A DNA stretch of 64,000 nt from Lentibacter algarum (GTDB taxonomy: Bacteria; Pseudomonadota; Alphaproteobacteria; Rhodobacterales; Rhodobacteraceae). Below the pieces are notes generated by a model, which was not told where the DNA came from, made no database searches, and was given only the letters and a program-made list of their open reading frames with translations. The stretch spans positions 744,001 to 808,000 of the forward strand of contig NZ_CP158687.1 of assembly GCF_040580765.1 (NCBI RefSeq), read 5' to 3'. The position numbers and the translations under genes were made by a program. Positions within the stretch are counted from its first letter, which is position 1. Every line of letters begins with the position of its first letter. Below, one piece after another: positions 1 through 64,000 of this stretch.

Positions 1-207
1 GATCAGGCCCGAGATTGGTATGGCAGCCATGGGCACTGAACAACTCTTTATAAAAGGCAGTTTATCAAGATTGTCTGGCTTGTGAAGCTCAGAAATTACA
101 ATATCTTGTGGTGTTTCGGCGTAAATGAGCAGTTCTGGGGTGTAATTACATTCTGTTGCATAATTTTTGGCCCACCTCAGGGGGCCAAAGGGGATGCAGG
201 CGCAGAA

Positions 208-1530
208 TCACTTGTTCACAAGTTCACCAGCCAGAGAGTTGCGTACGCTTTCGATGATTCTGACGCGGGCGATTGCGCCACGGGGCAGGTCGCAGTTTTT
301 AACGTGCACCGCGTGCAGGTAGCCTGTCTTGCCCATCATTTGGCCTTCGAATTTGCCGGGCTTTTCAAAGAGCACGTCAAGTTCGCGACCGAGCATCGTA
401 TCTTGAATGGCTTTTTGCTGATGCGCGATGAGCGCTTGTAGCTCTTGGAGGCGGGCGTCGGCTACGGCAGCCTCGACCTCGGGGCGCTCGGCGGCGGGCG
501 TTCCGGGGCGGGGGGAGTATTTGAACGAGAAGCCTTGGCCGAAGTTCACTTCGCGGATGATATCGAGCGTATCGGCATGGTCCTGATCAGTTTCTTCAGG
601 GAAGCCAACGATGAAGTCCCCCGAGATCAGAATATCGGGGCGCGCATCGCGGATGCGCTCGATCAGCTTGAGATAGCTGTCGCGGGTGTGGGAGCGGTTC
701 ATGCGCTTGAGAATTTTGTCTGAGCCTGACTGCACGGGGAGGTGCAGATAGGGCATCAGCTTGTCACAGGTGCCATGCGCCTCGATCAGCTCGTCCGTCA
801 TGTCGTTTGGATGGCTTGTGGTGAAGCGGATGCGCTCAAGCCCGTCAATTTTGTCGAGCTTCCAGATGAGCTGGGCAAGGGTTGCTTCTGAGCCGTCCGT
901 GCCAAAGCCATGATAGGCGTTAACGTTCTGGCCCAGAAGTGTGATCTCGCGCACGCCGCGCTCAACAAGGTCGCGGGCCTCTGTGAGAATACGATCGACA
1001 GGGCGAGACACCTCGGCACCGCGTGTATAAGGCACAACGCAGAAAGCGCAGAACTTGTCACAGCCTTCCTGAACGGTGAGAAAAGCCGTTGGGCCGCGAG
1101 CGGCCTTGGGACGAGCGGCAAGATGCTCGAATTTGTCATCGATGGGGAAGTCTGTATCGAGGGCCTTTTCGCCCGTGAGCACTTTTGCCTCCATTTCTGG
1201 CAGGCGGTGATAGCTCTGGGGGCCAACGACAAGGTCTACCATCGGCTGCCGGCGCATGATTTCTCCGCCTTCGGCTTGGGCAACACAGCCAGCGACACCG
1301 ATCTTCAGATCGGGACGAGCGTCTTTGAGGGGCTTGTAGCGGCCCAGCTCGGAATAGACTTTTTCGGCGGCTTTTTCGCGGATGTGGCAGGTGTTGAGCA
1401 GGATCATGTCCGCATCTTCGGGCGTGTCTGTCTGTTCGTAGCCTTTGAGGGCTTCGGCCATGCGCTCACTGTCATAGACGTTCATCTGGCAACCATAGGT
1501 CTTGATGAAGAGCTTTTTGGGGCTTGTCAT
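208..1530 (-). CDS. miaB: tRNA-2-methylthio-N6-dimethylallyladenosine synthase MiaB
   Basis: Radical SAM methylthiotransferase that adds the 2-methylthio group to i6A37 of tRNAs reading UNN codons. The 440-residue product has the N-terminal UPF0004 domain with cluster cysteines C14, C48 and C82. The radical SAM motif GCDKFCAFC (C157, C161, C164) follows, and a C-terminal TRAM-like region closes it; length is normal for MiaB. The reading frame stays open 84 codons upstream, but the family starts at [17 protein letters not shown], so the ATG at 1530 was chosen. It is divergent from the next gene, about 100 bp away. Assignment as MiaB rather than RimO or MtaB rests on the TYGCQMN and VVPYTRG motifs. 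Confidence 0.95.
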
Positions 1531-1632
1531 GGGCGTGTGTCCTGCGTGCGCGAATTTGGCCGCTGAGTAGCGAAAATGCTGCCCACTTGCAATGCACGAT
1601 GAATTAACCGATTCTATTCCAAAAACGGGCTT

Positions 1633-2514
1633 ATGAGTATGCAGATTAGTTTTTCCAATCTTGAGACCTTTATCAAAGAGGGCGCTGGATTCTTGGCCAA
1701 AGGGCCGATCGCGCTTGTCTTTGCCGAGGATGAGGCCGAGCTCGACACCACATTGCGCCACCATCAGCAGCTTGGTTTTCATCGCGTGATTGGATTTATG
1801 CCGCGCGAGTTTTCACTTGCTGTCGATCTGGTCGATACGATTGTGCGTGTGAATTACGACGTGCGCGGGGAAGAGGCGCTCAGCAAAGCTGTGAACGCCG
1901 TAATTGATAAAGCAGAAGGGCAGTGGCTTTATTACTGCTTCAATGCTGAATACCTTTTCTATCCGTTTTGCGAGACGCGGGTTGTGGGCGAAATGCTTGC
2001 GTTTCATACTGAAGAGCGCCGTGATGCGATGCTCACCTATGTGGTGGATCTCTATGCGGGCGATCTGGACAGCTATCCAAGCGCAGTTTCTCTTGATAGC
2101 GCCTTTATTGACCGCTCAGGATATTACGCGCTCGCGCGGCCTGATGCAGCCAATCACAATCATCCAAAAGAGCGGCAGCTCGACTTTTTTGGCGGGTTGC
2201 GGTGGCGCTATGAGGAGCACATCCCAGTGCCACGCCGCAAGATTGACCGTATTGCGCTGTTTCGCGCCCAGCCAGGCTTGCGACTGCGCGAAGATCACAC
2301 CTTTAATGACGAAGAATACAATACCTTTGCCTGCCCTTGGCATAACAACCTCACGGCTTCGATTTGCTCGTTCCGAACGGCCAAAGCGCTCAAGCGCAAT
2401 CCGGGCTCGACCTTTGATATTCACAGTTTCAAGTGGCATAACTCTGTCCCCTTTGAATGGCACTCGCGCCAGCTGCTGGACTTGGGCCTGATGGAGCCGG
2501 GGCAGTGGTTTTAG
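1633..2514 (+). CDS. Glycosyltransferase family 2-like conserved protein
   Basis: A 293-residue protein that I place tentatively with the degenerate glycosyltransferase-2-like proteins of Rhodobacteraceae. What can be seen is an alpha/beta N-terminal half with alternating hydrophobic strands ([26 protein letters not shown]). A segment [15 protein letters not shown] then stands where GT2 enzymes carry the DxD-bearing strand, but no clear DxD is present, so catalysis is doubtful. The C-terminal half is rich in Trp, His and Arg. There is no signal peptide or membrane segment. It stands alone between divergent miaB and aroA. Function is not known. Confidence 0.6.
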
Positions 2515-2580
2515 GCGGTTAGGCGTAGACCTCCTTCGGCGGCTCGGCTAAAACCCCTGAGAAATTTCACGGGGACTGAT

Positions 2581-3927
2581 ATGTCATCACACGGCGCCGC
2601 ACTTCCGATGCTCTCACGCAAATGTAAAGGCCTTACGGGCGAGGCCCATGTGCCCGGCGATAAATCGATCTCGCATCGCTCGCTTATTTTGGGGGCAATG
2701 TCCGTGGGGGAGACCCGTATTACAGGGCTTTTGGAGGGGCAGGATGTGCTCGACACAGGCCGTGCGATGCGCGCGTTTGGTGCTGAAGTTGAAGACCTTG
2801 GCCAAGGCAACTGGCGGGTTTACGGCGTTGGCGTTGGCGGGTTTACAGAACCTGACAATGTGATTGACTGCGGCAATTCCGGCACGGGCGTGCGTCTGAT
2901 TATGGGCGCGATGGCGACCACTGACATGACGGCAACCTTTACGGGCGATGCCTCGCTCAATTCGCGCCCGATGGCGCGGGTGACGGATCCGCTGGCTTTG
3001 TTTGGAGCGCGGGCCTACGGGCGGCGCGGCGGGCGCTTGCCGATGACGATTGTGGGCGCGGCAGATGCGGCGCCTGTACAATACACTGTGCCTGTGCCGA
3101 GTGCTCAGGTGAAATCTGCTGTCTTGCTGGCGGCGCTGAATGCGCGGGGCGAGAGCCAAGTTATTGAGCGTGAAGCGACGCGGGACCACACCGAGCGAAT
3201 GCTGGCTGGGTTTGGCGCGACAATCGAGACGGAAGAGACCGCCGAGGGCCGCATCATTCGCTTGCAGGGGCAGCCCGAACTTAAAGCCCAAGATATTACT
3301 GTGCCGCGCGATCCGAGCTCTGCGGCCTTTCCTGTCTGTGCGGCGATTATCACTGAAGGTTCGGATGTGCTTGTGCCCAACATTGGCCTGAACCCGACGC
3401 GGGCGGGGCTGTTTACCACGCTGATCGAGATGGGTGCAGACCTGACCTATGAAAACCTGCGCGAAGAGGGCGGCGAGCCTGTGGCTGACTTGCGCGCTAA
3501 ATTTTCCCCCAATCTCAAGGGGATCGAAGTTCCGCCTGCGCGTGCGGCGAGCATGATTGACGAATATCCTGTGCTCTCTGTTGTGGCGGCCTTTGCTGAA
3601 GGGCGTACCGAAATGCACGGCGTGAAAGAGCTGCGTGTGAAGGAAAGCGACAGGATCGACGCGATGGCCAAGGGGCTGCGCGCTGCGGGTGTCACTGTTG
3701 ACGAAGGCGAGGACTGGTGGGCTGTTGAGGGCCGTGGGCATGGCAATGTGACGGGCGGCGCGACAGTTGAGAGCCGTCTGGATCATCGCATTGCGATGTC
3801 GTTCCTGATTCTCGGAATGGCGAGCGAGCAGCCTATGCAGGTTGATGATGGTGGGCCTATTGCGACGTCTTTCCCTATATTTGAGAGCCTGATGGGCGGG
3901 CTTGGCGCTATAATCGAGCGGGTGTGA
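2581..3927 (+). CDS. aroA: 3-phosphoshikimate 1-carboxyvinyltransferase (class II EPSP synthase)
   Basis: Transfers the enolpyruvyl group of PEP to shikimate-3-phosphate, the sixth step of the shikimate pathway. The 448-residue sequence carries the class II signatures: [11 protein letters not shown] near residue 24, [14 protein letters not shown] at 43-56, and ELRVKESDR and [10 protein letters not shown] toward the C-terminus. The PEP-site loop reads GNSGTG with Gly at 101, where the glyphosate-tolerant CP4 enzyme has Ala100, so tolerance is not predicted from that position. Its stop lies one base before the cmk start, indicating an aroA-cmk operon that continues into the aldo/keto reductase gene. 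Confidence 0.95.
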
Positions 3928-3928
3928 C

Positions 3929-4537
3929 ATGAGCTTTGCGATTGCCATAGACGGGCCAGCTGCGGCGGGGAAGGGCACGATATCAAAGGCTGTGGCCGCG
4001 CATTTTGGATTTGCGCATCTAGATACGGGGCTTTTGTATCGGGCTGTTGGTGCCAAAGTGCTCGACGGGGTAGACCCTATTGAGGCGGCGCGCAGTCTTG
4101 TGGCGGAAGACTTGGAGAATGATGCGCTGCGCACGGCGGATGTGGCGCAAGCTGCGAGCCGTATCGCTGTGATTGGTGAAGTGCGCGCGGCATTGGTGGA
4201 CTTTCAGCGCGCGTTTGCGCGGCGTGCGGGGGGGGCCGTCTTGGACGGGCGCGACATTGGGACGGTGATTTGTCCTGACGCAGAGGCCAAGCTGTTTGTG
4301 ACCGCCAGTGCAGAGGTGCGCGCAGCGCGACGCCACGCGGAGCTTTTGGGGCGCGGGGCGGAGGCGACATTGCAAGAGGTTCTGGCTGATGTGAAAGAGC
4401 GCGATGCGCGTGACGCGGGCCGCGCTGAAGCGCCGATGGTTGCGGCTGTGGATGCTGTTTTGATTGACACCTCAAGCATGAGTATTGAGGCCGCCGTGAC
4501 GGCGGCGATCGCAGCAGTGGAGGCAGCACGAAAATGA
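3929..4537 (+). CDS. cmk: Cytidylate kinase
   Basis: Phosphorylates CMP and dCMP with ATP in the cytoplasm. The 202-residue product has the P-loop GPAAAGKGT at residues 9-17, the [10 protein letters not shown] substrate segment, and [13 protein letters not shown] with the CMP-binding Asp/Arg. [10 protein letters not shown] and RDARDAGRA belong to the lid region. It is slightly shorter than the E. coli enzyme (227 residues), with a compact insert domain. It starts one base after the aroA stop and overlaps the following aldo/keto reductase by ATGA, so the three genes are probably translated from one message. Confidence 0.95.
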
Positions 4538-5532
4538 CAACACGCAGGCTTGGAAAAAATGGCCCAGAGATCAGCGCGATCGGGTATGGGGCGATGTCTT
4601 TTTCGGACTTTTACGGCGCAACGAGCGAGGCGGAAAGCCACGCGATCCTTGATCATTGCCGCGATGTCGGGTTGACCCATCTTGATACCTCCAACATCTA
4701 CGGCATGGGCCGCTCTGAAGATGTGATCGGAAGCTACTTTGCGGCCCATCCTGACGCCAAGCAGGAGTTTGTGATTGCGACCAAGGCATCGATTGCCAGA
4801 GACGAAAGTGGAAATCGCATTTTTAGAAATGATCGCAAGCATTTGGAAGAAGAACTTGATAAGTCACTTCAACGTATGGGTGTCGATCACGTGGGTCTGT
4901 TTTATGTCCATCGCCGTGATCCGAACGTGCCGATTGAAGAGGTGACAGAGAGCCTTGCGGCGATTGTGAAGACGGGCAAGGCGCTTGGCTTTGGTTACTC
5001 TGAAATCGCGCCGAGCAGCCTGCGTCGAGCGGCAAAAGTGGCGCATGTCAGTGCGGTGCAATCGGAGTATTCCTTGAGCACGCGCAGCCCAGAATTGGGC
5101 CTTGTGCAGGCCTGTGCCGAACTTGGCACAGCGCTTGTTGCATTTAGCCCTGTTGGGCGCTCTTTGTTGACCGATACACCCCTGAGTTTTGAGGCCGTGC
5201 AGAGCCTTGACTTCTTGCGCGGCAATCCGCGGTTTATGCGCCCGAATTATGAGGCCAACGTGAGTGCTGCAGCCGGCTTTTGCGCTTTGGCCGCCGAGAT
5301 GGGTGTGAGTGCTGCGGGGCTGGCCAACGCATGGCTTCTGGCGCAGGGGGACCATGTGATCCCGATCCCCGGGACGCGTTCTGTCTCGCATTTGAGTGAT
5401 TGTTTGCAGGGGCGGGACGTCAGGCTGACATCTGAGGATTTGGAGCGGATCGAGGCGATCTTGCCGCTTGGGTGGGCGCATGGGGACAGGTATTCTGAAG
5501 CGCAGTGGATCGGACCTGAGCGCTACTGTTAA
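4534..5532 (+). CDS. Aldo/keto reductase
   Basis: NADPH-dependent reductase of the aldo/keto reductase superfamily; the substrate cannot be told from sequence. The 332-residue TIM-barrel protein begins with [18 protein letters not shown]. It shows the catalytic Asp and Tyr in [14 protein letters not shown], Lys in IATKAS, and His in FYVHRRDP. The cofactor loop region reads [12 protein letters not shown] near residue 275. It overlaps the cmk stop by four bases (ATGA), so it is coupled to aroA-cmk, sitting where many relatives pass directly from cmk to rpsA. It may be a passenger in that operon rather than a shikimate-pathway enzyme. Confidence 0.85.
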
Positions 5533-5571
5533 GGCTGGATTTGTGTGACAAATCAAACTGAGGCTGGGGAG

Positions 5572-5615
5572 CACTGCTTCCCCGCGTCCCCTCGGGATAT
5601 TTTGAGAAAGAGGAA
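5572..5615 (+). repeat. Dispersed extragenic repeat, copy A (partial)
   Basis: It lies downstream of the aldo/keto reductase gene. The 20 bases GATATTTTGAGAAAGAGGAA at 5596-5615 are identical to 54104-54123. GGGGAGCACTGCTTCCCC before it is a small palindrome in the place of the GC hairpin of the other copies. Confidence 0.55.
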
Positions 5616-5650
5616 ACCTGCAGTTTGCAGAGCAAAAAAAGGGCTGGGGC

Positions 5651-5679
5651 TTGCCTTTGAGGCAGGAGCGTTATATACG
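5651..5679 (+). promoter_or_regulatory. Putative promoter of the rpsA leader
   Basis: TTGCCT at 5651-5656 and TATACG at 5674-5679 are separated by 17 bases, a reasonable sigma-70-type arrangement. It lies between the aldo/keto reductase stop and rpsA and would start a leader of about 160 bases. The call rests only on the match and position. Confidence 0.35.
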
Positions 5680-5682
5680 CGC

Positions 5683-5755
5683 GCCTGTCGAACAAGGCGG
5701 GGCTACCGCAGGGCAAAATGAGCAGGGTCGGAAAAGTCCGGCCCTCTTTGTTTTA
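5683..5755 (+). ncRNA. rpsA leader RNA with intrinsic terminator (attenuator or small RNA)
   Basis: A segment between a putative promoter and rpsA ends in a clear intrinsic terminator. GGGTCGGA (5725-5732) pairs with TCCGGCCC (5737-5744) around an AAAG loop as an 8-bp stem containing one T-G pair, followed by a T-rich run (5745-5754). Because it sits about 90 bases before the rpsA start, it would stop transcripts before the gene or release a short RNA of about 70 nt. I do not recognise a named Rfam family. Boundaries at the 5' end are estimated from the putative promoter. Confidence 0.45.
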
Positions 5756-5846
5756 AAAGCTGCCAGCGCTGTCTGACCAATAGAAACCCGAAGACCGGCG
5801 GAGACAACCGCACGGCCAGAAACACTTAAAAGGAATGAAACGCCAC

Positions 5847-7526
5847 ATGGCTAGCACAGTATCTATGGAAGACTTCGAAGCGCTTTTGAATGAAAGCTTC
5901 GAAATGGACACGCCCGAAGAGGGCTCTGTTGTCAAAGGCAAGGTTATCGCGATCGAAGCGGGCCAAGCTATCATCGACGTCGGCTACAAAATGGAAGGCC
6001 GCGTTGATCTGAAAGAATTCGCAAACCCAGGTGAAGCTCCTGAAATCGCTGTTGGCGATGAAGTGGAAGTCTTCCTGCGCTCGGCTGAAAACGCCCGCGG
6101 CGAAGCGGTTATCTCACGTGAGATGGCGCGCCGTGAAGAAGCATGGGACCGTCTGGAAAAAGCATATGCTGACGAAGAACGTGTCGATGGCGCGATCTTT
6201 GGCCGCGTCAAAGGCGGCTTCACAGTTGACCTCGGCGGCGCCGTGGCCTTCTTGCCTGGCTCACAAGTTGACGTGCGCCCCGTGCGCGACGCAGGCCCAC
6301 TTATGGGCCTCAAGCAGCCGTTCCAGATCCTCAAAATGGACCGCCGCCGTGGCAACATCGTTGTTTCACGTCGTGCCATTCTTGAAGAATCACGTGCCGA
6401 ACAGCGTGCAGAAGTCATTGGCAACCTTGCTGAAGGCGATTCTGTTGACGGTGTGGTCAAGAACATCACCGAATACGGTGCGTTTGTTGACCTCGGCGGC
6501 GTAGACGGCCTTCTCCACGTGACAGACATGGCATGGCGCCGTGTGAACCACCCATCAGAAATCCTCACAATCGGGGAAACTGTGAAGGTTCAGGTCATCA
6601 AGATCAACAAAGAGACGCACCGCATCAGCCTCGGCATGAAGCAGTTGCAAGACGATCCATGGGATCTCGTCGCGGCCAAATATCCGCTCGAGAGTGTCCA
6701 CATGGGCCGCGTGACAAACATCACCGATTACGGCGCATTTGTTGAGCTGGAAGCCGGTGTTGAAGGTCTTGTGCACGTGTCTGAAATGTCTTGGACAAAG
6801 AAGAACGTACACCCCGGCAAGATCGTGTCGACATCACAAGAAGTCGAAGTCATGGTTCTCGAAATCGATGGTGCAAAACGCCGCGTTTCGCTTGGCCTCA
6901 AGCAAACACAGCGCAACCCATGGGAAGTCTTTGCTGAGACGCACCCAGAGGGCAAAGAAGTTGAAGGTGAAGTTAAGAACATCACTGAATTCGGCCTCTT
7001 CATCGGCCTCGAAGGCGACATCGACGGCATGGTGCACCTCTCAGACATCTCTTGGGATGAGCGCGGCGAAGACGCGATCCAGAACTACCGCAAAGGCGAT
7101 ATGGTTCAGGCCGTTGTCTCGGAAGTTGACGTTGAGAAAGAGCGCATTTCGCTTTCCATCAAAGGCCTCGGCGGCGACAAGTTTGCCGAAGCAGTTGGTG
7201 GCACGAAGCGTGGCAGCATCATTACTGTTGAAGTCACATCCATCGAGGATGGCGGCATCGAAGTTGAATATGAGGGCATGAAAAACTTCATCCGCCGCTC
7301 AGACCTCAGCCGCGACCGTGCCGAGCAGCGCCCTGAGCGTTTCTCTGTTGGCGACAAGGTGGATGTGCGCGTTACAAACGTAGACGCCAAAACACGTCGT
7401 CTCGGCCTCTCGATCAAGGCGCGCGAAATTGCCGAAGAGAAAGAAGCTGTGGAGCAGTATGGCTCATCAGACAGCGGCGCATCACTTGGTGATATCCTTG
7501 GCGCGGCGCTCAAGTCAGACGACTGA
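5847..7526 (+). CDS. rpsA: 30S ribosomal protein S1
   Basis: Large mRNA-binding protein of the small ribosomal subunit, needed for initiation on structured messages. The 559-residue product contains six S1/OB-fold repeats. The best conserved units share GxVKNITEYGAFVDLGGVDGLLH-like cores at about residues 195-265, 285-350 and 370-440. The ATG at 5847 (MASTVSMEDF) was preferred to the ATG at 5835, because the Shine-Dalgarno AAAGGA at 5829-5834 directly abuts 5835 but is 12 bases from 5847. Codon use is clearly more biased (GAA, AAG, GGC) than in neighbours, as expected for a highly expressed gene. It is preceded by a terminator-bearing leader and followed by its own terminator. Confidence 0.97.
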   Translation: MASTVSMEDFEALLNESFEMDTPEEGSVVKGKVIAIEAGQAIIDVGYKMEGRVDLKEFANPGEAPEIAVGDEVEVFLRSAENARGEAVISREMARREEAWDRLEKAYADEERVDGAIFGRVKGGFTVDLGGAVAFLPGSQVDVRPVRDAGPLMGLKQPFQILKMDRRRGNIVVSRRAILEESRAEQRAEVIGNLAEGDSVDGVVKNITEYGAFVDLGGVDGLLHVTDMAWRRVNHPSEILTIGETVKVQVIKINKETHRISLGMKQLQDDPWDLVAAKYPLESVHMGRVTNITDYGAFVELEAGVEGLVHVSEMSWTKKNVHPGKIVSTSQEVEVMVLEIDGAKRRVSLGLKQTQRNPWEVFAETHPEGKEVEGEVKNITEFGLFIGLEGDIDGMVHLSDISWDERGEDAIQNYRKGDMVQAVVSEVDVEKERISLSIKGLGGDKFAEAVGGTKRGSIITVEVTSIEDGGIEVEYEGMKNFIRRSDLSRDRAEQRPERFSVGDKVDVRVTNVDAKTRRLGLSIKAREIAEEKEAVEQYGSSDSGASLGDILGAALKSDD

Positions 7527-7550
7527 GACCAGCAATAAGACATTTGAAGA

Positions 7551-7586
7551 GGCCTCGCGGTGCAAGCTGCGGGGCCTTTTCTTTTG
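7551..7586 (+). terminator. Intrinsic terminator of rpsA
   Basis: A 10-bp stem is formed by GGCCTCGCGG (7551-7560) and CTGCGGGGCC (7567-7576) around TGCAAG. A T-rich tract from 7577 follows. It begins 25 bases after the rpsA stop. Confidence 0.8.
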
Positions 7587-7812
7587 TCGAAATGCAGCTG
7601 CGAATCGGAAGTGGATGTGGTGAATGTCAGCGCCAGCTTTGTCGCCTTGCTGCGCTGCGGCAGGGAGAGAGTGTGCCAAATGGCTGCAAAACCCCTGATT
7701 TTACTTCCATTTTTCCGTGATTGAGGCAAGGAAGTAGGTTCCTCAATGAAAAATTTCTTCTATAGTCGGTGAAGAAAAAAAATAAAACTTCTGCCTGGGG
7801 AGACAGATTCAC

Positions 7813-8094
7813 ATGATCCGCTCGGAGCTTGTTCAAAAGATTGCGGAAGAAAATCCGCACCTCTTTCAGCGTGATGTTGAAAGAATTGTTAATACCATTT
7901 TCGAAGAGATCATTGACGCTATGGCTGCGGGCGACCGTGTTGAGCTACGCGGCTTTGGGGCCTTTTCTGTCAAGCAACGCGACGCACGGACAGGGCGCAA
8001 CCCGAGGACGGGCGAAGCTGTGGAGGTTGAAGAAAAGCATGTGCCGTTCTTCAAGACTGGCAAGCTGCTTCGGGACAGACTGAACGGGAAGTAA
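7813..8094 (+). CDS. ihfB: Integration host factor subunit beta
   Basis: Beta subunit of the DNA-bending nucleoid protein IHF, which pairs with IhfA and acts in recombination, replication and transcription. The 93-residue protein fits the HU/IHF fold. It starts [17 protein letters not shown] and has [20 protein letters not shown] with the DNA-intercalating Pro in the RNPRTGE arm. It ends in [13 protein letters not shown]. Placement directly after rpsA is a classic arrangement across Proteobacteria. About 230 bases between the rpsA terminator and the start, ending in an A-rich stretch and GGGGAGA before the ATG, probably hold its own promoter. Confidence 0.95.
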
Positions 8095-8097
8095 GTG

Positions 8098-8448
8098 ATG
8101 CGCTTGATCAGGTATGTGTTTCTGGCAATTTTGGCCGTGTGTTTGATAACAGTGGCCTTGGCCAACGCAGACGTTGTCACCTTGAACCTTTTGCCAGAAG
8201 CCCTTGCACAGGCAACGGGGTATGGCTTTTCTATTGAGCTGCCTTTGTTTGTCGTGATTTTTATCGGTATCTTGGCTGGGCTTTTGATGGGCTTTGTCTG
8301 GGAGTGGTTGCGGGAGCACAAGCACCGCGCTGAGGCCGCGCGCCACCGTGGGGAAGTGAAGAAGCTTGAAGGCGAGTTGAAACGTATCAAGACTGGCAGC
8401 GAAGAGCACGGCGACGAGGTTCTGGCACTGCTTGAAAAAGCAAGCTGA
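8098..8448 (+). CDS. LapA-domain (DUF1049) inner-membrane protein
   Basis: A 116-residue protein with two membrane segments (about residues 4-25 and 45-68), then a charged, probably helical tail (EHKHRAEAARHRGEVKKLEGELKR, given here as broken parts: residues about 72-95). This is the layout of the LapA/DUF1049 family, whose E. coli relatives LapA and LapB help regulate lipopolysaccharide assembly. The ATG at 8098 was chosen over the in-frame GTG at 8095 that abuts the ihfB stop. It is co-directional with ihfB at three bases distance, hence the same transcript. A terminator follows. Confidence 0.75.
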   Translation: MRLIRYVFLAILAVCLITVALANADVVTLNLLPEALAQATGYGFSIELPLFVVIFIGILAGLLMGFVWEWLREHKHRAEAARHRGEVKKLEGELKRIKTGSEEHGDEVLALLEKAS

Positions 8449-8473
8449 AGTCAGATAGACAGGCAGACAAGCG

Positions 8474-8503
8474 GGCGCGGGCGAGAGCTTCGCGCCTTTT
8501 TTA
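8474..8503 (+). terminator. Intrinsic terminator after the ihfB/lapA-like genes
   Basis: GGCGCG (8474-8479) and CGCGCC (8491-8496) flank an 11-base loop and are followed by six T residues (8497-8502). It separates the ihfB transcript from trpF. Confidence 0.7.
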
Positions 8504-8532
8504 TGTCAGACGAGAAAGAGCGGGTAGGGCCA

Positions 8533-9171
8533 ATGGACATCAGGGTGAAAATTTGCGGGCTGACGCGTCCAGAGGATGTTGCGGCTGTGGCCGCTGCGGG
8601 CGCACAGTATGCGGGGTTTGTCTTTTTTGAGAAATCGCCACGCAATGTGAACATTGAAACGGCGCGCGCTTTGGCTTTGGAAGCCCCTGTTGGTTTGGCC
8701 AAGGTGGCGCTTGTGGTGGATGCGGATGACGCCGAACTGGACGCGATCGTGGGGGCTGTGCCGCTGGATATGTTGCAGCTTCATGGCCATGAGTGCCCTG
8801 AGCGTGTTTCTGAGGTGCGCGCGCGGTATGGCTTGCCTGTGATGAAGGCGGTGGGTGTGGCCGATGTGGAGGATATGGCGCAAATAGCGCTCTATGAAGA
8901 GGTGGCGGACCAGCTTTTGATTGATGCAAAGCCGCCCAAAGGCGCGGATTTGCCCGGTGGAAACGGGCTTTCCTTTGACTGGCGGTTGCTCTCGGGGCGC
9001 AAATATTGGCGCAAGCCTTGGATGCTCGCAGGCGGGCTGACGCCGCAGAATGTTCGTCAAGCGGCCCAGATGACGGGTGCGCGGCAAGTGGATGTGTCCT
9101 CGGGCGTTGAGGCGGGCGCAGGTGTGAAAGATGCACGCAGGATTGCGGAGTTTGTGGCGGCTCTACGCTGA
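8533..9171 (+). CDS. trpF: Phosphoribosylanthranilate isomerase
   Basis: Amadori isomerase converting N-(5-phosphoribosyl)anthranilate to CdRP in tryptophan synthesis. The 212-residue single-domain TIM barrel begins [16 protein letters not shown] with catalytic Cys8. It continues through [16 protein letters not shown] and LIDAKPPKG, the last holding the likely catalytic Asp. [10 protein letters not shown] and DVSSGVEAG are the phosphate-binding loops. An in-frame ATG at 8503 immediately follows the terminator T-run and lacks room for a ribosome site, so 8533 was chosen. trpB follows after 192 bp that contain an extragenic repeat. Confidence 0.93.
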
Positions 9172-9175
9172 TTTG

Positions 9176-9275
9176 GAATTTGCTCTGCAAATCCGACCCA
9201 ACGGGGGGCAGCCCGCTGTTTCATAAACCATTGGGCGTATGAAGCCTCCACCGAGATATTTTTGGAAAGAAAAAG
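9176..9275 (+). repeat. Dispersed extragenic repeat, copy B
   Basis: The first 24 bases (9176-9199, built on the palindrome ATTTGCTCTGCAAAT and followed by CCGACCC) match 54052-54075 with one difference. The tail GATATTTTTGGAAAGAAAAA at 9255-9274 resembles the tail of the copies at 5596 and 54104. The middle, with GGGGGGCAGCCCGC, is diverged. It sits in the trpF-trpB gap. Confidence 0.55.
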
Positions 9276-9363
9276 CAGGGGCGGCGGCTTTTGAGTGCGT
9301 TTGCCTTGCTCTTGGGCGCGGGGGCATTTACCAACAGTCAAACGCTGACAGAGAGGGCATCTT

Positions 9364-10617
9364 ATGGCCGACGATCTTTTCAACTCCTTCATGAACGGGC
9401 CTGACGAAAACGGCCGCTTTGGCGACTTTGGCGGACGGTTTGTTTCCGAGACTTTGATGCCGCTGATCCTTGGTCTTGAGGCCGAGTATGAGAAAGCCAA
9501 GACGGACCCGAGCTTTTGGGCTGAAATGGACGATCTTTGGGCCAATTATGTTGGCCGTCCGAGTCCGCTTTACTATGCTGATCGGCTGACCCAGCACCTT
9601 GGTGGCGCGAAGATTTATCTCAAACGGGACGAGCTCAACCACACGGGCGCTCATAAGATCAACAACGTTTTGGGGCAGATCCTTTTGGCGCGCCGCATGG
9701 GCAAGAAACGTATTATTGCTGAGACAGGTGCAGGACAGCACGGCGTTGCTACCGCGACGGTCTGTGCGAAGTTTGGTCTGCAATGCGTTGTTTACATGGG
9801 CAAGCACGATGTTGAGCGTCAAGCGCCAAACGTGTTCCGTATGCGCCTTCTTGGTGCGGAAGTGATCCCTGTAACGTCGGGTCGTGGCACGCTGAAGGAC
9901 GCGATGAACGATGCGTTGCGCGACTGGGTTACGAATGTACGCGATACGTTTTATTGCATTGGCACGGTCGCAGGGCCGCATCCTTACCCAGCGATGGTGC
10001 GCGATTTTCAGAGCATCATTGGTAAAGAAGTGCGCTGGCAGCTTGCCGAGCAGGAAGGCGAAGGGCGTTTGCCCGATACCTTGATTGCGGCGATTGGCGG
10101 CGGCTCAAATGCTATGGGGCTGTTCTATCCGTTTCTGGATGATCCAAGCGTGAACATCATTGGTGTTGAGGCCGGCGGCAAGGGTGTGAACGCCAAGATG
10201 GAGCACTGTGCGTCTTTGACGGGCGGGCGACCAGGCGTTTTGCATGGCAACCGGACTTATCTTTTGCAGGATGATGACGGGCAGATTCTTGAGGGGTTCT
10301 CTATCTCTGCGGGGCTTGATTATCCAGGAATTGGCCCTGAGCATTCGTGGCTGCATGATACGAAGCGCGCGCAATATGTGAGCATCACCGACAAAGAGGC
10401 ACTGGAAGCCTTCCAGCTGTCTTGTGCTTTGGAGGGGATTATTCCTGCACTTGAGCCCAGCCACGCGCTGGCGCATGTGATGAAGATTGCGCCAAAGCTG
10501 CCACCCGAGCATATCCTTGTGATGAATATGTGTGGCCGCGGGGACAAAGACATCTATACGGTCGCCAAGCACCTTGGCTTTGATATGTCTGACACAGAAG
10601 GGCGCGAGGCGGACTAA
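9364..10617 (+). CDS. trpB: Tryptophan synthase beta chain
   Basis: PLP enzyme that condenses indole with L-serine as half of the alpha2beta2 tryptophan synthase. The 417-residue protein has the PLP lysine K98 in [12 protein letters not shown] and the phosphate loop GGGSNA ([12 protein letters not shown]). It also has the [11 protein letters not shown] catalytic segment with the glutamate of AETGAGQ, and the C-terminal MCGRGDKD. Length and N-terminus (long [20 protein letters not shown]) are normal for alphaproteobacterial TrpB1. Its alpha partner, trpA, is not next to it but at 20366-21157 on the opposite strand. A strong terminator follows. Confidence 0.97.
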
Positions 10618-10636
10618 GGCTTTGCCGACAGGTATG

Positions 10637-10668
10637 AAAAGGGCTCATCATTGGTGAGCCCTTTTTTG
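10637..10668 (+). terminator. Intrinsic terminator of trpB
   Basis: GGGCTCA (10641-10647) pairs with TGAGCCC (10655-10661). It is flanked by AAAA upstream and six T residues downstream, so it could also act on the other strand. Confidence 0.9.
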
Positions 10669-10759
10669 TTGCCTATAACTCGGGTTTATGTGGCTAAACC
10701 GCATGTGTAGTTTGGCCAACTTAAACCTGGGGCCTATAGAGGATTTGAGCGAGATGCAC

Positions 10760-10805
10760 TTTTCTCAACTCAGCAAGCGAGACTTGTTGAACGCAATTGA
10801 GAAAA
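10760..10805 (+). promoter_or_regulatory. Inverted repeat overlapping the ribosome site of the PepSY-repeat gene
   Basis: TTTTCTCAA at 10760-10768 and TTGAGAAAA at 10797-10805 form a perfect 9-bp inverted repeat with 28 bases between. The right arm runs into the Shine-Dalgarno AAAAGGA before the ATG at 10816. It could be a protein operator or an RNA stem that masks the ribosome site. Confidence 0.4.
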
Positions 10806-10815
10806 GGACGACCCC

Positions 10816-11367
10816 ATGAAACGCATTCTTATGACCACGACAGCACTGGTTCTTGGCTTCTGTGTACATGTCAACGCCGGCACTTTTGAAGAGGCGGCTC
10901 TCAATACCTTTCAAGAGCAGGGCTATTCCAACATTGATGTCAGCACGAGCGGCAATCAAGTGAATGTGCAAGCGGTCAAGGAAGGTATTGTCGTGGATAT
11001 CACCTATGACAGCGACACAGGTGCCGTGATCTCGCAGGACGCCTCTTATGCCGATGACAACGATGGTCACGATAGCAGTGACAGCCATGATGATAACGAC
11101 AGCCATGATAGCAACGACAGTCACGATGATAACGATGGCCACGACAGCAACGACAGTCATGATGATAACGATGGCCATGACAGCAACGACAGTCATGATA
11201 GTAGCGATGATCACGGGCGTGGTGACGGTGAAAGTGATGGTCACGACAGCGATAGCCATGATGGCCACGGCGGAGATAGCGACAGCGACGGCCACGGCGG
11301 AGACAGTGACAGTGATGGCCACGGTGGCGACAGCGACAGTGATGGCGATAGTGACGGCGACGACTGA
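10816..11367 (+). CDS. Exported PepSY-like protein with Asp/His/Gly/Ser-rich repeat tail
   Basis: A 183-residue protein with a signal peptide (about residues 1-21, cleavage near VNA-GTF) and a single PepSY-like half-domain (about 22-75: FQEQGYSNIDVS and ITYDSDTGAVIS). About 105 residues of low complexity follow. The tail has 12-residue units of the type DNDGHDSNDSHD (about 79-130), then three 9-residue GHGGDSDSD units encoded by 27-bp DNA repeats (11263-11343). The tail carries 14 or more His among many Asp, suggesting divalent-metal binding; that is inference. A paralogue without most His follows, then a membrane-bound LuxR-type regulator, all on one strand. Confidence 0.7.
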   Translation: MKRILMTTTALVLGFCVHVNAGTFEEAALNTFQEQGYSNIDVSTSGNQVNVQAVKEGIVVDITYDSDTGAVISQDASYADDNDGHDSSDSHDDNDSHDSNDSHDDNDGHDSNDSHDDNDGHDSNDSHDSSDDHGRGDGESDGHDSDSHDGHGGDSDSDGHGGDSDSDGHGGDSDSDGDSDGDD

Positions 11368-11425
11368 GGCTGCGCTTAGCGTTGCTTTGCCAAGTCAGGC
11401 GTGATCCGTTAGCGTCGCGTTGATG

Positions 11426-11469
11426 AAAACTGTATGCTGGCATTCGGAAAACGGATGCCAGCAGTTTTG
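11426..11469 (+). terminator. Hairpin between the two PepSY-repeat genes
   Basis: GCTGGCAT (11436-11443) pairs with ATGCCAGC (11455-11462). The outer arms AAAACT (11426-11431) and AGTTTT (11463-11468) extend it, with a four-base bulge. It may be a weak terminator or an mRNA-processing hairpin just before the start of the second gene. Confidence 0.4.
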
Positions 11470-11475
11470 TAGGAC

Positions 11476-11952
11476 ATGGGAATGTATCGTCGAATTAGCA
11501 TCATATTAACCGTCCTAGTTGCTCTGTCGTTCGCACCATTTGCGGCACATGCAGACAGCAAAGGTGATGCCTTTGCAGCCAAAGTGGCAAGCCAGCTCAA
11601 AGATCTAGGGTATTCCACTGTCGAGGTGTCGCGGACCTTTTTGGGCCGTATACGCGTCGAGGCGACGGGATCTGCTGGCGAGCGGGAAATCATTTTCAAC
11701 CCGCGCACTGGCGAGATACTGCGAGACTTTTCAAAAGCTGGACATGGTGGGCTCTTGACGTTGCCTTCAGGCGATGGGGGAGAAGATGGCAACGACGTCG
11801 GTGGCGATGAAGGCGGTGACGACGGTGATGGAGACGATGGTGGTGACCACGGCGACGACGGTGACGACGGTGGTGATGATGGTGGTGACGATGGTGGCCA
11901 TGGCGGTGACGACGGCGACGGTGACGGTGACGGAGATGGTGGGGATGACTGA
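11476..11952 (+). CDS. Exported PepSY-like protein with Asp/Gly-rich tail
   Basis: A 158-residue paralogue of the preceding protein. It has a signal peptide (about residues 1-26, ending FAAHA) and a PepSY-like segment (about 27-88). The segment keeps the pattern LKDLGYSTVEVS, RIRVEATG, EIIFNPRTGEILRDF seen in its neighbour (GYSNIDVS, NVQAVK, DITYDSDTGAVIS). The tail of about 60 residues is nearly all Asp and Gly (GGDDGDGDD type), very acidic, and suited to binding calcium or other cations. Conserved heads with different repeat tails point to duplication and then tail divergence. Start at ATG 11476 (MGMYRR); ATG 11482 is a possible alternative. Confidence 0.65.
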   Translation: MGMYRRISIILTVLVALSFAPFAAHADSKGDAFAAKVASQLKDLGYSTVEVSRTFLGRIRVEATGSAGEREIIFNPRTGEILRDFSKAGHGGLLTLPSGDGGEDGNDVGGDEGGDDGDGDDGGDHGDDGDDGGDDGGDDGGHGGDDGDGDGDGDGGDD

Positions 11953-11985
11953 TCAGATCAACTCGCCAGAAGAGCGGGGCAACGC

Positions 11986-12501
11986 ATGAAACAGGGTAAA
12001 TTGATTGCTCTCTTGATGCTCCTGCAAGGGGCCTGCGCTGTTTTCTTCGTGTTTGATATTCTTGCTACGCTTCTGGGTCTGCGCGCTACTCCTATTAGTT
12101 GGCAGACGCGTGAGCTCTTGGAAATTGGTGCCGCAATCGGGCTTGTTCTGGGTGTTATTCTGGGCTGGATCGCGCTGCGGCGCTCGCTCAATCGATCACG
12201 CCGTGCGGAAGAGAGTCTGCGCACTGTACGCCGAGAGTTCAGGGATCATCTGGAACAGCAATTTGTGTCTTGGGGGCTGACACCGGCCGAGCAGGATGTT
12301 GCCCTCTTTTCTCTTCAAGGGTTTTCTATCGGTGAAATGGCGCGTTTGCGCGACAGTTCGGAAGGTACGATCAAGGCGCAAAGCAACGCTATTTATCGCA
12401 AAGCTGGCGTGAGTGGGCGGGCGCAACTGCTGAGCTTGTTTATTGAAGATCTGCTTGTTCCCGAACCTGATATAATAGAAAACAACGTCTGCCAAGCTTA
12501 A
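11986..12501 (+). CDS. Membrane-anchored LuxR-type HTH transcriptional regulator
   Basis: A 171-residue protein with two N-terminal membrane helices (about residues 7-30 and 46-64), a short charged linker, and a C-terminal LuxR/GerE-type HTH (about 98-155). HTH pieces visible are LTPAEQDVALFSLQGFSIGEMA and EGTIKAQSNAIYRKAGVS, split around the turn. There is no receiver or autoinducer domain, so any signal would come through the membrane segment or the short loop between helices, which faces the periplasm if both ends are cytoplasmic. It starts 33 bases after the second acidic PepSY-like gene on the same strand. It therefore probably controls, or responds to, these exported proteins. Confidence 0.75.
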   Translation: MKQGKLIALLMLLQGACAVFFVFDILATLLGLRATPISWQTRELLEIGAAIGLVLGVILGWIALRRSLNRSRRAEESLRTVRREFRDHLEQQFVSWGLTPAEQDVALFSLQGFSIGEMARLRDSSEGTIKAQSNAIYRKAGVSGRAQLLSLFIEDLLVPEPDIIENNVCQA

Positions 12502-12512
12502 AGGCTTGAGCT

Positions 12513-12890
12513 TTAACCTTGGGGCTCAGCGTGCTCTTGAAGAACCCTCAGTGGCACAATGTCGAGTGCGCGGGCGTGCGTGGCTGCCAGCGAAACTTTG
12601 GGGGCGCAGCCTTCGTCATGGGCTTGCAGGAAGCGGGCGGCGCAAAGGCACCAACTGTCGCCTGCCTTAAGGCCCGCAAACCCGAATTCGGGGCGCGGTG
12701 TGGAGAGATCATTGCCGACGTATTTAGAGAAGGCGAGGAACTCGTCTGTCATGATGGCACAGACGGTATGGGAGCCTGTATCTGCGGCGCAAGTGTTGCA
12801 AGCGCCATCGCGGAAATAGCCTGTGAGCGGATCAGAGGAACAATGCGCAAGCGCGCCGCCGAGGACATTTATCGATGCATCAGGTGTCAT
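12513..12890 (-). CDS. DUF2237 family protein
   Basis: A 125-residue cytoplasmic protein matching the DUF2237 family almost end to end. Visible motifs are NVLGGALAHCSSDPLTGYFRDG, CNTCAADTGSHTVCA, MTDEFLAFSKYVGNDLSTP, FGFAGLKAGDSWCLCAAR and LEATH-like LAATHARAL, read here as separate blocks along the whole length. Several conserved Cys suggest metal binding or redox chemistry; no function is established. It overlaps the upstream serine hydrolase by ATGA, so the two are co-translated. Confidence 0.85.
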   Translation of the reverse strand: MTPDASINVLGGALAHCSSDPLTGYFRDGACNTCAADTGSHTVCAIMTDEFLAFSKYVGNDLSTPRPEFGFAGLKAGDSWCLCAARFLQAHDEGCAPKVSLAATHARALDIVPLRVLQEHAEPQG

Positions 12891-14053
12891 TGGGCTGCCT
12901 CTGCTATGGCGCGGAACATGGCGGTGTTGGAGAAACTTACGCCAGCTTCGCGGAATTTCTTATCGGCTGAGTTGATCGCAATCACCACGCCGAGGGGTTG
13001 GTTGATGTAGATGTACTGCCCATAGATGCCGCGAGCAAAAAACTCGCCATCGCGGGCGTCGGACGGCATCCACCATTGATAGCCATATTGTGTATTGCCT
13101 TTCACCGTTTTGGCGGAGGGGCGGGTGCTTTGGGCGATCCAAGCTGCGGGGATGACTTGCACACCGTTCCAAAGGCCGTTTTGGGCGATCATTTGACCAA
13201 AACGAGCGTAATCTCGTGTTGTGAGATTGAGGCCACCGAGCACGAAGGCCGTTCCATAGCCGTCTGTGACATAGTAGGGCGCTTGCTCGAGCCCGAGGGG
13301 GGCGATGATGCGCTCTGAGAGAAGCTCAGAGATGGGGCGGCCCGTTGCGCCACGGATCACCATCCCAAGGATGTGCGTGTCAATCGAGACGTATTGCCAG
13401 CTTTTGCCTGCTGCAGCGTTTGTCTCTGTGAGGCCAGCAGCGAAGCCATCCATGGACTGGCCAAGCGCCAGAACGCGTCCCATTTTGTTGATGTCAGACC
13501 AGAAGTCGAGGTAGTCCTCATTGAAGCGCACACCGCTTTCCATCTGAAGCACATCTTCAATACTCGCGCCGTCATAGGCTGTTCCGAGAAGGGCGGGGGC
13601 ATATTGGGTTACGGGGTCATTGACTGAGCCGATTGTGCCTTCTTCCAAGAGCACGCCGAGGAGGGCAGAGATAAAAGACTTGGCCACCGACCATGAGATA
13701 CGCCGATCGTCGGGACCAGTGCTTAGGTAGTAAGCCTCGTGGCGCAGAAGACCGTCTTTGAGCACCACGGCACTTGTTATGGCACGCTCAGTCACCCATG
13801 CGTCATAGGTATCCGGCAGGGTGATAGCCTGGCCAATGATGAGCGCGGAGACTGGGGCGTCCCCGCGTGGCACAGGCACCGAGAGGAACATTGTGTCCAT
13901 ATGGGAGAAGTTGTGCACGATCTTATCGGCGGAGAAGAGCGAGTTCACCGCCAGCACGCGCGTAATTTCTTCGCGTTTCCAAGCATAGAGCGCGCCTGCA
14001 AGCAAGATCAGCACCAGAAGTGTGCGGCCGAGCCATTTACCGAATGTGCGCAT
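12887..14053 (-). CDS. Serine hydrolase, beta-lactamase/NylB-like
   Basis: A 388-residue member of the class C beta-lactamase-like serine hydrolases, closest in look to 6-aminohexanoate-dimer hydrolase relatives. It has an N-terminal membrane anchor or uncleaved signal (about residues 8-24). The catalytic tetrad is SVAK (S122, K125), and YVS at 221-223 supplies the Tyr. The usual K/H-x-G box is replaced by RGIYGQYIYIN near the C-terminus, as in NylB-type enzymes. The substrate is unknown: ester, amide or peptide. It lies 54 bases downstream of pth on the same strand and is coupled to the DUF2237 gene. Confidence 0.8.
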   Translation of the reverse strand: MRTFGKWLGRTLLVLILLAGALYAWKREEITRVLAVNSLFSADKIVHNFSHMDTMFLSVPVPRGDAPVSALIIGQAITLPDTYDAWVTERAITSAVVLKDGLLRHEAYYLSTGPDDRRISWSVAKSFISALLGVLLEEGTIGSVNDPVTQYAPALLGTAYDGASIEDVLQMESGVRFNEDYLDFWSDINKMGRVLALGQSMDGFAAGLTETNAAAGKSWQYVSIDTHILGMVIRGATGRPISELLSERIIAPLGLEQAPYYVTDGYGTAFVLGGLNLTTRDYARFGQMIAQNGLWNGVQVIPAAWIAQSTRPSAKTVKGNTQYGYQWWMPSDARDGEFFARGIYGQYIYINQPLGVVIAINSADKKFREAGVSFSNTAMFRAIAEAAQ

Positions 14054-14107
14054 GATGCCTCCGTTTTAAAGAAGCGTAAGGGGCTTCAGGACGCGCCGCA
14101 AGGGGGG

Positions 14108-14788
14108 CTATTTGAACTTGTCCATTAGCTTCTGCATTGGGCTGCGAGCGTCTGGCTCAGGCGCCTGATCTGAGGCTTGGGGTGTGTCTGAGGGCTTCGC
14201 TTTGGCGGGCTTTTCACGAGGCGGCTGTACGCGCAGTGCCACCGCGTTCATAAAGCGCCCTGTGTCGCCTTGGGCGAGCGCTGGAGCGCCATCGGCAATG
14301 CCGCGCAAGAGATCATCAAGCCAGCCAGCTTCGGCCTTGGCGAAATCGTTGAGAACATAGCGCGCGACTGCATCTTTATGGCCCGGGTGGCCGATGCCGA
14401 GGCGAATACGGTGATATTCAGGGCCGATATGGGCATGGATCGAGCGCAGGCCATTGTGACCAGCGTGGCCGCCGCCGAGCTTGGCACGGCATTTGCCGGG
14501 GGCAAGATCAAGCTCGTCATGAAAGACGGTGATGTCATCGGGTGTGAGTTTGTAAAAACGCATCGCCTCGCCGACGGACTGGCCTGAGAGGTTCATAAAG
14601 GTTTCCGGCTTGATCAGCACGACTTTGTCTGAGCCAAAGCGCCCTTCGCTTACGAGGCCCTGAAACCGAGACTTCCACGGACCGAAGCCATGAGCGTTTG
14701 CGATTTCATCGAGTGCCATAAAGCCGATGTTGTGACGGTTCTGGGCGTATTTTGCGCCTGGATTGCCGAGGCCGACGAAGATTTGCAT
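14108..14788 (-). CDS. pth: Peptidyl-tRNA hydrolase
   Basis: Recycles peptidyl-tRNA released from ribosomes. The 226-residue product has catalytic His19 in NRHNIGFMALDEIA, preceded by FVGLGNPGAKYAQ. FMNLSGQSV and FHDELDLAPGKCRAKLGGGHAGHNGLRSI, read as successive segments, complete the active site. A C-terminal extension of about 35 residues is rich in Pro, Ala and Lys, as is usual in Rhodobacteraceae. It normally follows rplY; here a methyltransferase gene on the other strand separates the two. Confidence 0.95.
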   Translation of the reverse strand: MQIFVGLGNPGAKYAQNRHNIGFMALDEIANAHGFGPWKSRFQGLVSEGRFGSDKVVLIKPETFMNLSGQSVGEAMRFYKLTPDDITVFHDELDLAPGKCRAKLGGGHAGHNGLRSIHAHIGPEYHRIRLGIGHPGHKDAVARYVLNDFAKAEAGWLDDLLRGIADGAPALAQGDTGRFMNAVALRVQPPREKPAKAKPSDTPQASDQAPEPDARSPMQKLMDKFK

Positions 14789-14871
14789 GGGAGCCTTTCA
14801 CACGCTGGTTGTTATTGTGGTTTAGGCATCTGGACCCTAAGATTCAACCTATGTGAGTGGGAGTGTGGTGT

Positions 14872-15546
14872 GTGGAGCGTTTTGAGTTGAATGGTGTGGC
14901 GTTGGTTTGCCCTGAGGGACAGCTGACAGATAAGATCCGCGGCAAGCTCGCCTCGGGAGAGTATGAAGGCTCCGAAGCCCGCGCGGTTATGATGCGGGTA
15001 AAGGCAGGGCAGCGTGTGCTCGAGTTGGGAGCAGGGCTCGGCTATATCGGCGCGCTGGCTGCGCGGATTGTCGGCGCTAAAAATGTGACCTCTGTGGAGG
15101 CCAACCCCGATATGATTATGGCGATCCGAGACAATTATGCGCTGAATGGCGTGGCTGAGATTGATCTGCGCCATGGAGCCGTTGTTGGGCAAGACTATGA
15201 GGGCCATTCGCTCGCTTTTGCTTGCGCCAAGCAGTTCTGGGCCTCGCGGATTGCGGGGGCCGCCGATACAGGTGCCGGGATCGTGGATGTGCCTGCGCTC
15301 AGGATTGAGACGCTGCTTGCGGATGTGGCACCCAATTTTGTGATCATGGATATTGAGGGCGCGGAGCAATATCTCTTTGCTGCGAAATGGCCTCGCTCAG
15401 TCAAGCAAGTGGTGATCGAGCTGCACCCAAAGCAATATGAGAGTGGCAAGGTGATCAAAGAGATCGTTGATATGCTCTCTCGCTCTGGCCTCACCTATGA
15501 CCCTGTCGCCTCGCGCGGGACGCTTCTGGCGCTGCGGCGGGTCTGA
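14872..15546 (+). CDS. FkbM family methyltransferase
   Basis: SAM-dependent methyltransferase of the FkbM family; members O-methylate sugars and polyketides among others, and the substrate here is unknown. The product of about 224 residues shows motif I VLELGAGLGYIGALAA, the acidic loop SVEANPDM, and IMDIEGAEQYLF, the typical FkbM D-x-E-G-A-E motif. No ATG fits. GTG at 14872 has GGGAG eight bases upstream and was chosen, with GTG at 14857 as an alternative. It is inserted between pth and rplY in the opposite direction to both, and ends at a bidirectional terminator shared with rplY. Confidence 0.8.
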   Translation: MERFELNGVALVCPEGQLTDKIRGKLASGEYEGSEARAVMMRVKAGQRVLELGAGLGYIGALAARIVGAKNVTSVEANPDMIMAIRDNYALNGVAEIDLRHGAVVGQDYEGHSLAFACAKQFWASRIAGAADTGAGIVDVPALRIETLLADVAPNFVIMDIEGAEQYLFAAKWPRSVKQVVIELHPKQYESGKVIKEIVDMLSRSGLTYDPVASRGTLLALRRV

Positions 15547-15555
15547 GGCAGAAAC

Positions 15556-15588
15556 AAAAAAAGCCCGCCGATGAGGGCGGGCTTTTCT
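15556..15588. terminator. Bidirectional terminator between FkbM gene and rplY
   Basis: AAGCCCGCC (15561-15569) and GGCGGGCTT (15576-15584) form a 9-bp stem around GATGAG. A-rich flank on the left and T-rich flank on the right suit termination from both convergent genes. Confidence 0.9.
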
Positions 15589-15608
15589 GATTGGTTGGCA
15601 GTGCCAGC

Positions 15609-16244
15609 TTATTCGGCTGAATCGCCTTCAGCTTCTGCGTCTGCTTCTTCTTCATCGTCGCCAGCTGAGCGCAGGCTTGATGGAGCAGAGATGTTGGCGA
15701 TGACGAAGTCACGATCAACAGTTGGCTTTGCGCCTTCTGGCAGCGTTACATCAGAGATGTGAACGATGTCGCCAATGTCGAGGCCAGCAAGATCGACTGT
15801 GATGCTCTCAGGGATATCGCCCGCTGTGACCATAAGCTCGACTTCTGGGCGTACGACTGTAAGAACGCCGCCTTTTTTGATGCCGGGTGCTTCTTCTTCG
15901 TTGATGAAATCAACGTGGATGAAGAGAGCGATTTGTGACGTGCGGCGCAGGCGCAGCAAGTCGATGTGCGTTGGCAAGTCTTTGACAACGTCGCGCTGCA
16001 CGTTACGGCAGATCACGCGCACGTCTTCCTGACCTTCAACCTTGAGGTTGAAAAGGGTCGAGAGGAAGCGGCCTTCTTTGAGCTTTTTCAAAAGCTTGTT
16101 GAAGGGAATGTTGATGGGCAAAGGCTCACCTTCGCCGCCATAAACGATTCCGGGAACCATGCCGTCGCGGCGTGCCTGACGAGCGGCGCCCTTGCCTGTC
16201 CCCGTGCGTGCCTCGGCGTGAAGATCTGGGATCTGTCCAGCCAT
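15609..16244 (-). CDS. rplY: 50S ribosomal protein L25/Ctc
   Basis: 5S rRNA-binding ribosomal protein of the long TL5/Ctc form. The 211-residue product has the L25 domain (about 1-95: [35 protein letters not shown]) and the C-terminal beta-rich TL5 domain (about 100-185: [29 protein letters not shown]). A very acidic Ala/Glu tail follows. Start [13 protein letters not shown] at 16244. The next gene on this strand is pth, beyond the inserted FkbM gene. Confidence 0.95.
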
Positions 16245-16362
16245 GTTGAATACTCCATAAGTTAGGGCGGGGATCCTCCAAGGCTGTATCCCCGCGTGAA
16301 GGCTGGGCGATAGCTGGTTTGGGCTATATTGGCAAGGGGTTTTGCCCCGATTTTCAGCGTTT

Positions 16363-16983
16363 TTAGCTGTATTCCAGTTCCAAGTGCCCTCCCGCCTTTA
16401 GAACGCGTTCGTAAAGTGCATAATCTTCTGCACGCGCAGCGCGGAAGCGGGCCTCTGTTTCAGGGGTGATTTCTGTTGTGATCGCGGGGGAGGTATTGGC
16501 TTGCTTGAGGGCAATAGGGCGCCCGAAGCGTTCTTCGAGAAAGTCGAGTAACGCGGGCATTTGCTCATAGGCAAAGAGATGGTGCAGGGGCAATGTGCCG
16601 TTCTTGAGAGAGAGAAATTTGAACTGCGTCCCAACATTGACATGAGGTAAATGCGGATTGGAAAGTGCATCCCGCACATATGCATCAAAGCTCATGCCAG
16701 AGGAGGATTTGGGGCTCGATAGCAAGACCTCGCGAGTGCGGTATTTGTACCAGCTGCGCAGATGATCAAGGGGGTCACGGATGACAGCAATACGTTCTGG
16801 CGTGAGCTTGTATGCATTGCGCAGAAACGGCGCGCAGTGTTTGTCAAAGGCGGCTGCAGACATGTGCTTGCGTCTGCCCTTAAACAAAATATCCGCCTTG
16901 CCGCGCAGAGCCGCTTCGAGTGCGGTTGTACCTGTCTTGGGCACGGCCAGCATCGCGAGGTTTTGTTTGAAAAAGATCTGCAC
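16363..16983 (-). CDS. Sulfotransferase-like protein
   Basis: A 206-residue protein with the two PAPS-binding signatures of sulfotransferases. The 5'-phosphosulfate loop VPKTGTTAL lies at residues 14-22, and a 3'-phosphate segment [17 protein letters not shown] begins near residue 66. It is short for the family but the fold core seems present; there is no signal peptide or membrane segment. Homologues in this group have, to my memory, often been labelled gamma-glutamyl kinase, for which I see no support here. The acceptor (glycan, lipid or small molecule) cannot be inferred. Confidence 0.7.
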
Positions 16984-17075
16984 GTTTTACCCGCCTTTTC
17001 ACAGTACTCTGGCCAGCTTAGGCTTAGATCAAGGGTGTGAAAATACCCTTTCTTTTTGGCCCAGTTTGGCCTTCG

Positions 17076-17110
17076 TCTGGGGGCAAAGCCCCCGGCTGGT
17101 TGTGTGCAAA
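17076..17110 (-). repeat. Dispersed extragenic repeat, copy D (hairpin part)
   Basis: Read on the minus strand, GGGGGCTTTGCCCCCAGA here equals the same string at 54079-54096 (copy C). It is a 6-bp GC stem (GGGGGC/GCCCCC) around TTT. It lies between the sulfotransferase-like gene and the lactate dehydrogenase gene; the AT-rich tail of the other copies is not evident. Confidence 0.4.
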
Positions 17111-17128
17111 GCGCGTGACAGTCAGCCC

Positions 17129-18295
17129 TTATGTCTGCCAGTCGCCTTCAAAACCTTTGGGAATCATGAGGATGTCGCGGTTGACGTCTTTGATGTCTGT
17201 CTTGCCGCACAGCGCCATGGATACATCTAGCTCCTTGTGAATGACTTCCAGCGCTTTTGTGACCCCTGCTTCGCCCATTGCGCCGAGGCCATAGACAAAA
17301 GCGCGGCCGATGTAGGTTCCTTTCGCGCCCATCGCCATGGCTTTGAGAACGTCTTGTCCCGAGCGAATGCCGCTGTCCAGATGAACTTCGATCTTATCGC
17401 CCACAGCATCCATAATGGCGGGGAGCGCGCGGATCGAGCTGAGCGCTCCATCAAGTTGTCGGCCACCGTGGTTGGACACGATGATCGCGTCGGCCCCCAC
17501 ATTGAGCGCTTCAATCGCGTCGCGGGCATCAATGATGCCTTTGATAATCAGGGGACCGTCCCACATTTTGCGGAATGCGCGGATACGATCCCAGTCAAGC
17601 GATTGGTCAAAGGCTTCTGATGTCCATGTGGTCAGTGAACTCGCGTCTTCCACGCCTTTGGCATGGCCCACGATGTTGCCAAAAAAGCGTCGTTTCGTGC
17701 CAAGCATGCCAAGGCCCCACTGAACCTTAGTCATCATGTTTGCGACAGATTTCACTGTCAACTTGGGCGGAGCGGAGAGGCCGTTTTTGAGGTCTTTGTG
17801 ACGTTGTCCGAGGAGCTGCAAATCGACCGTGATCACGGCGGCAGAACAATTGGCGGCTTTTGCACGGTCAAAGAGGCGCTGCATGAAGTCATCGTCTTTG
17901 AGCGTGTAAACCTGCATCCAGAAAGGTTTTTCTGTATTTTCAGCCACATCTTCGATTGAGCAGATCGACATGGTCGATAGCGTGAAGGGCACGCCAAATT
18001 TTTCGGCAGCGCGTGCGGCTTTGATCTCTCCATCCGCGTTTTGCATGCCTGTCAGACCCACGGGTGCGAGGGCGACGGGCATGGAGACGTCTTGCCCGAT
18101 CATCTGTGTCGCAGTGCTGCGACCTGCCATGTCAATGGCAACGCGCTGACGCAGGTAGAGCTTGTCAAAGTCAGAGGTGTTCTCGCGGAAGGTTTGCTCC
18201 GTCCAGCTGCCGCTTTCACAATAGTCGTAAAACATGCGTGGTGTACGGCGCTCGTAGATGCGCTTGAGATCGTTGATATTCGTGATCACGGGCAT
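17129..18295 (-). CDS. lldD: FMN-dependent alpha-hydroxy-acid dehydrogenase, L-lactate dehydrogenase type
   Basis: Oxidises an L-2-hydroxy acid, probably lactate to pyruvate, passing electrons to the quinone pool or oxygen. The 388-residue TIM barrel shows the Tyr of MFYDYCESGSW, the FMN segments APVGLTGM and STMSICSIED, the active-site Lys of LIIKGI, the catalytic His in VSNHGGRQLDGA, and DSGIRSGQDVLKA. Start at 18295 (MPVITNINDLKR) fits the family; the frame extends 21 codons further upstream without similarity. It stands alone, divergent from the H-NOX gene with 137 bp between. Confidence 0.85.
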   Translation of the reverse strand: MPVITNINDLKRIYERRTPRMFYDYCESGSWTEQTFRENTSDFDKLYLRQRVAIDMAGRSTATQMIGQDVSMPVALAPVGLTGMQNADGEIKAARAAEKFGVPFTLSTMSICSIEDVAENTEKPFWMQVYTLKDDDFMQRLFDRAKAANCSAAVITVDLQLLGQRHKDLKNGLSAPPKLTVKSVANMMTKVQWGLGMLGTKRRFFGNIVGHAKGVEDASSLTTWTSEAFDQSLDWDRIRAFRKMWDGPLIIKGIIDARDAIEALNVGADAIIVSNHGGRQLDGALSSIRALPAIMDAVGDKIEVHLDSGIRSGQDVLKAMAMGAKGTYIGRAFVYGLGAMGEAGVTKALEVIHKELDVSMALCGKTDIKDVNRDILMIPKGFEGDWQT

Positions 18296-18432
18296 AACGG
18301 GTCTCTCTTTCGCTAAAATTGGTATGAAATGGTTACCAATACAAAGGGTTTCCTGCAATCGAATTTACCCTTGTTTAGGGCCGCTTAAACTTTGCGCGGC
18401 TAGGGTCTGCTGGAGAAAAAAAGGAGACCTCT

Positions 18433-18981
18433 ATGAAGGGCGTAATTTTTGTTGAGCTATTGCGTATGGCCGAAGCCAATGCTGGCGAAGAGCTTGTGGA
18501 TGAGGTGCTTGACAGTCTGACGCTTGAGAGTGGCGGTGCTTATAGCGCGATTGGAAGCTACTCTTGCGGCGAACTGTTCAGTATTGTGGGAGCCTTTAGC
18601 GAGCGGCTGGATGCGCCTGCAGAAGATTTACAGAAGATGTTTGGGCACTGGATGTTCAGCTATTTTGTGGAAAATTATGGGGAGTTTTTTACCGACAAAA
18701 AGTCGGCTTTTGATATGTTGGCTTCAATAGAGAACGAAGTGCATGTGGAAGTGCGCAAGCTTTACCCAGACGCCGAACTGCCGTCGTTTGAGACGCTTCA
18801 GACTTCAGAAACGGAGATGAGTATGACCTATAAATCTGCGCGTCCGCTTCAATCATTTTGCCACGGCCTGATTGAGGCCTGCCTGACCCACTACGGCACA
18901 CCTGGTGTGATTTCTGTCGATGATCGCTCTGATGGACACCCTGCGCATGTCGTATTCTTGATTGGTTTGGAGAAGGCCTGA
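18433..18981 (+). CDS. hnoX: H-NOX heme nitric oxide sensor protein
   Basis: Cytoplasmic heme protein that senses nitric oxide and controls a partner kinase or cyclic-di-GMP enzyme. The 182-residue protein starts MKGVIFVELL. It carries the proximal heme ligand His104 in ENEVHVEVRKLYP and the propionate-binding YxSxR motif as Y133-K-S135-A-R137. No obvious distal-pocket Tyr for O2 binding is placed, so NO selectivity is likely, but that is inference. A strong Shine-Dalgarno (AAGGAGA) precedes the ATG. It is followed at once by a hybrid histidine kinase, the classic H-NOX operon. Confidence 0.93.
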   Translation: MKGVIFVELLRMAEANAGEELVDEVLDSLTLESGGAYSAIGSYSCGELFSIVGAFSERLDAPAEDLQKMFGHWMFSYFVENYGEFFTDKKSAFDMLASIENEVHVEVRKLYPDAELPSFETLQTSETEMSMTYKSARPLQSFCHGLIEACLTHYGTPGVISVDDRSDGHPAHVVFLIGLEKA

Positions 18982-19004
18982 GGGTGCGCGCTGAAAGGCA
19001 TCAT

Positions 19005-20369
19005 ATGACGCAGGCGGGCCCGGTTACGCGCAATCGCTATGAGCGTGAGAGGGCGGCACGGCAAAGTGCTGAGCGGCTTCTAGAAGCGAAGAGTCGCGAA
19101 CTTTTTGAAGCTAATCAAAGGCTTATGCAGCAGGCACAGGCGCTTGAGCTGGCGGTGACCGAGCGGACCCGTGAGGCAGAAGAGGCCGCACAGGCCCGGG
19201 CGCAGGCCGAGGCTGCGAATGATGCCAAGTCAAGCTTTCTGGCTTCGATGAGCCATGAAATCCGCACACCCTTGCACGGCGTGTTGGGGATGATGAGTGC
19301 ACTCGACAGCACGGCGCTCACAAACGAGCAGCGCGATTTGCTCGAAGTCATGAAAGAGGCGGGCTATGTGCTGCGCACTGTTGTGAACGATATTCTGGAC
19401 CTCAGCAAAATAGAGGCGGGGCAGCTCGAATTGAGCAATGCGGCGTTCTATTTGCCCAACGTCTTGAAAAGCCTGAAGCAGCATTTTGGTTTGAGTGCTT
19501 CTGCGAAGGGGCTGACGCTCCTGTTTGACACAGATGCAAGTTGTGAGCGGTGGCTTTTTGGCGATGAATTCAGGCTCCGGCAGGTTTTTGGCAATCTTTT
19601 GTCTAATGCGGTCAAGTTCACGGCACACGGCACAATTCTTTTGAAAGCAAGGGTCAGGCAAGAGGCGGGCGGCGTTTATGGTCTGGATGTCTTGGTTGAG
19701 GATACGGGTCTTGGACTGAGTGCTTTTGCGCGGGATGGCCTCTTTAAGCCTTTCGCACAAGCCGATCCAAAGATTGCCCATCGCTTTGGCGGAAGCGGAC
19801 TTGGGCTGACGATCACACGGCGTATATGCCATTTGATGGGCGGGGCCATCACGCTGGATGGGGAGGAAGGCAAGGGGACGGTTGCGGAGTTTCAGGTGCG
19901 CCTCAAGTCAGCGGAGCCGCCTGAGGCGCGGACTCACTGTGCCGATCTGGCGAGCGCGGAGGCGCTTTTAGAAGCGCGCAATTGGACCATTCTTGTGGTG
20001 GATGACAGCGCGGTAAATCGCAAAGTTGTGACGCAATACCTTAAACGCTACAAATTGACGGTCTTGGAGGCCGAGGACGGCGTGAATGCTGTTGACCTGT
20101 GGCGGCGCGCCAAGCCTGATTTCATTCTGATGGATATCAATATGCCTGTGATGGGGGGCATTGCCGCAGCCTTGCGTATTCGCGAAGAGGCGATTGAGCG
20201 TGCAGAGCCACGTGTCCCTATTGTCGCGCTGACGGCAAATGCGATGTCGCATCAAGTCAACGACTATCTGGACGCAGGACTCGATGCCCATATTGCAAAA
20301 CCTGTGGGGCGTGCAGAGCTGGTGCGCGTGATCGGCTCGTTCCTGTCGCAGCGTGTGTCGCGCGCTTAA
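19005..20369 (+). CDS. H-NOX-associated hybrid histidine kinase
   Basis: Cytoplasmic hybrid kinase, probably regulated by the adjacent H-NOX protein (HnoK type). The 454-residue product has an N-terminal coiled coil of about 75 residues and a HisKA domain with phospho-His84 in [12 protein letters not shown]. The HATPase domain shows [17 protein letters not shown] and GGSGLGL. A C-terminal receiver has acceptor Asp377 in ILMDINMP and Lys in HIAKPVG. There is no membrane segment or PAS domain, so input must come from a partner. ATG 19005 with AAAGG seven bases upstream is preferred to GTG 18984. It ends overlapping the convergent trpA by four bases. Confidence 0.9.
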
Positions 20370-21157
20370 GCGCGATGGGCCCCATCGGCCAGTGACTTCA
20401 CAAAAGTGAGGACATCAGCGGGTGTGTCACCCTTTGCGATCCGATCAACGATCGCGGAGCCAACCACTGCGCCATCTGCAACACTGGCGATGGCTTCTGA
20501 CTGCGCGGGTGTTTTGATGCCGAAGCCCACAATGATCGGGAGATCAGTTTTGGATTTGATCCGTGCGACTTCCGGGGCAACATCTTCTGCCTGCGCCTCG
20601 GCGGAGCCTGTAATTCCTGTGATTGAGACGTAGTAGACAAAGCCAGATGTGTTTTGGAGCACTTTGGGCAGGCGGGCGTCATCTGTTGTTGGTGTGGCCA
20701 GACGAATGAAGTTTAGGCCTGCGGCTTGCGCGGGAATGCAAAGCTCAACATCCTCCTCAGGCGGAAGGTCCACCACGATCAGCCCGTCGATCCCTGCGGC
20801 TTTGGCGTCTTTGAGGAAGGCCTCGACGCCATGAGAATAGATCGGATTGTAGTAGCCCATCAATACGATCGGTGTTGTCTCATTGGTCTTGCGGAACTCT
20901 GTCGCCATAGCGAGTGTTTTGTTGAGCGTCATGCCCGCCTCAAGAGCGCGCTGCCCCGCCAGCTGGATGGTTGGTCCATCTGCCATCGGATCGGTGAAGG
21001 GCAGGCCCAGTTCGATAATATCTACGCCTGCCGAGGGCATGCCTTTCATCACCTCAAGGGAGGTGGCAACATCGGGATCACCCGCCATGATGTAGGCCAC
21101 GAAGGCTTTTTTATCTTCGGCTTGAAGGGCGGCGAATGTGGCGTCGATGCGGCTCAT
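20366..21157 (-). CDS. trpA: Tryptophan synthase alpha chain
   Basis: Cleaves indole-3-glycerol phosphate to indole and GAP for transfer to TrpB. The 263-residue TIM barrel has catalytic Glu49 ([16 protein letters not shown]) and Asp60, [19 protein letters not shown], and the phosphate loop GFGIKTPAQ. It is about 10 kb from trpB and on the opposite strand, so the two subunits are transcribed separately. It is convergent with the H-NOX kinase gene, sharing four bases at the 3' ends. Confidence 0.96.
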
Positions 21158-21406
21158 GGGGCATTCCTTTTTATGTTGAGGCAGATGTGCCCCAAAAGCA
21201 GTGGGGAAATCAATAGGAAGTGGTTTCCAAACCTGCTTTGCTCCCTTGGAGGGCGCGAGGGCGGCCCTCTTGATGCAAATTCTGCCGTTTTGCTCTTCTC
21301 ACAGGGAAGACTGGGATAAGAAAAAAGTGCAGTGTGAAGCGAGTGTGTTGCAGCGGGGCGGGCGAGGGCTTATGAGGCGCACAACAGCATATGCGGGAGA
21401 AAAGCC

Positions 21407-22504
21407 ATGGGCTTTAAGATGGGTATTGTGGGTTTGCCGAATGTGGGCAAGTCAACTTTGTTTAATGCGCTGACAAAAACGGCGGCGGCGCAAGCGGCGA
21501 ACTTTCCGTTTTGCACGATTGAGCCGAATGTTGGTGAGGTCAATGTGCCGGATGCGCGCCTTGATACGCTTGCAGAGATTGCAGGGTCAAAGTCGATCAT
21601 TCCAGCGAGAATGACCTTTGTGGACATTGCCGGGCTTGTGAAGGGCGCAAGTAAGGGCGAGGGGCTTGGCAACCAGTTTTTGGCCAATATTCGGGAAACT
21701 GACGCGATTGCCCATGTGCTGCGCTGCTTTGAAGACGGAGATGTAACCCACGTCGAAGGGCGCGTGAATCCTGTGGAAGATGCGGAAGTCATCGAGACTG
21801 AGCTCATGCTCGCGGACCTGGAGAGCGTTGAGAAACGCCGTCAGGGGCTCGTGCGCAAGCTCAAGGGCAATGACAAAGAGGCCGCCCAGCAAGACCGTTT
21901 GCTCGCTGCGGCGCAGGCGATGCTGGAAGAGGGCAAGCCTGCGCGACTTGTCGAAGTGGATGCGGAAGACGCGAAAGCTTGGAAAAACCTCCAATTGCTG
22001 ACCTCTAAGAAAATTCTTTATGTGTGCAATGTCGACGAGGGCAGCGCGGCCACGGGGAATGCACATTCTGATGCGGTCGCGGCTATGGCAGCGGAGCAGG
22101 GCGCAGGCGCGGTCGTTATTTCTGCGCAGATCGAGGAAGAGATCAGCAAGCTGGAAGACGATGAAGCCGAAATGTTTCTGGAGGAAATGGGCCTTGCTGA
22201 GGCAGGTCTCGACCGTTTGATCCGTGCGGGCTACAATCTTTTGCACCTTGAGACTTACTTCACAGTCGGCCCAAAGGAAGCGCGTGCTTGGACGATCCGC
22301 GAGGGTACAGGTGCGCCGCAGGCGGCGGGCGTGATCCATGGCGACTTTGAAAAAGGCTTCATCCGCGCTGAGACGATTGCCTATGCTGATTTTGTTGCCA
22401 ATGGCGGAGAACAAGGCGCGAAAGAAGCCGGAAAGATGCGCGCCGAGGGCAAGGCTTATGTCGTCAAAGACGGCGATGTATTGCACTTCTTGTTCAATAA
22501 ATAA
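21407..22504 (+). CDS. ychF: Redox-regulated ATPase/GTPase YchF (Obg-like)
   Basis: Universal ribosome-associated P-loop NTPase (OLA1 type) with ATP preference. The 365-residue protein has G1 GLPNVGKST (residues 8-16), G3 in VDIAGLVKGASKGEGLGN, and NVDE in place of the GTP-specific NKxD, which explains ATP use in the family. A coiled-coil insert (about 130-195) and the C-terminal TGS domain (HLETYFTVGPKEARAWT to the end) follow. Single gene; an imperfect GC hairpin follows the stop (22509-22555). Confidence 0.96.
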   Translation: MGFKMGIVGLPNVGKSTLFNALTKTAAAQAANFPFCTIEPNVGEVNVPDARLDTLAEIAGSKSIIPARMTFVDIAGLVKGASKGEGLGNQFLANIRETDAIAHVLRCFEDGDVTHVEGRVNPVEDAEVIETELMLADLESVEKRRQGLVRKLKGNDKEAAQQDRLLAAAQAMLEEGKPARLVEVDAEDAKAWKNLQLLTSKKILYVCNVDEGSAATGNAHSDAVAAMAAEQGAGAVVISAQIEEEISKLEDDEAEMFLEEMGLAEAGLDRLIRAGYNLLHLETYFTVGPKEARAWTIREGTGAPQAAGVIHGDFEKGFIRAETIAYADFVANGGEQGAKEAGKMRAEGKAYVVKDGDVLHFLFNK

Positions 22505-22812
22505 AACCAAGCTCCGCGCACGGCTTTGACTGTGGTCAAGGGCGCGCGCGGGGCTTGCTCTGCTGCATTTGCGCAACGGGGCTTTTGGGCATTGGTTGAA
22601 TTCTGGGCATGAGCCTGCTAGGCTCTCCACATGAAACAAGCACTGTAAGTTCATGAATTGTAATGGAGTCGTGGTTTTTCCACAGGCTCCTGTGTGCTTG
22701 GTGTTTTGTCTTTTATCTTCAAATGATGTTCCGCCCATGCGCTTTCTGGCCCCTTGAGAAGGGCCAAACAAACGCCGCATCGGAACACGGCCAATTTGAG
22801 CAGGACAGACAA
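22505..22812. other. Gene-free interval between ychF and the small HTH gene
   Basis: Begins with a likely terminator: AAGCTCCGCGC at 22509-22519 and GCGCGCGGGGCTT at 22543-22555 can pair imperfectly. The rest has no convincing gene. A tiny ATG-started frame of five codons (22631-22648) is present, and an in-frame extension of the next gene up to 22663 shows no protein-like composition. Confidence 0.4.
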
Positions 22813-23061
22813 ATGACACATCAGGATTCAAAACCCCTCACTGGCATACCCGCATTGGCGCAGGACTTGACGACGCCTGAAGCGATCCGCCGCGCCGCAG
22901 GTTTGACGGCAGAAGAGATGGCCGCGCTTTTGGGGATGGGCGACTATGGTTACAGCGCGTGGGAGCGCGGTGCGCGTACGCCAGGCGGGCCAGCTTTGAA
23001 GCTTTTGGCTTTGATCGCGACAGACCCCATCAAAATGATTGCGGCGTTGCGCAAGGCCTAG
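22813..23061 (+). CDS. Small helix-turn-helix DNA-binding protein (YiaG/HigA-like)
   Basis: An 82-residue protein with an Xre-type HTH: TPEAIRRAAGLTAEEMAALLG and YSAWERGARTPGGPALKLL, read as consecutive halves of the fold. The C-terminal shape (GPALKLLALIATDP) is like YiaG and the antitoxins of HigA or MqsA type, but no toxin gene is beside it. ATG 22813 with AGGACA upstream was chosen; longer in-frame extensions are not conserved-looking. It converges on the sulfatase gene, overlapping its 3' end by four bases. Confidence 0.7.
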   Translation: MTHQDSKPLTGIPALAQDLTTPEAIRRAAGLTAEEMAALLGMGDYGYSAWERGARTPGGPALKLLALIATDPIKMIAALRKA

Positions 23062-24410
23062 TCGTCATCCATGTTCTGCGGCTCGCCTGTTTCAGGCAGG
23101 GGCGCAGTGACATCAAAGCCATACTCAAGACAACAGGCGGCATGGGCGGCCTGCATTTGGGCATAAGCGGGGTGATCTGGGCCTAGGTCACGAGTTTGCC
23201 ACCAGTCTTTTGATAGATCAAACAGCTGTGTGGAGCCGTCACTGTAGCGGATGAAACGGTACTTGCCTTTGCGCACTGCGGCGCTCTGATGCAGGAAGGT
23301 TGGCACTGCGCGGTCAGGTGCGCGTGCCCAGTCCATTTGGGGGCGCAAGGAGCGGCCGAGGCTTCCGTCGAGTGGGGGCAGGTCCGCATAATCCATCACG
23401 GTGGGGCCGATATCGAGCAGCGCCACAGGGTCACTGACCACTTGGGCGACGGGCTGCTCGGGATCGTGAATGATCAGAGGCACGTTGGCGACCTGCTCCC
23501 ATAGGGTGTGCTTGCGAAAGCGGTTGCGCTCGCCGAGGTGGAGCCCGTGATCAGAGGCGATGATGACCAAGGTGTTGTCGGCAAAGCGTGAGGCCTTGAG
23601 CGCGTCCCAGATGCGGCCCAAGTGATAATCTGTGTGGCTGAGTGCGGAGAAGTAATTGCGCACGCTTTTGCGCCATTGCTTGAACTTGTCGGCGTTTAGA
23701 TTTTGCGAATTGTGTAGCTCCATAAAGGCGCTCTCGTCAAAGCCCTCTTGCCAAGCCTTTGGCTTTCTGAAGTTTTTCTCGTCATACATCTCTTTGAAGC
23801 GACGCGGTGTGATCCAAGGGCCATGCGGCCCGTAGAAGCCGATCTCGCGGTAAAACGGGGCATCTTCTTTGTAATTGTTGAAGAAAGAACGTGCCGAATT
23901 GGCTGCTTGGTGGTCGTAAAATCGCGGGTCGTCTTTTTCGTCTTTGGCCGCTTTGCCGCCGCGTAGCCCGCCAAACTCGATGCTGATGGCCTCGGGGATC
24001 TGCCAATCGCCACGAAACTTCTTGGGATTGTCGGAAAAGAGAGTTTGGTGGATTTCGTCGGGCAGGGCGTCATAGCCTTGCATGACTTTGCCGCCTGAAG
24101 AGCAAAAGTATCCGGCTTGCTTGAGTTTGTAAGGCCACATCGCCTCTGCTGGGATTTTCTCAAAATAGTTTTTGTAGGGGCCCGTGACACCTGATTGATG
24201 CGGCGATTGCCCTGACATGAAGCTGGCGCGCGATGGGCTGCAAACGGGAGCCTGACAATAGGCCGCTTGAAAGGCTGTGGACTCTGCGCAAATGCGGTCC
24301 AGATTGGGCGTTTGTAGGGCTTCGCCAAAGGCGGTTTTGTATTTCCAAAAGGCGACTGCATCATCAAATGTGATGAGAATGACGTTCTTGCGCGCGTCTT
24401 GTGTCGACAT
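23058..24410 (-). CDS. Sulfatase, type I (formylglycine-dependent)
   Basis: Hydrolyses a sulfate ester; the substrate may be a sulfated glycan or small molecule. The 450-residue protein carries the Cys-type activation motif CSPSR (Cys57), whose Cys must be oxidised to formylglycine. Calcium ligands D16-D17 are in LITFDDA, HGP lies in GFYGPHGPW, and DHGLHLGERN supplies the C-terminal metal Asp/His. No signal peptide is visible, so it is probably cytoplasmic. The next gene, divergent, encodes an anaerobic-type sulfatase maturase, which fits a cytoplasmic target. Confidence 0.88.
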   Translation of the reverse strand: MSTQDARKNVILITFDDAVAFWKYKTAFGEALQTPNLDRICAESTAFQAAYCQAPVCSPSRASFMSGQSPHQSGVTGPYKNYFEKIPAEAMWPYKLKQAGYFCSSGGKVMQGYDALPDEIHQTLFSDNPKKFRGDWQIPEAISIEFGGLRGGKAAKDEKDDPRFYDHQAANSARSFFNNYKEDAPFYREIGFYGPHGPWITPRRFKEMYDEKNFRKPKAWQEGFDESAFMELHNSQNLNADKFKQWRKSVRNYFSALSHTDYHLGRIWDALKASRFADNTLVIIASDHGLHLGERNRFRKHTLWEQVANVPLIIHDPEQPVAQVVSDPVALLDIGPTVMDYADLPPLDGSLGRSLRPQMDWARAPDRAVPTFLHQSAAVRKGKYRFIRYSDGSTQLFDLSKDWWQTRDLGPDHPAYAQMQAAHAACCLEYGFDVTAPLPETGEPQNMDDD

Positions 24411-24561
24411 GCTCTGCTTTCCTCAACTCGATACCAACTGTGAGGGCTTTAGCCCTTCTTTTGGGAAGTGATATCTGGCTTTCTGGCGCGGGTCTATCAA
24501 AGAAGCTTTAAGTCAGAGTTGATTTCGGCCACATATAAAAGGGTCAAAGTAGGACAGTTTT

Positions 24562-25761
24562 ATGCAGCCGTTGCCGTTTAATATTATGACCAAACCGATT
24601 GGGCCGCGCTGCAATATTGATTGCAAGTATTGCTACTACCTTGAAAAAGAAAAGCTTTATCCGGATGAAAAGAAATTCAGGATGTCTGATGACGTTTTGG
24701 AACGCTATATTTCCCAGACGATCGCGTCTGGGCTGGAAAGCGGTATGGGTGAAGTTCACTTTGCTTGGCAGGGTGGTGAGCCAACGATGCTTGGCGTTGA
24801 ATATTTCCGCAAGATTGTGACCCTGCAGAGAAAACACCTGCCAGCGGGTGTGCCAGTTTCCAACGCGCTTCAAACCAACGGGATTTTGCTCGATGAGGCA
24901 TGGGGTGTGTTTCTGGCCGAGAACGACTTTCTTGTTGGGTTGAGTGTGGATGGGCCAAAAGCTGTGCATGACAGGTACCGCGTTGATCGCGCCGGACGCC
25001 CAACCTTTGACGCTGTCATGCGCGGGCTAGAGGTGCTTCAGCGCCATGAGGTGCGTCATAATGCACTGACAACTGTCCACCGTGCGAATGGTGGCAAAGG
25101 CCGTGATGTTTATCGCTTTTTAACGGGAAAAGGATTTGACCATATCCAGTTTATCCCAATTGCGGAGCGCAGTGCTGGGGAAAGCCTTGCAGGTGCGCCA
25201 CAGCAGGACATGGCCCCGCAAAATAAAGTGACGGAGTGGAGCGTGGCTGCGCGCGCGTATGGTAAGTTTTTGTGCGATGTCTTTGATCTATGGTTCAAAG
25301 ACGATGTGGGGCGCGTCTCTGTGCAGTTCTTTGATGTGCAGCTCGGTCTCTGGATGGGGCAACCCTCTGCACTGTGTGTTTTTGCCAAGACCTGCGGCAA
25401 CAGTCTTGCCCTTGAGCATGATGGTAGCCTGTATGCGTGTGATCACTACGTGTACCCAGACTACAAGCTTGGAGAGATTGGTGAGACGCCCCTGCGCGAA
25501 ATGCTGTGGAGTGATCGGCAGGCTGCCTTTGGCCAAGACAAAGAGGCCTCCCTGACTGCTCAGTGCCGCGCGTGCGAGTTTCGCTTTGCGTGCAATGGTG
25601 GGTGCCCCAAACACCGTTTTGGCACATCAAAGTCGGGCGAGGCGGGGCACAATTATTTTTGCGAAAGCTACACGGCGTTTTTCAGACACGCAGGCCCTCG
25701 GCTGCAAAAAATGGCTTGGCAAGTTTCCAACGGGATTCCCGCAACGGGTGGAAAAGCTTGA
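24562..25761 (+). CDS. Anaerobic sulfatase-maturating enzyme (radical SAM/SPASM)
   Basis: Converts the active-site Cys or Ser of sulfatases to formylglycine without oxygen. The 399-residue protein has the radical SAM motif CNIDCKYC (C17, C21, C24), preceded by IMTKPIGPR. It also has WQGGEPTMLG, GLSVDGPKAVHDRYR, and the SPASM cysteines in CVFAKTCGNSLALEHDGSLYACDHYVYP, CRACEFRFACNGGCPKHRF and FCESY, which appear as separate clusters. It is divergent from the sulfatase gene, 151 bp apart, and both could share a control region. Confidence 0.92.
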   Translation: MQPLPFNIMTKPIGPRCNIDCKYCYYLEKEKLYPDEKKFRMSDDVLERYISQTIASGLESGMGEVHFAWQGGEPTMLGVEYFRKIVTLQRKHLPAGVPVSNALQTNGILLDEAWGVFLAENDFLVGLSVDGPKAVHDRYRVDRAGRPTFDAVMRGLEVLQRHEVRHNALTTVHRANGGKGRDVYRFLTGKGFDHIQFIPIAERSAGESLAGAPQQDMAPQNKVTEWSVAARAYGKFLCDVFDLWFKDDVGRVSVQFFDVQLGLWMGQPSALCVFAKTCGNSLALEHDGSLYACDHYVYPDYKLGEIGETPLREMLWSDRQAAFGQDKEASLTAQCRACEFRFACNGGCPKHRFGTSKSGEAGHNYFCESYTAFFRHAGPRLQKMAWQVSNGIPATGGKA

Positions 25762-25893
25762 GCCTCTAGGGCTGCACCTAAGATTTGCGTTGTAGGGTGC
25801 TGCGAACATGAGTGTGCGTTCAGCCTTTATTTTATGGGTATTTTTAGCCATTTGTTGGGGCCAGAAGAAATTTGAAAAACCTTAGAAAACACC

Positions 25894-25923
25894 TTGTAAA
25901 TCCGTCTCTTGCGCTTGTATACC
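25894..25923 (+). promoter_or_regulatory. Putative promoter of tRNA-Ser
   Basis: TTGTAA at 25894-25899 and TATACC at 25918-25923 are 18 bases apart, ending seven bases before the tRNA gene. Confidence 0.4.
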
Positions 25924-25930
25924 CGTCGGC

Positions 25931-26020
25931 GGAGACGTGGCCGAGTGGTCGAAGGCGCTCCCCTGCTAAGGGAGTAGGCCCGGAAGGGTCTCGAGGGTTC
26001 GAATCCCTTCGTCTCCGCCA
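25931..26020 (+). tRNA. tRNA-Ser(GCU)
   Basis: A 90-nt gene with encoded CCA. The acceptor stem is GGAGACG with CGTCTCC. The anticodon stem-loop CTCCC-CTGCTAA-GGGAG gives anticodon GCU. A long variable arm typical of class II tRNAs follows, and the T arm is GAGGG-TTCGAAT-CCCTT with wobble. Its 3' end is the attachment site of the adjacent mobile island, and the gene is kept intact after insertion. Confidence 0.97.
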
Positions 26021-26023
26021 TTA
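26004..26023 (+). repeat. attL core of the island (tRNA-Ser 3' end)
   Basis: The 20 bases TCCCTTCGTCTCCGCCATTA cover the last 17 bases of the tRNA gene plus TTA. They are repeated exactly at 34564-34583. Beyond this the two sites differ. Confidence 0.9.
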
Positions 26024-26076
26024 ACCTGGCTTAAGTAATTGATTTAATTGTATTTTTACCAAGAATTGGCCTGTTT

Positions 26077-26096
26077 GGATACAGTTGCGGATACAC
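26077..26096 (+). repeat. Putative integrase arm-type sites, left
   Basis: GGATACAGTTGCGGATACAC holds two GGATACA units 11 bases apart, one helical turn. Closely related pairs lie at 29306-29325 and, beside the integrase start, at 34428-34446. Such paired repeats near att cores are typical binding sites of the integrase N-terminal domain. Confidence 0.6.
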
Positions 26097-26385
26097 TTTT
26101 CTCAGTAATTTAATTGCTGTACGTAAGCTTTGTTGGAAAAATTGGTTGCTAGATTACTGTGTGAAACTAGCGTGATATCTTAACGGGATGAGAAGCTGAT
26201 CGCTTACCAAATATAAGACTGCCCGTCGTCAGTTTTTTTGGGGCCAATGGCGGCCTAAACTAAGAGAAAGTCTGGATCATCTAATTAATTTGATTCTGAG
26301 GCATTTCCAGTTTCAAATTAGTGTCTTTCGGCAATTGGATGTACCAGTTTCAAAAAAATGGGCCGCTAGCAAAGTGCTGGCAAAT

Positions 26386-26435
26386 TCAGGCTCATAACCT
26401 GAAGGTCGTAGGTTCAAATCCTACTCCCGCAACCA
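26386..26435 (+). pseudogene. tRNA-fMet 3' fragment (attachment-site scar)
   Basis: Fifty bases match the 3' part of an alphaproteobacterial initiator tRNA: anticodon stem-loop CAGG-CTCATAA-CCTG with anticodon CAU, the T arm GTAGG-TTCAAAT-CCTAC, and the end CGCAACCA. The 5' half (acceptor strand and D arm) is not recognisable, so it should not be a working tRNA. A 3' tRNA fragment inside an island is what a previous integration into a tRNA-fMet gene would leave. Confidence 0.75.
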
Positions 26436-26499
26436 AAATCCTAAAATAAATCAAAGGCTTAGTTTCCTAGTAAAACACTGGGGATTTATAAGCGCGTTT

Positions 26500-26520
26500 C
26501 ATGTCAACGCCATGTCAACG
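26500..26520 (+). repeat. Direct repeat pair near the tRNA-fMet fragment
   Basis: CATGTCAACG occurs at 26500-26509 and again at 26511-26520, an 11-base period. It begins 65 bases from the end of the tRNA-fMet fragment. The geometry copies that of the GGATACA arm sites beside the tRNA-Ser core. Confidence 0.5.
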
Positions 26521-26653
26521 TTTGACGCGTCGCACCCCTCGAATAGCCGTAATCATTGGTAATCAGCCGAAACCAGTGATGGTCGATGATGTTCGGGCAT
26601 ACTGGAGCGGACCGGTTTTGCAGGTTGACGGATGAAAATTCGGTCTGCTCGCG

Positions 26654-27751
26654 TTATAGAACCAGCTTGTAGCTTGTGCTGCGGCCGCCGGCTTCGCCTT
26701 TCCGCATCAGCCCAAGTTCAATCAAGGCTGCAATGTCGCGACTTGCACTATCCTGAGAGCATTTCGCAATCGTCGCCCATTTCGACGTGGTCATCTTACC
26801 CTCAAAGCCGTCAAGTAAACGGTTCAGAACCTTAATCTGTCGCTCGTTCAGCGGCATCGGAGCTGCGCGCTCCCAGAATTGAGCCTTCGCGACAACTGCA
26901 GCGAGTACGCTATCCGCTCCACGGATGGCGCGATCCAGGCACGCGAGGAACCATAAAACCCACTCTGTTACGTCCGTTTCGCCCTTCTGCGTTTGCTCCA
27001 GTTGATCATAGTATACGCTCCGTTCTGTCCGGATCTGCGCTGACATGCTGTAGAACCTTTGTGAGCTCCCCTCTGACCGCGCCAGCGCAAGATCAGCGAT
27101 GGCACGACCAATCCGTCCGTTGCCATCCTCGAAGGGGTGGATCGTCACAAACCACAGATGCGCCAGGGCCGCCTTGATTACCGGATCGGATGAAATCGGT
27201 GCGTTGAACCAGGCGAGAAATGCTTCCATCTCCGCCGCGACCCTAGAGGCAGGTGGCGCTGTGTAATGCACGCGTTCTCGGCCGTAGGGTCCTGACACCA
27301 CCTGCACCGGACCGGTACTGTCATCGCGCCAATCCCCGACGCGGATGAGTGTCATGCCGCTACGCCCGGTCGGAAACAGGGCGGCATGCCAGCCGAATAG
27401 GCGTTCCGCTGTCAGTGGAGCGTCGTAGTTGCGCGTGGCATCAAGCATGACCTCGATGATGCCTTCGACGTTACGATCCGTCGGGGGCAGGGCGCCAATG
27501 TCGATGCCAAGGCGACGTGCCAGCGATGACCGCACCTGAGTGGCGTCGAGCTGTTCACCTTCGATTTCGCTTGTCTTGACGACGTCCTGTGTCAGCGTCT
27601 GCAGCACTGCTTCCTCGCGCAGCTTGAAGCCTAGCGCTTCCATTCTGCCGATCAGTCTGCCCTGGGTATGGCGCACCTCAGCTAGGCACGTGGCGACGTG
27701 CGCGTCTTGCCAAGTTAGGTTAGGCCAAGTGTCCCGTTCCCAGATTTGCAT
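26654..27751 (-). CDS. Fic family protein (DUF4172-Fic, AMP transferase)
   Basis: Probably AMPylates or otherwise modifies a target protein. The 365-residue protein has an N-terminal DUF4172-like domain (WERDTWPNLTW, EVRHTQGRLIGRMEALGF) and an inhibitory helix of class II type, T60-SEI-E64-G65, in KTSEIEGEQL. The complete Fic motif HPFEDGNGRIGR spans residues 205-216. A winged-helix-like C-terminus (about 310-365) follows. The frame extends 93 codons upstream, but ATG 27751 with GGAG six bases before it gives the family start MQIWERD. It is cargo of the island; roles as defence, toxin or self-regulation are open. A 12-bp inverted repeat flanks its start. Confidence 0.85.
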   Translation of the reverse strand: MQIWERDTWPNLTWQDAHVATCLAEVRHTQGRLIGRMEALGFKLREEAVLQTLTQDVVKTSEIEGEQLDATQVRSSLARRLGIDIGALPPTDRNVEGIIEVMLDATRNYDAPLTAERLFGWHAALFPTGRSGMTLIRVGDWRDDSTGPVQVVSGPYGRERVHYTAPPASRVAAEMEAFLAWFNAPISSDPVIKAALAHLWFVTIHPFEDGNGRIGRAIADLALARSEGSSQRFYSMSAQIRTERSVYYDQLEQTQKGETDVTEWVLWFLACLDRAIRGADSVLAAVVAKAQFWERAAPMPLNERQIKVLNRLLDGFEGKMTTSKWATIAKCSQDSASRDIAALIELGLMRKGEAGGRSTSYKLVL

Positions 27752-27752
27752 C

Positions 27753-27836
27753 ATATTCTCCGCAAAATTTACAGGGATAATCCGACTTTTTCTCTGCACT
27801 GGCAAGAGTAAAAGCCGCATTATGTGCGGAGAATAT
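27753..27836. promoter_or_regulatory. 12-bp inverted repeat at the Fic gene start
   Basis: ATATTCTCCGCA at 27753-27764 and TGCGGAGAATAT at 27825-27836 are perfect inverted copies 60 bases apart. The left copy contains the ribosome site and runs into the first of two tandem ATG codons of the fic gene; the right one lies in the promoter region. Two operator sites for a looping or autoregulating protein is one reading. Confidence 0.45.
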
Positions 27837-27974
27837 AGTGGGCAATCTCCCGGAGGGTGCCAGCCGCGCTTTTTGATATCCTTGCTCGAAACCGGTATGG
27901 AACGCCGCATCAACCAGTGACACCGTGGCGTTCTCGCGCCATTATTTCGGGAGAGTAACATGCGCTGGCTGAGC

Positions 27975-28922
27975 TCAGTTGACGCGAACATTCGGTCCAA
28001 ACTGATCACTTCGGCTCTGAAGTTGCGCAAGCGCTGCTTTGTGCCTTTCTAAGCGTCTTTGGCCTTTCCTGAGAGGGGTACCAAAATGTATGCGTTGCGC
28101 CATCACGTTGACTTCGGATAATTTTTTTAAGGCTGTAACGAAACTCAGCAAGATGAATCCGGCGTGATCAAGCCTTGTGTCAGCATCACGGATTAGGAAC
28201 TCTGGCGTGATACCTTGTTCTGCGCACCACATCAAAGTGTTTCGGGCCTGCTGGGTCACCCATTCCGAGTCGGTGGCATAGGTCGGTGCGCTGCAGAAGA
28301 CGCGGCGGCTGTCGAGATGGATAAACATCAGTACATAGGCAGTCCTCGGCCCGCGTAGCGTAAACACAGTCTTTGAGAAGAAGTCGCAGGCAACCATTGT
28401 TTCCATGTGTGCCCCGATGAAGGTGGTCCACGGCAGGGCCGGCTTCTTCTTGCGCCTCTCAGGGCTCGGGTGGATGCCCGCATCATTGAGGATGCGTTTG
28501 ACAGAATTGGCGTCAGCATAGAGCCCCAGCTTTTTCAACTCCCCTGCGATCCGCTTGTAGCCCCAGAGGAGGTTTTCAGATCCGATGCGGGTGACGACGT
28601 CGCGAAGTTCCTGCGTCAGGCGCGGTCGTCCCACGGCCTGAAAGGGGCGCCCACCGCGCATCTGGGAAAGCCAGCGCTTGTAGGTCGCGGGCTTGGCCAC
28701 TTTCATTAGCCCGTCGACATCATGCCCGCATTCTTCCCCGATGCGTAACAGTTCGGCTTTTTCGGCAGGCGACAGGATGATCCTTTCCGTTGGAATGCGT
28801 ACCCGCAAGATTGTGATCTGGGCCTTTAGCAGCCTTAGTTGCGCATTGTGCCGCGGTATGAAAAACTGATTTAGGAAGACCAGAAGGAGGGATAGGGTCG
28901 AATTCATCTTGCCGGGCTCCAC
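27975..28922 (-). pseudogene. Truncated DDE transposase/integrase-core protein
   Basis: An open frame of 315 codons whose first about 255 residues look like an integrase-core transposase. It starts with a helical region RNAELRFLKAQ-like (PRHNAQLRLLKAQITIL) and a HTH region (GHDVDGLMKVAKPATYKRWL, then ENLLWGYKRIAGELKKLGL). The catalytic core has first Asp180 (MVACDFFSKTVF) and second Asp246 (LIRDADTR). After residue about 255 similarity stops, the catalytic Glu region is missing, and the frame runs through the left terminal repeat into flanking DNA. It is therefore not expected to be active. Confidence 0.75.
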
Positions 28923-28993
28923 AGCGGCGTTTAAAAATGACGCTATGTCAGGGTGATGGGTCTTGCTTACATTTTGGCACCCCTCTCAGGGAA
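28065..28993. mobile_element. Internally deleted insertion sequence with both terminal repeats
   Basis: The ends 28065-28090 and 28968-28993 are inverted copies of each other at 24 of 26 bases, centred on CTGAGAGGGGTRCCAAAATG. Between them lies the 5' part of a DDE transposase gene. The distance between ends (929 bp) is too short for a complete transposase of this family, so the element seems to have lost an internal segment while keeping both ends. No target duplication is evident. Confidence 0.7.
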
Positions 28994-29486
28994 GCGAAAA
29001 TCGCCGGGGTCAGCTGATGGCCGTCATCAAGCTGGGGTAGGGGGCCTGTCGAGGTCTTTGCCCGAACGTTTTTCTGCATGATTGCAATCTGCAGACCTGC
29101 AATGCGATCGGGATACCCTCTAGAATTTTGTGGATAGTTTGGATGTCAGACCATCTCGAGGCATGTCACACAGGTTCGCGATTTGGATTCAATGATTTCA
29201 ACGGGTTGGATCGAGAGAGATTTGGGGGCCAGGTTGGCTCCCTCCGCCATAAAGACTACATAAAATACTGTTTTGTTGGGGCTTTTTGGTAGGTGCGCTA
29301 AAGCTGGATACAGTTAAGGATACACTTCATTCAGTTATGCGTCCGGTGCCACGAACAGCCCTAACCTACCTTTTCTAGTAACGTCATTTCCGCAAGGTAA
29401 ACATAAACCCCCTACAAAATTTGCTGGCGCTAAGATGCAAAAGCCGCGCGAACCACCCTCAATCACGGCTTTGCCAGAGGACCCGC
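28994..29486. other. Gene-free stretch with decayed att junction
   Basis: No gene is seen. It contains CTCCGCCAT at 29242-29250, matching the att core, and an arm-type repeat pair at 29306-29325. The rest looks like unlabelled remnant DNA between the deleted IS and the satellite core. Confidence 0.5.
29242..29325 (+). repeat. Second, decayed attL: core remnant plus arm sites
   Basis: CTCCGCCAT (29242-29250) is part of the att core, and GGATACAGTTAAGGATACAC (29306-29325) copies the left arm site with two changes; similarity continues into ACTT and TCAGT. The core T to first arm G distance is 56 bases here and 56 bases at the true attL (26021 to 26077). Confidence 0.6.
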
Positions 29487-29717
29487 TCACTGCGCCTCTT
29501 CGTCTGCCAGTTCTTCGATAGCCAACGCCTCGGTGCGTAGGTGCGCGGCTGTCAGGCGTAGCTTCTCGACATAAGCCGCCGTCTCAGCTGCAGTGTTGCC
29601 TGTCGCCCATCGGTCAAGGACGGTTTCCACGGCGCGCTCGACCTCTCGGCGGACGCGGGCCTCTGTCGTGAATGGTCGGCGCTTCGACTTCACGGGTTCA
29701 GAGGGGCTGTCTAGCAT
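29487..29717 (-). CDS. Small hypothetical island protein
   Basis: A 76-residue, highly charged, mostly helical protein (RRPFTTEARVRREVERAV, AYVEKLRLTAAHLRTEAL) without recognisable domain or signal. It is the last gene of the leftward satellite core, beyond the candidate origin. Coding is supported by composition and position only. Confidence 0.45.
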   Translation of the reverse strand: MLDSPSEPVKSKRRPFTTEARVRREVERAVETVLDRWATGNTAAETAAYVEKLRLTAAHLRTEALAIEELADEEAQ

Positions 29718-29820
29718 CTGTCAGGCTCCGGCTGTGATCTACGAAAGCATAGCAAATTTGGCTGTGATTTGCTCCGAAAAAGTGCCGTGATAATTGCACA
29801 ATTTGCGTTACTTACCACCG

Positions 29821-29989
29821 TGTGACGGGTGTGACGGGTGTGACGGGTTTTCCCAGATGCATATAATCGCGAAAAAACATTTTTTGTAATAGTGAAACAC
29901 CCAATTTTTCAACGCGATTCAATAAACATAGTTTTCTGTCACAGTTTTTGAATGTGGAAACACCCGTCACATGCGTCACAAGCGTCACG
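29821..29989. other. Candidate replication origin with inward-facing iterons
   Basis: Three exact tandem copies of TGTGACGGG (29821-29847) face three 9-bp-period inverted copies (29963-29989: CCCGTCACA, TGCGTCACA, AGCGTCACG; the first exact, the others diverged). The 115 bases between are strongly AT-rich, with runs of A and T. A further CTGTCACAG lies at 29936-29944. Iterons around an AT-rich unwinding region beside a primase-helicase gene are the layout of satellite and plasmid origins. The right set overlaps the end of the helicase gene. Confidence 0.6.
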
Positions 29990-32390
29990 GCTGCGCCTCC
30001 AACCAGCTTGGCACGCGCAGGCCCGTCACGTAGCGGGCCACCCGGTCTTTGTTGGCACCAAAGCCCAGACGTGTCAGGCGTTCCCGCAACCCCTTTTGGC
30101 TCATGGTCTTGTTAATGCCGTTCGACGCGGCCCAATCCTGATAGGCCCTAAACACTTCTGTAGATGTCGCCTTTGCCTCTGCATCGCGGGTGCATACATC
30201 GTCCACAAATTGCGCCACCTGATCGGCCTCTAGTCGCCATTCTTGCTTTGCTGTCTCACTGGACGCGGGTGCGGTAAAGCCGTCTGTCAGGGCCAGCGCA
30301 TAGGCTTTCAAGGCCATGTTCAAGATCCCCGGCAATTCGGTCAGCAGTTTGCCTTTTAACTGCGGGTCTTGCTCTTGCTTGGCAAAGGTCCGGTTGAATT
30401 GCAGAATCGTGGCCCGCCTGAATAGTGCCTCCGAAAAGTCGCGGGTGTGCGGCATGTGATTTGTGCCAAACCAGCACGTTGCAAAAGGTCGCATGACAAA
30501 CGGATCTTTGAATTTGTGTTCAACGGTTGAAGGTTCGCCCGACGTGATCGCCTTCAATTCAGCGTCGGCTATTACTTCACCCTGTTTCAGTTCGGTCACG
30601 ATATTTGCAAGTTTCTGGTGAAGGTGTGCCCTTTGGAAGCTGCGGTCAAAGTTTGCAGGTTGAACCCCAGCGACGTTTTCAACACCTGCCAAGCCTTCCA
30701 AGATCGCCAGCAACACGCTTTTGCCGTTTGCGCCCGGCCCGATAAGCATGACAAACAATTCATGACGCGCATGGCTCATTAGGGTGTAGCCCATCAATTC
30801 TATAACACATTTAATCTTGTCCAGAATGTCGGGATCATCCCGAAAGACCTGTTCAAGAAAGGCCCGGAATAGCGGCGCATCGGCCTGCGGATCGTAGGCC
30901 ACCGGGATTTGCGTTGTGCGGTAGTTTTCCCTGCAATGCGGTCGCAAGGTCCACTTGCCGCCCTGTAATTCCAGTTCACCGTTCAAACAGTTCACGGTTT
31001 CAGGATTGCCTAGGTTAAATTTGTGATCCTCCCTGTAAATGTCAGATTTTAAAACATCGGTCACGCCATTCACGAGGCTGGCTGTCACATCAATCATTGC
31101 TTCGCCATCTAAACGCCCTTGCACGGCTTGCTTGATCGCCCGGTCATCCTGTTGCGTCCAGACGCCCCGCGCCTGCCAGCGCCAAACGAAAGCATCTGTG
31201 CATATGACATTGGCGCGCCCGATTGTGTCCAGCGCCATTCGCGCAAGGTCCAACTGATCCGGCTCCGGGATCGTGTCACGCTCTTGCGATAGCTGCGCCC
31301 GGATCGTGGTAAGCGTCATTTTCGTGGCGTCTTTGATCGCCCGAAACACGGTATCTTGTCGGACGGGATTCAGCGGCGCTGTCTCTGTGACAATCGCTTC
31401 CATTTCGTCGATCTGTCCCGGCTGTAATGCCTTCGCCGCCTCCAAGAGTTTTTCAAAGCTGCGCGGCTGAGGCCCTACAGCATCAAAACCATCAAGGGCG
31501 TTGCCAATCGCGGCTTGCGTTTTGCCGCCCTCCGCGATTGGCCCGCGTGGCGTCTGTAAGCCTGCCACAAAGCCGCTTTCGATAGTCGCGGCAATCTCTG
31601 CCGGATCAAGGCCAATGCCACTAGCAGCGGCGCTCAGGCGCTCTCTGACGGTGCGTTCATCCAAGCCGCCCCCAGCCACGATCTGCGCAAGGCTAAACGC
31701 CGATTTGTTTAGAGCGTCATTGCGCTGCCCCTCTGGTGCTAACAGCAATTCTGCCAGTTCACCTCGTAACGCCGTATCTGCCCAAGCGGTGCTATTGCCG
31801 CCCACAGTTGGCATGACACGTTCTGACAGTTTGCGCTGTGGCTTAACACAAAGCGCCAGTAGCCATTCTGGGCAATCGGCCAGCTCAAAAAAGCCCGGCG
31901 GGTTCTTCCAGCGGTAGGGCAGATCTGCGCCCGTTTTAACGCTTGGCACGCCGATAACCATGCCACCATCGGCCCGCACATCAACGCCCGGTGCCACTTG
32001 GCCCGCACTGTTTGCAATGTCCACGCCATCAGGCCACTTGAAATAGATATGCCACGATCCCGACGGTGACAGGGCCTCGATTGTATGCGGCAACGGCCCG
32101 TTCTGGTCGATCAGCGCGGCAAGGTTGCCGATGCCATCAACATCATGCCCTTGTGGCGTGTCTGCTTCTACCACAAAGAATCCGGATTTCGGCCCTGTCA
32201 CGATCCCAACATTGGCTTGCGGCCATTTTGCCCAATCGCGCCCAATCTCTGCCGGGTCGATAGTCGCGCCCCATTTTGTGCCCGAATGTTTTTCAGACTT
32301 ATGGGATTTCTTTTCGCCCTGTGGCGCCGGGAATACGTGCCATCCCCGCGCGGCATAATCCAAAGCCGCTTCTTTTATATCGTGTGTCAT
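29985..32390 (-). CDS. Bifunctional primase-polymerase / D5-type superfamily 3 helicase
   Basis: Replication protein of the island. The 801-residue protein opens with an archaeo-eukaryotic primase-polymerase domain (about 1-190): ARGWHVFPAP, GTKWGAT, FFVVEADTPQG with the metal acids at E75 and D77, and SGSWHIYF with His114. After a linker comes a D5_N-like region and an SF3 helicase with Walker A GPGANGKS near residue 550, then FATCWFGTNHMPHTRD with sensor-like Asn/Thr. Proteins of this architecture start and drive replication of P4-like satellites. ATG 32390 was used; a TTG lies one codon before. It ends within candidate iterons. Confidence 0.9.
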   Translation of the reverse strand: MTHDIKEAALDYAARGWHVFPAPQGEKKSHKSEKHSGTKWGATIDPAEIGRDWAKWPQANVGIVTGPKSGFFVVEADTPQGHDVDGIGNLAALIDQNGPLPHTIEALSPSGSWHIYFKWPDGVDIANSAGQVAPGVDVRADGGMVIGVPSVKTGADLPYRWKNPPGFFELADCPEWLLALCVKPQRKLSERVMPTVGGNSTAWADTALRGELAELLLAPEGQRNDALNKSAFSLAQIVAGGGLDERTVRERLSAAASGIGLDPAEIAATIESGFVAGLQTPRGPIAEGGKTQAAIGNALDGFDAVGPQPRSFEKLLEAAKALQPGQIDEMEAIVTETAPLNPVRQDTVFRAIKDATKMTLTTIRAQLSQERDTIPEPDQLDLARMALDTIGRANVICTDAFVWRWQARGVWTQQDDRAIKQAVQGRLDGEAMIDVTASLVNGVTDVLKSDIYREDHKFNLGNPETVNCLNGELELQGGKWTLRPHCRENYRTTQIPVAYDPQADAPLFRAFLEQVFRDDPDILDKIKCVIELMGYTLMSHARHELFVMLIGPGANGKSVLLAILEGLAGVENVAGVQPANFDRSFQRAHLHQKLANIVTELKQGEVIADAELKAITSGEPSTVEHKFKDPFVMRPFATCWFGTNHMPHTRDFSEALFRRATILQFNRTFAKQEQDPQLKGKLLTELPGILNMALKAYALALTDGFTAPASSETAKQEWRLEADQVAQFVDDVCTRDAEAKATSTEVFRAYQDWAASNGINKTMSQKGLRERLTRLGFGANKDRVARYVTGLRVPSWLEAQP

Positions 32391-32490
32391 CAACTCGATG
32401 CCTTATACTGGCAACGGTGTGCAAAGCGTGCTAAAATATGGAATGTGCAAAAACCCCTAAAAGCGCCGCCGTTGCCCCCGGTGGCGTTTT

Positions 32491-32685
32491 TTATTGCGCG
32501 GTGCGTTTTTCGTCGGCTGTGTTCAGTCCTTCGACGTCCCAGCGGCTCATTCGTCCAGAAAATTGGACAGGGGCCGGTATCTGGCCGCGCTTTACCATCC
32601 GGTAAACTGTGACGCGACCGCATCCATATCGTGCGGCTACTTGCTCGGCATTTAGCCAACGCTGTGTGGTTTGTGTGTCAGGCAT
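32491..32685 (-). CDS. AlpA-like excisionase/transcriptional activator
   Basis: A 64-residue winged-helix or MerR-like HTH protein (WLNAEQVAARYGCGRVTVYRMVKRGQIPAP, seen as helix-turn-helix-wing; then RMSRWDVEGL). It matches the AlpA/Xis family that controls integrase expression or excision in P4-type elements. GGAGAG precedes the ATG. It lies between the small ORF after the integrase and the primase gene, all leftward. Confidence 0.8.
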   Translation of the reverse strand: MPDTQTTQRWLNAEQVAARYGCGRVTVYRMVKRGQIPAPVQFSGRMSRWDVEGLNTADEKRTAQ

Positions 32686-32752
32686 GGAAACTCTCCGTTT
32701 GCTTCTGACACTTGCTTAGGCCGTTGGATACGAGCGCGAACGGGACAGGAAT

Positions 32753-33169
32753 TCAGAAATTTTGTCCCAATTTGTTCAACCATCTTCGGTGTTGCGTCCT
32801 TATTGACTCGATCGGCTTTGCCTCATCGCGCTCGTCGTTAGGGAAAAACATCTCTGCAACCTTGGCGTAGCTATCATCGACGCCATGACCTTCCTCTCTT
32901 AAATAATTGAATACCCGATCAATCCAGCGATATTCTTCGTCGTTCTCGATCTTACTGTCGGGCTTTTTATATCGCAGCACATCTGCGATCGCCTTGCCCA
33001 CTGCTTTGTCACCAGCAGGGGGGTCCAGTTCTGCCAACTCAGCAAGCGTGGCTCGGTCTTTAGTTCGCTTGAACCTAGAGTGCAAAAATTTGATCTTGGC
33101 CTGATGTGCCGCAGCTTCAGTCGTGTCGCCCCATGCCGTTGTGAATGCCGTTTTGTCTCGATCAGGCAT
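32753..33169 (-). CDS. Hypothetical island protein
   Basis: A 138-residue charged protein starting MPDRDKTAFTTAWGDTTEAA. It has no recognised domain, signal peptide or membrane segment; helices with many Lys, Asp and Arg dominate (SRFKRTKDRATLAELAEL, KIENDEEYRWIDRVFNYL). It overlaps the end of the integrase gene by eight bases on the same strand, so translation is coupled. It may be an accessory of integration or a regulator; function is unknown. Confidence 0.6.
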   Translation of the reverse strand: MPDRDKTAFTTAWGDTTEAAAHQAKIKFLHSRFKRTKDRATLAELAELDPPAGDKAVGKAIADVLRYKKPDSKIENDEEYRWIDRVFNYLREEGHGVDDSYAKVAEMFFPNDERDEAKPIESIRTQHRRWLNKLGQNF

Positions 33170-34415
33170 AGTCGGCCCCCATCACAAAGTCATACAAACG
33201 CGCGGCCAGATCGGCCCGTTCTGTGGAAGTGTCAGCCCGACGATAGGCGGCGTCTAGCCCTCGCAGGCTATGGTCACAAAACGCATCTGCGATGTGATCC
33301 GGCACAGGCGGCTTTGCTGTCCTGCACCATCCTTTGATTGCGTTACGAAAGCCGTGCGCCGTCAGGTCAGCGTCGAAACGCTTCAGCGTCTTTCGGATAG
33401 CGTTTGGCGATATTGGCCCTTTGGTTGTTGGGCTCCCAAACACATGTTGTTGATCTGATCCTTTGCGCAAGGTTTGCAAGCGCTCCAGCAGCGGCTTTGG
33501 AAGGCGAAGGGCGTATTCCCGACCAGACTTCATCCGCCCCTGTGTGCTGCGGTCTGTACGCGCTGGCACGGTCCAAATGCCACTGTCATCATCGATATGC
33601 GCCCATTCGGCATTTACGATCACACCGATTCTGTGGCCTGTCGTCATGGCTGTTAGGATGGCCAGTTTAGCGGCATCACTTGCATCTGTCGTGCCCAGCC
33701 ACTGCCAAAGTTCTGGCATCCGCTCATGTGCCAAGGTGCCGTGGTGCTTTACCTCACGCCGCGCTATTGTATCCGCAAAGGCCGACTTGCGCGGTGTTGG
33801 GTCGGCCTCAATCAATTCTTTGTTTGCAGCGCGGTCAAACACCGCTTGGATGTGCCCCAAAGCATGGCCAGCGGTGACAGGCTTTTCACGGAACAACGGT
33901 TCAAGCAGGTTGAAAATCTCACGCCGCCTGATTTCTGTGATCGGTCGATCCCCCAAAACCGGCTTGATATGGTGCAAGTGGATCGCTTCAGGGCGTCGGC
34001 GGCTTGGGCCTTCTTGCAGCTTGTGTTTGCGGCCCTCATACCACTCGCTCCAAAGGTCATGGTAGGTCGGGGCGTTAGTCGCGCCCACATCAGCAAAACC
34101 GGCCAACACCTCGCCCCTGATAACGGCTTCAAGCTCTGTCGCGGTGGTCGCATTGGCAAACCCACGGCTCAGCGCCTCGACGCCAAAGCCTTCGCGGGCC
34201 AGCCGCTTGGCAACCGTTGACAACTCACGCGCCATGGCAAGCGACGTGTCAGGATAATCGCCCAGCTTGATCCAAGTCTTGGCTCGAAAGTAAAAAGCCT
34301 TTGTCCCAGTTTTCCAGCCGCGGACATACAGGCCAGTGCGGCCACCTGTGCCGATTGCCTCGCCGTCCTTCGTCGGCTTCCACTTACGGATTGCCAGATC
34401 TGTTGCTAGTGTCAT
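33162..34415 (-). CDS. int: Tyrosine-type integrase of the island
   Basis: Site-specific recombinase that inserts the island at tRNA-Ser. The 417-residue protein has an N-terminal DUF4102-like arm-binding domain (about 1-100, RTGLYVRGWKTGTKAFYFRAK), a SAM-like core-binding domain, and a catalytic domain. Catalytic residues visible are R262 (TGHRIG), H354-x-x-R357 (TAHGFR), H382 and nucleophile Y391 (LDAAYRRAD). ATG 34415 with GAGGG upstream was chosen; a longer frame exists to 34460. The start lies about 150 bp from attR, and arm-type repeats at 34428-34446 sit in its promoter, suggesting autoregulation. Confidence 0.93.
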   Translation of the reverse strand: MTLATDLAIRKWKPTKDGEAIGTGGRTGLYVRGWKTGTKAFYFRAKTWIKLGDYPDTSLAMARELSTVAKRLAREGFGVEALSRGFANATTATELEAVIRGEVLAGFADVGATNAPTYHDLWSEWYEGRKHKLQEGPSRRRPEAIHLHHIKPVLGDRPITEIRRREIFNLLEPLFREKPVTAGHALGHIQAVFDRAANKELIEADPTPRKSAFADTIARREVKHHGTLAHERMPELWQWLGTTDASDAAKLAILTAMTTGHRIGVIVNAEWAHIDDDSGIWTVPARTDRSTQGRMKSGREYALRLPKPLLERLQTLRKGSDQQHVFGSPTTKGPISPNAIRKTLKRFDADLTAHGFRNAIKGWCRTAKPPVPDHIADAFCDHSLRGLDAAYRRADTSTERADLAARLYDFVMGADYA

Positions 34416-34427
34416 GATGCCCTCTAT

Positions 34428-34446
34428 GGATACACTACGGATACAC
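34428..34446 (+). repeat. Putative integrase arm-type sites, right
   Basis: GGATACACTACGGATACAC contains two GGATACAC units 11 bases apart just upstream of the integrase start. Looser copies (GATACACAAATACAC) follow at 34486-34500. Confidence 0.6.
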
Positions 34447-34563
34447 AAAGGGTGTGACATTTACAGAATCAGTAAGCAACACTTAGATACACAAATACAC
34501 AATAACTGTTTTTTTACAGGGCCTTAATGAGGATAATGACTATAGCAGAAAGGTGGGTATCTC

Positions 34564-34583
34564 TCCCTTCGTCTCCGCCATTA
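34564..34583 (+). repeat. attR core of the island
   Basis: Exact second copy of the 20-bp sequence at 26004-26023. It lies 148 bases from the integrase start codon, where a tRNA-targeting tyrosine recombinase element should end. Confidence 0.9.
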
Positions 34584-34623
34584 CCTTTTAATTTATGGCT
34601 GGATTTCATGTGATGCCGCGGTT

Positions 34624-35649
34624 TTAGGTTGTCACCTGATGCCGTTGGTCAGTGCGTCCCATTGCTGTGAGCAGGGTGGCTTGGCTTTGACGGGTTTGGA
34701 AGTCTGATTTTGAGCCCATGCCTTGCCATCCAGCGGCAATAAGCGACTGAGCCACGGCGCCGCCGAGGGTTGTTCCGGGGCCCAAGACGATGAAGAGATC
34801 AGGCGCAAATTCGCGAGCGGCGATTGTGACCGCTTTTGCAAAATTATAGGGCGCGGTGATTTGATCGCCTAGGGTGTAGTTATAAAGCGCGTTAGTGTCT
34901 GTCGCGTGGGGCCACCAGATCGCGCCACGCCCGTCAATCATGGGGATTTTGGGCTGTGCAAACATCGCAGGGTCAAAGCGGTTTTGGGCCGCGCGCGCAA
35001 CGGGCTCTTGCAACACCGTATGAAAGGCTGCGTGGTTGTGCAGACGGAGTGGGAATTGCCCCTGTGGTTTAGCCTGCTTCATAAAGTCAGCTAGGCCCGC
35101 TTCATTGCCAGCGAGGACAAGCATTCCACCCAAGTCAATCGAGAGCGCGAGCTTATGGCCGGCTTTCTGCGCGATCTCTGTCATGAGCTGGATCACTGCT
35201 GCGCGCTGGGTGGTGTCTGGCTGCCATGTGTCGTCTGTGATCGGGTAGACAAGCTGTCCGCCGATGAGGCTATCCTGCATCAACTGGCCCATCGTGTTCA
35301 CGAGGCGAAAGCCCTGATCCGCGCTCAAGGCGCCTGCGCAAGCGAGCGTGGAGTACCAGCCCATTGAGTTCCCTGTCACAGCGACGACATCAATGTCTGT
35401 TAGCGAGAGGAAGTCGGCGTAGCTGGCGGCGTAGATTAGTGCGGATGCGTTGTCACCGCGGGTATGTTTGGCGATAGAATAGCTAGCCGCCCCGTCAAGC
35501 GCTGCCAGTGTTTCTTGACTGTTGGTGCGGCGGATCGTGTCAAAACTCTCAAACAGTTCGGCCTTGTCGGGGTTGAGCCGCATCAGGCTTCCCAGCTCGG
35601 GCTTGTTATAGGTTCCGCGTCCTGGGCAGATGACCACCGCCCGCTTCAT
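34624..35649 (-). CDS. ACP S-malonyltransferase-like acyltransferase
   Basis: A 341-residue protein with the FabD/acyltransferase fold. It begins RAVVICPGRGTYNKPELG. The nucleophile elbow is GNSMGW with Ser95, an unusual version of GHSxGE in which Asn replaces His and Trp replaces Glu. The second catalytic His is in AAFHTVLQEP, and a GPG loop lies near residue 300. The substrate is therefore unlikely to be plain malonyl-CoA; that is inference. It overlaps the fused E1 dehydrogenase gene upstream by four bases, suggesting that the two act on the same acyl chain. Confidence 0.75.
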   Translation of the reverse strand: MKRAVVICPGRGTYNKPELGSLMRLNPDKAELFESFDTIRRTNSQETLAALDGAASYSIAKHTRGDNASALIYAASYADFLSLTDIDVVAVTGNSMGWYSTLACAGALSADQGFRLVNTMGQLMQDSLIGGQLVYPITDDTWQPDTTQRAAVIQLMTEIAQKAGHKLALSIDLGGMLVLAGNEAGLADFMKQAKPQGQFPLRLHNHAAFHTVLQEPVARAAQNRFDPAMFAQPKIPMIDGRGAIWWPHATDTNALYNYTLGDQITAPYNFAKAVTIAAREFAPDLFIVLGPGTTLGGAVAQSLIAAGWQGMGSKSDFQTRQSQATLLTAMGRTDQRHQVTT

Positions 35650-37826
35650 AGAAGAAGAGCCTCTGCCGCGGCGATGATTTGGGCTTCATCGGGCAAGGTT
35701 GCGCCATAGGCGGGGCCTGTGGCAATGAAGCTGTCTTGTGCGGTGACACGGGCGAGGCGACTGTGGCCCGCCTCTGCAAAGAGCGCCATGAGGGCCTCGG
35801 CTTGGCCCCCTGTACGGCGGCATTCGTCAACGATCAGGACGTTTTTGCAGCCTTTGGTGGCCGCAAGCAGCGCCTCTTCGGGCAGAGGAGCGAGCCAACG
35901 CAGGTCAATGATCCTGAGATCAATGCCCTTGGCGCGCAAATCAGCCTCTGCCTTGCGCGAGAGGTAATGACCGTTGCCGTAGGTCACGATAGCAAGGTCG
36001 GTTCCTGCGCCGTGTTGGCCGATCTGCCCGAAGGCGATGCTCTCGTCTGGAGAAGGGTAGCTGCACATCCATGCATTATCGCCATCGGTTTGTAAGTCCC
36101 GCATAGGGTAGAGCGCGATTGGTTCAAGAAACACAACCACGCGCTGCTCTTCGCGCGCAAGGCGTACGCATTCCCGCAGCATCATGGCCGCGTCCGCGCC
36201 TGTGGAGGGGCAGGCTATGATAACACCCGGGATATCGCGCAATACGGCGATCGAGTTGTCATTGTGAAAGTGCCCTCCAAACCCCTTTTGATAGCCAAGC
36301 CCAGCGATACGCAGCACCATCGGGTTCGTGAACTGGCCGTTGGAGAAGAACGGCAGCGTGGCCGCTTCGCCGCGCAATTGGTCTTCTGCGTTATGCAAAT
36401 AGGCAAGAAACTGAATTTCGGGGACAGGGATAAAACCGTTCTGGGCCATTCCGATGGCAAGGCCGAGAATGGATTGCTCATCGAGTAAAGTATCAATGAC
36501 ACGGTCTTCGCCAAAGCGCTGTTGCAGCCGCTGGGTGACGCCATAGACGCCGCCTTTGCGCCCGACATCTTCACCGCAGAGCACAATCTCTTCATGGGCG
36601 AGCATCAGGTCATTCAACGCCCAATTGATGAGGCGAGACATGGGCTGCGGTTTATCCATTGCGCTTATGTCGCTGCCAAAAGTTGCAGCGCGGGTCTCGG
36701 CGCTGGGGCCGTTACTTGGAGTTACGGAACGTTTTGGTGGGACAATTGAGGCCATGACCTCGCGGGCTGTTGCAAGGCGCGGGCGCTGGACGGCTTCTGC
36801 GGCAGCGCGCGCAACGCGTTCCAGAGTTTCTGTATATATTTCAAGCGCGTCTGATGGGGTAAGTGCGCCTGCGTCTGTCAGAAGGCGCACAGAGTGAAGC
36901 AACGGATCATTGGCTTCTTCAGCTTCAACCGCACTTTTGGACATATAGCTGGTGGGCATATCGGCCCCTGCGTGACCATAGAGGCGTACGGTGCGCAGAT
37001 GCAGGAAAGCAGGCTTGCGTCGGCGGCGCACGTAGTCGGCGGCGCGCTGGGCTGCGGAATAGGTGTCATAGATATCGAGCGCGTCGCCGTGGAAATATTT
37101 GAGTCCGGGGCGGCTTTGAAAGCTGGCGGCGATCCAGCCGTCGGGTGTTGGTGTGGAGATGCCTATGCCGTTGTCTTCACAGATAAATAGCAGCGGAAGG
37201 GGACTGGACTGATAAGAGGCCCAGCCCGCTGTATTGAACGCGCCTTGCGCTGTGGAATGATTGGCGGACGCGTCGCCAAATGAGCAGGCGACAATCGCGT
37301 CCTCGGGCAAAAGCTGATGCTCTGGGGGGTGGCGGCGCGCCAGACCCACGCTATAGGCCGCGCCGACCGCTTTGGGCAGGTGGCTGGCAATGGTCGAGGT
37401 CTGTGGCGGTATCATAAGGGCGCGCGAGCCGAGAACCTTGTGACGCCCGCCTGAGATCGGGTCTTCCGAGGAACAAGCAAAAGACAGGAGCATATCCCAG
37501 AGCGCGGATTGGCCTGGCACTTGCTCAGCGCGGCCAAGCTGAAAGGCCGCGTCGCGGTAATGTAGAAAGGCCATATCACTCGGGCGTAGGGCTGCTGCGA
37601 CGGCAGCCATGCCCTCGTGACCTGAGGAGCCGATCGTGTAAAAACCTTGGCCCGCCTTTTGCATGGCACGGCTTGTACGGTCGAGTGCACGGCTGAGGCA
37701 TTGGGTGCGAAAGAGGCCGACGGCCTCAGCCCTTGAGAGGGCGTTCGTTGCGGGCTTACCGCTTGGAAAGTCACCAGTCGCGAGGCGTGTCAGAAAGTTT
37801 TGGTGAACGATTTCGGCGCGATCCAT
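35646..37826 (-). CDS. Fused alpha/beta E1 component of a 2-oxoacid dehydrogenase
   Basis: Thiamine-diphosphate enzyme joining both E1 subunits in one 726-residue chain. The alpha half (about 1-370) has SSGHEGMAAV, HYRDAAF and the ThDP motif GDASANHSTAQGAFNTAGWA ending with the conserved DNGIGIST. The beta half (about 390-726) has VLCGEDVGRKGGVYGVT, DEQSILGLAIGMA and DLRWLAPLPEEAL. No E2 or E3 gene is nearby, so it may borrow the cell's E2 or transfer the acyl group differently. It is coupled to the acyltransferase-like gene downstream and divergent from the kinase-aminotransferase fusion. Confidence 0.85.
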   Translation of the reverse strand: MDRAEIVHQNFLTRLATGDFPSGKPATNALSRAEAVGLFRTQCLSRALDRTSRAMQKAGQGFYTIGSSGHEGMAAVAAALRPSDMAFLHYRDAAFQLGRAEQVPGQSALWDMLLSFACSSEDPISGGRHKVLGSRALMIPPQTSTIASHLPKAVGAAYSVGLARRHPPEHQLLPEDAIVACSFGDASANHSTAQGAFNTAGWASYQSSPLPLLFICEDNGIGISTPTPDGWIAASFQSRPGLKYFHGDALDIYDTYSAAQRAADYVRRRRKPAFLHLRTVRLYGHAGADMPTSYMSKSAVEAEEANDPLLHSVRLLTDAGALTPSDALEIYTETLERVARAAAEAVQRPRLATAREVMASIVPPKRSVTPSNGPSAETRAATFGSDISAMDKPQPMSRLINWALNDLMLAHEEIVLCGEDVGRKGGVYGVTQRLQQRFGEDRVIDTLLDEQSILGLAIGMAQNGFIPVPEIQFLAYLHNAEDQLRGEAATLPFFSNGQFTNPMVLRIAGLGYQKGFGGHFHNDNSIAVLRDIPGVIIACPSTGADAAMMLRECVRLAREEQRVVVFLEPIALYPMRDLQTDGDNAWMCSYPSPDESIAFGQIGQHGAGTDLAIVTYGNGHYLSRKAEADLRAKGIDLRIIDLRWLAPLPEEALLAATKGCKNVLIVDECRRTGGQAEALMALFAEAGHSRLARVTAQDSFIATGPAYGATLPDEAQIIAAAEALLL

Positions 37827-37995
37827 GGGATGTCTTTCGGGGCTGGTAAGGTCATTTCTGTGGGCAGCTTTGCCGCAGAATGCGCAGAAGACAAATAGAA
37901 ATGTTGAGTGCGATCCGACGTCTTTGATCTCGAGGGCTGGCGCTGCCTGCAGGGCTGTGGTTTGCTCGTGCCATCACTAAGTTGGGGGAGACATC

Positions 37996-40900
37996 ATGAG
38001 CACATATTGGCAGGCGGCGCTGAAGACCCATTGGGGTATTGAGGCGGATCTGACACGGCTTGATGGTGAGTATGATCTCAACTTCCTCGCTGAGACAGAC
38101 GGGCAGGCTTATGTGCTCAAGGTCATGCGACCGGGCTGTGAGGCAGAGTTTGTCGCGCTTCAGTGTGGGGCTTTTGGCCATATATCTGCGAGCGCACCTG
38201 AGGTTCCTGTCCCAAATATTGTGACCACACCTTCAGGGGAAAATTATATAGAAGTTTCAGACGAGGCGGGAGATATGCGCCTTGTCTGGCTTTTGGAGAA
38301 ATGTGAGGGGCGCGTCTATGCGGAAGCCCGCCCCAAGACGCTTGCGCTTGTCGCTGAGGTGGGCGCGAAGCTTGGTGCGATGGACCTTGCCTTGGCGGAT
38401 TTTACACATCCCGCCTTGGCGCGTGATTTCAAGTGGAACCTGATGCAGGCTGGCTGGATCAGAGACGCGCTTGGCGCCATAGCGCAGCCTGCGCGGCGCG
38501 CTTTGCTCGGTGAGATTTTGGCTGAATATGATGCGCTGTTGCCAGCGCTCACAGCGCTTCCGCAGGTGGCGATTCATAATGATCTCAATGATTACAATAT
38601 CTTGGTGAGTGGCTCTCTCACAGCTGCGCCGCATGTCACTGGGCTGATTGATCTGGGCGATATGTGCGCCAGCCCGCGTATTTGCGACCTTGCGATTGCT
38701 TGTGCCTATTTGGTGCTTGATCAAGATGCGCCCGAACAGGCGCTTGCGGCGGCTGTGGCGGGCTATCATGAGGCCTATCCATTGACGGGCGATGAACTTG
38801 ATTTGCTTTGGCCGCTTTTGCGGATGCGGCTTGCCGTGAGCGTGGTCAACTCGACGCTGATGGCGAAAGAAACGCCTGATGACCCATATGTGGTGATTTC
38901 TCAAGCGCCTGCTTGGGCCTTTTTGGAGCGCGAGGTGGAAGACGCGGGGCTTTTGCGCGCGCGGCTTCGGGCAGCCTGTGGCCTGGCTGTGGTTGAGGCG
39001 GCCCCGCGCGTCATGGCGTGGATCGAAAGCGAACGCGGCAATTTTGCGCCACTCTTTGGCGAGGATCTGAGCGATGCGCCCATGGGTTCGTTGTCGGTCG
39101 AAAACTCTGCAAGCCCGATCAACCCGTTTGATCTGCCGCTTGAGGAGGCGGCTGTTGTGGGCACAGAGTATGACATCGAAGGCGGAATCTGGCTTGGCTA
39201 CTATAACGAACCGCGATTGATTTATACGGCGTCATTCTTTCGCCGTGGGCCTTGGAAGGCCTCTAACCGCCGCACAGTGCATATCGCCGTGGACGGCTTT
39301 GCTGCCGCGCAGACAAAGATTTATGCGCCACTCGCGGGCAGGGTGCATGTTGTGGAATACCGACCGGCACACCTCGACTATGGTGGCGTCGTCATCCTTG
39401 AACACGCCACGCCTGTGGGCGACAAGTTTTATACGCTTTATGGCCATCTCAACCCCGAAATATGCGAGCGGCTCTCCGTTGGGGACATTGTCCCAAAGGG
39501 CGCGCTTTTGGCGCATCTGGGGGACAAGACCCAATCGGGCGGTTGGGCGCCGCATGTGCACTTTCAGCTCGCGCTTACGACAGACGGGATGGGCGGCGAT
39601 TGGCCCGGTGTTGCGGACCCTGACGAGATGTATCTCTGGGGCTCGGTCTGCCCCAACCCGGCGGCGCTTTTGAACCTGCCAGATGAAAAGACAGGCTATG
39701 TCACACGCGACAAGAAGGGTGTGCAGGCTGAGCGCCACGCGCATTTTGCGCGCAATTTGAAGCTTAGCTATGCCGAGCCGGTTATGCTCCTGCGGGGCTG
39801 GAAGCATCACTTGTTTGATGAGTGGGGCCGACCCTATTTGGACGCTTATAACAATGTGCCTCACGTGGGGCATGCGCATCCGCGTATTCAGGCGGTGGCG
39901 GCGGACCAGCTCAAGCGAATGAACTCAAACACACGCTATTTGCACCCTGCGCAGGTGGCTTTTGCTGAGAAGATCACACAGAAGATGCCCGAAGGGCTCG
40001 ATGTTTGTTATTTCGTCAACTCGGGCTCTGAGGCCAATGAATTGGCTCTGCGCCTTGCGCGGGCGGCGACTGGCGGGCGCGATATGATCACACCCGATCA
40101 CGGCTATCACGGCAATACCACTGGCGCGATTGATATCTCCGCCTACAAGTTTAACGCCAAGGGGGGCGTGGGACAGCCTGACTGGGTTCAGCTTGTTGAT
40201 GTGGCCGACGACTACCGCGGGCGCTATCGCCGTGACGATCCTGAGCGCGGGGCGAGATATGCGGCGCAGGTGAACGAGGCGGTTGAGCGCATCAAGGCCA
40301 AGGGGGGTAAGCTGGCGGGATTTATTGCCGAGACCTTTCCAAGCGTGGGCGGGCAGATCATCCCGCCGAAAGGGTATTTGCCTGCTGTGTATGAGCATAT
40401 CCGTGCCGCTGGCGGTGTTTGTATTGCAGATGAGGTGCAGACGGGGCTGGGACGGCTTGGCGCGTATTATTTCGGCTTTGAAGAGCAAGGTGCTCTGCCT
40501 GATATTGTGGTATTGGGCAAGCCCATCGGCAATGGGCACCCCATTGGCGCAGTGGTGACGACAAGAGCCATTTCGGAGGCTTTTGCACAAGGCCCTGAGT
40601 ATTTTTCAACGTTTGGGGGCTCCACGCTGTCATGCCGTATTGGCGCTGAAGTCCTTGATATTGTTGATGATGAGGGGCTGTTGGAAAATGCAAATCTGAT
40701 GGGTGCGCGCCTGCTCTCGGGGCTTCGCGATTTGCAGGCTGTGCACCCTGTCATCGGCGATGTGCGTGGTTACGGGCTGTTCATTGGCGTAGATCTTGTG
40801 AGCGACATTGTCACTCGAACGCCTGCAACAGACGCGGCTGACTATGTCAAAAACCGTATGCGCGAACATAGGATATTGCTCGGCTGTGAAGGGCCGTTTG

Positions 40901-41010
40901 ACAATATCCTGAAAATTCGCCCGCCGCTCACGATTGATGAAGAGGGCGTCGATATGATCCTTGCAGTGCTCGCTGAGGTGCTAACAGAGGTGGACACCTT
41001 GAGCGCCTAG
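37996..41010 (+). CDS. Three-domain fusion: APH-type kinase, M23 peptidase-like domain, class III aminotransferase
   Basis: A 1004-residue protein of three complete-looking domains. Residues about 1-330 form an aminoglycoside-phosphotransferase-fold kinase with HNDLNDYNI (194-202) and metal Asp219 in GLIDLGD. About 400-560 form an M23/LytM-type domain with zinc ligands H429-x3-D433 and H520-x-H522. About 585-1004 form a class III PLP aminotransferase with NSGSEANELA, DEVQTGLGR (Asp812) and PLP-Lys842 in LGKPIGNGH. Kinase plus class III enzyme is the pairing used to phosphorylate and then eliminate phosphate from amino alcohols such as 5-hydroxylysine or ethanolamine. That function is inference; the middle domain's role is unknown. 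Confidence 0.85.
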   Translation: MSTYWQAALKTHWGIEADLTRLDGEYDLNFLAETDGQAYVLKVMRPGCEAEFVALQCGAFGHISASAPEVPVPNIVTTPSGENYIEVSDEAGDMRLVWLLEKCEGRVYAEARPKTLALVAEVGAKLGAMDLALADFTHPALARDFKWNLMQAGWIRDALGAIAQPARRALLGEILAEYDALLPALTALPQVAIHNDLNDYNILVSGSLTAAPHVTGLIDLGDMCASPRICDLAIACAYLVLDQDAPEQALAAAVAGYHEAYPLTGDELDLLWPLLRMRLAVSVVNSTLMAKETPDDPYVVISQAPAWAFLEREVEDAGLLRARLRAACGLAVVEAAPRVMAWIESERGNFAPLFGEDLSDAPMGSLSVENSASPINPFDLPLEEAAVVGTEYDIEGGIWLGYYNEPRLIYTASFFRRGPWKASNRRTVHIAVDGFAAAQTKIYAPLAGRVHVVEYRPAHLDYGGVVILEHATPVGDKFYTLYGHLNPEICERLSVGDIVPKGALLAHLGDKTQSGGWAPHVHFQLALTTDGMGGDWPGVADPDEMYLWGSVCPNPAALLNLPDEKTGYVTRDKKGVQAERHAHFARNLKLSYAEPVMLLRGWKHHLFDEWGRPYLDAYNNVPHVGHAHPRIQAVAADQLKRMNSNTRYLHPAQVAFAEKITQKMPEGLDVCYFVNSGSEANELALRLARAATGGRDMITPDHGYHGNTTGAIDISAYKFNAKGGVGQPDWVQLVDVADDYRGRYRRDDPERGARYAAQVNEAVERIKAKGGKLAGFIAETFPSVGGQIIPPKGYLPAVYEHIRAAGGVCIADEVQTGLGRLGAYYFGFEEQGALPDIVVLGKPIGNGHPIGAVVTTRAISEAFAQGPEYFSTFGGSTLSCRIGAEVLDIVDDEGLLENANLMGARLLSGLRDLQAVHPVIGDVRGYGLFIGVDLVSDIVTRTPATDAADYVKNRMREHRILLGCEGPFDNILKIRPPLTIDEEGVDMILAVLAEVLTEVDTLSA

Positions 41011-42956
41011 GCGTCTTTCATAAACATTGGTCCGCCCATCCAGCGTGGGAAGCCAAAGGCATTGACCATGGTCACATCGATATCTTCGCGTGAGGCGGCG
41101 ATGCCTTCCGCCAATATGGCGGTGCCTTCACTTTGCATGCAGCCGAGGATACGGCCCATAAGCGCGTCTTCGGAGAAGCTCTGGCGTGTGATGCCTTTGC
41201 GGGCGGACTCCGCCAGGATCAGTGCCTCGACCTCTGCATTGCGAGTGGGCTTGCCGTCTTCGCCGTAAAGATACCAGCCGCGTCCAGTCTTGCGGCCAAA
41301 GTGGCCTTGCTCGCAAATGTAGTCAGGGATGTCGACATAGCGCTCGCTGGCAGGGCGCGTGGCGGCGCGCCGCTTGCGCGCGGCCCAGCCAATATCAAGC
41401 CCTGCAAGGTCTTGCATTTCAAAGATGCCCATCGGCATGCCAAAATTGCGCATAGCGGCGTCGACCTCATGGGGGAGGGCGCCATCCTCAAGCAGATAAT
41501 CCGCTTCGCGGCGATAGGACGACATGATGCGATTGGCGATGAAACCGTCGCAAACCCCTGCAAGAACGGGCAGTTTGCGCAGTGCCTTTGCAAGCTGAAT
41601 GGCCGTTGCGAGCACATCATCGGCCACATTGTTTGGCACGACAATCTCCAAGAGTTTCATGATATGTGCAGGTGAGAAGAAGTGCAGTCCGATGACGCGG
41701 GAGGGGTCTGCTACGCTGGCAGCGATCTCGTTTACGTCGAGATAGGATGTGTTGGTGGCAAGTACGGCCTCTGGCTTGCAAGCGGCTTCAAGCGCTTTGA
41801 AAACCTGCTTCTTTACGTCCATGTCTTCAAAAACGGCTTCAATGACGAGGTCGGCCTCGGCCAGCGCGCTGTAATTGCTGTCGGCGTTGAAGCTGGCCAG
41901 CAAGGCGGTGTGCTTTGCCTCAGAAATCAGCCCGCGTTTCAATGAGCCGCCGAGGATGCCTTCGACGCGAGCGGCACCCGCATTGGCGGCGTCTTGGTCG
42001 CGTTCGATCATCTGGACCTTAAGGCCAGACAGAAGCGCAGCAGCAGCGATGCCTGCGCCCATGGTTCCACCGCCGATCACTCCGATCTGGGCGAGCGGAC
42101 GGGGCGCTACGCCTTTGGTGCGAGGAGATTTGCCAACTGTACGCTCTGCAAAGAAGATATAGCGCAGGGCTGCGGACTGCGGCGAGCCTTTGAGGCGCAT
42201 GAAGCGCTCGCGCTCAAGCTTCAGAGCGTCTGTTCCGCTATGATCAAGGGCATCGCGCACGGCGGCGGCGGCCTCATGCGGCGAGTTCTGACCACGCGCT
42301 TTTGCGGTGAGCTTGGCTATTGCGTCGTCCCATGTGGAACGCTCGACATCTGGCGCTTGGCGGGTGAGCAGCGCTGCAGGCAGGGGTTTGTTTGCGGCGT
42401 CTTGGGCCAAGGCGATGGCGGCGTCGAGCAAATCCCCTTCTGCGATGGAATCAAACAGGCCCAGCTGTGTCGCCTCTTCTGCGCCGATGGGTTTTCCTGT
42501 GACAGCGAGGCGCGCGGCTTCGATGGGATCGATCAGTCGGGGCAGACGCACAGTGCCGCCTGCGCCAGGGATCAGACCAAGGTTGACTTCCGGCAGGCCG
42601 ATCTTCGCAGATGGGGCTCCGATACGGTGTGAGCAGGCAAGCGCCAGCTCGAAGCCGCCACCAAGGGCGGTGCCATGAATGGCCGCGATCCAAGGGCGGG
42701 TTGCGGCCTCGATTGCATTGAGAAGGTCGGGCAGCATTGGCTCAAGGAAGGGTTTGTCAAACTCGCGAATATCCGCCCCCGCAACAAAAGTGCGTCCCGC
42801 ACAGGTAAGTACAACGGCGGCAGGCTTGCTCTCTTCTGTTGCGATGAGCGCGTCCATCAGACCTTGCCGTACCGCTTGGGATGCGGCGTTCACAGGTGGG
42901 TTGTCGATGGTGAGCACGGCGATATCGCCGTGCATTGTGGTGGTGACAACAGACAT
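41007..42956 (-). CDS. fadJ: Bifunctional enoyl-CoA hydratase / 3-hydroxyacyl-CoA dehydrogenase
   Basis: Fatty-acid or aromatic beta-oxidation enzyme. The 649-residue chain has an N-terminal crotonase domain (about 1-190: AGADIREF oxyanion loop, GTALGGGFELALAC, GLPEVNLGLIPGAGGT with both catalytic Glu). The NAD-binding domain follows (IGVIGGGTMGAGIAAA near residue 290, NTSYLDVNEIA, GLHFFSPAHIMKLLEI with catalytic His). Helical C-terminal domains end FGFPRWMGGPM. It is shorter than E. coli FadB and of the alphaproteobacterial type. GGAGCG precedes the ATG. It lies 71 bases downstream of soeC-like on the same strand; no thiolase is beside it. Confidence 0.92.
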   Translation of the reverse strand: MSVVTTTMHGDIAVLTIDNPPVNAASQAVRQGLMDALIATEESKPAAVVLTCAGRTFVAGADIREFDKPFLEPMLPDLLNAIEAATRPWIAAIHGTALGGGFELALACSHRIGAPSAKIGLPEVNLGLIPGAGGTVRLPRLIDPIEAARLAVTGKPIGAEEATQLGLFDSIAEGDLLDAAIALAQDAANKPLPAALLTRQAPDVERSTWDDAIAKLTAKARGQNSPHEAAAAVRDALDHSGTDALKLERERFMRLKGSPQSAALRYIFFAERTVGKSPRTKGVAPRPLAQIGVIGGGTMGAGIAAAALLSGLKVQMIERDQDAANAGAARVEGILGGSLKRGLISEAKHTALLASFNADSNYSALAEADLVIEAVFEDMDVKKQVFKALEAACKPEAVLATNTSYLDVNEIAASVADPSRVIGLHFFSPAHIMKLLEIVVPNNVADDVLATAIQLAKALRKLPVLAGVCDGFIANRIMSSYRREADYLLEDGALPHEVDAAMRNFGMPMGIFEMQDLAGLDIGWAARKRRAATRPASERYVDIPDYICEQGHFGRKTGRGWYLYGEDGKPTRNAEVEALILAESARKGITRQSFSEDALMGRILGCMQSEGTAILAEGIAASREDIDVTMVNAFGFPRWMGGPMFMKDA

Positions 42957-43027
42957 ATGAGCGCTCCTTTAGGGCCGTTTCGGGCGAAGGTGTCGCGCTC
43001 CGCGCCAAAAGTCAACCGCGCGGTCGG

Positions 43028-43897
43028 TTATCTGCCGTAGTAAAGCGCCTGCACATGTTCGGCCTCGGCAAAAAAGAGCCAGCGGCCTGCAAATATACCT
43101 ACGAGATGCGCAAGGATCGCAACCAGCGCAGTTGTGTGCGTGACGGACAGCAAGAGCATAAGCAACACAGGCGTTGCAATGCCGAACACAAATGCAATTA
43201 TGCGCAGCTTGAGTGCGTGCTTGCGCCCGACCTGATAGGCCATTTCCTTGAGCAAATAGTTCTCGCCCGAGTGCGGCGGCTCGAGCAGGCGGACCTTGCC
43301 AATGCGGCCCAACCCTGTTGCAGTTTCCAGTGTCGAGCCTGCACGGCCTTTTTCATCGCCCTTGATCCATGCCCAGACCATCAGCGCGCCCAAGATGGCA
43401 AGCAAAACTGCTGCCATGCGCGGTTGGCCTGCAAGCAAAGCTCCGCCGCCAAGGCAGTGGAGCATAAAGATTGGTGGCGTGGTCCACATGTTCCAGCGTG
43501 GCACGGTTTTGAGCTGGGTATAAATCATCGAGGTCGTGAAAACAGTTGTCAGACAGAGGAGGGCGCCGAGCACGCCGACAAGGCGCAGATAGGTGTCAAA
43601 GAAGATCAGCGCGATCGCAAAGACCGCCATAACGGAAAGCGCGGCGACAGCGGCGATCCCTTCACGCGAGAGCCAACTCGAGCGCCACTGGCTGAAGGCT
43701 TTGATGGCGTTCTTCGGATTGGCCAAATGCGCAACAGAGGCGAGCAATCCGCCGACGGCAAGAGCATAGGCAAGGAAGAAAAACACAAAAGACACCCAGC
43801 CAGTGACAGGCGGCAAGCCAAGGCCGAGAAAGGCCAAGAGACCAAAGCCGAGGCCAGAGAGCGTGGTGAAAGCTATGACAGAGGGAGCTGGATGCAT
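43028..43897 (-). CDS. soeC: DmsC/SoeC-like membrane anchor subunit
   Basis: Membrane quinone-interacting subunit of a DMSO-reductase-family complex. The 289-residue protein has about eight hydrophobic helices (for example residues 7-27, 33-55, 86-106, 112-131, 150-168 and 255-275). It keeps family pieces such as ASVAHLANPKNAIKAFSQWRSSWLSRE and SMIYTQLKTVPRWN, written here as neighbours in the sequence. The start overlaps the soeB stop as TGATG, so the genes are translationally coupled. Assignment to SoeC rather than DmsC follows from the partner subunit lacking a Tat signal. Confidence 0.8.
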   Translation of the reverse strand: MHPAPSVIAFTTLSGLGFGLLAFLGLGLPPVTGWVSFVFFFLAYALAVGGLLASVAHLANPKNAIKAFSQWRSSWLSREGIAAVAALSVMAVFAIALIFFDTYLRLVGVLGALLCLTTVFTTSMIYTQLKTVPRWNMWTTPPIFMLHCLGGGALLAGQPRMAAVLLAILGALMVWAWIKGDEKGRAGSTLETATGLGRIGKVRLLEPPHSGENYLLKEMAYQVGRKHALKLRIIAFVFGIATPVLLMLLLSVTHTTALVAILAHLVGIFAGRWLFFAEAEHVQALYYGR

Positions 43898-44628
43898 CAG
43901 AGTTTCTCCAGCGCTTTATCAAGCCATGCAAAAAGGCCTTTAGCGTCAGTGTGTTGTGGCTCAAGTGCCGCCTCAGAAGGCTTGTCCTTGAGGCGCGGTG
44001 GCAAGTATTTGTTCACAGGTTTTGTTCCAAGCTCGGGCATAAGGTCAAAGCCGTCGCGCGCTGCGACGAGTTTTGAGACATCGCTCTCTGGGTCGCCCAA
44101 GTCGCCAAAGTGGCGGGCACCCGACGGGCAGGTGCGCACACAGGAGGGGACTCGGTCTTCTTCAGGGATGTTTTCGTTGTAAATCCGGTCTACGCAAAGG
44201 GTGCATTTTTTCATCACACCAAAGATTTCATCAAGCTCGCGCGCACCATATGGGCAAGACCACGCACAGAGGCCGCAGCCCATGCAATCATCTTCATTTA
44301 CAAGCACGATACCGTCTTCCTCGCGCTTGTAGCTTGCGCCTGTGGGGCAGACGGTAACGCAGGGTGCGTCTTCGCAATGCAAGCAAGATTTGGGGAAATG
44401 CACAGTCTGAGAGCAGCCGCTCTCGGGTTGCGCTTCAAAGCTGTGAACGCGGTTGAGAAAGGTGCCGTGTGGCTCCGCGCCGTAGGCGTCTATATCTGAC
44501 AAAGGCGCGCCGTAGTTTGAGGTGTTCCATTCCTTGCAGGACACGACACAGGCGTGACATCCCACGCAGGTATCAAGATCAATGACAAGGCCGAGCTTTT
44601 TCTCGGTACTTTGGGGCAGAGAGGTCAT
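43897..44628 (-). CDS. soeB: 4Fe-4S ferredoxin-type electron-transfer subunit SoeB-like
   Basis: Electron-transfer subunit linking the molybdenum subunit and membrane anchor. The 243-residue protein has four cysteine clusters for 4Fe-4S centres: CVGCHACVVSCKEW, CLHCEDAPCVTVCPTGA, CMGCGLCAWSCPYGA, and CTLCVDR joined with CVRTCPSGA. There is no signal peptide. It starts overlapping the end of the alpha/beta hydrolase gene (ATGA) and ends overlapping the anchor gene (TGATG). Confidence 0.88.
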   Translation of the reverse strand: MTSLPQSTEKKLGLVIDLDTCVGCHACVVSCKEWNTSNYGAPLSDIDAYGAEPHGTFLNRVHSFEAQPESGCSQTVHFPKSCLHCEDAPCVTVCPTGASYKREEDGIVLVNEDDCMGCGLCAWSCPYGARELDEIFGVMKKCTLCVDRIYNENIPEEDRVPSCVRTCPSGARHFGDLGDPESDVSKLVAARDGFDLMPELGTKPVNKYLPPRLKDKPSEAALEPQHTDAKGLFAWLDKALEKL

Positions 44629-45458
44629 GCGGCCTCCTCATGTGCTTTGGCGGCAAAGGCGGCCAGTTCTGCATTGAAACGAGCGGGGTCTTCGGCAAAG
44701 GGCGCGTGGCCCGTCTTGTCCCAGAGCGAAAGCGAGCTGTTTGGCAGTGTCTCTGCGGCGGTTTGCCCGACGATGGGCAGAACGATGCTGTCGCAAGCAC
44801 CGTGCACAACAAGTGCAGGCTTGGTGAAGCTTTGCCAGACGGGGCGGCAGTCCAGAGTGCCGGCAAAGAGTGCACGGCGCACCAGGGGGCTGACCAGCAT
44901 ATTCGCGCCTACAAGTGTGCCGTAGGTTTCGCGGGAAAGGGGTGCATAGGTGCATTGATCAACAAACTGCGCGGTCGCTGCAAGCAGGCGAGCTTGATCT
45001 GAAGTATAGAGGTCTTTGTTGAGTGCCGGGCTGCTTGCGCCCATCATCCACGGTTCTCGCGCATCACCGATGGCGATCACCCCACCAACGGGGACAACGC
45101 CTGCAATCGCGTCTTGGCCATGGGTGGCAATATAGGAAGCGATCACGCGCGCGCCGTAAGACCAGCCAACCAGTACAGTTTTTTGGAGGTCAAGTTCAGT
45201 GATGACAGCGTGAATATCATCGCCCCAGAGCGTCGTGTCGGTGTAGGCGTCTATCTCTTGGGGCGCATCTGAGCTCCCATGGCCGCGCAGATCAAGAGCA
45301 ACAACACGGAAGCGCTCGGCCAAGGGAGCCTGCGCCGTCCAAGCGACAGAATGCTGCGCCCATCCGTGTATCAAAAGAAGTGCTGGCGCATCCTCTGGTC
45401 CCTGATCGGTGACATGGAGCTTTAGTCCACCGCCGCCTGTGATTGCGTGCACACGCAT
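44625..45458 (-). CDS. Alpha/beta hydrolase within the soe operon
   Basis: A 277-residue alpha/beta-fold hydrolase with oxyanion segment LLIHGWAQHS, nucleophile elbow GWSYGA, an acid in the late region (VHGACDSIVL), and catalytic His in DKTGHAPFAEDP. This pattern is like BioH, the pimeloyl-ACP methyl ester carboxylesterase, and related esterases. ATG 45458 sits in a TGATG overlap with the soeA stop. It is placed between the catalytic and Fe-S subunit genes, which is unusual; whether it serves the complex or is a BioH-like passenger is not clear. Confidence 0.8.
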   Translation of the reverse strand: MRVHAITGGGGLKLHVTDQGPEDAPALLLIHGWAQHSVAWTAQAPLAERFRVVALDLRGHGSSDAPQEIDAYTDTTLWGDDIHAVITELDLQKTVLVGWSYGARVIASYIATHGQDAIAGVVPVGGVIAIGDAREPWMMGASSPALNKDLYTSDQARLLAATAQFVDQCTYAPLSRETYGTLVGANMLVSPLVRRALFAGTLDCRPVWQSFTKPALVVHGACDSIVLPIVGQTAAETLPNSSLSLWDKTGHAPFAEDPARFNAELAAFAAKAHEEAA

Positions 45459-48304
45459 CAGAAGTCTTCCCCGTAGCTTACGTTTTTGGGACCTGTGCCA
45501 ACAGGGCTTTCCTGCGCAGCAAGCGCTGGCTCCGATGGTCCGCCTTTGGGGGCTTTTTCGATCCGCACACGCAAGTCGAACCATGCGGCTTGGCCTGTGA
45601 CAGGATCAGAGTTGGCCCAGCGAAGCCCATCGCCCTTTGGCGGCAGAAGCTCGTTTATAAGGTGGTTCATCAAGAAGCCCTGTGTTGCCTCCTGTGCATC
45701 CTCAGAGAGCGCCCAAGCGCCACGCTTTTTGCCGATTGCGTTCCATGTCCAGATGGTTTTGCCATTGACGCCATCCATCCTCGCGACGGGCGCTTTGATG
45801 CGACCGTGTGGCGATGTGACATAGGCCCAGTCTCCCTCGGAAAAGCCATGTTCGTCCCAAAGCGGGCCTGGAATGAAGAGTTTGTTCACACCTGTGATCT
45901 GACGCAGCCATGCGTTCTGACTGCCCCATGAGTGATACATGTGCATCGGGCGCTGGGTGAGCGCGTGAAGCGGGTAGTCTTCTTCGGCAACTTGGCTTTG
46001 CTCAAAGGGGGCATACCAATGCGGCAGAGGTGTCATGGTTTCAATCATGCGTGCGCGCAAATGCTCTGGCGGCTGGCGCTCGCCATGGCCTTCGGCGGCA
46101 AGTTGCATCTTGCGCATGGGTTCAAGGTAGAGGTTGAAGACATAGGGCGCAGGCGCATCAAAGAGGCCGATTTTGACGGCCCAATCCTGATAGGCTTGGT
46201 TCCAAGGTTTGTAGAACTGCGCTTCCTCGGGCAGGTGGCTCGCCCAGAAGCCACCATTCTCGATGTATTTCTCAAGCTGTTGTGGGTTGGGCGCGCCGCG
46301 CCCCTCGCTTGTCCCGTCTTCCCCGCGAAAGCCTGCAAGCGGGCCAACGCCTTTGCGGCGTTCGTGGCTGACAATATAGTCCGCATAGTCGGCATATTTC
46401 TGGCTGCCGTCCTCATTCACAAAGCCGGGCAGGCCGAGCCGCGCGCCGAGATCACATAGGGCGGATTGGAAGCCCTTTACGTTACGATCGGGCTCTACCA
46501 CGGGCCAGCGGATGGCGTCGGCGGCGGCGTCAGCCTCACAAATCGGGCGATCAAGCAGCGAGATACAATCGTGGCGCTCAAGATAGGTTGTGTCAGGCAG
46601 GATCAGGTCTGCATAGGCTACTGTTTCAGAGCTATAGGCGTCCGAGTAGATGATATGCGGGATCACATAGTCGCCGCTCTCATTGGTGTCTGTCAGCATG
46701 TCGATCACCGAGGAGGTGTTCATTGACGAGTTCCACGCCATGTTGGCCATGTACATGAACAGCGTGTCGATTTTGTAAGGGATGCCTGCATGAGCGTTGG
46801 AAATCACCATGTGCATCAGGCCATGGGCGCTGAACGGGTTCTCCCAGCTGAAGGCCTTGTCGATACGCTTGGGGTTGCCTGCCTCGTCTATCAGAAGGTG
46901 CTCTGGGCCCATCGGATAGCCAAGGTGCGGCCCGTCAAGCGGCTGGCCTGCCTTGTAGCCTGCGTGTGGCTTCGGGTGCGCCTCGGGCGGCTTGGGGTAG
47001 GGCGGCTTGAAACGAAAGCCGCCTGGAACCTCGACAGACCCGAGCAGGATCTGCAGGATGTGCAGCGCGCGGCAGGTCTGGAAGCCATTGGAATGCGCCG
47101 AAATTCCGCGCATGGCATGAAAGCTCACGGGGCGGCCAATCATCTGGGCGTGTTTCTCGCCTTTCCAATCGGTCCATGGCTGGTCGATGACGATCTCTTC
47201 TTCAAAGGCCACGCGTGCAAGGTCTGCTGCCAGCGCTTTGATCCGTGACGCAGGGATGCCGCAGCGTTCTGCCACTGCGTCAGGCGCATAATCCTTGCTC
47301 ATATATTGCTCGGCCAGAAGCTCAAACGCAGGGCGATATGTTTCGCCTGCATGGCGGTGATGGCCCGTCAGTTTAGGCTGAACGCCCTTTGCATCATAGT
47401 CTGAAAGCTTGCCTGTAACACGGTCGATCACCTGTGCTTTGCCATTATCGTCGCGCAGGAAGAGGCCTTTGTTAGGGCCAGCCTCGGCACAGTTTACGAG
47501 AAAGCCTGCATTGGTATAGCGGGTGAGATAATTCAGGTCGATCTGGCCGGCGTTGAGTAACTCGTGGATCAGCGCCATGATGAAGAGCCCGTCTGTGCCC
47601 GGGGTGATCCCGACCCAGTCGTCAGCCACAGCGTTGTATCCAGAGCGCACAGGGTTGACGCCGACAATGCGCGCACCACGGGCCTTGAGCTTGCCGATGC
47701 CAATTTTGATGGGGTTGCTATCGTGGTCCTCTGCGACACCGAAGATCATAAACATCTTGGTGCGGTCCCAGTCGGGCTGGCCAAACTCCCAGAAGGCACC
47801 GCCCATGGTATAGATACCAGCAGCGGCCATGTTGACCGAGCAGAAGCCGCCGTGTGCTGCATAGTTGGGCGTGCCGAAGGCCTGCGCCCAGAGCGATGTG
47901 AAGCTTTGCGACTGGTCACGTCCTGTGAAGAAGGCGAGCTTTTCGGGGGCGTTTTCTCGCAGGGGGCGCAGCCAGCTTTCGGCAAGCGTGTAGGCTTCGT
48001 CCCAACTGATCTCTTCAAACTGACCAGAGCCACGTGGCCCAACCCGTTTCATCGGAGCACGCAGACGCGAGGGCGCATAATGCTGCATAATGCCAGCAGA
48101 GCCTTTGGCGCAGAGCACACCTTTGTTTACAGGGTGATCTTTGTTGCCCTCGATATACTTTACCTTGCCGTCCTGCATATGCACGTTAATCCCGCAGCGG
48201 CAGGCACACATGTAGCAAGTGGTTTTGCGGATCTCGTCGGAGACATGCGGAGACGGGCGCGCAGGCGCTTTGCCCGTGGACTTGGTTTGGTTGGATGAGG
48301 CCAT
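45458..48304 (-). CDS. soeA: Molybdopterin oxidoreductase, SoeA-type sulfite dehydrogenase catalytic subunit
   Basis: Catalytic Mo-bis-MGD subunit of the DMSO-reductase family. The 948-residue protein has an N-terminal 4Fe-4S motif C30-x2-C33-x3-C37 and C65 (CYMCACRC, GVLCAKGS). Domains for the cofactor follow (SFTSLWAQAFGTPNY, ILPDTTYLERHDCISL), with the C-terminal aspartate-decarboxylase-like barrel (YPLHALTQRPMHMYHSWG). The N-terminus has no twin-arginine signal, so it should act in the cytoplasm, as SoeA does when oxidising sulfite from taurine and other organosulfonates. Thiosulfate or polysulfide substrates cannot be excluded from sequence. Confidence 0.82.
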   Translation of the reverse strand: MASSNQTKSTGKAPARPSPHVSDEIRKTTCYMCACRCGINVHMQDGKVKYIEGNKDHPVNKGVLCAKGSAGIMQHYAPSRLRAPMKRVGPRGSGQFEEISWDEAYTLAESWLRPLRENAPEKLAFFTGRDQSQSFTSLWAQAFGTPNYAAHGGFCSVNMAAAGIYTMGGAFWEFGQPDWDRTKMFMIFGVAEDHDSNPIKIGIGKLKARGARIVGVNPVRSGYNAVADDWVGITPGTDGLFIMALIHELLNAGQIDLNYLTRYTNAGFLVNCAEAGPNKGLFLRDDNGKAQVIDRVTGKLSDYDAKGVQPKLTGHHRHAGETYRPAFELLAEQYMSKDYAPDAVAERCGIPASRIKALAADLARVAFEEEIVIDQPWTDWKGEKHAQMIGRPVSFHAMRGISAHSNGFQTCRALHILQILLGSVEVPGGFRFKPPYPKPPEAHPKPHAGYKAGQPLDGPHLGYPMGPEHLLIDEAGNPKRIDKAFSWENPFSAHGLMHMVISNAHAGIPYKIDTLFMYMANMAWNSSMNTSSVIDMLTDTNESGDYVIPHIIYSDAYSSETVAYADLILPDTTYLERHDCISLLDRPICEADAAADAIRWPVVEPDRNVKGFQSALCDLGARLGLPGFVNEDGSQKYADYADYIVSHERRKGVGPLAGFRGEDGTSEGRGAPNPQQLEKYIENGGFWASHLPEEAQFYKPWNQAYQDWAVKIGLFDAPAPYVFNLYLEPMRKMQLAAEGHGERQPPEHLRARMIETMTPLPHWYAPFEQSQVAEEDYPLHALTQRPMHMYHSWGSQNAWLRQITGVNKLFIPGPLWDEHGFSEGDWAYVTSPHGRIKAPVARMDGVNGKTIWTWNAIGKKRGAWALSEDAQEATQGFLMNHLINELLPPKGDGLRWANSDPVTGQAAWFDLRVRIEKAPKGGPSEPALAAQESPVGTGPKNVSYGEDF

Positions 48305-49315
48305 TGGCTCTTTCGTTTTTCTATTGGCGCACTGTTTGCCGCCCTGTCTGAGACAGGATGACCGAGCAGGCTAAGGACGTCAAAGGGAAATGGAGCGCTA
48401 TGATCTGTGGTGTCAGTGGTAACATCTTGAAATCGCTAATTCTGGTGGAGATGCTGGCCTGAAGCGGTCGGCCAAACTGGACTTAGGGCACGGGGGCGGG
48501 ATGGACCATTGGGAGGGTTGATCGCTTTGAAGGCTCGAATCAAACCTCCGTCATCCCCGAATGGCTCGGTGGTCTATGAACTGTGGATCAGAAAATCATC
48601 GTTTCCCAAAGGGAGACAATCAGCTCGTTAAACAGGCGGCAGTTGAGCCCTTTTGGAGACCTGTTTCTGTTTGCTTCTTTGTGAAGGGAGACACGTGTTT
48701 GCGAGGCTGTGCTGGGGTGTCAAAGCGGACGCTTTACACAATTGAAGCATGGGGAAGTTGATGAATAAAACGTCAAATGTGGCGAAAAAATAGGCTAATT
48801 GTCTGTTCTGACGCCTCTATAATGAAATTCCCCTGCAACTGTTTCCTGTTTGGAGTTTTAGTCGGGCTGTTGCTGCGCTGTTGTTTTACGAGTTGGCGCG
48901 ACAGCTGGGGGCAGTCACAGTCCATATCCCTAGCTGTTCGCCGTGGTATTTCGCTGGTGTCATTGGTCAGTTTCGGGCCGTCAAAGAAGGAAGCTCAAGG
49001 CGTTAACTACGAGTTTCATAAAATTTATCAGGAATTGACTCAGACGCCAGCAGAGGCGTAGAGAAGAGCTCTAGATGGAGCCGAAAAAAAGACTTCGCCC
49101 CTCTAGATAGCGCTTGGGGACAGCGCGCAACGTTACGGTTTTTGACGCTGGCCAAGCTGCCAAGCTGGCGTCTTAAAAGACCAAAAGACATTGCGGTGGG
49201 TCGCCCATCAGAAGCCAAAGTGCTTCTGCGCACCTGACAAAATGTCTGAGAGACCGGCAGTAAATTTAATGAGTTAGGGCTCTGCCATGTTGGCGTTGGG
49301 CTCAAGGGTGTAGCG
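48305..49315. other. Kilobase without a recognised gene before the exopolysaccharide locus
   Basis: Between soeA (-) and the priming transferase (+). Short open frames exist (for example 48777-49061, 94 codons with one hydrophobic stretch), but none has a good ribosome site, known domain or coding-like composition. The stretch probably holds promoters for both neighbours and possibly a regulatory RNA. Confidence 0.5.
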
Positions 49316-50002
49316 ATGAACGAACGTGTCTCTAGCCGACTGGATCTTGCCGAGTTGCGCAGGCTGCTCGAAGCCAACCCTGTGGCTCATCTTTCAGGTG
49401 TCTACCGTGCGCATGGCAAGCGAGCTCTTGATGTTGCGATGGTGCTGATCGCGATTGTTCCTACACTGCTGATCTTGCTGCCGCTGATGGGGCTGATTGC
49501 TCTGGATGGCCGTGCCCCGATCTACACGCAAAAACGCATTGGCCAGAATGGCCGCCTGTTTCGCATGTTCAAACTGCGCACAATGGTGGCGGATGCGGAT
49601 CAAATTCTGGAAGCCTATCTCGCCCGAAACCCTGAAGCGCGCGCAGAATGGGATGAAAATCAGAAGCTAAAGTCCGATCCTCGGATTACGCTTTTTGGGA
49701 AAGTGCTGCGTAAGACTTCGCTTGATGAGCTGCCTCAGCTGTTGAATGTTCTGTTGGGCCATATGTCGATTGTTGGTCCACGCCCGATGATGGTCGGTCA
49801 GGAAGATATCTATCCGGGCCGTGCCTATTACGAGATGCGCCCAGGCATCACTGGTTTCTGGCAGATTTCAGAGCGCAACGAGACAAGTTTTCCGCAGCGT
49901 GCTGAGTATGACACAGCCTACTATAAGGCACTCTCGCTTCAGATCGATGTTAAAGTGATCCTCGGAACGTTGCGGGTTGTGATCCGAGGCACTGGATACT
50001 GA
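49316..50002 (+). CDS. Sugar-phosphate transferase priming exopolysaccharide synthesis (ExoY/WcaJ type)
   Basis: Transfers a hexose-1-phosphate to undecaprenyl phosphate, the first step of repeat-unit assembly. The 228-residue protein has one N-terminal membrane hairpin (about residues 36-62, KRALDVAMVLIAIVPTL) and the catalytic core of the family: QKRIGQNGRLFRMFKLRTM, KSDPRITLFGKVLRKTSLDELPQ, VGPRPMM and RPGITGFWQI, seen as separate conserved blocks. Its short form resembles ExoY. It opens a surface-glycan locus that runs to the window end. Confidence 0.93.
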   Translation: MNERVSSRLDLAELRRLLEANPVAHLSGVYRAHGKRALDVAMVLIAIVPTLLILLPLMGLIALDGRAPIYTQKRIGQNGRLFRMFKLRTMVADADQILEAYLARNPEARAEWDENQKLKSDPRITLFGKVLRKTSLDELPQLLNVLLGHMSIVGPRPMMVGQEDIYPGRAYYEMRPGITGFWQISERNETSFPQRAEYDTAYYKALSLQIDVKVILGTLRVVIRGTGY

Positions 50003-51181
50003 TCAAGTGCGTGAAGGCATTTCAGACAACATGCCTGACGCCAAGCGTTCCTCAAACAGATCGTGTACTCTGCGCCCCCAAGCGTCCCAGTTGAGACTTG
50101 CTTCAAACTCCGCACGCGAGCTGAGGCGCAAGGCGGCGTAGCTCGCGGGATTTTTAAGATAGCCCTGAATAATCTTTGCAAATTCTGTTGCGCTCGAGCC
50201 TTGTGGAAGGTCATGGCCCGTGATCCCGTCTTGAACGGGCACACCGCCAACAGAGAGACAAAGCGAGGGTAGCGAATAGGCCGCAGCCTCACAAAAGGCG
50301 AAGCCCCAGCTTTCAAAGCTTGGCTGCACTAAAAAATGGGCGCTTCGGAACGCTGCTTCAAAGAGCGCCCGCTCGCGTGGCACTGCTTTGTTGAGTGCAC
50401 GGTGCACTTTCACATAGGGGTTGATATGGACATCAGGGGGCTGTGTTCCGACCACTGTCAGCCGCGCATCGACACCCGCTTCGCGCAGGATGTTCATCGT
50501 CTCAAATGCAACTGGACCGCCCTTAGCAAGCCAGTCGCGCCCGACTACGAGCAGATTGACTTGTGCATCTTTTGATAGGGCCAAAGGCGTTGCTTCGGCT
50601 TTGGGTGTGTCAATATTGGCGCCCCAAGGAACAACAACGCTTTGACTTTCGCTCAGATTATAAAGCGCATCCGCTTCGCCCTTAAGCCAATCTGAGGGCC
50701 AAAGCGCGAGGTCTAGGTTTTGGTAGATTGCGCGCTCGGCTCTGAAGGTAAGTGGATCCAGCAATCTGCGCGACAGCCAAGAAGAGCCAAAACTCGCGCC
50801 GATCTCGGACTGTTTGTAAACGGTAAAGCTGGCATCTGCCGTGAAGGCCTTGAGCATAGGGTAGGGTGTTTTGAGACGCGCCATCGACTGAAAGGAATAG
50901 GCTCCAAAAACAACATCATATTTCGTGGCTGCCAAAGCCTGTGTCACAGAGCGCGAAATGATCTGTGACAGCAGCAAATGAAGCCGCCAGCGCAGGCGCA
51001 GATTGATCCCGTCAGGCAGCGCATAGATCGCACGACGTACAGGCTCGGCCGCGCCCCAACTCTGCGGCAGAATATCCACCTCACCGACATGATCCTGTAA
51101 CGCGCGATAGATTCGCGCGTTCCCGCCCGAATAAGGCTGGGTATGCTCAGGACTGATGTCGCAGAGATAGGCAATTTTCAT
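50003..51181 (-). CDS. Glycosyltransferase family 4
   Basis: A 392-residue GT-B fold transferase of the exopolysaccharide locus. Start MKIAYLCDISPEHTQPYSGGN at 51181 fits the family's first strand and Gly-rich loop. The C-terminal domain shows LLVVGRDWLAKGG, TVVGTQPPD and QPSFESWGFAFCEAAAYSLP, which carries the E-x7-E nucleotide-sugar motif. The frame extends upstream to 51424 but without similarity. It converges on the priming transferase gene, with no gap between the stops. Confidence 0.85.
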   Translation of the reverse strand: MKIAYLCDISPEHTQPYSGGNARIYRALQDHVGEVDILPQSWGAAEPVRRAIYALPDGINLRLRWRLHLLLSQIISRSVTQALAATKYDVVFGAYSFQSMARLKTPYPMLKAFTADASFTVYKQSEIGASFGSSWLSRRLLDPLTFRAERAIYQNLDLALWPSDWLKGEADALYNLSESQSVVVPWGANIDTPKAEATPLALSKDAQVNLLVVGRDWLAKGGPVAFETMNILREAGVDARLTVVGTQPPDVHINPYVKVHRALNKAVPRERALFEAAFRSAHFLVQPSFESWGFAFCEAAAYSLPSLCLSVGGVPVQDGITGHDLPQGSSATEFAKIIQGYLKNPASYAALRLSSRAEFEASLNWDAWGRRVHDLFEERLASGMLSEMPSRT

Positions 51182-51356
51182 CAGGCAAAGTCCCGTCTTT
51201 TTCACGCTTTGATCAGCTATGCGAACCAGTGGGCGAGAATGAGATGGATTGTCGGCGATAATGGGGCAAATGAGAAGAAATAAGCGACAAACGTCCTTTT
51301 CATTGCTAAAACTTTGGATGTCTGGGTTGGGGCGCAGCAGGAAACTATAAAAGAAG

Positions 51357-52742
51357 ATGCCAAACGCACTCGCTTTACTTGCGCTGGCAAGCTGGCCGCT
51401 TGTCTCACTGGTCTTGTTTCGCAAGTTGCCAGTGGGGCGTGCTGTGCTTTGGTCGCTGCTGTCGGCCTATCTGTTTTTGCCCCCGCCGCCTGCGTTGTTT
51501 GACTTTCCTGCAGTGCCGCCTCTGACCAAAGATTCCATCGCGGCTTTGGCGGCCTTTGGCTTTTGCTTTTTTATGTATGGCAAAGACCTAATCTACTTGC
51601 CGCGCTCAAATATTGCCAAGGGCTTGATGGTGCTCTTTGTCATCACTCCGCTGGCGACAGTGCTCACCAATGATGAGCCGATCTTCTTTGGTCAGGTTGG
51701 GCTTCCAGGTCTGCGCATTGTTGAGGCCATCGCGCTGATGGTGCAGCAATGCATGATCCTGATGCCGTTTGTCATGGCCTATAGTTTCTTGCGCAGCGAG
51801 AAGGATCAGCGCGACATTCTTTTCGCCTTTGTTGCGCTGGGACTTGTATATTCTCTTCTGATGCTGATCGAAATTCGCCTCAGCCCGCAGCTCAATCTTT
51901 GGGTCTGGGGTTACTATCAACACAGTTTTGATCAGCTGATCCGCTTTGGTGGCTTTCGCCCCATCGTCTTTCTTTATCATGGGCTTTGGGTCGCGCTCTT
52001 TGCGATGATGATGCTCGGCTGTGCCGTGGCGCTCTTTCGTCATTCCAAAGGCAACGCCAAGGTCTGGTATGGCGGGATCAGCGTTTACTTCGGCTTTATT
52101 ATGATCGCCTGTAAATCAGTGGCCTCTATTGCCTATGCCGCCGTGCTCTTGCCGATGGTGCTCTTCATGAGCCGGCTCTGGCAGTTCCGCCTTGCTGCGT
52201 TTCTCGCGCTTCTGGCAGTGACCTATCCAATCATGAAAGGTCTCGAGTGGATTCCTGAAAAGCAAATTTTGGAGAAGGTAACGGCACTTGATGAAGATCG
52301 TGCAGGCTCGCTCAAGTTCCGTTTTGACAATGAGCGCGTGCTTCTTGACCGCGCGTATCTGAAGCCTGTTTTTGGCTGGGGCAGCTGGGGGCGCAATCAT
52401 ATTCTCGATCCGATCACAGGGATTTTGCTCACGGTGACGGACGGGCGCTGGATTATCACCATCGGGGTGTTTGGATGGGTTGGTTATTTGGCGGAGTTCT
52501 TACTTTTCAGCTGGCCTTTATTTGTCTTGTTTGCGCGTAGTTTTGTCCTCACCAAAGAAACCCATACCTCGCCATATCTTGGCGCACTGGCACTGATCCT
52601 TGGCTTCAATCTTTTTGACCTTTTGCCCAACGCGACAATTACGCCTTTGACATGGATGATGGGTGGGGCGCTCTTGGGCTATATCGAGACCCATATGCCG
52701 CAGGTGCGCAGCGCCAAAATGAAAATTAAGACTGTGATGTAA
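51357..52742 (+). CDS. O-antigen/exopolysaccharide polymerase-like membrane protein (Wzy/WaaL type)
   Basis: A 461-residue polytopic protein with about 11-12 hydrophobic segments, the first at residues 5-20, and a larger hydrophilic loop (about 305-365) holding FRFDNERVLLDRAYLKPVFGWGSWG. The placement of this loop and the GWG motif are like polymerases and ligases of the Wzy_C family, which join repeat units in the periplasm. It is followed at two bases by a GT4 gene. The assignment depends on topology and context; sequence motifs are weak in this family. Confidence 0.75.
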   Translation: MPNALALLALASWPLVSLVLFRKLPVGRAVLWSLLSAYLFLPPPPALFDFPAVPPLTKDSIAALAAFGFCFFMYGKDLIYLPRSNIAKGLMVLFVITPLATVLTNDEPIFFGQVGLPGLRIVEAIALMVQQCMILMPFVMAYSFLRSEKDQRDILFAFVALGLVYSLLMLIEIRLSPQLNLWVWGYYQHSFDQLIRFGGFRPIVFLYHGLWVALFAMMMLGCAVALFRHSKGNAKVWYGGISVYFGFIMIACKSVASIAYAAVLLPMVLFMSRLWQFRLAAFLALLAVTYPIMKGLEWIPEKQILEKVTALDEDRAGSLKFRFDNERVLLDRAYLKPVFGWGSWGRNHILDPITGILLTVTDGRWIITIGVFGWVGYLAEFLLFSWPLFVLFARSFVLTKETHTSPYLGALALILGFNLFDLLPNATITPLTWMMGGALLGYIETHMPQVRSAKMKIKTVM

Positions 52743-52744
52743 CG

Positions 52745-54037
52745 ATGAACCAGCGTTTAAAAGTTCTGATCCTAGCGGATGAATGCAACCCCGAGTGGCC
52801 GTCATTGCCCATTGTCGGTTATAAATATGCCCGCGAGATTGCCCAGCACTGTGATGTGACCATCGCGACCCATGTGCGCAACCGCGAGAATATTGAAAAG
52901 GCCGCAGATGGGCTTGATGTGGTCTATCTCGACACTGAGTATATAGCGGCTCCGATGTTCAAACTGGCGCGCTGGCTCCGTGGTGGTGAGGAGGTGGCTT
53001 GGTCGACCTCTATGATAATGAACTACCTGCCCTATCTCGCCTTTGAGCGGGAGGTTTGGAAGCATTTTAAGCCCGCTCTTAAAGCTGGCGACTTTGATCT
53101 CGTGCACCGTATCACGCCGATGTCTCCGACCTTGCCGAGCTATATTGCGCACAAGCTCAAGCTTCCCTTTTTGATTGGTCCGCTCAACGGCAATTTGGAC
53201 TGGCCCAAGGCCTTTCAAGCCGAGCAGGCACGTGAAAAGGAAAAGCTGCGCGGGCTGCGCAACCTCTACAAGTTTCTTCCTTTTGCGCGCTCGACCTATG
53301 ATCGGGCGGCAGCGGTTCTGACAGCCTTTGAGCATACTCGGGCTGATCTCACGCGTGTTGAAGACGCGCAGATTGTTATGGTCCCTGAAATCGGCTTTGA
53401 CCCTGCTATCTTTCACGCCGACGGCACCAAACCAGCAGGCCAACGCGGGACGGAGAGAAAAATGCATTTTCTCTATGCGGGCCGCCTTGTGCCATACAAG
53501 CTGCCCGAACTGCCGATCCGTGCTTTTGCGGCTTCAGCCGCTTTGCGGGGGCACCATCTGCACATTCTGGGAAGCGGCCCCGAGGAAGAGCGTATGCGCG
53601 CTGTGATCGCAGAATTCGGGCTGCACGACTGTGTGACACTGGAAGGGCGCAAAACACAGGTCGAGGTGGCGGAGCTCATGCGCAAGTGTGATGGGTTTAT
53701 CTTTCCGTCGATCCGCGAGCTTGGCGCGGGGGTCGTAATCGAGGCCATGGCCTGCGGGATGCATTGCCTTGTGGCGGACTACGGCGCGCCTGGGGCCCTG
53801 GCCGCAGCGGGGCGCGGGGACGCTGTTCCGATCGCTCCGCTGGAGGAAATGGTGGAAGGCTTCACCGCAGCTTTGGAGCGGTGTGTCGCAGAGCCTGCTT
53901 ACATGGAGGCCTGTGCGTTGCGGGGGCAGGCTTACGCGGAAGGCGCTTTTACTTGGGCGCAAAAAGGCGTGCACGCCGAGGCGCTGTATCGCGCTGTCCT
54001 TGCAGGGGAAGACCTGCGTCGCTTCAATTTTTCTTGA
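52745..54037 (+). CDS. Glycosyltransferase family 4
   Basis: A 430-residue GT-B transferase starting MNQRLKVLILADECNPEWPS. The acceptor domain has VHRITPMSPTLPSYI and FLIGPLNGNLDWP. The donor domain has FLYAGRLVPYKLPELPIRAFA, LHILGSGPEEERM and FPSIRELGAGVVIEAMACG with the E-x7-E motif. It is co-transcribed with the polymerase-like gene (two-base gap) and followed by an extragenic repeat. Confidence 0.88.
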   Translation: MNQRLKVLILADECNPEWPSLPIVGYKYAREIAQHCDVTIATHVRNRENIEKAADGLDVVYLDTEYIAAPMFKLARWLRGGEEVAWSTSMIMNYLPYLAFEREVWKHFKPALKAGDFDLVHRITPMSPTLPSYIAHKLKLPFLIGPLNGNLDWPKAFQAEQAREKEKLRGLRNLYKFLPFARSTYDRAAAVLTAFEHTRADLTRVEDAQIVMVPEIGFDPAIFHADGTKPAGQRGTERKMHFLYAGRLVPYKLPELPIRAFAASAALRGHHLHILGSGPEEERMRAVIAEFGLHDCVTLEGRKTQVEVAELMRKCDGFIFPSIRELGAGVVIEAMACGMHCLVADYGAPGALAAAGRGDAVPIAPLEEMVEGFTAALERCVAEPAYMEACALRGQAYAEGAFTWAQKGVHAEALYRAVLAGEDLRRFNFS

Positions 54038-54051
54038 GGTATTGAGGGTTC

Positions 54052-54123
54052 GAATTTGCTTTGCAAATCCGACCCGCTGGGGGCTTTGCCCCCAGACCCC
54101 CAAGATATTTTGAGAAAGAGGAA
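54052..54123 (+). repeat. Dispersed extragenic repeat, copy C (fullest)
   Basis: Three parts: a palindromic head ATTTGCTTTGCAAAT plus CCGACCC (54052-54075), the hairpin GGGGGCTTTGCCCCC (54079-54093), and the tail GATATTTTGAGAAAGAGGAA (54104-54123). Parts recur at 5572, 9176 and 17076. Confidence 0.65.
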
Positions 54124-54136
54124 TCCGATTTAGATT

Positions 54137-54634
54137 TTAGATAATTTTGGCGGGGATGCCTGCGACGGTGACGTTTGACGGGATATCTTTTGTCACCACA
54201 GCATTGGCGCCGATCACCACATGATCACCCACAGTGAGGGGACCAATGAGTTTCGCCCCTGCGCCGACATCGACATGACCGCCAAGCGTCACGGCGCCAG
54301 CGAGTGTGACTTGATGAAAGATCATACAATTTGGGCCGACCTTCGCTTCGGGATGAATGATGATCCCTGTGGGGTGGGTGAGGCGCAGGCCGCCGCCGAT
54401 TTGAGTTGTAAGGTGAATTTCGCTTTGCGTGATCAGCGACCAAAAGCCATGATTAAGGACCCAGTATTTTGCCAAAAGGCTGGCGAGCACACTGCCTTTT
54501 GCCTTGAGGGATTGATAGCGGCGAATGGCGCGCAAAAGCTTGCGGCCCGGATCCCAGAATGACTGAACTGTTTCACGGCTCCAATCTGCGGTTGAGGCGG
54601 ACACATTGATGTCATCTGGGTGAATGGAACTCAT
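54137..54634 (-). CDS. Serine O-acetyltransferase-like hexapeptide transferase
   Basis: A 165-residue left-handed beta-helix acyltransferase. The helical N-terminus (about 1-65) is followed by hexapeptide turns: GGGLRLTHPTGIIIHPEAKVG, NCMIFHQVTLAG, GAGAKLIGPLTVGDHVVIGANAVV, ending PSNVTVAGIPAKII, read as consecutive coils. His in the THPTG and FHQVT turns are the likely catalytic residues. In this setting it more likely acetylates a sugar of the surface glycan than free serine. It is divergent from the following secreted-protein gene. Confidence 0.8.
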   Translation of the reverse strand: MSSIHPDDINVSASTADWSRETVQSFWDPGRKLLRAIRRYQSLKAKGSVLASLLAKYWVLNHGFWSLITQSEIHLTTQIGGGLRLTHPTGIIIHPEAKVGPNCMIFHQVTLAGAVTLGGHVDVGAGAKLIGPLTVGDHVVIGANAVVTKDIPSNVTVAGIPAKII

Positions 54635-54748
54635 TTTAATCTCAAATTATCCGCGCGTGACAAACTGTTGCCCGTTTCTGTCTTTAAGGCAGACTTGCAA
54701 GAATTATCTAAGAGCGCAACACTACACGTCTTCAGGGAGGAGACTTCA

Positions 54749-57655
54749 ATGATTTTACGAGTTTGGGCTGTTGTGCTGGTGTCGCTATTGGCTTTGCCTG
54801 CCACGCTAGAGGCGAGAGACGCAAAGCTCTATATTTTTGGCAATTCCTTGATCAATCACCTCGAGGGCGGAGACGAGACGACTGTGCCCTACTGGTTGGC
54901 GCAAATGGCCAAGGCTTCTGGGCATGACTTTGCCGCAGACGGGCAATGGGGCTTTTTGCGTGACTTCGTTCGCGAAGGAGAGCCGATCTCGAACTGGTCG
55001 TTCAAGGGGGTCAAACCCGCGTGGAACCGTGACAGAACCCGCTTTGCTGAGGCGGAGTTGACGGCCGTTATGGTCAATCCTGCGAACTTTATTCAATATC
55101 AGTGGCCGGATGTGCCCTATGATGGCGACAATCCCGATGGCGCTTCTCCTCTGTCTACATTGCTGAAACTTATGGATGAAAAGGTCGGGGCGCGGCCTTT
55201 GCTGATTTATGAAGGCTGGGCCGAGATGGCGGGGGTTGCCGGACGGTTTCCGCCACGGGCGCGTGATTTGAAGAAGTATCACGCCTTTAATATGGGCGAC
55301 TATCACGACTGGTATGTAAAACTGGCGGAACAGACCCGCGCAGCGCGCCCTGATGCGGATGTCAGGCTTGTGCCTGTGGCGCATCTCTTGAGCCAAGTCT
55401 TGTCAGAAGAGCCGCTGAATGGGGTTCCCGTAGAAGACCTCTACCTTGATGACGCGCCTCACGGTGCGCCGACGCTCTATTATTTAGCGGCGATGGCCGT
55501 TTATCCAGCCCTGTATGGTGAGGCGGCTCCCAGCTCTATGGCGCTACCTGAGAGCATTCACCCGCTTTTGCGGGACAATCTGGCTATGGTCTCTGCGCGC
55601 CTCTTTGAGCTCGCTGAGGGGCGCGAGGCGGCAGCGATCACGCCAGCCATCGTGCAAGCGCCCAAAATGCAACCCGCAGCTTTTGATGCGCCCGCAGGTC
55701 AGCTTGAAAACCCGTCGCTTGCGCTCGGCCTTGACGGTGTCTCAGACTGGTCAACTCAACACCCGTTTCTGAATATTATGAAGACAGCGCGCCCGTGGGT
55801 TGGACATGTCGGCGATCAATGGGGTGCGATCCAGATGGATGATCTGGCCCAGCGTGGCCTTTTGGATGCGCATGGGTATCCGACACGTATTCCCGCCGAG
55901 GCGAGCAAGCTTGAGAGTTTTGTTCTGACAGATCAGCCCGAAGAGGCAACAGATATGGCGGCGCGCTATCGCATTCGTTGGAAAGGGGAGGGCAAGCTGA
56001 CCGTATCAGGCCGTGGCCAAACAGCGCGCACAAGCGAAAGTGAAAACGAAATATGGTTGTCCTATAGCCCCGGTGAGGGGCTTGTTGCCGTGGGCATAGA
56101 GAGCACTGATCCGAACGGCACAGGCAATTATATCCGCGATATCGAGATCGTGCGGGAAGACCATATCCCGCTTTACGATGCAGGCGTGATCTTTAACCCT
56201 GCGTGGATCGCGCGCATCGAGAATGCGCGATCACTCAGGTTTATGGACTGGATGCTAACCAACGGCTCTCCTGTGGAGAGCTGGGACGAGCGTCCAAGAG
56301 AGGCGCATTTTTCTTATGCTTGGCGGGGTGTCCCTGCAGAAGTTATCATCCGCCTATCCAATATTGTGGGTGCGGACCCTTGGATTTGTATGCCCCACGC
56401 GGCCAATGACGCCTACATGCGGCAATTTGCAGAGCTCACGCGCGCTACGCTTGATCCGCGTTTGAAGGCTTATGTCGAATTCTCCAACGAGCTTTGGAAC
56501 CATATTTTTCCTCAAACCAAATGGGCCGTTGATAAGGCGCGCCAGCGCTGGAATGTGGAGGGCGATGCTTGGATGCAATACGCAGGGCTGCGCTCAGCGG
56601 AAGTTATGGGTATTTGGTCTGAAGTGTATGGCAACTCGGCCTCCGAGCGCTTGGTGCGTGTTATGGGTGTTCACACGGGCTGGGCAGGTCTTGAAGAGCC
56701 ATTTCTGGAAGCACCCTTGGCTGTGGCCGAGGGGTTGGCCGCGCCGAAAGAGAGCTTTGATGCCTATGCCGTCTCTGGCTATTTCGGCTTTGATCTTGGA
56801 TTAGAAGAAGAGGGTCTGCCGCAAGTGCGTCAGATTGTGGCAAAATCCATCGCCAAGGCTGAGGAAGTCGGCCGCAAGAAGGGCTTGCAGCGCAAAGCGC
56901 TTGAGGCCGAGATTGAACCTATAAAATTTGATCTGGCATATCCTGAGGTGGCAGAGCTTCTCTGGAACGGGTCGTTCAAGGAGCTGACCGAGGTCTTCTG
57001 GCCGTATCATGCCGAGCTTGCGAGCAAACTGGGGATGCAGTTGGTGATGTATGAAGGGGGCACACATGTGACGCCACATGGCGAGGCGCTCAATGATGAA
57101 GAGCTCGTCGCATTTTTTACCTCGTTCAATTACGATGACGAAGTCGGCAAGCTCTATGACGAGCTTCTGCGCCGCTGGCGCAATGTGGGCGGACAGCTTT
57201 TCAACGCGTTTGTGGATGTCGCGCCAGCAACGAAATACGGCAGCTGGGGTGCTCTGCGCCATTTGCAGGACGACAATCCGCGTTGGGACGCTCTTATGGC
57301 AGCCAACGCGATCCAGCCAGAGTTGCCGCAGCGCGCCGCGGGCAGCTTTCTCAACAGGGTCATGCTATATGGGGGGCAGGGGCCTGATAGGTTGATCGGC
57401 ACACCCGAAGAAGACGCGCTCGTTGGGGGGCCGGGAGATGACTTTATGGTTTCGGGGGGCGGTGCGGACCACTTCAATGGTGGTGCAGGCCGTGACATTG
57501 TTGAGCTTCCGGGGCGTTCGGAAGAGTATCAGATTTTTGCCAAAGGCGGGCTTGTCTACGCGCAGCGTGGGCCGGATGTGAGCTATCTGCGTGACATTGA
57601 AACGCTTTATTTTGCGGGAGAGCCGACGAGAAAATTCACACTTGCGATACAGTGA
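54749..57655 (+). CDS. Exported SGNH-like / glycosidase-like / RTX protein
   Basis: A 968-residue protein with a signal peptide (about 1-24). The first module (about 27-280) starts YIFGNSLINHLEGGD, an SGNH-esterase-like block I. A central module carries DPWICMPHAANDAYMRQFAE and a YVEFSNELWN motif near residue 580, the Asn-Glu signature of clan-A glycosidases. The last 95 residues hold degenerate RTX calcium repeats (GGQGPDRLIG, GGPGDDFMV, GGAGRDIVEL). ATG 54749 with AGGGAGG upstream was preferred to frames opening at 54620. Esterase plus glycosidase modules in a glycan locus suggest trimming or release of the polysaccharide; this is inference. Confidence 0.7.
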   Translation: MILRVWAVVLVSLLALPATLEARDAKLYIFGNSLINHLEGGDETTVPYWLAQMAKASGHDFAADGQWGFLRDFVREGEPISNWSFKGVKPAWNRDRTRFAEAELTAVMVNPANFIQYQWPDVPYDGDNPDGASPLSTLLKLMDEKVGARPLLIYEGWAEMAGVAGRFPPRARDLKKYHAFNMGDYHDWYVKLAEQTRAARPDADVRLVPVAHLLSQVLSEEPLNGVPVEDLYLDDAPHGAPTLYYLAAMAVYPALYGEAAPSSMALPESIHPLLRDNLAMVSARLFELAEGREAAAITPAIVQAPKMQPAAFDAPAGQLENPSLALGLDGVSDWSTQHPFLNIMKTARPWVGHVGDQWGAIQMDDLAQRGLLDAHGYPTRIPAEASKLESFVLTDQPEEATDMAARYRIRWKGEGKLTVSGRGQTARTSESENEIWLSYSPGEGLVAVGIESTDPNGTGNYIRDIEIVREDHIPLYDAGVIFNPAWIARIENARSLRFMDWMLTNGSPVESWDERPREAHFSYAWRGVPAEVIIRLSNIVGADPWICMPHAANDAYMRQFAELTRATLDPRLKAYVEFSNELWNHIFPQTKWAVDKARQRWNVEGDAWMQYAGLRSAEVMGIWSEVYGNSASERLVRVMGVHTGWAGLEEPFLEAPLAVAEGLAAPKESFDAYAVSGYFGFDLGLEEEGLPQVRQIVAKSIAKAEEVGRKKGLQRKALEAEIEPIKFDLAYPEVAELLWNGSFKELTEVFWPYHAELASKLGMQLVMYEGGTHVTPHGEALNDEELVAFFTSFNYDDEVGKLYDELLRRWRNVGGQLFNAFVDVAPATKYGSWGALRHLQDDNPRWDALMAANAIQPELPQRAAGSFLNRVMLYGGQGPDRLIGTPEEDALVGGPGDDFMVSGGGADHFNGGAGRDIVELPGRSEEYQIFAKGGLVYAQRGPDVSYLRDIETLYFAGEPTRKFTLAIQ

Positions 57656-57657
57656 AT

Positions 57658-58986
57658 TTAATTCCTCATTCCCTCAAGCAGTGTGTCTGCACCGCGCTTT
57701 GACGAGAAGCTTTTCACAATTGTCGCGCGTCCCGCATCCGAGAGTGCCATGAGTTTTTGGGGGTCCGCAGCGAGGGCCTCAATGGCTTCGGCGAGCGCCT
57801 CTGGTGCTTTGGGCGGCACAAGGATGCCGTCGTGATTGTGGGTGATCAGCTCGGGCACGCCCCCAGCGTCTGTGCCGATGGTGGGCACAGCACAGCTCAT
57901 AGCTTCCATATAGGCCACACCCAAAGGCTCGTGCCAGCTGGCGAGGACAAATATATGCGTTTCCAGAAGTTTTTGCTGCACTGCCGCCGCATCAATCGCG
58001 CCAAGTAGGGTTACGTGCTCTTGTAGCCCGAGCGCGTCGCGCTTGCGGCAAAGCTCGCCAAAATACCCGCTGCCACCTGCGTCGTCCTGTCCTGCAATCT
58101 CAAGCTTGGCGTCTATTCCACGATCCCGCAGAAGCTTCACGGCGTCCATAAGGTCTTGATGACCCTTGACAATATTGAGCCGCCCACAGGAGAAAAGTTT
58201 CAGGGGTCCGCCCACGGCAGGGGGCGAATAGGGCTCAGCACGCGACATTTCGTTGGTGTCAACGCCCATAGGCTGCAAATAAACCTGCTCGGGCAGGTCG
58301 TGTCCAATTGTGGCTTCTAGCTCGCGCCGCAGTTTCTGGGTGATGACTGTCCCAAAGCGCGCATGGCGCCACTTGAATCCCTGCCCTGGGCCATAGTCCG
58401 ACATTGGGCCATGAAGTGTGAGCGAATACTCCAGCCCCCAGATCACTTTGGCCAAAGCGCAGATGGTGGCGGCGCGGCGCGCGGAGTGCGCGTGCACATG
58501 GGTGATGCCTGCGTGCTTGCAAGCGCGCGCAAGGCGGCGCGCAGCAGGGAGGCTGAGCAAAATATCTTTCAAAAATTCGCGCGGCTCTTGTCCAAGGTCG
58601 TGCCGTAAGGTGCCCCACGGAAAACGCAAAAGCGCAAGCGCGGCATTTATAGGATCTTTGTCGACAAGATACTCGGTGCGCGCCATCGCCTCCTCAGACC
58701 AGCGGTGCGAGATCAGCCCTCTCGGCGGCGGCAAGGTACTGAAAAGCGTCACATTCACGCCCATATTTTGTAGTTCAAGGATCTCACGCCAAAAGAAAAT
58801 ATGGGTTTGACCCGGAAACTGGGGTATGAGGATGCCAATTTTTTCAGGAACTTGTGAGATGTTTTGCAAAATGCGCCGCTTTCTCGTCAGCAGAATCAGA
58901 ACAGGGTTCAGCGCGATTGCGCCTAAAATACTCACACGAGTTTGCACCGTGGTGCGCCTTGGCCGCAACCCTTCAAATGCCTTCAT
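57658..58986 (-). CDS. Glycosyltransferase family 4 (WcaL/EpsD-like)
   Basis: A 442-residue GT-B transferase. The conserved protein begins near residue 48 (EKIGILIPQFPGQTHIFFWREI) and has THVHAHSARRAATICA, SLTLHGPMSDYG, LFSCGRLNIVKGHQDLMDAV and SWHEPLGVAYMEAMSCAVP with the E-x7-E motif. The colanic-acid WcaL type is the nearest look. No ATG occurs between 58986 and the conserved part, so either the 47-residue basic extension is real or a GTG near 58940 is used. It converges on the RTX-protein gene, two bases apart. Confidence 0.85.
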   Translation of the reverse strand: MKAFEGLRPRRTTVQTRVSILGAIALNPVLILLTRKRRILQNISQVPEKIGILIPQFPGQTHIFFWREILELQNMGVNVTLFSTLPPPRGLISHRWSEEAMARTEYLVDKDPINAALALLRFPWGTLRHDLGQEPREFLKDILLSLPAARRLARACKHAGITHVHAHSARRAATICALAKVIWGLEYSLTLHGPMSDYGPGQGFKWRHARFGTVITQKLRRELEATIGHDLPEQVYLQPMGVDTNEMSRAEPYSPPAVGGPLKLFSCGRLNIVKGHQDLMDAVKLLRDRGIDAKLEIAGQDDAGGSGYFGELCRKRDALGLQEHVTLLGAIDAAAVQQKLLETHIFVLASWHEPLGVAYMEAMSCAVPTIGTDAGGVPELITHNHDGILVPPKAPEALAEAIEALAADPQKLMALSDAGRATIVKSFSSKRGADTLLEGMRN

Positions 58987-59004
58987 CTTTAGAGGCGTTT
59001 TGTG

Positions 59005-59865
59005 ATGGCAGGGCTTTCTGTGATATTGCCCGCGAGCAATGAAGCCGATGAGATCGGCGCTTGCCTTGAGGCGCTACTCGGCTCCTCACCGAAGCCTGGA
59101 TACGGCTCTGGCTCTATTCCAGTTCCGATGCCGATCGAGGTGATCGTTGTGGCCAATGGCTGCTCGGACAGCACAGCCGACATAGCGCGCAGCTATGCGC
59201 CCGCGTTCAAGGGGATGGGCTGGGATTTTCAGGTTCTGGATTTGCCTCATGGCGGTAAGATGTCTGCGCTCAACGCAGGCGATGCAGTCGCACACCACCG
59301 CGCACGCGCCTATCTCGACGCTGACGTGCGCATTGGCAAGCCACTATTGGACCAGCTTGCGCGGGTTTTGCAAACTGACAAGCCTGTTTACGCCAGTGGT
59401 GACTGTCTCATTGCGCCACCTGAGAGCTTTGCGACGCGCTCTTATGCGCGCCTCTATGCCCGCGTGCCCTTTATGACAATGGGTGTTCCGGGGTGTGGGC
59501 TCTTTGGTGTCAGCGCAGCAGGCCGCAGACGCTGGGGGCAATTCCCTGATATTATTTCGGATGATACCTTCGTGCGGCTCAGCTTTGCACCCTCAGAGCG
59601 GCTCAAGCTGCGCAGCGCCTATGTCTGGCCACTTGTGGAGGGCTTTAGCAATCTTGTGCGCGTGCGCAAACGTCAGAATGCAGGGGTTGCCGAAATCGCC
59701 GCCCTCTTTCCTGATTTGGCCCGTAATGATGACAAGCCGCGCCTCGGCCTTGCCAAAATCGGCAGCTTGGCGCTGCGTGATCCTGTTGGCTTTGCCGTCT
59801 ATGGCGCTGTCGCGCTGTTGACCCGTTTTGGACCTGATCCGAAAGACTGGAGTCGCGGCCGATGA
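59005..59865 (+). CDS. Glycosyltransferase family 2
   Basis: A 286-residue GT-A transferase: SVILPASNEADEIGACLEALL, VIVVANGCSDSTADIAR, LPHGGKMSALNAGDA and AYLDADVRIGKPL with the DAD metal motif. ISDDTFVRLSF follows, the likely base region. A C-terminal hydrophobic stretch may lie at the membrane. ATG 59005 was chosen over GTG 59002. It overlaps the flippase gene by four bases (ATGA), so both are co-translated. Confidence 0.88.
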   Translation: MAGLSVILPASNEADEIGACLEALLGSSPKPGYGSGSIPVPMPIEVIVVANGCSDSTADIARSYAPAFKGMGWDFQVLDLPHGGKMSALNAGDAVAHHRARAYLDADVRIGKPLLDQLARVLQTDKPVYASGDCLIAPPESFATRSYARLYARVPFMTMGVPGCGLFGVSAAGRRRWGQFPDIISDDTFVRLSFAPSERLKLRSAYVWPLVEGFSNLVRVRKRQNAGVAEIAALFPDLARNDDKPRLGLAKIGSLALRDPVGFAVYGAVALLTRFGPDPKDWSRGR

Positions 59866-61226
59866 GCCTTCTGGCGCGCCTTCTCACAGGCGAAGCTCTG
59901 GTCGCGCGGATTTTGCGCGGAGCTGGGCTGACGGTCTTTGGCTTTGGCTGGTCACAGGCCATGCGGCTCTTGTCCAACCTTGTTCTCACACGGCTTCTCT
60001 TCCCCGAAGCCTTTGGTCTCATGGCGTTGATCACGGTTTTCCTCATGGGGCTCAATATGTTCTCGGATGTTGGCGTTGCGCCTGCGATCCTTCAGTCAAA
60101 GCGCGGCGATGAACGCGATTTTCTAGACACAGCTTGGACCATTCAAGTCGCCCGTGGCGTTTTGCTGTGGCTTACCGCCTGTGCGCTGGCTTGGCCAATC
60201 TCGCTGTTTTATGGGGTGCCTGACCTGCTTTATATGCTGCCTGTCGCAGCGCTAACCCTTGTCATCGCGGGGTTCAACCCGACCCGGTATCATGAGGCCA
60301 ACAGGCACTTGAGGATGGGGCGGATCACCGTCATCGATATGATCAGCCAGCTGATTGGCGTGCTTACAGCAATTGTTCTTGCCTATGCACTGCACTCTGT
60401 CTGGGCGCTGATCCTTTCAGGCATCATTGGCGCAATCGCGGAGCTTTTGATTTATGGCGCGTTTCTCCCAGGGGAGCGCAACCGCTTCCGTTGGGAAAAA
60501 CCGGCTGCCAGCGAGCTGATCAACTTTGGTAAATGGATATTCCTTGCCACCGTTGCAGGCTTTGTCATCAACCAATCCAGCAAGCTGATACTTGGCAAAT
60601 ATCTCCCGCTTGATCAGTTTGGCATCTATAACATCGGATATTTTCTCGCTTCTTTCCCGCTGCTTTTGGGGATGGTTCTGGTCAATCGGATGCTTATCCC
60701 GATCTATCGAGAGTGGCCGCCGAAGGACAGTGCTGCAAATTTTGCTTACCTGCGCAAAATGCGTTTCATGGTTTCGCTAGCGCTGTTTGTCCTTGTCGCA
60801 GTGATCGGCCTTACAGGAGTCTGGCTTGTCGATCTGCTCTATGATCCGCGCTATGGGCAAGCGGGTGCGATCACTGTGATGGTCGCACTCATGCAGCTGC
60901 CTGCGCTGATTGCATTGACCTATGATCAGGCCGCCCTTGCCGCAGGCGACAGCAAACGCTTCTTTGTGCTCGCAGGGTCAAAGGCTGTTCTCATGGTGCT
61001 TTGCCTCTCCATTGGCCTTCAGTTGGATGGCCTATCCGGCGCAATCATAGGGCAGGGGGCTGCAATGGTTTTAGCCTATCCTGTGGTGGTCTGGCTCTCC
61101 AAGCAGACAGGTGCATGGGATGCGCTCCATGACGGCGTTCTCGCGGTCTTGGGGCTCTTGTTGGTGGCGCTCTGTTACATGGTCAACCGCGACGCCATCG
61201 ATGCTTTGATAGCAATTGGTTCCTAA
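59862..61226 (+). CDS. Oligosaccharide flippase (Wzx-like, MOP superfamily)
   Basis: A 454-residue polytopic protein with 12 or more hydrophobic segments spread from residue about 20 to 450. It has the typical N-terminal pattern QAMRLLSNLVLTRLLFPEAFGLMALI of Wzx/TuaB-type lipopolysaccharide exporters. It would flip undecaprenyl-linked repeat units across the inner membrane for the Wzy-like polymerase at 51357. It is translationally coupled to the GT2 gene and followed by the polyketide synthase gene after 128 bp. Confidence 0.88.
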   Translation: MSLLARLLTGEALVARILRGAGLTVFGFGWSQAMRLLSNLVLTRLLFPEAFGLMALITVFLMGLNMFSDVGVAPAILQSKRGDERDFLDTAWTIQVARGVLLWLTACALAWPISLFYGVPDLLYMLPVAALTLVIAGFNPTRYHEANRHLRMGRITVIDMISQLIGVLTAIVLAYALHSVWALILSGIIGAIAELLIYGAFLPGERNRFRWEKPAASELINFGKWIFLATVAGFVINQSSKLILGKYLPLDQFGIYNIGYFLASFPLLLGMVLVNRMLIPIYREWPPKDSAANFAYLRKMRFMVSLALFVLVAVIGLTGVWLVDLLYDPRYGQAGAITVMVALMQLPALIALTYDQAALAAGDSKRFFVLAGSKAVLMVLCLSIGLQLDGLSGAIIGQGAAMVLAYPVVVWLSKQTGAWDALHDGVLAVLGLLLVALCYMVNRDAIDALIAIGS

Positions 61227-61354
61227 ATAGAAACAATATGTTTTTCTTAGAAAAAAACGGCTAAACTGGCGCCTGAGTGCGGCGGTCGCCTAAATTTGAC
61301 CGTATTTTTATGTGACACATCAAAGGCGCGCCAAGGCCTTGGGGATGAAGTTTA

Positions 61355-64000
61355 ATGTCCGATACGAGTAAAACGCCCGTCACAGGCGAAAATGATATTG
61401 CCATCGTTGGTATGGCAGCCCATTTGCCGGGATCCTCCACGATCGAGCAATATTGGGCCAATCTGCGTGATGGCGTGCGATCGATCCGCAAACTTTCCGA
61501 CGAAGATCTCGCCAAAGCAGGTGTCCCTGAAGCGTTGCGCGCACGGCCTGATTATGTGCCTCACGCCGCGATCTTGGACAAATTTGAGTATTTTGATGGG
61601 GATTTTTTCGGGTTTTCCCCAAAAGAAAGCGCAATCCTTGATCCACAGCACCGCCAGTTCCTCGAAGTGGCTTGGGAAGCGTTTGAAAGCGCCGGTCATC
61701 CGCCTGAAACAGTCGCAGGCCCTATCGGGGTCTTCGCGGGCTGCGGCATGGGCAGTTATTTCTACTTCAACATCTGCTCCAACCCCGATCTGGTGGATGA
61801 TGTGGGCATGTTCCTTCTGCGCCATACGGGCAACGACAAGGACTTTCTGAGCACCCGCGCCAGCCATGTCTTTGACCTTAAGGGGCCGAGCCTCACGCTT
61901 CAGACTGCCTGTTCCACGTCCCTTGTCGCCACGCATTATGCCGCCCAAGCGCTTCTGACGGGCGAATGCGATATGGCACTCGCAGGCGGTGTGACAATCG
62001 AGCTGCCCCATGGCCACGGCTATGTCTATAAGGAGGGAGAAATCCTTTCGCCTGATGGCCATTGCCACGCCTTTGATCACCGCGCCCAAGGCACGGTTTT
62101 TGGCTCTGGCGCGGGGGTGGTTGTGCTCAAGCGCATGGCAGATGCCCTGCGCGACAATGACCACATCTGGGCCGTCATCAAAGGGAGCGCTGTGAACAAT
62201 GATGGCGCAGCGAAAGCGGGCTATCTGGCCCCCTCAGTTGATGGCCAAGCCGCCGCAATCAAGGAAGCACAAGCCATTGCAGGCACCCCTGCCGATACGA
62301 TTGATTACATTGAGTGCCACGGCACAGGGACCTATCTGGGCGACCCCATCGAAGTGGCCGCCCTCACAGAAGCGTTCCGCAAAACCACTGATGAAGAGGG
62401 CTTTTGCCGCATCGGCTCGGTCAAGACAAACATCGGTCACCTCGACACAGCCGCAGGTGTTGCCAGCCTGATCAAAGCGACTCTCGCCATAAAGGAGGGC
62501 CAGATGCCGCCCTCGCTCGGCTTTGAGAAACCCAACCCGACGATAGATTTTGAGAACTCGCCCTTTGTCGTCAATGACAGCCTGCTCACATGGCAAAGTC
62601 ATAAAGGTCCGCGCCGTGCAGGGGTCAACTCGCTCGGTGTAGGCGGGACCAATGCCCATGTGGTTCTGGAAGAAGCGCCCGCGCGTGTGGCGGGTGAGGC
62701 GAGCGAGTGGCCCTTCCAAATTCTGTGCGTCTCTGCCCGCTCCAAGGCGGCGCTCGAAGACAATGCCGCCGCCATGGCGGAACATGTGAGCGCACACCCC
62801 GAACAAGACCTTGCAGACATAGCGTTTACCCTCAAGGAAGGCCGCCGCGCCTTTGAGCGCCGCCGCGTTATTGTGGCCGAAAGCCATGAGGAAGCCGCCG
62901 ACCTCTGGCGCGAGAATGATCCGCGCCGCGCCTTTACCCACCAGGCCATGAACAAGCCTGAAACGGTCTTCATGTTCCCAGGCGGCGGGGCACAATACAC
63001 CAGCATGGCGCATGATCTTTACGAAACCGAGCCTGTCTTTGCGGAATGGATGGACCGTGGGCTTGATATCCTCACACCACGGCTTGATTACGATCTGCGC
63101 GCACTCTGGTTGCCAGCGGCCGAAGACCGTGCCGCCGCAGAAGAGACGCTTAAAAAGCCCTCGGTGCAGCTCCCGCTCATCATGATCGTCGAATATGCGC
63201 TCGCCAAACTCTGGCAGAGCTGGGGCGTTGCGCCTGACTTGCTCGTGGGCCACTCGATGGGCGAAAACACCGCCGCTTGCCTTGCGGGTGTCATGAGCTT
63301 TGAAGACTGTATCGGTCTCGTGCACCTGCGCGGGCGGCTGTTTGACACTGTCCCCGCCGGAGGGATGCTCTCGGTTTCGCTGCCTGCCGACGCGCTCAAG
63401 CCCTACCTTGGCGACATGCTTGATTTGGCATCAGTCAACGCACCGAGCCTCTCGGTTGCCTCTGGCCCTGATGCCGCGCTGGCCGATCTGCAACAGCGCC
63501 TTCTCGCCGATGATATCGATTGCCAGCGCGTTGCCATCGACATCGCTGCGCATTCGCGGATGCTTGAGCCCATCCTACAGGGTTTTGGCGACTATCTGCG
63601 CTCCATCAAGCTTGCGCCTCCCCAGATTCCGATTGTCTCCAACCGTTCAGGCGCTTTGCTGACAGATGAGCAAGCCATGGACCCTGACTATTGGGTCGCA
63701 CACCTGCGCGGCACGGTGCTTTTTGCCGCCTGTATCGACACACTGAGCGCACGCGAAGAGCGCATCTATATCGAAATGGGGCCAGGCCGCGCGCTTTCCT
63801 CGCTGACCCAGCAAAACCCGAATATTCGTCGCGATCAGGTGATCTCGGCGCTGCGTCATCCCGAAGACGACATCGCGGATGACAAATGGTTCCTTGCGCA
63901 ACTCGGGCGCATCTGGGCCATGGGCGGCAGTTTTGACTGGTCCCAAATCTGGGGCGAAGCGCGCCGCTTGCGCCTGCCGCTGCCGAGTTACCAGTTCCAG
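61355..64000 (+). CDS. Type I polyketide synthase, KS-AT modules (3' end beyond window)
   Basis: Partial gene, 882 codons without a stop to the window end. Residues about 12-440 form a ketosynthase with active Cys186 (LQTACSTSL), His322 (ECHGTGT) and His362 (VKTNIGHL). About 535-830 form an acyltransferase with VFMFPGGGAQYTSM and nucleophile Ser634 (GHSMGE), and AAHSRM later for the second His region. Further domains must follow. ATG 61355 (MSDTSKTPVTGENDIAIVGM) has GGGGATGAAG upstream. Placed after a flippase and several glycosyltransferases, it may make a lipid or acyl part of a glycoconjugate, not a free polyketide; that is inference. Confidence 0.93.
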   Translation, partial: MSDTSKTPVTGENDIAIVGMAAHLPGSSTIEQYWANLRDGVRSIRKLSDEDLAKAGVPEALRARPDYVPHAAILDKFEYFDGDFFGFSPKESAILDPQHRQFLEVAWEAFESAGHPPETVAGPIGVFAGCGMGSYFYFNICSNPDLVDDVGMFLLRHTGNDKDFLSTRASHVFDLKGPSLTLQTACSTSLVATHYAAQALLTGECDMALAGGVTIELPHGHGYVYKEGEILSPDGHCHAFDHRAQGTVFGSGAGVVVLKRMADALRDNDHIWAVIKGSAVNNDGAAKAGYLAPSVDGQAAAIKEAQAIAGTPADTIDYIECHGTGTYLGDPIEVAALTEAFRKTTDEEGFCRIGSVKTNIGHLDTAAGVASLIKATLAIKEGQMPPSLGFEKPNPTIDFENSPFVVNDSLLTWQSHKGPRRAGVNSLGVGGTNAHVVLEEAPARVAGEASEWPFQILCVSARSKAALEDNAAAMAEHVSAHPEQDLADIAFTLKEGRRAFERRRVIVAESHEEAADLWRENDPRRAFTHQAMNKPETVFMFPGGGAQYTSMAHDLYETEPVFAEWMDRGLDILTPRLDYDLRALWLPAAEDRAAAEETLKKPSVQLPLIMIVEYALAKLWQSWGVAPDLLVGHSMGENTAACLAGVMSFEDCIGLVHLRGRLFDTVPAGGMLSVSLPADALKPYLGDMLDLASVNAPSLSVASGPDAALADLQQRLLADDIDCQRVAIDIAAHSRMLEPILQGFGDYLRSIKLAPPQIPIVSNRSGALLTDEQAMDPDYWVAHLRGTVLFAACIDTLSAREERIYIEMGPGRALSSLTQQNPNIRRDQVISALRHPEDDIADDKWFLAQLGRIWAMGGSFDWSQIWGEARRLRLPLPSYQFQ

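Follow-up and report, generated by a model that had tools for sequence, protein, structure and literature searches.

The window, by which we mean the whole 64,000-nucleotide stretch of DNA that was analyzed, contains three co-directional open reading frames (ORFs) on the forward strand, which encode two predicted exported PepSY-like proteins and a membrane-anchored regulator with a LuxR-type helix–turn–helix domain (HTH). The first of them, P1 (positions 10816..11367, 183 aa), was assigned from its ORF, Pfam searches, and tail repeats, and it carries an Asp/Ser/Gly/His tail built of 12- and 9-residue repeats. The second, P2 (11476..11952, 158 aa; ORF, Pfam, and conservation), carries a Gly/Asp tail and is the partner adjoining the regulator gene (11986..12501, 171 aa; ORF, Pfam, and AlphaFold2), from which it is separated by exactly 33 bases. 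These ORF positions agree with the layout, coordinates, and 33-base gap given in an earlier note on this DNA, and the 12- and 9-residue repeats described there are real, with DNA periods of 36 and 27. The three-gene module is flanked by trpB (9364–10617) upstream and by a convergent DUF2237 gene (12513–12890) downstream, and it is parted from trpB by a terminator-like hairpin and T-run on the forward strand (about 10640..10669), which was read off the sequence 3′ of trpB rather than found by a scan. The neighbors identified were trpB, P1, P2, the DUF2237 gene, a gene for a β-lactamase-fold hydrolase, and pth, with no kinase among them.

Both P1 and P2 begin with a stretch that by eye resembles a signal peptide, and each contains one short unit that scored weakly against PepSY_2 (PF13670) in Pfam, with 16.5 bits (E 0.0083) for P1 and 18.3 bits (E 0.0024) for P2, which is in line with the signal peptides and single PepSY-like units proposed in the earlier note. 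Because both scores lie below the curated cut-off of 24.3 bits, the proteins are named here only as PepSY-like. The comparison of family profiles showed that the P1 unit is homologous to the P2 unit (hhalign probability 99.0%), and the short PepSY proteins of the paralogous operons described below matched the profiles of P1 (98.6%) and P2 (96.4%); two of these short proteins scored 46.9 and 43 bits against PepSY_2. The fold comparison of P1 and P2 (Foldseek, VIA) did not rise above unrelated rows, and a search of PDB sequences with the two profiles yielded no useful match, the S3 matches spanning a short stretch. In the Rhodobacteraceae, named close relatives of P2 are mostly annotated as hypothetical proteins. 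The 100-residue tail of P1 contains 38 Asp, 22 Ser, 18 Gly, 14 His, and 6 Asn residues, and the 70-residue tail of P2 contains 31 Gly and 26 Asp. The Asp codons are mixed in both tails (20 GAT and 18 GAC in P1, 16 GAC and 10 GAT in P2), which is expected if Asp itself was kept, and not if the tails were a recent DNA repeat. The Ca2+-binding nonapeptide of RTX proteins has the consensus GGxGxDxUx; the 9-residue unit of P1, GGDSDSDGH, with Ser at positions 4 and 6 and no hydrophobic position, was rejected as a repeat of this type.

The AlphaFold2 model of the third protein (mean pLDDT 82) has two hydrophobic helices and ends in a LuxR-type HTH at the C terminus; it also shows a long helix, which runs without a break from about residue 39 to 95. 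The GerE/LuxR HTH domain (PF00196) scored 16.4 bits (E 0.0071) in the window protein, below the cut-off of 23.5; it is carried by most of the 120 HTH relatives listed, and the profile of the HTH family matched the solved LuxR-type HTH of VraR (E 6.5e-5). The NCBIfam model NF047608 (LIC13292 family regulator) matched residues 67–160 with 62.5 bits (E 4.9e-17) against a cut-off of 200 bits, and judged by this score the protein is a relative rather than a member of that family. Searches of the 171-aa protein with Pfam and NCBIfam found no receiver domain. These data bear out the two membrane helices, the LuxR-type HTH, and the missing receiver that had been noticed earlier, and neither a receiver domain nor a kinase partner, by which a two-component system would be recognized, was found.

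The conservation of the module was analyzed in named genomes and in a survey of the family. An HTH alignment scan of named genomes gave at least 559 confirmed places, of which the best 80, ranked by HTH similarity and mostly labeled as Rhodobacteraceae or its genera, were compared. A PepSY-like gene, as recognized by profiles that were built in iterations from ORFs of these very loci, lies directly upstream of the HTH gene on the same strand at 79 of the 80 loci, with a median gap of 30 bp; as the first possible start was taken for each ORF, the gaps range from −230 to 114 bp, and some of them are below zero. The one remaining locus (L109) starts at a contig edge, 11 bases in. More than one PepSY-like gene is present at 52 of the 79 loci, and the P1 and P2 profile labels mix, so gene position was used in place of the label. 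Most of the 80 loci have trpB upstream, and many have the genes for DUF2237 and the β-lactamase-fold hydrolase, and pth, downstream. In the survey, which covered 198 genomes with one per Rhodobacteraceae genus, 137 genomes were positive for the HTH and 96 for the P2 unit, with at most 27 candidates scored per genome in the P2 search. All 96 genomes with P2 also have the HTH, and none of the 61 HTH-negative genomes has P2 (Fisher p about 1e-23, the genomes being non-independent). The distance between P2 and the HTH was 396–855 bp in all 45 genomes checked, which were the 45 best-scoring of the 96. Hence, the trio is a conserved genetic unit with a layout beyond chance. The earlier note had made its proposal depend on the genes being neighbors in other genomes, and the pairing of a PepSY-like gene with the regulator was kept in 79 of 80 loci.

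When 289 genomes sampled across the class were searched, 6 gave a match to the P2 unit, three of which belong to the same family and two to one other family. The two genomes of the other family encode a P2-like protein with an acidic tail, in one case composed of D, H, S, G, and N, together with an HTH protein that is 33%–36% identical. The sixth match (G315, E 7e-4) looks spurious and was set aside, with no HTH on its locus (L188). In one of the three genomes of the same family (G228, L187) a P2-like protein without an acidic tail lies between trpB and the DUF2237 gene, and no HTH was found on this 3.2-kb locus. Another locus (L192) has the HTH and operator remnants with no visible exported gene. 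An extra short PepSY-like ORF without a signal peptide was seen ahead of the operator at, for example, L045, L085, and L097. A quick tree required four label changes for the trpB-type loci and does not establish a single origin of this type.

The letters, length, and composition of the tails differ strongly between genera, and at L035 the tail is only short. A fraction of Asp plus Glu of at least 0.30 was found in 59 of 79 P2 tails and in 48 of 52 tails of the next-upstream protein, and six of the 79 P2 tails have less than 15%. The median net charge is −25 for P2 and −46 for the next-upstream protein. More than 5% His was present in 12 of the 52 next-upstream tails and 7 of the 79 P2 tails, and Cys is almost missing from both sets (1/52 and 1/79).

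Most loci contain, between trpB and the first exported gene, the conserved block GC-N-TAAACY-NN-RGTTTA-N-GC, followed about 21 bp downstream by a second, weaker copy and, at +47, by TAAACC...GG-N-CAATGG. In the window, on the forward strand, site 1 is the degenerate copy ATAACTCGGGTTTA (10675..10688), which by pattern comparison keeps 8 of the 10 bases of TAAAC-N4-GTTTA. Half-site 2, TAAACC (10695..10700), lies at +20 from site 1, an offset that in a 47-row alignment corresponds to the degenerate second copy, and the promoter-proximal element TAAACC...GGCCTATAG (10722..10739), defined by sequence and alignment, lies at +47. The palindrome TAAAC-N4-GTTTA was exact in 41 of 58 stretches from trpB to the first PepSY-like gene, compared with a shuffle mean of 0.005; these stretches, including that of the window, were those with the trpB end seen and a length of 60–700 bases, and the others were dropped. 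When all 80 loci were counted, with the 1.6 kb preceding the HTH used at loci that showed no trpB end, 57 had an exact copy and 23 had none. Nearly all exact sites (59 of 60) lie between trpB and the HTH, a stretch that makes up 106 of 623 kb, and the remaining one precedes a second PepSY–HTH pair in L099. Of 47 stretches between the first two PepSY-like genes, 4 contain the exact palindrome.

The same placement was observed at the level of genomes. A stricter pattern gave 21 exact sites in 20 genomes hand-picked from the P2-positive ones, 15 of them directly upstream of the operon and 6 elsewhere, and the latter number shows no excess over the 9 sites of a reversed-pattern control. No PepSY or acidic gene was found near the two of these six outside sites that were examined (L169 of G100 and L175 of G134). 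These counts do not support a wide regulon for the exact pattern, in a scan that could miss degenerate sites. In the window genome, there were 34 sites with at most one mismatch versus 112 in the reversed-pattern control, and the sole exact palindrome lies inside a coding sequence, which likewise lends no support to a wide regulon; the operator copy of the window, taken alone in its genome, would have escaped notice. Across the loci and genomes compared, the palindrome marks the module promoter and little else. Its near-exclusive placement suggests one dedicated, self-regulated promoter, and it supports the idea from the earlier note that the regulator acts on the pair of exported genes.

To place the regulator among its relatives, we compared 40 second or paralogous HTH loci, three of which are trpB-linked and one of which is also counted as L014. 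A PepSY gene lies beside the HTH in 35 of them and a cytochrome b561 gene in 26, the two cytochrome genes tested both matching Ni_hydr_CYTB in Pfam. The window genome also carries a PepSY–cytochrome b561–HTH operon (L111). These operons have the same HTH family, a PepSY partner, and a related promoter element in common with the module, but they differ from it in the presence of cytochrome b561 and in the PepSY protein, which is mostly short (about 81–95 aa where the start is clear) and without a long tail. A matrix of the promoter-proximal element, built from trpB-type loci only, exceeded the 95% threshold from shuffling at 13 of the 26 paralogous promoters, compared with 1.3 expected, a shuffle maximum of 4, and none of 26 control stretches. 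The full palindrome was not found to be shared with these paralogues, in a comparison that made no use of the reversed-sequence control, which is uninformative for palindromes, and the common part is the promoter-proximal element only. As this DNA element accompanies the HTH family even where the neighboring genes differ, the HTH protein is its likely binder, and the element is best explained as a predicted binding site of this protein. A different arrangement was found in an extra copy of the module at L029, where genes for an exported D/H/S/G protein, a PepSY-like protein, and the HTH protein stand behind an exact operator and are directly followed 3′ by a Zn-type efflux gene (Pfam Cation_efflux, E 2.2e-45). 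A general link of the module to cation efflux was rejected, since a relative of this gene was found in L029 only, among the loci collected by then.

The domain preceding the acidic tail is not always PepSY-like. In one genome (G092, L191) the HTH and the exact operator are present and the PepSY gene is absent, and its replacement encodes a protein in which an N terminus resembling a signal peptide is combined with a pair of EF-hand loops and a poly-Asp tail. A search with this EF-hand unit gave matches in 45 of 394 family genomes. Among 20 EF-hand loci that were fetched, there are six in which the gene immediately follows trpB and occupies the P1 slot (L197, L199, L204, L206, L207, and L208); L197 is the same place as L191. 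The EF-hand protein, P2, and the HTH follow in a row in L199, L204, and L207, while L197 has the EF-hand protein and the HTH, and L208 ends after P2, both being members of the module; no HTH was seen at the L206 locus. The five EF-hand modules come from five other genera, and the exact operator is present in L197, L199, and L208 and absent in L204 and L207. The other 14 of the 20 loci lie elsewhere with no HTH or PepSY gene beside them, and many of their proteins have a similar acidic tail. When the proteins of the five modules and of L206 were tested, two of the six passed a Pfam EF-hand cut-off untrimmed, and five passed at least one after the tails were trimmed, with L204 remaining below. 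The query was taken from a module locus, so that orthologues at such loci are partly expected, and among the 80 named loci the motif used found no EF-hand in any module, which makes this a minority form. By these sequence comparisons, a unit of the calcium type and a PepSY-like one can replace each other in combination with a similar tail, promoter, and regulator. Because EF-hand calcium loops replace PepSY ahead of a similar acidic tail, Ca2+ appears to be the best candidate ligand. The cation role suggested in the earlier note is thereby strengthened in part, by the EF-hand proteins with acidic tails in the P1 slot of five genera and by the efflux gene of L029.

The residues conserved in the regulator were determined for 125 unique HTH proteins encoded beside a PepSY gene, identical ones having been removed. 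The most conserved positions were L53 (99%), Q14 (98%), F21 (97%), E46 (96%), and D24 (90%), with position 46 occupied by E in 120 proteins and by Q in 5. If both termini are cytoplasmic, as positive-inside reasoning would have it, D24 and E46 should be located at the periplasmic ends of the helices. At three loci (L014, L016, and L017) the HTH is kept, and the small exported protein encoded upstream has neither a PepSY match nor an acidic tail; the HTH proteins of these few, related cases have R at position 46 and G at position 24. By eye, the operator block of L016 and L017 is similar but differs in spacing. Of 10 unique HTH proteins without a PepSY neighbor, 6 have E46 as well (Fisher p 0.002, with relatedness ignored), and, as the three cases are also few and related, we treat the association of position 46 with PepSY as no more than a lead.

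Several known systems resemble parts of the module. Membrane-anchored one-component regulators are known from the ToxR/CadC kind, which, like the HTH protein, are inner-membrane DNA-binding proteins that have no kinase; the HTH protein differs in that its LuxR-type HTH is C-terminal of two transmembrane helices and in that it has no periplasmic sensor domain. Exported EF-hand proteins of the same family share with P1 and P2 the signal-peptide-like start, the small cation-binding unit, and the acidic tail, and have the EF-hand in place of PepSY. According to two reviews, PepSY proteins studied so far bind uranyl, iron, or lanthanides (PMC8963506; PMC11845868). UipA of Microbacterium spans the membrane once, has tandem PepSY domains, binds uranyl, and is encoded next to the UipRS two-component system, and it is similar to the module in being an envelope PepSY protein with an acidic cation-binding surface and a regulatory system beside it (PMC8963506). 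In contrast to UipA, P1 and P2 each have one PepSY-like unit rather than a tandem, a long acidic tail, and a signal-peptide-like start, and the place of UipRS is taken by a single membrane HTH protein that has neither kinase nor receiver. The periplasmic protein LanP (lanpepsy) has two PepSY domains, with Asp and Glu residues for cation binding, and a long acidic tail or a membrane HTH partner is not mentioned in the description consulted (PMC11845868); the tandem arrangement of UipA and LanP was found in neither P1 nor P2. In the open-licence literature searched we found no description of the module, of PepSY with LuxR in Rhodobacteraceae, with a membrane-bound LuxR-type protein, or with cytochrome b561, or of LIC13292 or a membrane-anchored LuxR protein with PepSY, and the PepSY literature on Rhodobacter sphaeroides, judged by title, contained no such module. 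The earlier note likewise knew of no described system with this make-up. The parts are of known kinds, and their assembly with its own operator and exchangeable PepSY and EF-hand units looks undescribed.

We favor, with a probability of roughly 0.55, the explanation that the locus encodes an autoregulated envelope module, which would serve as a buffer and sensor of divalent cations, most likely Ca2+. P1 and P2 would be exported, each consisting of a small folded unit, which is PepSY-like or in some genera an EF-hand pair, and of a long disordered polyanionic tail. The tails may bind many cations weakly, which would provide the buffer, and may pre-concentrate them. The HTH protein would be a small inner-membrane protein with its N and C termini in the cytoplasm, in which the second transmembrane helix is predicted to run as one long helix into the C-terminal LuxR-type DNA-binding domain. 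In front of P1, it would bind TAAAC-N4-GTTTA together with the two further copies that follow at distances of about 21 and 47 bp, and would thereby control its own operon, with either sign of regulation. The input could be the amount or the cation loading of the exported proteins, possibly through their contact with the regulator, or the free cation, and it would be read at the periplasmic face of the membrane, at the conserved acidic D24 and E46. Several observations speak against this explanation: the degenerate operator of the window, with fewer near-matches in its genome than in the control, the 23 loci without an exact operator, the non-acidic P2 tails and the short tail of L035, the loci that deviate in the HTH or the exported protein (L187, L014, L016, L017, and L192), E46 in HTH proteins without a PepSY neighbor, the rarity of the EF-hand form and its exact operator in three of five modules only, the low EF-hand scores of untrimmed proteins, the cytochrome b561 and efflux genes, and the sub-threshold PepSY scores with a fold comparison no better than unrelated rows. 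A bolder version states that this is a Rhodobacteraceae-wide one-component system for envelope calcium, in which exported polyanionic proteins with interchangeable PepSY and EF-hand units would bind Ca2+, and a sensor-less two-helix LuxR-type protein would read their loading via the acidic pair and adjust its own operon only. We propose this version tentatively, as it is somewhat more apt to fail than to hold.

Other explanations account for part of the same data, and they overlap in part, such that their probabilities do not sum to one. An operator essentially confined to the module promoter and an HTH protein without a periplasmic sensor domain could also be expected of an ordinary local regulator that responds to a cytoplasmic or membrane signal, with the exported proteins as output only and with no feedback signal from them. 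The presence of E46 in HTH proteins without a PepSY neighbor is in agreement with this explanation, but the positions of HTH relatives beside PepSY genes elsewhere (35 of the 40 loci, a small number being linked to trpB) speak against it, as does the coincidence of PepSY absence with R46 and G24 at L014, L016, and L017, which are few and related cases. We consider it doubtful, although it deserves attention. The ligand could also be different: Zn, Cu, Fe, or a similar metal may be bound by the exported proteins, with a regulator that responds when the envelope is under metal or redox stress. Cytochrome b561, a haem protein, in 26 of the 40 paralogous loci points to redox rather than Ca2+, and the Zn-type efflux gene behind the exact operator of L029 points to a transition metal. 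Together with the His-rich P1 tail of the window and the His content of some other tails, and with the ligands of PepSY proteins studied so far, as described for UipA and LanP (PMC8963506; PMC11845868), these observations keep a transition-metal or redox module in consideration. However, an efflux gene of this type was found in L029 only, among the loci collected by then, the tails nearly lack Cys, and the unit that replaces PepSY is an EF-hand of the Ca2+ type, and we regard this explanation as unlikely.

The very high negative charge of the tails and their little-conserved sequence would fit a role that depends on charge only, in which the tails would trap polycations such as cationic antimicrobial peptides or polyamines, with the regulator detecting damage to the membrane. 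Such a shield would leave the folded EF-hand or PepSY unit and the linkage to the regulator unexplained, which makes it quite improbable. The strong variation of tail length and composition between genera could even suggest that the tails are functionless repeat expansions and that the neighbors were kept by chance. The statistics of linkage and of the operator refute this as an explanation of the linkage, and the mixed Asp codons and the acidic tails at most loci also argue against it, so that we give it hardly any weight.

The sensing and holding of calcium in the bacterial envelope is poorly understood. If the bolder version is correct, the cation-handling proteins would be sensory subunits of the regulator, and the same regulator family would have been rebuilt with a cytochrome b561 partner for another input. 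The module would also represent an arrangement in which exported binding proteins, along with a sensor-less membrane HTH protein, take over the job of a two-component system. One small locus offers two target proteins together with their promoter and with a predicted operator and regulator, and its P2 unit reaches about half of the sampled genera of the Rhodobacteraceae.

Twin-arginine-like starts (RRx plus two hydrophobic residues) were found in 43 of the 79 P2 sequences, one of the two exported PepSY-like proteins of the module, at the related loci L031–L110, while the next-upstream proteins at the same loci contained such a start in one of 52 cases. Because of this difference in their N-terminal sequences, P2 proteins may be exported by the Tat route.

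The gene for the membrane-anchored LuxR-type regulator (HTH) was also seen in other surroundings. At locus L029 (477–2996) the exact TAAAC-N4-GTTTA operator is followed by four genes in succession, which encode an exported D/H/S/G-tailed protein, a PepSY-like protein, the HTH regulator and a CDF-type cation-efflux protein; this is the sole case of a CDF gene in such a row among all fetched loci. A third small exported acidic protein is encoded immediately 3′ of HTH in L044 (4564–4845), and another PepSY–HTH type (L123, L124, L125, L131, L133, L190) has a tail in which Gly, Asn or Ser is abundant in place of Asp. In L014, L016 and L017 HTH is inverted and located between trpB and DUF2237, with arginine at position 46 and glycine at position 24, the sites of the conserved E46 and D24. 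Upstream of it is a small exported protein without a PepSY match or acidic tail, and L016 and L017 also contain an operator-like block with altered spacing.

In L192 (genome G172) HTH, with glutamine at position 46 as judged by eye, and operator remnants are located downstream of trpB, and no exported gene was visible between the remnants and HTH; this locus is possibly a decayed module. In L187 (G228) a P2-like protein without an acidic tail (1441–1815) is encoded between trpB and DUF2237, and HTH was not found at the locus.

Among the 40 fetched loci of second or paralogous HTHs, 26 had a PepSY–cytochrome b561–HTH layout. A paralogous operon of this kind is also present in the window's own genome (L111, G000:C1:457500-464500), where in locus coordinates PepSY is at about 2500–2760, the cytochrome b561 gene at 2815–3339 and HTH at 3352–3855. 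Nine paralogue loci (L113, L117, L126, L132, L134, L137, L139, L140, L143) contain HTH close to a gene for a lytic transglycosylase (SLT), which suggests a cell-wall connection of this branch.

The search with the EF-hand unit that replaces PepSY in the P1 position of some modules also retrieved exported-looking EF-hand proteins, many of them acidic-tailed, at L198, L200–L203, L205 and L209–L216. HTH and PepSY genes were absent from these 3-kb loci, and EF-hand proteins without such neighbors form a group that deserves separate study.
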